Origin: a virus
Reading direction: 5' to 3' (one strand)
Virus record (IMG/VR): IMGVR_UViG_3300030406_001071
Span: 1-22,573 of that record
DNA length: 22,573 nt
Shown: piece after piece, positions 1 to 22,573 of the stretch
Layout: each line of letters begins with the position of its first letter
Position numbering within the stretch: the first letter of the stretch is position 1
The notes under the pieces: model-generated
Seen by the model: the letters and a program-made list of their open reading frames with translations, nothing else
What the model was told of the DNA's origin: nothing
The model's database searches: none
Made by a program: the position numbers and the translations under genes

Positions 1-166
1 GCAAGACTCCGTTTAGGAATACATCGACGTAAGCACCATCAGAGAACGTGAGTGTCGTGCCGTCGTCGCTAGAGCCGGTTACGCTAGTGCCACCACCGCT
101 GCTTTGCGTGTAGTAGAAGCGTGAGCGGACGCCAGTGCCGTCAGGTGATTTACCGATGTATGCCAT
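1..166 (-). CDS. Tail fibre / adhesin protein, N-terminal part (cut by window edge)
   Basis: The reading frame starts at an ATG whose first base is 166 and runs off the left edge, leaving 55 codons. The visible protein begins MAYIGKSPDGTGVRSRFYY and continues with a Gly/Ser/Thr-rich stretch, then a segment ending in DVFLNGVL. I recognise this N-terminus as a recurrent start of tail-fibre or virion-attachment proteins in marine phages, where a 'YVDVYLNGV'-type strand follows. That is family knowledge from memory. A clear Shine-Dalgarno AAGGAG (175-180 on the plus strand as CTCCTT) lies 8 nt before the ATG. It sits directly downstream of the 92-aa gene in the same leftward unit and is at least the third fibre-type gene in a row. 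The C-terminal receptor-binding part is outside the window, so specificity cannot be judged. Confidence 0.8.
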   Translation of the reverse strand, partial: MAYIGKSPDGTGVRSRFYYTQSSGGGTSVTGSSDDGTTLTFSDGAYVDVFLNGVL

Positions 167-178
167 TATGCTGGCTCC

Positions 179-457
179 TTATGGTGTTTCTTGGCTGTCT
201 GCGAATGTCTCATAGGCAGACTTGATTGTGCTAGTCCACACGGCGTTGCACACCGCCTGTACGCTGGCATCCTCGCCAGAGATGTCGGTATCACCCCATG
301 TGTCGCCAGACTTGGTGCGGCATTGCAGGACGTGCCGGTGGTAGTTGCGACTGATCTCCACGCCATCATCCTTGACGACGGTTGCCTGACGAACCTGCAC
401 AGCCTTGTATGGGCCACGCACCTCGCAGTCATATTCGTATTCTTTTGTCAGTGCCAT
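179..457 (-). CDS. Hypothetical protein in fibre gene cluster (92 aa)
   Basis: A 92-aa protein beginning MALTKEYEYDCEVRGPYKAV. It shows alternating polar/hydrophobic beta-strand-like segments (YEYDCEV, KAVQVRQATVV), then a YHRHVLQC motif, and ends in a helical AVCNAVWTSTIKSAYETF stretch. A GGAGATAAAA leader just before the ATG is a good ribosome-binding site. I recall similar short proteins beside fibre genes in marine phages, with a conserved 'RxxHRHVL' and 'DISGE...ICNAVWT' pattern, but I know of no assigned function. It lies between the 270-aa adhesin-like gene and the MAYIGKS fibre gene. A structural or fibre-chaperone role is plausible from position only. No signal peptide or membrane segment is visible. 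Confidence 0.75.
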   Translation of the reverse strand: MALTKEYEYDCEVRGPYKAVQVRQATVVKDDGVEISRNYHRHVLQCRTKSGDTWGDTDISGEDASVQAVCNAVWTSTIKSAYETFADSQETP

Positions 458-485
458 TTTTATCTCCTTTGGCTGGACTGTCCGA

Positions 486-504
486 CCCGCACCGGCTGGT
501 GGGG
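486..504 (-). other. Intergenic hairpin after the 270-aa fibre gene
   Basis: Directly after the stop codon of the 270-aa gene, the minus strand can fold CCCCACC with GGTGCGGG (one bulged C) around an AGCC tetraloop. No U-run follows, so this is not a standard intrinsic terminator. It may be an mRNA stabiliser or chance. Confidence 0.3.
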
Positions 505-1317
505 TTATTGTTCTGTGTGATATGCAAAAGAAATCAACAAATCTGCTGACCCAGAGTTTAAGTCTGAAACCAAAATGTCGTGGTCACCGGCTGAATCTTT
601 GGTTTCGACTATCACAAAATAATCATTACCTTCACCTAGTATACCCAGGAGAACACCAGTGTGATCTAGGTTTATGTGGTTATGGTAAATGTCACCAATA
701 ATTGCTTGCACTGACCCAGTTCTTGATGAATGGGTAAATGGAAGGCTTGCCACCCTTACGTCATCTGTAGATGTCAGCCCAGAGGTATTAATATTAGTGA
801 GCCTAAGTTCAACATGAACAAGACCGCCAATTTTTCTATAGTAACCTGTGGCCTCAGAGGCACTGCCTGTGTTCCCACTAGTATCTGTTACGCTTGGTGT
901 AAAGTTACCCTCCTCATAATCCGACAGCGCATTTGCCGCCGCCGTATCGCCGTTAAAGGTGAGGCCGTTGTCTGTTATTCTTGCCCGCTCTGTCCAGCTT
1001 GAAGCGCCGGTGGCAAAAATAATTTTTGCGCCGCCTGTATTCGTGATGTAAGTGTCACCGCCAGCAAGACCTATTGCAGATTCTGAATTACTAACATCTG
1101 TTTCTGTTAGACTTAGAACAGGTTTTGTGCCTTTTACTTCAACAATAGGATTAAGAGAGCCGCCAAACTTTGCGGCTTGAGGGCTGGTGCTGCCGATGCC
1201 CACATTGTTGTTAGCTGAATCTACAATCAGCGTGCTGGTGTCAACGGTCAGATCGCCAGCAATCTCCGCTTCTGTGGCGCTGGTAATCCCAGCGGGTTTT
1301 ACTCCAACATAAGGCAT
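505..1317 (-). CDS. Tail fibre / receptor-binding type protein (270 aa)
   Basis: A 270-aa protein starting MPYVGVKPAGITSATEAEI. Residues 1-60 are a short attachment region followed by 'LTVDTSTLIVDSANNNVGIG', a beta-rich repeat of the kind found in fibre shafts. The middle has GDTYITNTGGAKIIF and ERARITDNG-type strands. From about residue 128, 'LSDYEEGNFTPSV' introduces a C-terminal domain containing YYRKIGGLVHVELRL, a signature I know from receptor-binding tips of many marine phage fibres. No peptidase S74 auto-cleavage domain is visible. The start codon overlaps the upstream stop (TGATG, 1317), implying translational coupling with the 115-aa gene. Its likely role is an adhesin subunit attached via the gp17-like fibre; the receptor is unknown. 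Confidence 0.8.
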   Translation of the reverse strand: MPYVGVKPAGITSATEAEIAGDLTVDTSTLIVDSANNNVGIGSTSPQAAKFGGSLNPIVEVKGTKPVLSLTETDVSNSESAIGLAGGDTYITNTGGAKIIFATGASSWTERARITDNGLTFNGDTAAANALSDYEEGNFTPSVTDTSGNTGSASEATGYYRKIGGLVHVELRLTNINTSGLTSTDDVRVASLPFTHSSRTGSVQAIIGDIYHNHINLDHTGVLLGILGEGNDYFVIVETKDSAGDHDILVSDLNSGSADLLISFAYHTEQ

Positions 1318-1664
1318 CAGGTAATCTCCATAACAGACAGCGTTACATCTACTGCGCCTGTGGCTGACACTTTGATTTCATCAGTTGTTTCTAGGACAAC
1401 CTTGTTACCAGACAACAACTCAAGCGATGAACCGGCAGGAATAGGTGCGTTGGTCACAAGCTCGACAGCTTGGTTGGCCTCGTTGTTTGCGCCAGCCCTA
1501 GCAGCAGTATCAGTGTTTAGTGTTACTGTTGATGTTACCTGACTGCCTGTAGTGTTCCCCAGAACTAAACCAAGAATCACAGTAGTTGTGGAACTTGCTA
1601 CCGTATAAATAACATCAAGCGATGTTACCCCTGCTTTTGTAATTACCTTGAAAGTGTTAGCCAT
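1317..1664 (-). CDS. Small fibre-associated virion protein (115 aa)
   Basis: A 115-aa protein starting MANTFKVITKAGVTSLDVIY and composed almost wholly of short beta strands rich in Thr/Val/Ser. Examples are TVASSTTTVILGLVLGNTTG and 'TLNTDTAARAGANNEANQAV', ending VTLSVMEIT. There is no membrane helix or signal peptide, and the fold is probably an all-beta sandwich. An AGGAG Shine-Dalgarno (AATGAGGAGTAAAAA before the ATG) supports the start. It sits between the gp17-like fibre and the 270-aa adhesin and overlaps the latter by one base. I recall similar small proteins in the tail-fibre regions of marine podo- and myophages, without a proven function. Adaptor or fibre decoration is inferred from context. 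Confidence 0.75.
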   Translation of the reverse strand: MANTFKVITKAGVTSLDVIYTVASSTTTVILGLVLGNTTGSQVTSTVTLNTDTAARAGANNEANQAVELVTNAPIPAGSSLELLSGNKVVLETTDEIKVSATGAVDVTLSVMEIT

Positions 1665-1677
1665 TTTTTACTCCTCA

Positions 1678-3093
1678 TTAGCCAAGCGCAATGGCAAGAG
1701 CCGTGGCTTCGTCAGCAATTACCGTGTTTAGCGCAGTGCCATTAACAGTAATAGCATCTGCCTCAAGTGTTCCATCAATGTCAGCATCTCCGCTAATATC
1801 TAAACTTGTAGCTTCAATCTCACCACTAGCTTTGAAAGTAACACCGTCACCGCCAGACACCTCAAATACGATCTGATTGTCTGTGCCAAACTTAATAAGG
1901 TTGTCGTCATCTCTCCCTATGGCAAGGCTGGTGTTTTTAATTGATGTAATATCAGTATTAGCACCAGCGTTTGCTTTGGTAGATATTGTGCTGATGTTAT
2001 CAGCAACAGTAGTTATATCACTGCTAATAGCTGCAAGCGCGTTCATGTCACTTACTGCATCTGATGTACCAAGAATAGCTAGATCAGCAACAGCAGCAGA
2101 TGTTCCAAGTCTGCCAATTTCAGTTACTTTACCAGCAACTGCACTAAGATTGTTCACATTGGCTGTTGTAGCCATCGTGTTTAGATCTGAAACAAAATCT
2201 GATGTAGCTAACAGATTGAGGTCAGTAACAACATCTGATGTGGCAAGCGTATTGATGTCGCTTACAATATCGCTTGTAGCAAGAGTGTTTAGGTCACTTA
2301 CAATATCTGATGTAGCAAGTGTATTTAGATCAGAAACAATATCACTTGTTGCTAGGGTATTAAGATCACTAACAATGTCAGATGTTGCTAAAGTATTAAT
2401 GTCATTGATTACATCAGTAACAGCTAGTGTATTTAGATCTGCTACAAAGTCAGATGTAATTAGAGAAGCCTTTGCAGCAACAGATGTTACATTGCTAGCT
2501 ATTCCTGCAACAGTTTGAATAGCATCTGTAGCATCAGTGCCGTCTTCAATATCGGCTAGCGTTGCAATGTCTGCGGCTGTAGCAGACACAGTTTGCACAT
2601 CAGATGTGCTTGGCCCAGCCTCAACAGCACCAGTAGAGGCATTAAAGGCTAGAGTTTTGCCCTTGCGCGTGTTTACATCAGGCAGCACTAGAGACACGGC
2701 TGTGTCAAAATCAGTAAGCTGTAGTGCGCGTGATGCCTTATCATCAAGATCAGCAGCAATAGCAATCAGCTTATCAAGCTCAGTGTTTAGTGAGCCAATT
2801 TGAAACGACCCAGATGCAGGAAAGTCAGTGGTTCTTTTAAGATCAATGTCGCGTGTAATAACAACAGTGCTGCCACCAGTAGCGCCTGTAACACTCATTG
2901 TTACCGTGCCAGTTGATCCATCACCACCTGACACTGTGTAGTGAGTTGTTATTGTTTTGAGTGTGCCATCAACATATACATTGAGATCCGCAGCATCAAA
3001 AAACTCAAACGATACGGCAAAGGAAGTCTGTGTTGCTCCCTGTGATACCGCGTATGATACGCGCGGTGTATTATCTGCAAGGTTGATTGTCAT
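1678..3093 (-). CDS. T7 gp17-like tail fibre protein with 12-residue repeats (471 aa)
   Basis: A 471-aa fibre. Residues 1 to about 140 match the pattern of the T7 gp17 N-terminal tail-attachment domain: an early 'SFAVSFEFFDAADLNVYVDG' strand pair, ITRDIDLKRTTDF, GSFQIGSLNTELDKL, then a helix with DDKASRAL. This domain docks fibres to the tail tube. A shaft follows. Residues 216-311 are eight consecutive 12-aa units of consensus (I/F)V(S/A)DLNTLATSD, with more diverged units to about residue 350. The C-terminus (SLDISGDADIDGTLEADAIT) is a beta repeat typical of marine phage fibres rather than an enzyme or lectin tip. Recognition may therefore be delegated to the downstream 115-aa, 270-aa and MAYIGKS proteins. 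AGGA lies 7 nt before the ATG. Confidence 0.9.
   Translation of the reverse strand: MTINLADNTPRVSYAVSQGATQTSFAVSFEFFDAADLNVYVDGTLKTITTHYTVSGGDGSTGTVTMSVTGATGGSTVVITRDIDLKRTTDFPASGSFQIGSLNTELDKLIAIAADLDDKASRALQLTDFDTAVSLVLPDVNTRKGKTLAFNASTGAVEAGPSTSDVQTVSATAADIATLADIEDGTDATDAIQTVAGIASNVTSVAAKASLITSDFVADLNTLAVTDVINDINTLATSDIVSDLNTLATSDIVSDLNTLATSDIVSDLNTLATSDIVSDINTLATSDVVTDLNLLATSDFVSDLNTMATTANVNNLSAVAGKVTEIGRLGTSAAVADLAILGTSDAVSDMNALAAISSDITTVADNISTISTKANAGANTDITSIKNTSLAIGRDDDNLIKFGTDNQIVFEVSGGDGVTFKASGEIEATSLDISGDADIDGTLEADAITVNGTALNTVIADEATALAIALG
2161..2448 (-). repeat. Eight tandem 36-bp repeats in the fibre gene
   Basis: Eight in-frame 36-bp units encode 12-aa repeats of consensus (I/F)V(S/A)DLNTLATSD. 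Units 3-5 are identical at protein level (IVSDLNTLATSD) but differ at many third codon positions, so the protein repeat is conserved while the DNA has diverged. Further degenerate units follow towards 2040. Confidence 0.9.
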
Positions 3094-3115
3094 GACGCAA
3101 TCCTACTCTTTCTGT

Positions 3116-6100
3116 TTAATAACGTCCACCCGCGAAGGCTCTAGCTGTTTCATTCGTTGTATCCTTTAGAAAATGCAACTGCGCACCGGGCAATCTGCGC
3201 AATATTTCTGCGGAACCTTCTCCGTAGTTTCCTTGAAACAAATCAATAACGCCACGCCCAACATCTACTGCATAAGATGGGCCAGCACCAGCTACACCAG
3301 TGAACGCATCAACAAGACTTTCTTCTTGCTTAAACTTTGGCTTAATAATGCCCATACCAATATCAGGCCCACCAAGAGCCATGCTTATACCCATAGAAGT
3401 ATAAAATAGATCTGAATACAAAGCAGCTACACCAGAAGCATCAAAGGATCTAGCAAGTTTTTCACCAAAATCCATACGCTCCATTTGCCAATCTTTGTAC
3501 TTCATTGACATGCCCATATATCCAAGGCCCATTGCGGCAGCAATAGCTATGCCACGATTCTTCACCTGACCCTGTGCAATAGAAGCTGTAATCTTGTTTG
3601 CAGCGGCAAAACTGTATGACAAGAATTGGAACGGCATACCCAAAAGGCCATTCTCAATTCTAGCGTAACCCTTGAACTTAGGATCTGGCTTCATGCCAAA
3701 TTGCTTGGCAATGTGCATTGGCACATAAAATACGCCATCAACAGCAATCGGCTTGTCTGCTGGCGTACCCATAAGGACTGTGTTGCCAATACCGCTGTTC
3801 ATTGCAGTGCGGAAGTTCTCAACTGTGCCCTGTGATGTTTTGCTGTCTTTAATAGGCTTTTCTTTTTTAAATCGTTTTAAAGCGTGGTTATTAATTCTAC
3901 GCTCGTAATCAATATCTTGCTCACCTTTGCGTTTCTTAAACTTGCCGTGAAACATTTCGTGCAGCAAAAAGAAGTCTTGCAGATCTTTGTCTGTTTTAAA
4001 TAAGTCTATGTGTTTTAAACGAAACTCTGCGTGCATTATCCCTTGCTCAAAGAGATTTTTGGCCTGACCAGCAGGCATTTTATTTAACTTTTCTTTGTTC
4101 TTTTTAATTAATTCCTTTGCTTCTTTAACTGGCATTGCTTTTAAAGTTGCAAACCTTTCAGAGATTTGTTCAAGGTCTATGTACACAACACCCTTTTCGT
4201 TATGTACATATTCGTGAAAGCCAAGTGGTATGCCAGAGTCTTTATCTTTCCAGCCAAAACGCTGTCGTGCAGCAGCATATTCATCGGGATCGCTTACAAT
4301 ACGACTAACGTTAAACTCATCACCGTATCTAAATACAATAGTGTCATATCCTAGATCGACATAGTTGGCTTGAGCCTGACGACCTGTTGTCCACTCGCGT
4401 GTGTTAGGCAAGTACAAACCACCATCAGTCTTATCCCACGGCGCATTGGCAATTTCAGCAGCTTCTTGCTTGCCAATGTTGTAACGCGCAAGATAGGCAA
4501 CTTCCATCTCGCTAGCTTCGCCACGAGTTAGTTTAATTGAATAGTCAATAAGTGTATGCCCACGCGCCATAGCATCCATCTTTTTAAAGATGGTTGTCAT
4601 CGGAGCCACACCATTTAAAAGGAAAAACCCACTACGAACCTTAGACATCAACCCTTCATTCAATGGGTTGTTAATCATATTCTCGCTAAATCTTAGATGA
4701 GCATCGCCTTTAAGAATATCGATAATCTCACCAGCAATCCGCCCTTCATCGGCTGTCATGCGCACACGACTGTCACTCATTACACCAAAAAGACTTTTGA
4801 ACACGGTACCCATTTCGTGTTCCATCATAACTTTGGCAAAGTCAGGCAATGTGGCAAACCCAGCAGAGCCAAGATAATTAAGCATTGCTAGATCTTTTAA
4901 GATAATAGAAGTCTTGTAATTAATTGCATCAGGGTTGCGAATAATCTGACCATTTACACGATCATTCAAATGCCTAATATCGCGCATAGTTTTATTAATG
5001 CGCAACTGACCAACACCAGCAGCAAGCATTTCGTCTTCTACATCATCCAGCAAATCGTCAATGTTTTTGCCAAACTTTGTTTGAAACTCAAACTGAGGCG
5101 CAACCTTTGCTGTGTATGCTTTCATAACAGCAACAGGATTCGTCTCAATAAAGTCCATTACAAGTTCGTTAGGAATGTCTACATCACGGTGCCGGAAGTG
5201 CTTAGAGCGACCATAACCATAGAACGCATTAGACTCTGCGCTTACATCATCAAGACCAAGGATCTTATCTATTGTTTCATCTGCTCGTTTACCGGCTGTG
5301 TCAGGATCTGTACGCACCCTTTGATACTTGCCAGTCTTTTCATTCAAGACATAGACATATGGATTAGTCCGATACCAATCTGTAAGAATAGTATGCAGTT
5401 CAGCGCGACGAGAGCGAATTTCATCTTGCAGCCAATAGCGCGGATGAAACTTTTCTGCAAAATTGCCAGTAGCAGGAAAGTCTTGCATTGCTTTAATCTG
5501 TAGATCAATGTCTTCTTTTTGATCTTTTAGACGAGACAACATACGTTGATTATGTGAAAGACGCCGCTCCTCTGCATCAGTGCGTTTTGTTTTTGCTTTT
5601 AAGTCATCGACAATGGCTTGCCTTTTAGCAATGTCACCTTCAAGCAAAACTGACTTATTTTTATAGAATGGCATGTTGCCAATAAGACCAGTTTGATTAA
5701 GGCGCTTTTCCCAAGTCTCATAGAAATCATCAAGCTGCTTCATGGCGCGAGACTCGGCATCTGTTGCCGCTGCCTCGCCGCGCATGCGCTTCTTATTAAT
5801 ATCTGTCATGTATTCTTGGAACGATACATTTTTTGGTTGAATCTTAGCTTTCTCAGCTAGCTTCTGCGTTACGCCACCAACATCGTAATCAAGAATAGTT
5901 TGCTTGCCTTTACCAAACTCAGCAGCATAGATGTTGCGCAACTCATCATAAACTTGCACCCACTCACCATCACGCATCGATGCTCTTTGATAGACAGAAG
6001 GGCCAACACGAAAACCAAGCCTATTCATATTAATCAAAATGCCGCTATCACCAGCAATGCCAAGTATAACTTTCTTAGGCAAATCAGGTATTTTTATATC

Positions 6101-7168
6101 TTGCAGTGTGCGCTTCATTGGGGTTGGAACAAACTTATAAAACGGGCTGTCAGTCCAAAGGTTTTTAGGCAAGCCATATGGATTATCCATTCCATCAATC
6201 ACTGACTGATCTGCCTGACGCAAGTCTGACTCACGCTTAAACATATTGTATTCGTCTTTACGAGTCTTTATGTCTGCTGAAAGTGTGTTTACTGCCTCTT
6301 CAGCGTCGTCTAAGGCGTCTTTTGTTGCTCGTAGGTCATCTGGTGTCTTGGCAGCATCGAAGGCCGCTCTACGCTCGTCTAAGAGCTTTGCAGCCTCATC
6401 AAGACTTTCTTCTAATTTATTGATTACGCGTGGTGCTGTGCTTGTTACTGCGTCGAGTTCGTAGTTCTCTACCTGAGAAAGAGGCCGCTCACTTGTAGGT
6501 GCTGGCAAGTTTTTGTTTACGTCAGGGTCAGCGCGAAGGGCAGCATGATCTGTGCCAAGAGCATCTTTTGTTTTTTGAAAAGCAGCAGCACGACGAGATG
6601 CAGGTACAGACAACGCTCCACCAAGCAAACCGCCAGCCACAAAAGCAGAACCAATATTAATAGCTACTTCTTGCGGTGTGCCAACAGGATCAAATGGTGC
6701 GCGACCAGCTTCTTGCAAAGTTTGTAAGGCGGCAACAGAAGCACCAGTTCTTAAAAAAGAACGCGCAACACCCAACCCGATACCGCCAAATGGAAGTGCG
6801 ACCAGATTAATAGGATCAGCAAGGCCAGCAAAGAAATGTTGACCAAAAGTAGCTTTAGCCAATATTTCACGACGCTCAAGATTTTCATCAATCGCTCGCT
6901 TTAACTCAACCATATGTTCGGCATTTTTAGCATCCATAAGATCATCACGGTATGCTTCGTAGCCTTCAATGTCTTCTAATGGCCTGTAAGAAGGATCTTC
7001 TTCACCGCGAAACTTAACAGCATTACTAATGTATTCGATGATTGGATCATACTGATAGCCAACAGATGCACCAACAACATCAAAAAAGTTTGGATCATCT
7101 TTTTGAAGCTGAGTTGTTGCTCCTCTGTAGAGGATGCTGTTACCAGAAAATGGATCAATAGTCGGCAT
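3116..7168 (-). CDS. Large ejection (internal virion) protein, T7 gp16 position, with HEXXH motif (1350 aa)
   Basis: At 1350 aa this is the largest protein in the window, close to T7 gp16 (about 1320 aa) in size and gene order. Such proteins leave the head at infection and extend the tail through the cell envelope. Visible parts are: weakly hydrophobic Gly/Ala-rich segments at about residues 112-140 and 170-190; a charged coiled coil at about 245-320; a second coiled coil in the middle around KRQAIVDDLKAKTKRTDAEE; an HEMFH motif at residues 1070-1074 with E1089 and a following INNHA; and a C-terminal Ala/Gly-rich hydrophobic stretch (GIAIAAAMGLGYMGMSM). I see no lytic transglycosylase signature at the N-terminus, unlike T7 gp16. 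The start overlaps the previous stop (TAATG). The functional class is supported by position and size; the peptidase idea is inference. Confidence 0.85.
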   Translation of the reverse strand: MPTIDPFSGNSILYRGATTQLQKDDPNFFDVVGASVGYQYDPIIEYISNAVKFRGEEDPSYRPLEDIEGYEAYRDDLMDAKNAEHMVELKRAIDENLERREILAKATFGQHFFAGLADPINLVALPFGGIGLGVARSFLRTGASVAALQTLQEAGRAPFDPVGTPQEVAINIGSAFVAGGLLGGALSVPASRRAAAFQKTKDALGTDHAALRADPDVNKNLPAPTSERPLSQVENYELDAVTSTAPRVINKLEESLDEAAKLLDERRAAFDAAKTPDDLRATKDALDDAEEAVNTLSADIKTRKDEYNMFKRESDLRQADQSVIDGMDNPYGLPKNLWTDSPFYKFVPTPMKRTLQDIKIPDLPKKVILGIAGDSGILINMNRLGFRVGPSVYQRASMRDGEWVQVYDELRNIYAAEFGKGKQTILDYDVGGVTQKLAEKAKIQPKNVSFQEYMTDINKKRMRGEAAATDAESRAMKQLDDFYETWEKRLNQTGLIGNMPFYKNKSVLLEGDIAKRQAIVDDLKAKTKRTDAEERRLSHNQRMLSRLKDQKEDIDLQIKAMQDFPATGNFAEKFHPRYWLQDEIRSRRAELHTILTDWYRTNPYVYVLNEKTGKYQRVRTDPDTAGKRADETIDKILGLDDVSAESNAFYGYGRSKHFRHRDVDIPNELVMDFIETNPVAVMKAYTAKVAPQFEFQTKFGKNIDDLLDDVEDEMLAAGVGQLRINKTMRDIRHLNDRVNGQIIRNPDAINYKTSIILKDLAMLNYLGSAGFATLPDFAKVMMEHEMGTVFKSLFGVMSDSRVRMTADEGRIAGEIIDILKGDAHLRFSENMINNPLNEGLMSKVRSGFFLLNGVAPMTTIFKKMDAMARGHTLIDYSIKLTRGEASEMEVAYLARYNIGKQEAAEIANAPWDKTDGGLYLPNTREWTTGRQAQANYVDLGYDTIVFRYGDEFNVSRIVSDPDEYAAARQRFGWKDKDSGIPLGFHEYVHNEKGVVYIDLEQISERFATLKAMPVKEAKELIKKNKEKLNKMPAGQAKNLFEQGIMHAEFRLKHIDLFKTDKDLQDFFLLHEMFHGKFKKRKGEQDIDYERRINNHALKRFKKEKPIKDSKTSQGTVENFRTAMNSGIGNTVLMGTPADKPIAVDGVFYVPMHIAKQFGMKPDPKFKGYARIENGLLGMPFQFLSYSFAAANKITASIAQGQVKNRGIAIAAAMGLGYMGMSMKYKDWQMERMDFGEKLARSFDASGVAALYSDLFYTSMGISMALGGPDIGMGIIKPKFKQEESLVDAFTGVAGAGPSYAVDVGRGVIDLFQGNYGEGSAEILRRLPGAQLHFLKDTTNETARAFAGGRY

Positions 7169-9750
7169 TATCTACTCTGCTTATAACGACGCTCAATATC
7201 ATCAAGGCTAAAGTATATAAACTCTGGCCCATCTTCTGTTTGTCGAACATATGGCACAACATCTCCGTTGTTATCTATGTACATAGCCATATATCGCACA
7301 TCTTCTGTCTTTGCGCCGCCAGCAAAAGGCAATGGCATCAAACGCATTTCAATATCAATATCTGTTGGAGCTTGTTCTGGCTCAATGCCTCGGCGTCGTC
7401 TACTACGATCACCACGTTGCCCCCTACCAATGCTGTCCAACAAAAATCTTGCATCATTAACACCCATTTCAGCAAGCATGTCATTCATCACGCCCACTAC
7501 TGCTGGCACCTTGTTGCCAAACCTTGCACCCAATGCTTGCCTAGATCTGTTAGCTTCTTGAAAAGCAGGGTCAATCACAACGCCCTGCAAAGGAAAATAG
7601 CTTTGATCAAAGTATCGCTTTAGATCTTCTTCAACCATTTCCCTGGATTTGCCAGCAGCAATTTGATACTCGACAAAGCCCCTCATTTCTAATGCAGCGT
7701 TTGCATTGGGATCACCAAAGAAGCCACGATCTGTAGTTACTTCACCAATAAATTCATTTAGCGTTTGGTCCCCAAGAAATCTTGCTTTTTGCGCTTCAAA
7801 CACTGCTGGATTATCTCTTTTGCTACGCAAATCAGCTAAAACAGTTGCAAAGTTTTCTGCAAATCCACCCTCAAGCATAGAGGCACCATAAAGGGCACCC
7901 TCAAGCAAACCGATTTCCTCCTCATTGAAACCAGCATAGTTAAACATGTTTATTTCTTTTGATGAACCAGCCTGACGAATGTTCCCAAACATTGCATAAT
8001 ACTGAGCAGCAATAGGAGCACGTTTTGAATCAATCTGACCATCAATCAAAGTTCTAACAGTCTCTACCAGAAAGTCAGGCAACACACCTGCCTTAACAAC
8101 ATCCTTTGACCACACTCCACTAGAGACAAGACCATCTTCTGTTAAAAACCAAACTGCACTTTGCCCCGGCGCGTAAGTATCAAGTATATCATTTTCTATA
8201 ACTTTTCTGTGTTTGCTGCTTTTTGGGTTACCAATCTCGTTAGCAATATCTTCTCGCGCTTCTATGATTGATGAAGACTCAGCATTAGCACTATCAACAG
8301 CAGCTTTGTCGCTTACAAAGTCTTCTGAATCACGTTCAATAAGCGCACGGTCAAAACCATAATCAGCAACTTCTACAATAGTATCAGCTAACTCCTTAAC
8401 TTCATTGCTCATGTCAGCAGCAATGCGTCCCTCATTCACAACATAGTCAGTGAACTCTTTCATTTCTGCTGTATTGGTAAGTTGATTAGCTTTATTAATA
8501 AGACGAGTAATAAGAAGTTGACGACTTGCTTGAAACGAACTGTTTCTCAAGGTTTCTGTAATTAAATCACCTTTTTTATCAAGGGCCAATTTAAAGGTAT
8601 TTAACATTTTGACAGCGCCAGATAAATCTCCACTGTCAATCAAATCAATTATTTGGTCATCAGTAGTTTGACGAATTTCGCTAATACCAGCGGTTGCTTC
8701 AAACTTTGCTAGGTCTTTGGCTTTTTGCTCATCTTTTTCAAGCTCAGTCTGAGCCTGTTTTGCAGCAACTTCTCTTTGATTAAGAGCAGCTTGAAATGTA
8801 GTTAGCTTGCTATTGAAGTCATCTCTATAAAGATAGAACTGTTCATCGTTAATAATGTTTTCAATCTCAGGACGAAGCTCTTCTGGCACATTATCAAGAT
8901 TCCCAGATTGAATAGCTATACGAATGTCATTAACAGTTTGAGAATCAGCGTTTTCAAGGTCATTAATCTTTGCGACAATACGTTGTGCAGATCCAGCATA
9001 CATTGATTGCGTAAGAACACGCCGCAACTCTTCTGCTTTGGGTTCACTGATAACATTGCTTTTAACTGCAAGATCTATTTCTTTTAATTTTTCATCAAGC
9101 AGCAAGCCAGCATCAACATAAGATGAAGAACCAGACTTGTAATTTACTGAGCCAGTAAGAGTGCTAAGTGCTCTTCCTGCGTCACTAATATCTAATCCAA
9201 GTTGATCTGCAAGATTTTGACGCTCTCTTTTGTTAGCCTCTTGCTGAAGACTTAGTTTGTTTGATGCAAGAAGGGCACTGCCAATATTGCTAATAATGTT
9301 TTCAAACTTAGGCGAAGCATTTGCAGCAGACTCTTCAACAAATGTGCCAAACTGGCTGCTAAACTTAGCAACACCATTAGGATCATTCTCAAGTTCAATA
9401 GCAAGTTCACGAGCCTTAATCTTAAAATCTTGCTCCGTCTGAGCAATATAACGACGCTCAATAAGCTCTTCATAAGCATCAGCAGCCTCACGCCCAAATC
9501 CAGACGGAACAACAAATGCTTCCGGCTCACCGGTAACAGGATTAATTGCGCGAAGATCTGCTATAGACGCAGCCTGTGCCACTTCAATGCCACGATCACG
9601 CGCTTGCTTTTTAAGTTCATCAAATGATGTTTCGATCATTGCATCAGCAAGACCGCCGACACTACGGGCGACTTCAGCAGCGCCAGTGTTAGCACGAACT
9701 ACGCCAATGCTTTGCGGAAGAAACTGACGCCGTTGTTTAATTACTGCCAT
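7168..9750 (-). CDS. Ejection (internal virion) protein, T7 gp15 position (860 aa)
   Basis: An 860-aa, mostly helical, Lys/Glu/Ala-rich protein starting MAVIKQRRQFLPQSIGVVRA. Residues 20 to about 380 look like long amphipathic helices, with few Cys and no signal peptide or membrane span. The C-terminal part has a short basic stretch (RGQRGDRSRRRRGIEPEQ), then a compact beta-like end containing FAGGAKTEDVRYMAMYIDNN. Its size is somewhat larger than T7 gp15 (747 aa), and it sits exactly between the gp14-like and gp16-like genes, with one-base stop/start overlaps on both sides. Its expected role is a subunit of the internal core and of the trans-envelope ejection channel. The assignment rests on gene order, length and composition, because I do not see a diagnostic motif. 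Confidence 0.8.
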   Translation of the reverse strand: MAVIKQRRQFLPQSIGVVRANTGAAEVARSVGGLADAMIETSFDELKKQARDRGIEVAQAASIADLRAINPVTGEPEAFVVPSGFGREAADAYEELIERRYIAQTEQDFKIKARELAIELENDPNGVAKFSSQFGTFVEESAANASPKFENIISNIGSALLASNKLSLQQEANKRERQNLADQLGLDISDAGRALSTLTGSVNYKSGSSSYVDAGLLLDEKLKEIDLAVKSNVISEPKAEELRRVLTQSMYAGSAQRIVAKINDLENADSQTVNDIRIAIQSGNLDNVPEELRPEIENIINDEQFYLYRDDFNSKLTTFQAALNQREVAAKQAQTELEKDEQKAKDLAKFEATAGISEIRQTTDDQIIDLIDSGDLSGAVKMLNTFKLALDKKGDLITETLRNSSFQASRQLLITRLINKANQLTNTAEMKEFTDYVVNEGRIAADMSNEVKELADTIVEVADYGFDRALIERDSEDFVSDKAAVDSANAESSSIIEAREDIANEIGNPKSSKHRKVIENDILDTYAPGQSAVWFLTEDGLVSSGVWSKDVVKAGVLPDFLVETVRTLIDGQIDSKRAPIAAQYYAMFGNIRQAGSSKEINMFNYAGFNEEEIGLLEGALYGASMLEGGFAENFATVLADLRSKRDNPAVFEAQKARFLGDQTLNEFIGEVTTDRGFFGDPNANAALEMRGFVEYQIAAGKSREMVEEDLKRYFDQSYFPLQGVVIDPAFQEANRSRQALGARFGNKVPAVVGVMNDMLAEMGVNDARFLLDSIGRGQRGDRSRRRRGIEPEQAPTDIDIEMRLMPLPFAGGAKTEDVRYMAMYIDNNGDVVPYVRQTEDGPEFIYFSLDDIERRYKQSR

Positions 9751-10211
9751 TACGTTTCATCCGTTTTGTAAACATGATACCGATACAAACCAGTTGTTAT
9801 TGCACTAGCTGCATTAAAGTAAGATTCAACAATGGCATTGCGTCCACGCACACCTTCCATTGCTGCAAGGCGTCTAGTTTGAGATGACTCAATCAAAGCA
9901 CCAGATTCAAGAGCTTGGACATCTTGATAAGCAATTTCTTCTTGCCGATCTAAAAATGCTTTCATAGATCTATCGCCGGGATCTCTACCAATGAATGCAG
10001 CAAAGGCAAGATTTGATGCTTGAGCAGAATCAAAATCACGCAGACGTAAGTTGGCTTTTTCAGTAGCTTCCAACTTTTGCATCTTGGCTTTAAACTCAAG
10101 CTGCTTTCTGTTGAACTCTGCTTCAGCCCTTCTAGCTCTTCCAGACTGAATAGCTGAAAAAACACTAAGGACTGTGCCAATGGTCTGTACTGCCATAAAG
10201 CTTGGGGCCAT
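9750..10211 (-). CDS. Small ejection (internal virion) protein, T7 gp14 position (153 aa)
   Basis: A 153-aa protein. The N-terminal 20 residues (MAPSFMAVQTIGTVLSVFSA) form a hydrophobic helix. A long basic/acidic helix follows (RARRAEAEFNRKQLEFKAKM and onward), with AFIGRDPGD in the middle and a final helix with SYFNAASAITTGLYRY. This matches the organisation of T7 gp14-like internal virion proteins, in which the N-terminal hydrophobic helix is thought to insert into the outer membrane on ejection. It overlaps tail tubular B and the 860-aa gene by one base each. An alternative start is the Met at residue 6 (MAVQTIG). Confidence 0.85.
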   Translation of the reverse strand: MAPSFMAVQTIGTVLSVFSAIQSGRARRAEAEFNRKQLEFKAKMQKLEATEKANLRLRDFDSAQASNLAFAAFIGRDPGDRSMKAFLDRQEEIAYQDVQALESGALIESSQTRRLAAMEGVRGRNAIVESYFNAASAITTGLYRYHVYKTDET

Positions 10212-12475
10212 TAGAACGATACCTCCGCAACAATGCCATTCACTTGCAGTGACACTGGCGCAGTTTGTGTAATCTTAACTGTTGGATCTTTGCTGTATCC
10301 AAGCAAACGAAACTCTTTCTTGCCAGTAACAGGCACACGCGCCTGACTAAAGTCATCAGTAACAGTGCGAATGACAAGCCTCTTCTCATTTACTGACACA
10401 GACAAAGTATTCAACAGGTCTACTACAACCCTGTTCACAGAGCGAGGCTCACCTGTTAACGGCCCACCAGCAATCTGTGCATCAATAGGCAATGTTTCAG
10501 CCTCAACGTTAAAGGCAAAGCCAATCTCTGCTGATGTTATTTCTTGCACAGCAGATACATCCACATTGCCACTAGCAACTGTAAACTCACCCAAGTAATC
10601 GTTGCCGCTTACAACCTTTACCTTTGCACCATTAGCAAAGTGACTAGAAACATTAAACACACCAGCAGTGCCGCTAAATGTATTAGAAAAGTCCATGTTT
10701 AATGTAGAGTCAAATTCCATAAGAATATGCTTTGATGTGCCAGCACCAGTATCATAAGTGCCAATACAAAACACTCGGTCATCTACTGTGCATACAGAAT
10801 GAAACTTGCCTGTTGTAGTCCACTGTGTCCATCCAGCACGTTGCTCTGCCCTGTTAGATGTAAATACAGCAAGTGTACCATCATCGTTCAGAACAAACGC
10901 ATAAGACTCAGGACGGTTAATAGCACCACGCAATATGCACATTTGCACAGGGCTGCTAATTAAATGAGGTGATAGAATCGAAATGCCGGTAGATACATAA
11001 GCCGCTTCAGAATCAGAAAATATATATTCGCGTACAACAGAGCCAGTCTTTTGCACATAAATTGTAGCGCCATCAAATGAGTCAGGACGAACAAAGTTAG
11101 CCCCATACGATGTTTGCCTACGCACCTGTGCGTTAGTCGGAGTAATCGGCTTTTCAGTAAATGACGGAACATACATCTCTGATGTAGTTGTAAAGATCTG
11201 TAAGTCACGATTAGACACCAGATGCCTTATTGTATTGATCTCACCAATAGAAGCAGTCAGGTCAAGTGCATCATTATCTTCTGCATCGCCAATGTCAAAG
11301 TTAAAGTAATCAGCAGATTTGCTTGCCCATATGCCATCAGGCTGGGCTATTGTGCCACCCAGCCATAGTCTATTCTCATGAAAAGTAACTGCACCGGGAT
11401 AGCCGCGTAGTTCACTATAAGATTGCTCACCCCACTCTGTAGACGCAGCATGTGTAGAAATTTTTGGCGAACCACCACCTATTGTTGATGATGTAGCTGA
11501 GCCACCAGCAGCCACAACAAACTCATTCTCATTAATAATTTCACTTACGGTTCTGGTGCCATTTATATTACTTGCTGTTATTCCACCAACACCGCCAGCA
11601 GCAGATATTGTTATAGAGTCATTTACAGATAAACCATGATTTACAAACGTTATGTGTATGTTGGCACTGCCATCTATGGTCTCAATAGCATCATTATCAA
11701 GGTTTACGAGTAACTCACCCTGTACATTACCAGTCGCTTGTGTGGCTGATTGCACAGATGTGATTGTTATTTCATTGTCATGATACCGCAGAACAGAGCC
11801 AATATGTTTAGAACTAGGATAGTTGCCACCTGATTGACTCCCAGTAATATCAAAGTAATTCGCACTTGTTGTTACTGTAATCCCATTACCGCTTGTAGCA
11901 GATGGGTTAAGTGTCATGCCAGTTGCTTGGAAAGAATAATATGGCTGATTTATTCTAAATCCATCTGCACTTTCATTGAATGTCATTACTTCAAGTTGAA
12001 ATGTTGTGAGGCTAGTGCGTACTAGCTTGCGCACCATAAATGTCTGGTGTGCAATAAACATAACATCGCCAGCTTGAGCATATGTTAGCTCTGGCAATTT
12101 AGCATTGGTAAAAGGTATAGCGTTAGTGTCTACATCCTGTGTGAGTGTTTGGATTAAAGACACTGCACCAGTTGTTGGATTAATCTGAAATACACGAATC
12201 TTGGCACTTTCAAGACTGACAATATATCGCTCATCATCAGAGAATATGAATGGCACCAGCCTGAGTTGCTGGGTAGCGGAGGAATCTACCGTAGTATCAA
12301 ACTCATATATGCGCTTGGTGCCAAACCGTTTGAGCAGCCCACCTTCATTGCGCAGAAAGAAGTTCTCTACTTTCTTTGCAGAGTTGTTGTAGAGCGGGGT
12401 GTCAGTTCTCGAAACAAGCGATGGGCTGATCTCACCATACTGAAAGTTACTAATCGGTACGCGGACTCTTGCCAT
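10211..12475 (-). CDS. Tail tubular protein B (T7 gp12-like nozzle), 754 aa
   Basis: A 754-aa protein with strong family features. The N-terminus is MARVRVPISNFQYGEISPSL, then NFFLRNEGGLLKRFGTKRIY (residues 39-58), the classic gp12 start. Residues 357-395 hold RGYPGAVTFHENRLWLGG and IWASKSADYFNF, also diagnostic. It forms the hexameric tail nozzle below the gp11-like ring and carries the fibre attachment site. Residues about 250-335 contain an inserted beta domain with NHGLSVNDSITIS and INGTRTVSEIINENEFVV, a repeat type found in several marine phage tail proteins and not in T7. The length is close to T7 gp12 (794 aa). Start and stop overlap neighbouring genes by one base (TAATG), consistent with coupled translation. 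Confidence 0.95.
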   Translation of the reverse strand: MARVRVPISNFQYGEISPSLVSRTDTPLYNNSAKKVENFFLRNEGGLLKRFGTKRIYEFDTTVDSSATQQLRLVPFIFSDDERYIVSLESAKIRVFQINPTTGAVSLIQTLTQDVDTNAIPFTNAKLPELTYAQAGDVMFIAHQTFMVRKLVRTSLTTFQLEVMTFNESADGFRINQPYYSFQATGMTLNPSATSGNGITVTTSANYFDITGSQSGGNYPSSKHIGSVLRYHDNEITITSVQSATQATGNVQGELLVNLDNDAIETIDGSANIHITFVNHGLSVNDSITISAAGGVGGITASNINGTRTVSEIINENEFVVAAGGSATSSTIGGGSPKISTHAASTEWGEQSYSELRGYPGAVTFHENRLWLGGTIAQPDGIWASKSADYFNFDIGDAEDNDALDLTASIGEINTIRHLVSNRDLQIFTTTSEMYVPSFTEKPITPTNAQVRRQTSYGANFVRPDSFDGATIYVQKTGSVVREYIFSDSEAAYVSTGISILSPHLISSPVQMCILRGAINRPESYAFVLNDDGTLAVFTSNRAEQRAGWTQWTTTGKFHSVCTVDDRVFCIGTYDTGAGTSKHILMEFDSTLNMDFSNTFSGTAGVFNVSSHFANGAKVKVVSGNDYLGEFTVASGNVDVSAVQEITSAEIGFAFNVEAETLPIDAQIAGGPLTGEPRSVNRVVVDLLNTLSVSVNEKRLVIRTVTDDFSQARVPVTGKKEFRLLGYSKDPTVKITQTAPVSLQVNGIVAEVSF

Positions 12476-13068
12476 TAACTTCGCCTGTCAGTAATAAACC
12501 TCGACGTTACCAGCTTGCGCGTGGTCTGCTGCTGCGCATCCAAACTACGAGCCTTTGCCATTGCCTTTGTTGCAGCATCTTGCATCAAAGCAGCAAGACC
12601 TGAGTCTCGTGCAATAGATGTAGCAAACAAGGTTGCCAAAGCATACTCAACAGCAATCGTGAAGTACGAGGGCCAATCTTGTTCATTTGCCCTGTATGTA
12701 AAATCTGCAATCAACACATCGCTTGTAGATGTGTTTGCATAAATCTTGTCACCGTATATTTGATACTCAATAGGATTATCATTCACGGTAATTGCATGCA
12801 CCATTAATGTGCCAGTTGCTTGTTGATAAGCATTATCATATCTGCCAGTTGGCTCATCAGTCAGCCTATTTAAGACTGCTTGATTTGTAGTGAACCGCCA
12901 ACGTGCATTAACCAAAGATGCTCTAGCAACATCTTCATACATATTCACAGAGACAAGCGCCTCTGTGGTTCCATCATCAAACGATGTAATTGGCTCTGCG
13001 CCAATTAAGATCAATGCCCTTGCGCAGATATCAACTGCTGAATTTGCTGCGGTGCTGCTAACTGCCAT
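12475..13068 (-). CDS. Tail tubular protein A (T7 gp11-like adaptor), 197 aa
   Basis: A gp11-type adaptor ring protein that joins portal and nozzle. After the ATG it reads MAVSSTAANSAVDICARALI, followed by LIGAEPITSFDDGTTEA and RASLVNARWRFTTNQAVLNR, all hallmark gp11 patterns. Next come the EYQIYGDKIYANTS and FTYRANEQDWPSYF regions, and a helical C-terminus. A TTG-initiated extension of six codons (MAPSTN, start 13086) is open upstream but would lie inside the hairpin stem at 13075-13096, so I choose the ATG at 13068. No good Shine-Dalgarno lies between hairpin and ATG; the G-rich AGAGGGGG is in the 5' hairpin arm. The product is about the size of T7 gp11 (196 aa). Confidence 0.92.
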   Translation of the reverse strand: MAVSSTAANSAVDICARALILIGAEPITSFDDGTTEALVSVNMYEDVARASLVNARWRFTTNQAVLNRLTDEPTGRYDNAYQQATGTLMVHAITVNDNPIEYQIYGDKIYANTSTSDVLIADFTYRANEQDWPSYFTIAVEYALATLFATSIARDSGLAALMQDAATKAMAKARSLDAQQQTTRKLVTSRFITDRRS

Positions 13069-13074
13069 ATTAGT

Positions 13075-13096
13075 AGAGGGGGCCAAAGCCCCCTCT
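13075..13096 (-). terminator. Strong hairpin between capsid and tail-tube genes (T-phi-like position)
   Basis: A perfect 9-bp stem, AGAGGGGGC with GCCCCCTCT, closes a 4-nt loop. It starts 5 nt after the stop of the 87-aa gene and ends 6 nt before the tail tubular A ATG. T7 places its major late terminator T-phi at the same junction, after the capsid gene and before gene 11. No U-tract follows on the minus strand, so it may attenuate transcription, stabilise or process mRNA, or shape translation of the next gene, rather than act as a full terminator. Confidence 0.55.
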
Positions 13097-13101
13097 CCCC
13101 A

Positions 13102-13365
13102 TTAGTCGCTGTCACTAACAGTCAATGCTGTACCGTCAGCAATATCAACAACAGAACCTGTGTTAGATAGAACAACAGAAATACCCATTGTTGGGGCATC
13201 GCTGTCATACACAAAGATGACATCACCAACATTCAACATGTTAGCTGCATCATTGAAATATCCTGACACACGAACAGCAGTCAGGGCATCAGTGGAATCA
13301 TAGAACCAAAGACTATGACCACCGCCGCCTGCCATGCGAGTAAGACCAGATGCTCCATAAGCCAT
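13102..13365 (-). CDS. Capsid-adjacent small protein, possible decoration protein (87 aa)
   Basis: An 87-aa protein starting MAYGASGLTRMAGGGGHSLW, then FYDSTDALTAV, GYFNDAANMLNVGDVIFVYD and a C-terminal beta run ending TALTVSDSD. The 'FxDAxxMLxVGDxI' pattern is a small beta-barrel motif that I have seen directly after major capsid genes in marine phages. A head-decoration or capsid-stabilising role is inferred from the gene position. AGGAGGAC just before the ATG is one of the strongest Shine-Dalgarno sequences in the window, suggesting high translation, in line with a stoichiometric capsid component. Confidence 0.8.
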   Translation of the reverse strand: MAYGASGLTRMAGGGGHSLWFYDSTDALTAVRVSGYFNDAANMLNVGDVIFVYDSDAPTMGISVVLSNTGSVVDIADGTALTVSDSD

Positions 13366-13380
13366 TTATCAGTCCTCCTC

Positions 13381-14193
13381 TTAGTTGTTGTCCAGAACTT
13401 CGTACACACCGTTATCATCGATAACTTTTGCACCCATCGACATCATCGATGTTGCAAGGTGTGATACTTTTTCTGGTACATAGTTGATCTCAGTCGAGAC
13501 ATCAGAGTTGATGCCAAGACCAACAGCCGATGTGTGGTAGGCCATGTTCTTACCAGCGGTAATAGCCGAGGTAGAGAACACCTTAAAGCCCATGAACTCT
13601 TTCATGGTCATGCCACCAGCAAACGGCAGGTTCTGCTCACCAACAAAGTCAGACGATGCAAACTCAGTAATAGTAAACAAATCTGCATAACCCTTCGGGT
13701 GCATAGCCAGATAACGGCCACCATCTTCAGGAATGTTTGCAGTACCAAACGTCTCAAACAGAGACAGGATATCAGCAAGAGCAAGAGCCGAGCCAGTATC
13801 ATGGATCTGAGTTGAGTTAGCCCCTGCATCCATTGCTGTGTAAAGAAGCTCGTCAGTCTTACGACCAAGAGCAGCAGCAGCAGATTGAGCAACAGCCTGA
13901 CGCTCGTTAATGTTTACCTTGAGTTCATCTAGCTTGTCGATGTACTCAGCAGCGTAAAAGTCTTCCATGGTCGCTTCTACTTGTGTGTGTACAAGCTCCA
14001 TAGGGGTGACGTTTCCGTTGCGTGACTTGGTGGAGGCAGAGCCAGCACCGATCTTTTGGAATCGAACAGTCGAGCCAGTCACATTGTTTGCCATGCGCAC
14101 AGTGTTCCGCAGTTTAGAACCCATACGCTGATAAGCCATGTGAACCTCAGACTCAAACTGCTTAATGAATGCGACATCAATAGTGTTCGCCAT
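13381..14193 (-). CDS. Major capsid protein (270 aa)
   Basis: A 270-aa protein: MANTIDVAFIKQFESEVHMA, then RNTVRMANNVTGSTVRFQKI, MEDFYAAEYIDKLDELKVN, a helical SAAAALGRKTDELLYTAMD, RYLAMHPKGYADLF, and GFKVFSTSAITAGKNMAYHT. This is the pattern of a compact podovirus capsid family, presumed HK97-like fold, shorter than T7 gp10A (345 aa). It builds the icosahedral shell on the scaffold encoded just upstream. Codon choice favours C-ending codons (AAC, TAC, GAC) more than the ejection genes, as expected for the most abundant virion protein. GAGGA lies 7 nt before the ATG. No slippery heptamer for a 10A/10B-type frameshift is seen near its end (VLDNN, then stop). Confidence 0.92.
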   Translation of the reverse strand: MANTIDVAFIKQFESEVHMAYQRMGSKLRNTVRMANNVTGSTVRFQKIGAGSASTKSRNGNVTPMELVHTQVEATMEDFYAAEYIDKLDELKVNINERQAVAQSAAAALGRKTDELLYTAMDAGANSTQIHDTGSALALADILSLFETFGTANIPEDGGRYLAMHPKGYADLFTITEFASSDFVGEQNLPFAGGMTMKEFMGFKVFSTSAITAGKNMAYHTSAVGLGINSDVSTEINYVPEKVSHLATSMMSMGAKVIDDNGVYEVLDNN

Positions 14194-14272
14194 TTTACAG
14201 TCCTCGTAAGATTGTTTTCACGTTCACGGTTATCTGTTTGGCATCCTCAACGCGATTATCCTTGCGGGTCGC

Positions 14273-14821
14273 TCAGTGCATTACAGGCCGACTTAATTCA
14301 CCAATAACATCATTCTTATCTACAACGCAACGCTCAAATCGCATGAAAGTATGACTGTTTATTTCATACATACTTTCATCGAATGTGAACCCGCACCAAC
14401 TCAACCACATAATCGTGTCGTGATGATCGGCAGGAACAAAGTTTTCTATGCTATGATAATCGCCTTGAAGCAGTTCTATGGTTGGGCGACATCCCCTAAG
14501 AAATGGACGAAAGTTATAGTTGATTGCATTAGTACCAAGCAACCAAATGCGTCCTTGGTTGTTGTCTATAGGCACACTTCCACACATCCCGATAGGCGTA
14601 TCATCAAGTCTGAGTGTGTAGGTGATTGCACCGTGTATAACCATTGGCTCAGTAAGTGCCTCTAGCGGAGTCAGGTTGTGTATATAACACTCCCTGACAT
14701 CCGCTTTACGCATGTTATCAGCAACACGCTCGGCATGTTCGGGTAGGCTTTTTATTAACGAGAGCCTACCAACTCGTATGGCTTCATTAGCCATTTGAGA
14801 AGATGCGTCTAAAGCCATCAT
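14273..14821 (-). CDS. T7 gp13-like protein, DUF2833 / GNAT-like fold (182 aa)
   Basis: The protein begins MMALDASSQMANEAIRVGRL. The core has VADNMRKADVRECYIHNLTP, then GAITYTLRLDDTPIGMCGSV, GRIWLLGTNAINYNFRPFLR and HDTIMWLSWCGFTFDE, ending HTFMRFERCVV. This order (self-description strand, G-G turn, W-L-L-G-T, then a 'W..W.GF.F' motif) matches the DUF2833 / T7 gp13 family, which resembles GNAT acetyltransferases but in T7 serves virion morphogenesis. I see no clear acetyl-CoA loop. ATGs at 14821 and 14818 follow AAAGGAAG; a TTG at 14824 and a Met at 14794 are less likely. It overlaps the scaffold gene by 35 nt. Its place between scaffold and capsid differs from T7, where gene 13 lies after gene 12. 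Confidence 0.75.
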   Translation of the reverse strand: MMALDASSQMANEAIRVGRLSLIKSLPEHAERVADNMRKADVRECYIHNLTPLEALTEPMVIHGAITYTLRLDDTPIGMCGSVPIDNNQGRIWLLGTNAINYNFRPFLRGCRPTIELLQGDYHSIENFVPADHHDTIMWLSWCGFTFDESMYEINSHTFMRFERCVVDKNDVIGELSRPVMH

Positions 14822-15518
14822 CAACTTCCTTTACGAAAGTCGGATCTCTACGCGCTGGATCATGATAGCGTGGATCAAGCATCTTTTGTCTTAGGTCAGC
14901 TTCTGTTTCACGTGAAACTTCAACCGCACCGTTAGATGGGCCTCCTTCTCGCATGGCTTCCATCACATGTTCAAGTACCATAATGCCTTCTGCCGTTTCG
15001 CACATACGCTCTACAGCACCAAGCATTTCATCTGGGAAGAACTGATTAGCAAACAAACTAGCTGCTTCAGTCCTTGCGTTGGCATTATCGCCTAGCTTTG
15101 CAAGCTCTGCATCAAAGTCAGGAACATCAGCATTAATTGCCTGTGCATACATATCAATGCCTTCAGCAAACTCATCCTGACTGTAACCATTTTCAAATGC
15201 AGTCTTTGCCCACCATTGCAACAACGGATTGTCCGTTGCCATTTCATCATCAATGCTGTCAGGAAGAACATAATCGCCAACATCGGCTGGCCTATTTGCA
15301 TAGGCTTGCTCTTCCATTTCTTTCATAAACTGATCGCGGAATGCTTCTTCTTTAGCCCCAATCTTGCTTTCAAGGTTTGAGTAAGACTCAACCATGTCCT
15401 CAACAGACTTAAACTTCTCAGGCAGAGCAGCAAGCGGATCAGGTGCCGCTTCTGGCTCAAGCATCGGATTGCCACCCTCGGTTACAATACCGGAATCTTC
15501 TGCTTCAACTTCATTCAT
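14787..15518 (-). CDS. Capsid assembly scaffolding protein (243 aa)
   Basis: A 243-aa, very acidic, helix-rich protein. An N-terminal acidic and proline-rich region (PMLEPEAAPDPLAALPEKFK) leads into SVEDMVESYSNLESKIGAKE, a scaffold signature. The middle contains GDYVLPDSIDDEMATDNPLL and FAEGIDMYAQAINADVP, and the C-terminus is basic-amphipathic with DLRQKMLDPRYHDPARRDPT. T7 gp9-type scaffolds share this acidic N-terminus and small C-terminal capsid-binding helix. The gene follows the portal and the 87-aa gene (8-nt overlap) and precedes the capsid gene, the standard podovirus order. It is expected to be an internal core that leaves during head maturation. Confidence 0.88.
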   Translation of the reverse strand: MNEVEAEDSGIVTEGGNPMLEPEAAPDPLAALPEKFKSVEDMVESYSNLESKIGAKEEAFRDQFMKEMEEQAYANRPADVGDYVLPDSIDDEMATDNPLLQWWAKTAFENGYSQDEFAEGIDMYAQAINADVPDFDAELAKLGDNANARTEAASLFANQFFPDEMLGAVERMCETAEGIMVLEHVMEAMREGGPSNGAVEVSRETEADLRQKMLDPRYHDPARRDPTFVKEVDDGFRRIFSNG

Positions 15519-15774
15519 TTGATTTCACCTTTTGACCATGCCGGATGCGCGACTCTATGAGGCCAACAACATATCGTTGCCCTTCCATATGACGCAACTC
15601 CGCATCAGTAACTGCTGCGCCATTTACTGCTTCTATTGTAATTGAACGAAGATACTTCAATACATCCTTGCCAAGTTCATCTTTGAACAAAGAAGCTATA
15701 TTGATACTTATCTTCTCATCATCTGGACGACTACGTTGATAGCCATCAAGACTGAGGTAATTGTTCTGCGCCAC
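15511..15774 (-). CDS. Conserved small protein between portal and scaffold (87 aa)
   Basis: The frame is open further upstream (to an ATG at 15840), but that would overlap the portal gene by 95 nt. A GTG at 15774 has AGGGAG exactly 6 nt ahead and gives an 87-aa product starting MAQNNYLSLDGYQRSRPDDE. No ATG lies near the portal end in this frame. Visible features are ISINIASLFKDELGKDVLKY, then LRSITIEAVNGAAVTDAELR and HMEGQRYVVGLIESRIRHG, which suggest a small alpha-helical protein. It overlaps the portal by 29 nt and the scaffold by 8 nt. The pattern resembles short proteins found next to portals in marine podoviruses. I cannot name a function; a connector-assembly factor would fit the location. 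Confidence 0.72.
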   Translation of the reverse strand: MAQNNYLSLDGYQRSRPDDEKISINIASLFKDELGKDVLKYLRSITIEAVNGAAVTDAELRHMEGQRYVVGLIESRIRHGQKVKSNE

Positions 15775-17329
15775 CCATTGCTCCCTGTTGAGTCTGTGCA
15801 TACTGTTGTGCCAAGGCCACAAGCTGTCTGCGTTCCTCAAGGTCGCGGATCAATGAATCTGGCACACCGAACTTCTTGCCCAAGTATGCTGCTGTTTCTT
15901 CTGAGTCGATCAGAATCTGTACAACCTGTGGGCCAAAGGTTGCTTGAACCAACTCAAGCCAACGTGCCACAGATGTAATGTCTTGGTTCGCCTGTGCCTG
16001 TGCAAGCGGCGATACAGAGCGAACCTTTACTTCCCTGCCATTAATAGTGGGCAGTTCAATACGCCCCTGTTTCTTCAAGATGTACACTACACGCTGAAGA
16101 ACAGGTTGTACCAACTCTGCTTGGAGTCGCCCAAAAGCAGAACCAATACGACGCGACAAGTCGGCCATACGCTCTGCAACTTCTGTTGCAGAAGCTGGGG
16201 TTCTATCAGGATTACCAAGCATGTCATTGTACAAGGCTCTCTTAATATTCAGCCTCATATCAGATAACACAAGGTTAGCTACGTCAAACGAACCAGCAGC
16301 GCGGATTGGTTCCAAGCCACGAGAACCAGCAGCCTTTGGGATGACGGTACCCGGAACAAGACTAATAGTGTCAGGGTTAACTACTCCGTCATCTTCCATC
16401 TGGTAGATACCTGAGATAGCCATTTGCGCGTTCTCAAGTATAAGCTCAATAGTGAGATTCGTAGTTTTAATGGCACTAAGCGCATTGATGAGTGGACCTC
16501 GCCCATAGACCTCGCCACTGCACTTCGACCAGCGGAAGCATATAAAAGGATTTGACCCCACACCACGATACTTTTCCTCTCTGACTACTTCCTTGTTTGT
16601 GCAATCAATAGCGTAAAACAGATAGGCTTCATCGTTCTTTACTGTGTAATCCTTACACACAACCTCAAGGATCTTAACCTTATCATCAGGTGCTGTTCTA
16701 ATCTTATTCTGTAACTTGCTTCCAATCTTTGCATTCTTATACATCAATGGAACATCAGATGCGCGTACCTGACGCTCACGATATACATGATCGATGCGAT
16801 CATCTGGGCCAGTATCCAACACTACATGCGGTAATGGCACAGCAGAAAACACAATCGGATTAATTGCATCGCCTTCAGATACAGACAAAACACCAGTGCC
16901 AACAGCTAGATCAAGGAATGACTCATGCACTTCTTGCCCAAAGTTGCTGTTCTGTATTACCTCAAAGACATACTCAGTTACTTCATCAAGCTCATTATCG
17001 ACGCCTTCACGCGACTCATTTGGGACTTCAGACCCTGCACGAAAGTCTGCCCATCGTGCAAAATTTGGAACCAAACCCTGCTGCAAGCGTGACGCAAACT
17101 CTTGAACACCAACAACGGCTGTCTCATCAAAGATCTTATCATCTCGACGTTGACCAACTGACTCATAGTAAAACGACTCCCTTTGTGGCAGCGCATACTC
17201 ATAGCACTCTTCAAATAAGTCGACAAAGTTCTCTCGCAGAGACTTCGCCTTTTCGTATTTCTTCATGTACATGCCAGCAAGTTTATCGTTGCTGTATGTG
17301 GCTTGTCCGACGTCAGTATTTACAATCAT
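15746..17329 (-). CDS. Portal (head-to-tail connector) protein, T7 gp8-like (527 aa)
   Basis: A 527-aa protein of the head-tail connector family, close in length to T7 gp8 (536 aa). Characteristic segments are KSLRENFVDLFEECYEYALP near the N-terminus, DETAVVGVQEFASRLQQGLV, FLDLAVGTGVLSVSEGDAIN, then the clip region around 'PFICFRWSKCSGEVYGRGPL' and MLGNPDRTPASATEVAERMA leading into the crown helices. It forms the dodecameric ring at the unique vertex through which DNA is packaged by the terminase encoded just upstream and to which the gp11-like adaptor binds. Its ATG overlaps the stop of the 72-aa gene (ATGA), a coupling signal. The C-terminal 29 nt overlap the next gene. Confidence 0.95.
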   Translation of the reverse strand: MIVNTDVGQATYSNDKLAGMYMKKYEKAKSLRENFVDLFEECYEYALPQRESFYYESVGQRRDDKIFDETAVVGVQEFASRLQQGLVPNFARWADFRAGSEVPNESREGVDNELDEVTEYVFEVIQNSNFGQEVHESFLDLAVGTGVLSVSEGDAINPIVFSAVPLPHVVLDTGPDDRIDHVYRERQVRASDVPLMYKNAKIGSKLQNKIRTAPDDKVKILEVVCKDYTVKNDEAYLFYAIDCTNKEVVREEKYRGVGSNPFICFRWSKCSGEVYGRGPLINALSAIKTTNLTIELILENAQMAISGIYQMEDDGVVNPDTISLVPGTVIPKAAGSRGLEPIRAAGSFDVANLVLSDMRLNIKRALYNDMLGNPDRTPASATEVAERMADLSRRIGSAFGRLQAELVQPVLQRVVYILKKQGRIELPTINGREVKVRSVSPLAQAQANQDITSVARWLELVQATFGPQVVQILIDSEETAAYLGKKFGVPDSLIRDLEERRQLVALAQQYAQTQQGAMGGAEQLPQS

Positions 17330-17544
17330 CTGTCATACTCATTGAAATAGCCCATGCCACCGCCAGAACCAGTAATTAAAGAACGGCGTCCAGAACCTCG
17401 CGTAGTAGCTTCTACAGATTGAGCAAGCACATCAGCTTTACGCTGCCTTCTTTCTGCAAGGGCAGTGCGTTGCCTTTCTTCTCTTTCAGCTTCAGCAGCA
17501 GGATCAACTGCTGGACCACTTGGGCCACTGCCACCAATGCACAT
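17326..17544 (-). CDS. MCxGG small protein between large terminase and portal (72 aa)
   Basis: A 72-aa protein starting MCIGGSGPSGPAVDPAAEAE. It has a central Arg/Glu/Ala helix (REERQRTALAERRQRKADVL) and a C-terminal GRRSLITGSGGGMGYFNEYD. I recall this 'MCxGG ... GRRSL(L/I)TG..GG.GY' architecture as a small conserved protein beside portals in many podoviruses. No function is established to my knowledge. AAGGAG lies 6 nt before the ATG. Its stop overlaps the portal start. The 227-aa protein further upstream begins MCTGG and ends in a GGGRR-containing tail, so the window may hold two members of one family. Confidence 0.75.
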   Translation of the reverse strand: MCIGGSGPSGPAVDPAAEAEREERQRTALAERRQRKADVLAQSVEATTRGSGRRSLITGSGGGMGYFNEYDR

Positions 17545-17573
17545 ATCAGTCTCCTTTATTAACCTGTATCATC

Positions 17574-19112
17574 TTACATCCTTGCCCACAAGCCGCTGCG
17601 TTTTGGCTTCTTAGCTTTACGAGCAAAGACATCATATTCTTTTTTAGCATTAAACGCCCTCAATGGCTTTTGACCAGAGATAAGCTGACGCCCTTCACCA
17701 GCACCCAACATCAAATATTGCAAAGCATCATGTATGTGCGAGTACATGTTTTTTTCTGGCTTGTCATCAAACCTTTCACCAGATACCTGCAAACGCTTGT
17801 AGCTATAGCCACCCTCAAAACCCTTGATGAGCGTAGGACAACGGCGATCAATTAAGAACGCTGGTCTGCCATCTACCATCTTGTTCAAGTTGCTAGATAC
17901 AGACTCAAGGCGCAGATCTACCGAGTTGCTGTGTGTAGGCTGTGCGCGTAGACCAGCACCACGCAAAATCTGGAACGGTGTGCTTTCATCAGTCTGCGCA
18001 CGGAAATCACCCGCAGGATCGCCAAAAATATGCACATCAAGATTGCCAAAACGAGTAGCAATTTCTTGGCGCAGCATCTCGGCAAAACGCACAATACCCA
18101 TGTCTATTGCCACAATCTCAGATTGGATTAGCCATCTGCCACGCACTTTCTGACCAAACACAGCAGCCGGTGTAAGACCAAAGTCGATGCCAATATACAA
18201 CGGTATGCCATCGGCAATCGGAATCTCCTCTGTTGCAACATGTGTTTCAACATTGAACATCGGATAAACAGGCTTGCCCTCTTGGATAGCGCCAAGACGA
18301 TTCATTACATACACATCAATCCAAGACTTTGTTTTACCTCGGATCAGATTTGGGTAATAACTTTCGAGCATATTCTTGGCGTTCTCAGCGCCAGTATTCT
18401 TGGCATAGTCCAAGACATTGCCGTTCTTATCCAATGCTTCCTTCATGCCAGACGGCTGCACATAGAAGTTCCAGTTGTCTGGCTTGACCAGCATACGCGC
18501 TTGCTCATGAGGGATGTGGTCAGGGACAGGTACCTCGCCAGACATAATGGGCCACCAATGATCTTCCTCTGGCGCGTTTGTATCGGCAATCACCCCTGAC
18601 CACGATGGCCCCCCATCACGCATGGAAGGGAAGCGACCCACGCGCATGGTACAGGCATCAATAATAGACTTCGGCACTTCTCTAGCCTCGTTAATCCAGA
18701 TGCCAGTAAGTTCCAGTGACAGCAGCTTTTTCACATCTTCTGGGCGATCAAGGGCCAAGAAGATAACCTCAAGTTCAAGATCTGCTTGTTTGATAATGTG
18801 CGTGTATGGCACTGACCACATAAACTTGCCCCACTGATCCTCTGGGAACCAGTCAAGCCAAGTCTTGATTGTCGTTGTTCTAAGCTGTGGGTTGGTGTTT
18901 CGGATGATTGCCCACCGGCTGCGCCGGATACCATCTTTGTTTGGCTTCTGCTGTAATGCACGACGGAAGACTTCAACGCAGCAAGCAACCGACTTACCAG
19001 AGCCTACCGGCCCCCTAATGCCACGAAAGAACATATCGTCTTTCATAAATGCTTTGAGGACTTTGCCGTCAGGCTTATAGCTAAAGTTGGTCAACCTTCT
19101 GATCCTTGCCAA
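17574..19112 (-). CDS. terL: Terminase large subunit (packaging ATPase / nuclease), 512 aa
   Basis: The DNA-packaging motor protein. The ATPase domain has Walker A GPVGSGKS (residues 34-41) and a Walker B strand LTGIWINEAREVP with presumed catalytic E142; Asn replaces the usual Asp before it. The RNase H-like nuclease domain shows its three acidic sites: D310 in LYIGIDFGLTP, D365 in HIFGDPAGDFRAQTDE and D462 in YSHIHDALQYL. No ATG exists before residue 23. I give the longest TTG start (19112), but a TTG at 19094 has a better Shine-Dalgarno (AAGGA, 8 nt away) and keeps the conserved NFSYKPDG start, so the true protein may be 506 aa. It overlaps the 64-aa gene. Confidence 0.96.
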   Translation of the reverse strand: MARIRRLTNFSYKPDGKVLKAFMKDDMFFRGIRGPVGSGKSVACCVEVFRRALQQKPNKDGIRRSRWAIIRNTNPQLRTTTIKTWLDWFPEDQWGKFMWSVPYTHIIKQADLELEVIFLALDRPEDVKKLLSLELTGIWINEAREVPKSIIDACTMRVGRFPSMRDGGPSWSGVIADTNAPEEDHWWPIMSGEVPVPDHIPHEQARMLVKPDNWNFYVQPSGMKEALDKNGNVLDYAKNTGAENAKNMLESYYPNLIRGKTKSWIDVYVMNRLGAIQEGKPVYPMFNVETHVATEEIPIADGIPLYIGIDFGLTPAAVFGQKVRGRWLIQSEIVAIDMGIVRFAEMLRQEIATRFGNLDVHIFGDPAGDFRAQTDESTPFQILRGAGLRAQPTHSNSVDLRLESVSSNLNKMVDGRPAFLIDRRCPTLIKGFEGGYSYKRLQVSGERFDDKPEKNMYSHIHDALQYLMLGAGEGRQLISGQKPLRAFNAKKEYDVFARKAKKPKRSGLWARM

Positions 19113-19275
19113 ACTTAATCATCCGCTCAACCACCTCTGGGCCAATCACAGAGATTACCTTGTCGGCTTCGCGATCAGTACAAAACTCTTCTGGATGGTG
19201 AACAAGGTGTACTTTCTTCACCACCCTTCGCAAGATCTCTCGCTCTTCTGGTTTGAGCGTGTGTAGAAAACTCAT
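19081..19275 (-). CDS. Hypothetical protein upstream of large terminase (64 aa)
   Basis: A 64-aa protein beginning MSFLHTLKPEEREILRRVVK. It is mostly helical and strongly charged, with VHLVHHPEEFCTDREADKVI and 'VERMIKFGKDQKVDQL' at the end. Its ATG overlaps the previous gene's stop (ATGA), and its 3' end overlaps the large terminase start. The tight coupling, and the finding of similar short proteins before terminases in related phages (recalled, not searched), support that it is real. The function is not recognised; a terminase-associated factor is possible. Confidence 0.7.
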   Translation of the reverse strand: MSFLHTLKPEEREILRRVVKKVHLVHHPEEFCTDREADKVISVIGPEVVERMIKFGKDQKVDQL

Positions 19276-19523
19276 CTGTAACTCGCAGTCTTTTTAGCAA
19301 TGCTCTTTGGTTGCTTTGAGAACTGCTTGCCTCGACGTAGGGCAGCACGTTTCTTCCGACTAGTGCGCTGATACTCCTCGTCACTCAGGGCAGAGATGGC
19401 GGCAGCAGGGAGATACCGCTCACCAGTAGCCTTGCTGCCCTGAGTGCTAGGCTTCCCTGACTTGGTACGCCACTTCTGGCGTGTCCATGCTCTCAAGGAT
19501 TTCTGTGAAGCTGCTAGTACCAT
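19272..19523 (-). CDS. Basic conserved phage protein with KWRTKSGKPS motif (83 aa)
   Basis: An 83-aa, highly basic protein. Residues 10-40 read RAWTRQKWRTKSGKPSTQG, then KATGERYLPAAAISALSDEE and YQRTSRKKRAALRRGKQF, ending in a KQPKSIAKKT basic tail. I recognise this as a small conserved family in marine phages (I believe DUF5872, moderate confidence), with no known enzymatic role. The basic content suggests nucleic-acid contact. Its coding sequence contains a perfect 12-bp inverted repeat (19382-19446). The stop overlaps the start of the 64-aa gene. The start lies after a tandem GGAATAATGGAATA leader. Confidence 0.75.
   Translation of the reverse strand: MVLAASQKSLRAWTRQKWRTKSGKPSTQGSKATGERYLPAAAISALSDEEYQRTSRKKRAALRRGKQFSKQPKSIAKKTASYR
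19382..19446. repeat. 12-bp perfect inverted repeat inside the 83-aa gene
   Basis: CACTCAGGGCAG (19382-19393) is the exact reverse complement of CTGCCCTGAGTG (19435-19446), with a 41-nt spacer. The spacer itself has a smaller GCGG / CCGC pair. The arms lie in coding sequence. Confidence 0.85.
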
Positions 19524-19592
19524 TATTCCATTATTCCTGTGTTTAGGGTTGGAATATACGAATATTAGTTCGTGTACCCACCGCCAGCTTTT

Positions 19593-19856
19593 TTATACAA
19601 CAGGGCTAGCCTTTGCGCTTTTCTTGCTGACCACTGACCCGGCCTTCCGCCCTTTCCCTCGCGTTTTACGCGGTTGAACAGACGCCTCCTCAACGTTGGC
19701 TTCGTGTAGTTCCCCGCTTCGTTCACTGCCATCTTCTATCTCCACTAGACGCTGAGAGTCACGAGTATAAGTAGCACCAGACAAAACCCTTCCGTCCGGC
19801 ATAATAAAATACGGCCCATCATAAAGAGTGCCGTCTCTAAATTGATACTTAGGCAC
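19593..19856 (-). CDS. Hypothetical protein MPKYQFRDG type (87 aa)
   Basis: The frame is open to a TTG at 19877, but the GTG at 19856 gives the natural-looking start MPKYQFRDGTLYDGPYFIMP and a short 8-nt overlap with the 50-aa gene. The product has a compact N-terminal beta part (LYDGPYFIMPDGRVLSGATY, then TRDSQRLVEI) and a Lys/Arg-rich disordered tail (KTRGKGRKAGSVVSKKSAK). I recall this 'MPKY.F.DG..Y.GP...MPDG...SG' pattern from small marine phage proteins in the terminase region. The function is unknown; the basic tail suggests DNA binding. Confidence 0.65.
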   Translation of the reverse strand: MPKYQFRDGTLYDGPYFIMPDGRVLSGATYTRDSQRLVEIEDGSERSGELHEANVEEASVQPRKTRGKGRKAGSVVSKKSAKASPVV

Positions 19857-20001
19857 TGCGCATCTTGGCTTTAACAATTTTATCCTGTAGATCCTGCGGC
19901 AGCTTCTTTTGTGCAGAAGTTAGCAAAGAACGAGCAGCCTTCTTGGCTTTCTTCTTTCCCGCAGGTGTATAAGCAAACTTCTTTCCCATTACATTAGGCA
20001 T
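19849..20001 (-). CDS. Very small basic protein MPNVMGKKF (50 aa)
   Basis: A 50-codon frame with ATG at 20001 and TAA at 19849-19851. The product starts MPNVMGKKFAYTPAGKKKAK, continues into a helical KLPQDLQDKIVKAKMRSA end, and is strongly basic. GGAG (in GGAGAAATCTA) precedes the ATG. It overlaps the preceding gene by 8 nt and the following one by 8 nt, and so fits the overlapping operon exactly. The 'MPNVxGKKFxYTPxG' start is one I have seen repeatedly as a tiny protein in marine phage genomes. The function is unknown. Confidence 0.72.
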   Translation of the reverse strand: MPNVMGKKFAYTPAGKKKAKKAARSLLTSAQKKLPQDLQDKIVKAKMRSA

Positions 20002-20329
20002 TAGATTTCTCCTTAGAACGCTGGTAAGAGGCTAACAAAGAACGACCCCTGCGTACAGCACTGGCCTTGTCACCACGATGCCCCCATGCCTCTAGTGAGA
20101 GCTTCAATCTGGTCTTCTTCCCATCCCGCATCAATGGCCCCTTGGCGCTGCCCATCCTTACCAAGAAGCTGCCCTTGCGCCGCTTCTTCTGTGGTGTGTC
20201 CGCCTTGGCCTTTACCGGGGCTTTGAGTTTGCCGCCGGTTTCCCGATTGTATGATGCGCGTCCGGCAGCGTTGAGGCCACCTTGAGGGTTCTGTCCTTCC
20301 TTGCGTTGCCATGCCGGTGTCTTTGCCAT
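19994..20329 (-). CDS. Basic conserved protein TPAWQRKEGQNPQGGLN (111 aa)
   Basis: A 111-aa basic protein: MAKTPAWQRKEGQNPQGGLN, then AAGRASYNRETGGKLKAPVK, KKRRKGSFLVRMGSAKGPLM and LSLEAWGHRGDKASAVRRGR. The 'WQRKEGxNPxGGLNxxGRxSYNRETGGxLKxPV' block followed by a 'RRKSFxxRM' block is a conserved phage family (I believe DUF6321, moderate confidence). The function is unknown; the charge suggests nucleic-acid contact. The ATG at 20329 overlaps the previous stop (TGATG), with AGGA 7 nt ahead. A TTG three bases upstream is less likely. Confidence 0.8.
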   Translation of the reverse strand: MAKTPAWQRKEGQNPQGGLNAAGRASYNRETGGKLKAPVKAKADTPQKKRRKGSFLVRMGSAKGPLMRDGKKTRLKLSLEAWGHRGDKASAVRRGRSLLASYQRSKEKSNA

Positions 20330-21012
20330 CAAACGTTCCTAAGATTCACAAGACTCTGACGAGTGCCAAAAGCAGTTCTGCGTCCGCCACCACGCCGACG
20401 ATTCGTCGTCAAAGTACCGCCACCCATCTGAGCAACTTCTACAACAGGCTCCTCAACCTTGGGCTTGGGAGCAGGAGGAGGCGTATCATCCTCTTGCTTC
20501 TTGGGAGCCATCGGATTCATGTCAGGACGCCCAGAGTAAACCCGGCCACCAAAAGGCCCCGGCTCGGTAACGCCAACAATAGAACCAGTCTTGGTCGTCA
20601 CAGGCTTCACACTATAGCTGGGCTTGTCACCCAGCTTGCCAATAGTCGGCGTGTCACTCTTCAACTTATCCATCAAACGAGCAGCAGAGGCAGTGCCAAT
20701 CGTATTCAATATACCGCCAACAGTGCCAGCCTTGCCCAAACCCTTAGTGCCTACAGTAGCCCTAGTCTGTAAATCACCAAGCTGCTCCTTGGTAATGTCA
20801 GAACGACCAGCAAGATTAGCCGCCGCAGTGTCACTGCCAGTAATCGCACGAGCAGCAGCAGGGCTAAGACCGCTAGCAGGTTTGTAACTTACGCCAACCT
20901 CACGCTGCTTGGCAGATGCAGGGCCAGTAAAATCCCTAGCAGCACCCTTGCGGACCCTCGGTGGGTTTAAATTTTCTGATGTCCCCCCGCCGGGGTCTCC
21001 GCCTGTACACAT
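20329..21012 (-). CDS. MCxGG low-complexity protein (227 aa)
   Basis: A 227-aa protein starting MCTGGDPGGGTSENLNPPRV. It is rich in Gly, Ala, Pro, Ser and Lys and probably largely disordered: an AAARAITGSDTAAANLAGRS helix, a GKAGTVGGILNTIGTASAAR segment, a Pro-rich acidic hinge (PPPAPKPKVEEPVVEVAQMG) and a final GGGTLTTNRRRGGGRRTAFG stretch. The MCxGG start and the GRR-containing tail echo the 72-aa protein next to the portal. It lies directly after the small terminase in the leftward unit. Codon use is more GC-rich than in the fibre and ejection genes. A virion or packaging accessory role is possible; I cannot identify the function. Confidence 0.75.
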   Translation of the reverse strand: MCTGGDPGGGTSENLNPPRVRKGAARDFTGPASAKQREVGVSYKPASGLSPAAARAITGSDTAAANLAGRSDITKEQLGDLQTRATVGTKGLGKAGTVGGILNTIGTASAARLMDKLKSDTPTIGKLGDKPSYSVKPVTTKTGSIVGVTEPGPFGGRVYSGRPDMNPMAPKKQEDDTPPPAPKPKVEEPVVEVAQMGGGTLTTNRRRGGGRRTAFGTRQSLVNLRNV

Positions 21013-21084
21013 GCTTTTTTTGCCTCTAATGTCTGTGTGGTACTACGTCACACTGGCATAGCCACACTTTTGGGGGCACCCCCA

Positions 21085-21456
21085 CTATGTCAGGTCTATG
21101 CTCACCTTAATTTCCCCAGCATGCAAGTGCATCTGCTTATCGGCTGGCTTGAAGCCAGCACGATCGAGTATGTCCTTGCTAGCTTCTAGCTGGACATACT
21201 CGGACTTAGCGCCTCGCGCTAAGCCAAGCAGCTTAGCAGCAGCCGTCGTAGCATGTAGTCCAAGACTCTCACCGACTCTTGTCATCATGTACTGCTGCAC
21301 ATGCGGCTGTCGCAAAGCCTTACTGGCACTCACTCTCCCGGCTTCACCCTCTGCGTATCCGGCTTTGCCAGCCGCTTCCTTGATGCTACATCCATCAGCT
21401 ACGAGCGTATCCACCAGAGCCATCTGTTTATCGGTTAGTATCTTAGCTACTGTCAT
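21085..21456 (-). CDS. terS: Terminase small subunit-like DNA-binding protein (123 aa)
   Basis: Starting at ATG 21456 the protein reads MTVAKILTDKQMALVDTLVA. A helix-turn-helix of the small-terminase type follows (GCSIKEAAGKAGYAEGEAGR, then VSASKALRQPHVQQYMM), a helical oligomerisation region (LHATTAAAKLLGLARGAKSE), and LEASKDILDRAGFKPADKQM near the C-terminus. In this family it recognises the viral packaging site and hands DNA to the large subunit. An in-frame ATG at 21519 would add 21 residues (MGLTDRQVWGGTQGGQQSGL and onward) spanning two G7 tracts. I prefer 21456 because the family normally begins just before the LTDKQ motif, though its Shine-Dalgarno (AGG, 7 nt) is weak. Three consecutive hairpins lie within the 3' half of the gene. 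Confidence 0.82.
   Translation of the reverse strand: MTVAKILTDKQMALVDTLVADGCSIKEAAGKAGYAEGEAGRVSASKALRQPHVQQYMMTRVGESLGLHATTAAAKLLGLARGAKSEYVQLEASKDILDRAGFKPADKQMHLHAGEIKVSIDLT
21143..21223. repeat. Cluster of three perfect inverted repeats inside terS
   Basis: Repeat 1 is GCTGGCTT / AAGCCAGC around a single G (21143-21159). Repeat 2 is CGAGTATGTCC / GGACATACTCG (21165-21175 and 21192-21202), enclosing an inner GCTAG / CTAGC with a CTT loop. Repeat 3 is CTTAGCGC / GCGCTAAG with a CTC loop (21205-21223). They are separated by 5 and 2 nt. Confidence 0.9.
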
Positions 21457-21474
21457 GTTCAAACCTGACTGTTG

Positions 21475-21494
21475 CCCCCCCTGTGTTCCCCCCC
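21475..21494 (-). other. Two G7 tracts upstream of terS
   Basis: The minus strand carries seven consecutive G at 21494-21488 and again at 21481-21475, separated by AACACA. They lie 19-38 bases upstream of the preferred terS ATG and would be in frame if the upstream ATG (21519) were used. Confidence 0.7.
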
Positions 21495-21507
21495 AGACTT
21501 GCCGATC

Positions 21508-21527
21508 TGTCAACCCCATGTCAACCC
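21508..21527 (-). promoter_or_regulatory. Tandem GGGTTGACA direct repeats upstream of terS
   Basis: The minus strand reads GGGTTGACA at 21527-21519 and again at 21516-21508, an 11-base (one helical turn) spacing. Each contains a consensus -35-like TTGACA, but I find no acceptable -10 at 16-18 bases. An operator or activator site for the leftward late unit is therefore at least as likely as a sigma-70 promoter. Confidence 0.4.
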
Positions 21528-21557
21528 ACTAAATGCAAATATATCTCACTCAGCCCT

Positions 21558-21782
21558 TCAGCACCTGTTCTGTGCGCGTGGCCTATGTACGCGCCAGCGG
21601 CCGTTGCGACAGCACAGCAGTCTGTAGACTGCTGCACTGACGGACGTTGCGCGGCGCATTGCAACACGCGCAGGACACGGGGGATATATCCTCACAAATA
21701 CCTGCACATACACAAAAGAGCAGACTGCGAGAAAAGCTGGCGGCCAGAACCTTGACAAGTCCACATTTGCTAGCATTGACAT
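21558..21782 (-). CDS. Doubtful small membrane-type protein (74 aa)
   Basis: The ATG at 21782 has AGGAG 4 nt ahead (or 10 nt ahead of the next ATG at 21776). The product would start MSMLANVDLSRF and contain one hydrophobic segment (WPPAFLAVCSFVYVQVFVRI), followed by an Arg/Cys-rich tail. Against it, the tail (LLCCRNGRWRVHRPRAQNRC) has the amino-acid bias of non-coding GC-rich DNA, and a strong dyad lies inside it. If real, a holin-like or small envelope protein would be possible, but the frame could equally be chance. Confidence 0.25.
   Translation of the reverse strand: MSMLANVDLSRFWPPAFLAVCSFVYVQVFVRIYPPCPARVAMRRATSVSAAVYRLLCCRNGRWRVHRPRAQNRC
21615..21634. repeat. 9-bp dyad CAGCAGTCT / AGACTGCTG
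   Basis: A perfect inverted repeat with a 2-bp centre. It could be a dimeric repressor operator as DNA, or an 8-bp hairpin with a TGTA loop as RNA. Confidence 0.6.
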
Positions 21783-21899
21783 AGCACTCCTAACCAAAGA
21801 AACGACCCAATCCGCCAAGAACAACCAACGCATCACAGCGGCCTCTTTGCACCCGCGCTGGTCGCGCGTATCAAGTCTCGCCCATGCTCAGTTTGCTGC

Positions 21900-21979
21900 C
21901 CAGCCCGCGCTTATTGGCCCGCGCTTTTATTTGCGCTGCCGCGCAAGCGGGCCGGTGCGCATCCGCGCAAGCGGGCTGG
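21900..21979. repeat. Two-tier GC-rich palindrome with direct repeats
   Basis: The outer arms CCAGCCCGC (21900-21908) and GCGGGCTGG (21971-21979) are perfect complements. Nested inside, GGCCCGC (21916-21922) pairs with GCGGGCC (21947-21953), and TTGCGC / GCGCAA pair around a TGCC loop (21931-21946), leaving an 8-nt bulge. The arms derive from direct repeats: GCCCGCGCTT twice (21903, 21917) and CCGCGCAAGCGGGC twice (21939, 21963; 24-bp period). Confidence 0.8.
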
Positions 21980-22046
21980 ATCAAACTGGCATGCCGGCCG
22001 AGCCTGACTTGATTGCAGAGGCTGCTGTGATTGCGGGTTGTTCGTA

Positions 22047-22065
22047 AGGCGGGATTGTCTCGCCT
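22047..22065 (+). promoter_or_regulatory. Hairpin directly before the ribosome-binding site of the 138-aa gene
   Basis: AGGCGGGA and TCTCGCCT pair (8 bp, one G-U) around a TTG loop, 7 nt before AAGGAG. A CTCTTTG sequence follows, too poor in T for a confident terminator. It may be a 5' stabiliser, an attenuator or an RNase processing site. Confidence 0.4.
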
Positions 22066-22084
22066 CTTTGCTAAGGAGTGACTA

Positions 22085-22501
22085 ATGTCAAAGCAATCAA
22101 ATGTAAATGGACTTGCCAAGAACCTGACCACCATCTTTTCTCTTGCTGCTCTTGAGGACAGAAACACAACATCTCGTTCGGTTCAGTATCACATGCAGAA
22201 GTTCATCGATCATCTGGAATGGTCAATCAACAGACACGAACAGAAGAAGACAGAGATCTTCGACAAGGGCGTTGAGATGAACGCAAACAGAGCAGGTGAC
22301 GTCGAAGGCGCACCTGCTTACGATGCGGGTCAGCTGCTTCAGTGGGAGCGTGACTGGAACTGGTACAACGATCAGCAGAACGTTGCTGAAGAGATGCGTA
22401 CCTACTTCAAAGAAGCACAGAAGCAGTGCTTCCCACAGGAGGTCAAGATCTCAGAGCAGAACGCTGCCGCAGCATCTGCCTTCTTCACCAAGTCAGCCTA
22501 A
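22085..22501 (+). CDS. Unknown protein, sole plus-strand gene (138 aa)
   Basis: A 138-aa protein beginning MSKQSNVNGLAKNLTTIFSL. It appears mainly helical: RSVQYHMQKFIDHLEWSINR, then EQKKTEIFDKGVEMNANRAG, a Trp/Tyr-rich LLQWERDWNWYNDQQ, EMRTYFKEAQKQCFPQEVKI and an Ala-rich end. There is no signal peptide, membrane segment or enzyme motif, and I do not recognise the family. AAGGAG lies 6 nt before the ATG, and an intrinsic terminator follows 12 nt after the stop, so it can be expressed as a single-gene or last-gene transcript. It uses C-ending codons (AAC, TAC, GAC, ATC) heavily, like the capsid gene, suggesting high expression. Opposite orientation to the late genes suggests a different time of expression; this is inference. 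Confidence 0.85.
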   Translation: MSKQSNVNGLAKNLTTIFSLAALEDRNTTSRSVQYHMQKFIDHLEWSINRHEQKKTEIFDKGVEMNANRAGDVEGAPAYDAGQLLQWERDWNWYNDQQNVAEEMRTYFKEAQKQCFPQEVKISEQNAAAASAFFTKSA

Positions 22502-22512
22502 CACGCTGACAC

Positions 22513-22546
22513 AGCCTCGCAGCTTCGGCTGCGGGGCTTTTCTTTT
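22513..22546 (+). terminator. Intrinsic terminator with UUCG tetraloop
   Basis: AGCCTCGCAGC pairs with GCTGCGGGGCT (11 bp with one T-G wobble) around a TTCG loop closed by C-G, followed by TTTTCTTTT. It ends the rightward transcript of the 138-aa gene. Confidence 0.95.
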
Positions 22547-22573
22547 GATCGGTACGCAGCGTCAGCACCGGGC

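What the first reader, a model, noticed from the sequence alone, without database searches (positions are those of the whole stretch)
21143..21223. Three back-to-back perfect hairpins inside the small terminase gene
Within 81 bp the sequence holds a 6-8-bp inverted repeat, then an 11-bp perfect inverted repeat enclosing a 5-bp one, then an 8-bp one with a triloop, with only 5 and 2 nt between them. By rough count, a single 11-bp arm pair with a short spacer is expected less than once in a window this size, so three adjacent ones are unlikely to be chance. Packaging (pac/cos) sites of several phages lie in or next to the small terminase gene, so this could be the site bound by the protein it encodes. 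It could alternatively be an mRNA structure that tunes terminase levels or hides an internal signal.
Basis: partly seen in the sequence, partly recalled or inferred. Interest (0 to 1): 0.72.

Follow-up and report, generated by a model that had tools for sequence, protein, structure and literature searches.

The report
Selected RNA-like fold in terminase gene
Inside the gene for the small DNA-packaging protein of an uncultured phage lies a stable fold, three hairpins closed by a fourth stem, whose paired bases change together in related phages, so evolution is keeping the shape itself; it is most likely a control element in the messenger RNA, but what it controls has not been shown.

Summary
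At 21143-21223, inside terS (minus strand), lie three adjacent hairpins; no dinucleotide shuffle of the window had even two such repeats together. About twenty IMG/VR contigs plus the window carry it. It is far more stable than synonymous-codon shuffles (z -5.6 to -8.7). Its stems covary at silent positions: an Ala/Gly third-base pair occurs as all four Watson-Crick pairs and never unpaired; a Leu/Ala pair likewise as three. Silent sites are constrained only there. The protein does not force this: about 236 other sequences with the same invariant peptide lack the full fold. A phage 91-98% identical in many genes carries a different terS allele without it. The structure is therefore real and selected, but allele-specific. 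That argues against an obligatory packaging site; contig ends do not pile up there, and arbitrary pairing suits single-strand folding better than TerS reading double-stranded DNA. Best guess: a cis-acting mRNA structure near the start of the late transcript (about 0.5). Rivals: DNA hairpin or pac, antitermination RNA, replication or recombination hairpin. No Rfam match. RNA versus DNA is undecided.

The parts
21132..21232 (-). whole multibranch fold: closing stem P1 plus three hairpins, within the terS coding sequence
   Evidence: fold; covariation; CM hit 130.8 bits at 21124-21234 (the window's own sequence is in the model)
21226..21231 (-). P1 closing stem, 5' arm (CTGCTT); pairs with 21133-21138; one more pair (21232/21132) in most relatives but mismatched here
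   Evidence: CG 15 / TA 4 at col 33-131; two pairs with changes on both sides
21133..21138 (-). P1 closing stem, 3' arm (AAGCAG)
21205..21223 (-). hairpin H1, 8 bp with triloop; Ala/Gly third-base pair seen as all four Watson-Crick types
21165..21202 (-). hairpin H2, 11-bp outer stem with A / AA internal loop and 5-bp inner stem (21178-21190); Leu/Ala third-base pair AT/CG/GC
   Evidence: outer stem nearly complete, with the inner pair kept, also in the KPIDRSQV clade and L112/L124
21140..21163 (-). hairpin H3, core 21143-21159, extended with one bulged base; the bulge moves between relatives while pairing is kept
21085..21456 (-). terS, small terminase (123 aa from the likely start ATG at 21456; the longest ORF starts at 21519)
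   Evidence: PHROG, Pfam Terminase_2, PDB TerS 6w7t/7joq; alignment of relatives; promoter position
21475..21524 (-). inferred late promoter and 5' leader: TTGACA 21524-21519, 17 nt, -10 place 21501-21496, then G7 (21494-21488) N6 G7 (21481-21475)
   Evidence: same arrangement in the relatives read; two G6+ runs in 148 of 200 loci; no canonical promoter found by scan in the window itself
20329..21012 (-). next late gene (227 aa, unknown), fast-evolving and often replaced between close relatives

Best explanation
The 101-nt block is a cis-acting structured element embedded in the terS coding sequence, most likely working as RNA in the late mRNA. Shown: the sequence folds far better than its codons require, its stems are kept by compensating silent changes, silent sites inside it are constrained, it occurs once per genome, always in terS, and it belongs to one class of terS alleles. 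Inferred: transcription starts just upstream of terS, so the fold sits roughly 260-360 nt into the long late transcript, where an unusually stable multibranch structure with tiny, unconserved loops acts through its stability. The likeliest action is to slow or limit ribosomes, or to set where the message is cut and how long it lasts, and so tune the small amount of TerS relative to the abundant head and tail proteins made from the same transcript.
For: Codon-shuffle z -5.6 to -8.7 in 19 distinct sequences, with the rest of the family far weaker. Top two covarying third-position pairs in the class are exactly stem pairs, 100% Watson-Crick. 22 cells changed on both sides against 5.9 in shuffles, 0 of 500 shuffles reach it; sliding the partners destroys pairing. 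P1, whose arms lie about 90-100 nt apart, also covaries: this suggests one strand folding as a whole, not separate dyad sites. Silent-site identity 0.67-0.79 inside against 0.32-0.66 outside, no such rise in other alleles. Changes agree on independent branches: H1 2 of 2, H2 3 of 3, P1 1 of 1. Position just downstream of an inferred late promoter. No T-run terminator at the hairpins.
Against: No true G-U pairs in the covarying silent pairs, where an RNA would tolerate them; a DNA hairpin predicts this better, though the sample is small. Ribosomes translating terS would unfold the structure. Loops show no protein-recognition motif. Independent branch changes are few, so the sign test cannot reach significance alone. 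No transcript or probing data were available.
Confidence: 0.5

Rival explanations
1. Packaging signal: the block is the pac (or cos) site that TerS recognises in DNA, perhaps as extruded cruciforms, carried inside its own gene as in P22 and SPP1.
For: pac lies in terS in P22 and overlaps gene 1 in SPP1 (PMC9611059; PMC6316719). TerS alleles appear to be swapped together with the structure, as expected if protein and site travel as a cassette. Near-full-length contigs break at many positions and the genome of a close relative carries an ERF recombinase, which suits headful packaging. No G-U pairs.
Against: Phage G008 is 91-98% identical to G001 in TerL, portal, capsid and others but has no such fold. 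All four Watson-Crick pairs are accepted at one site, which base reading of duplex DNA does not explain. Contig ends do not cluster at it. The known pac of P22 is a 22-bp asymmetric sequence.
Confidence: 0.2
2. Transcription element: an RNA near the start of the late operon that modifies RNA polymerase (put-like antiterminator) or pauses it, so that the long late operon is read through.
For: Position about 0.3 kb after the inferred late promoter at the head of an operon running the length of the window; multi-hairpin RNA with a closing stem.
Against: Lies in a coding sequence, absent from close relatives with the same operon; no Rfam match at any threshold used; put-like anatomy recalled from general knowledge, not tested.
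Confidence: 0.12
3. Single-stranded DNA hairpins used in replication or recombination, for example as a primase or primosome landing site, or as a break-prone spot that promotes swapping of the variable gene just downstream.
For: Triloop hairpins and lack of G-U pairs suit DNA; z -8.1 with DNA energies; terS and the next gene show replacement boundaries nearby.
Against: Sequence replacement in this region is also seen against an allele without hairpins (G008); no other element of this kind elsewhere in the genomes.
Confidence: 0.1
4. No present function: a by-product of codon choice or of the conserved peptide.
For: The peptide SEYVQLEASKD(I/L)LDRAG is nearly invariant, which fixes much of the nucleotide sequence.
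Against: About 236 cores with the same peptide lack the full fold; codon shuffles never reach it; covariation.
Confidence: 0.03

Closest known systems
P22 pac and SPP1 pac (packaging sites in or overlapping terS)
   Same: location in the small terminase gene of a tailed phage
   Different: those are duplex DNA sites (P22: 22 bp, asymmetric; SPP1: pacL/pacC/pacR at the DNA-binding-domain end of gene 1), not covarying hairpins; this block lies in the C-terminal half of terS
[quoted passage not shown]
   Same: a covarying fold inside an open reading frame, kept by silent changes
   Different: no terminase element is named in that paper's text; this one is allele-specific in an uncultured dsDNA phage group and has no Rfam family
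HK022 put antiterminator RNAs (from general knowledge)
   Same: cis-acting hairpin RNA near the start of a long phage operon
   Different: put elements are non-coding and two-hairpin; no sequence relation found here (no Rfam match)
phi29 pRNA (from general knowledge)
   Same: structured multi-helix RNA linked by location to packaging genes
   Different: pRNA is a separate noncoding RNA; no Rfam match, no evidence of a separate transcript

Membership tests
Conserved structured element within a coding sequence | more stable than codon-preserving shuffles | tested here: met
   z -5.6 to -8.7 in 19 sequences
Conserved structured element within a coding sequence | compensatory changes in stems at silent sites | tested here: met
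   few independent events
Conserved structured element within a coding sequence | acts as RNA | not testable with these tools
   needs probing or expression data
pac/cos site | genome ends or packaging start at the site | tested here: inconclusive
   contig ends scattered, not at the hairpins; no reads available
pac/cos site | present in all phages sharing the same terminase | tested here: inconclusive
   absent in G008, which shares 94% TerL identity, but its TerS differs (83%), so a changed TerS-site pair is not excluded
pac/cos site | bound by TerS | not testable with these tools
   binding assay needed
Intrinsic terminator | G+C stem followed by a T run | tested here: not met
   none found at the block
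Known Rfam RNA family | match to a covariance model | tested here: not met
   no match at gathering or E<=5
tRNA/tmRNA | ARAGORN match | tested here: not met

The most novel reading that the evidence does not exclude
The terS message carries a dual-use structured RNA that takes part directly in late-gene transcription or in packaging, an RNA partner of the terminase or of RNA polymerase encoded inside the terminase gene itself and exchanged between phages as an allele.
Probability: 0.12. Interest if true: 0.85.

Novelty: new member of a known kind. Interest (0 to 1): 0.5.

Why it matters
It is a well-supported case of a selected fold inside a small terminase gene, in a gene where packaging signals are usually sought as plain DNA sites. 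Because near-identical phages exist with and without it, the function can be tested by comparing natural alleles. It also warns that hairpins in terS need not be pac sites.

Tried and rejected
Protein constraint as the cause: rejected, since the same peptide is encoded without the fold in most relatives. Terminator: no T run. tRNA or Rfam RNA: none. Second copy or trans copy elsewhere in the genomes: none. Genome ends at the hairpins: contig ends scattered. A family-wide conserved long-range helix (codon 17 with codon 39) looked promising (45% Watson-Crick against 29% expected) but branch-independent pairs gave only 4.8 for and 1.2 against, not clearly better than controls, so it is not claimed. 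All-column covariation was dominated by amino-acid coupling, so third positions were used. G-U against A-C mismatches as a test of RNA against DNA: too few events to decide. Correlating type A with a partner gene: no gene was seen that goes with the fold in the ten genomes compared, but only four carry it. Phage records held no DNA relative and only one protein relative of TerS, Pelagibacter phage Hodr.

Full report
What is there. The real start is probably ATG 21456, because relatives share the protein from there and an inferred promoter lies just before it. A fourth stem, CTGCTT/AAGCAG, closes the three hairpins into one multibranch fold, -64.8 kcal/mol, z -6.8 as RNA and z -8.1 as DNA. In a scan of the window it is the strongest fold on either strand. 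Three perfect repeats within 85 nt never occurred in 40 shuffles of the window.

Is it selected? I collected terS relatives from IMG/VR and genome contigs, giving 255 distinct 162-nt cores aligned without gaps on the near-invariant peptide SEYVQLEASKD(I/L)LDRAG. A set of 19 distinct cores, called type A here, folds much better than 100 shuffles of each gene's own synonymous codons: z -5.6 to -8.7, no shuffle as good (a first pass). The signal is confined to the block. The next cores have z about -5 (two) and then fade into the bulk, whose mean is -1.4 at the block and near -0.1 to -0.5 over most of the rest of the gene. In type A the two strongest third-position couplings are the Leu/Ala pair inside H2 (A-T, C-G, G-C) and the Ala/Gly pair inside H1 (C-G, G-C, A-T, T-A), each Watson-Crick in every sequence. 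The closing stem changes as C-G to T-A together with its partner (15 against 4 sequences). H3 keeps its pairing while its bulge moves (CGT..CCAGCC against CGG..CCGCCC, sequences). Counted on 14 sequences: 22 cells changed on both sides against 5.9 in shuffles, 94.8% of cells paired, and 21-38% when partners are slid by 1 to 3 columns. Silent-site identity between divergent type A pairs is 0.67-0.79 within the block and 0.32-0.66 outside; other alleles show no such rise. H2 alone, nearly complete and with its inner pair kept, is also present in a second clade and in L112/L124.

Limits of that evidence. On a tree of type A made from sequence outside the block, the number of independent changes on well-supported branches is small: H1 2, H2 3, P1 1, all agreeing. 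The covariation is therefore clear in kind but comes from few events. Recombination may blur the tree. The type A label needs four changes on a short TerS tree, though one origin is not excluded. Type A was defined by its folding score, so the score itself is not independent evidence for the class; the covariation and silent-site constraint are.

Distribution. A covariance model finds one strong copy per type A genome, always in terS. Phage G008 shares 91-98% protein identity with type A phage G001 in TerL, portal, capsid and several other genes, yet its terS is 83% identical and has no fold. The nucleotide identity of the two genomes drops to 71-79% over the last two thirds of terS and lower in the next gene, then returns to about 90%. 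This looks like an allele swap. The function is thus either dispensable or met differently in the other alleles.

RNA or DNA? The pairing of any two complementary bases shows that a single strand folds. The closing stem, whose arms are about 90-100 nt apart, says the same. It does not say whether the strand is mRNA or DNA. For RNA: the block lies in a gene that is surely transcribed, about 0.3 kb after an inferred promoter. For DNA: there are no G-U pairs in the covarying silent pairs. I judge RNA likelier, mainly because a long-range closed multibranch fold is what mRNA forms readily and duplex DNA does not.

The packaging idea. In P22 pac is a 22-bp asymmetric sequence in terS, known mainly from genetics (PMC9611059); SPP1 pac overlaps gene 1 around its DNA-binding domain (PMC6316719). 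The present block encodes the C-terminal half of TerS. Near-full-length contigs break all round the genome, with some excess near terS but no pile at the hairpins, which together with the ERF recombinase of a close relative suits headful packaging but does not place pac here.

Novelty. No Rfam family matches and literature searches found no structured element in terS. Structured elements in viral coding regions are a known kind (PMC6563262). I file it as a new member of that kind, with its mechanism open.

Noticed in passing
window 21475-21524 (-); L356:13347, L357:15753, L360:15513, L365:8489, L368:2890 and others: A pair of G runs (G7 N6 G7 here) stands just upstream of terS; 148 of 200 loci have two G6+ runs there against a background of 0.125 G6/C6 runs per kb. 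In the relatives read it follows TTGACA plus about 17 nt plus an often ATAA-like hexamer, so the late mRNA may begin with the G runs: a candidate G-quadruplex leader or a site of reiterative initiation.
   Followed up: partly
window 21065-21084 (-) and the same place in type A loci: A further G run directly after the terS stop codon (GGGGGGTCAAAA-like), present in many relatives.
   Followed up: partly
window 21729-22142: Large imperfect inverted repeat between the divergent operons: a 35-nt arm pair (80%) whose right arm lies in the start of the 138-aa gene, a 15-nt arm pair, and a G+C-rich centre with two 24-nt direct repeats; a 290-nt part folds at -156 kcal/mol.
   Followed up: no
window 14342-14379 and about 14660-14720 (-): Two more strong hairpins inside the 183-aa ORF 14273-14824 (11-bp arms for the first; z -7.2 for the second); the second is kept in a near-identical relative, weaker in an 86% relative and absent in the more divergent ones.
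   Followed up: partly
window 20329-21012 (-): The gene after terS is hypervariable: 8-24% nucleotide identity over much of it between phages that are 95-99% identical in terS.
   Followed up: partly
L018, L048, L056 and other non-type-A terS loci: Other terS alleles show a weaker tendency to pair codons 10-19 with 38-46 in a long-range stem (mean z -1.4; codon 17-39 coupling), not significant on independent branches.
   Followed up: partly
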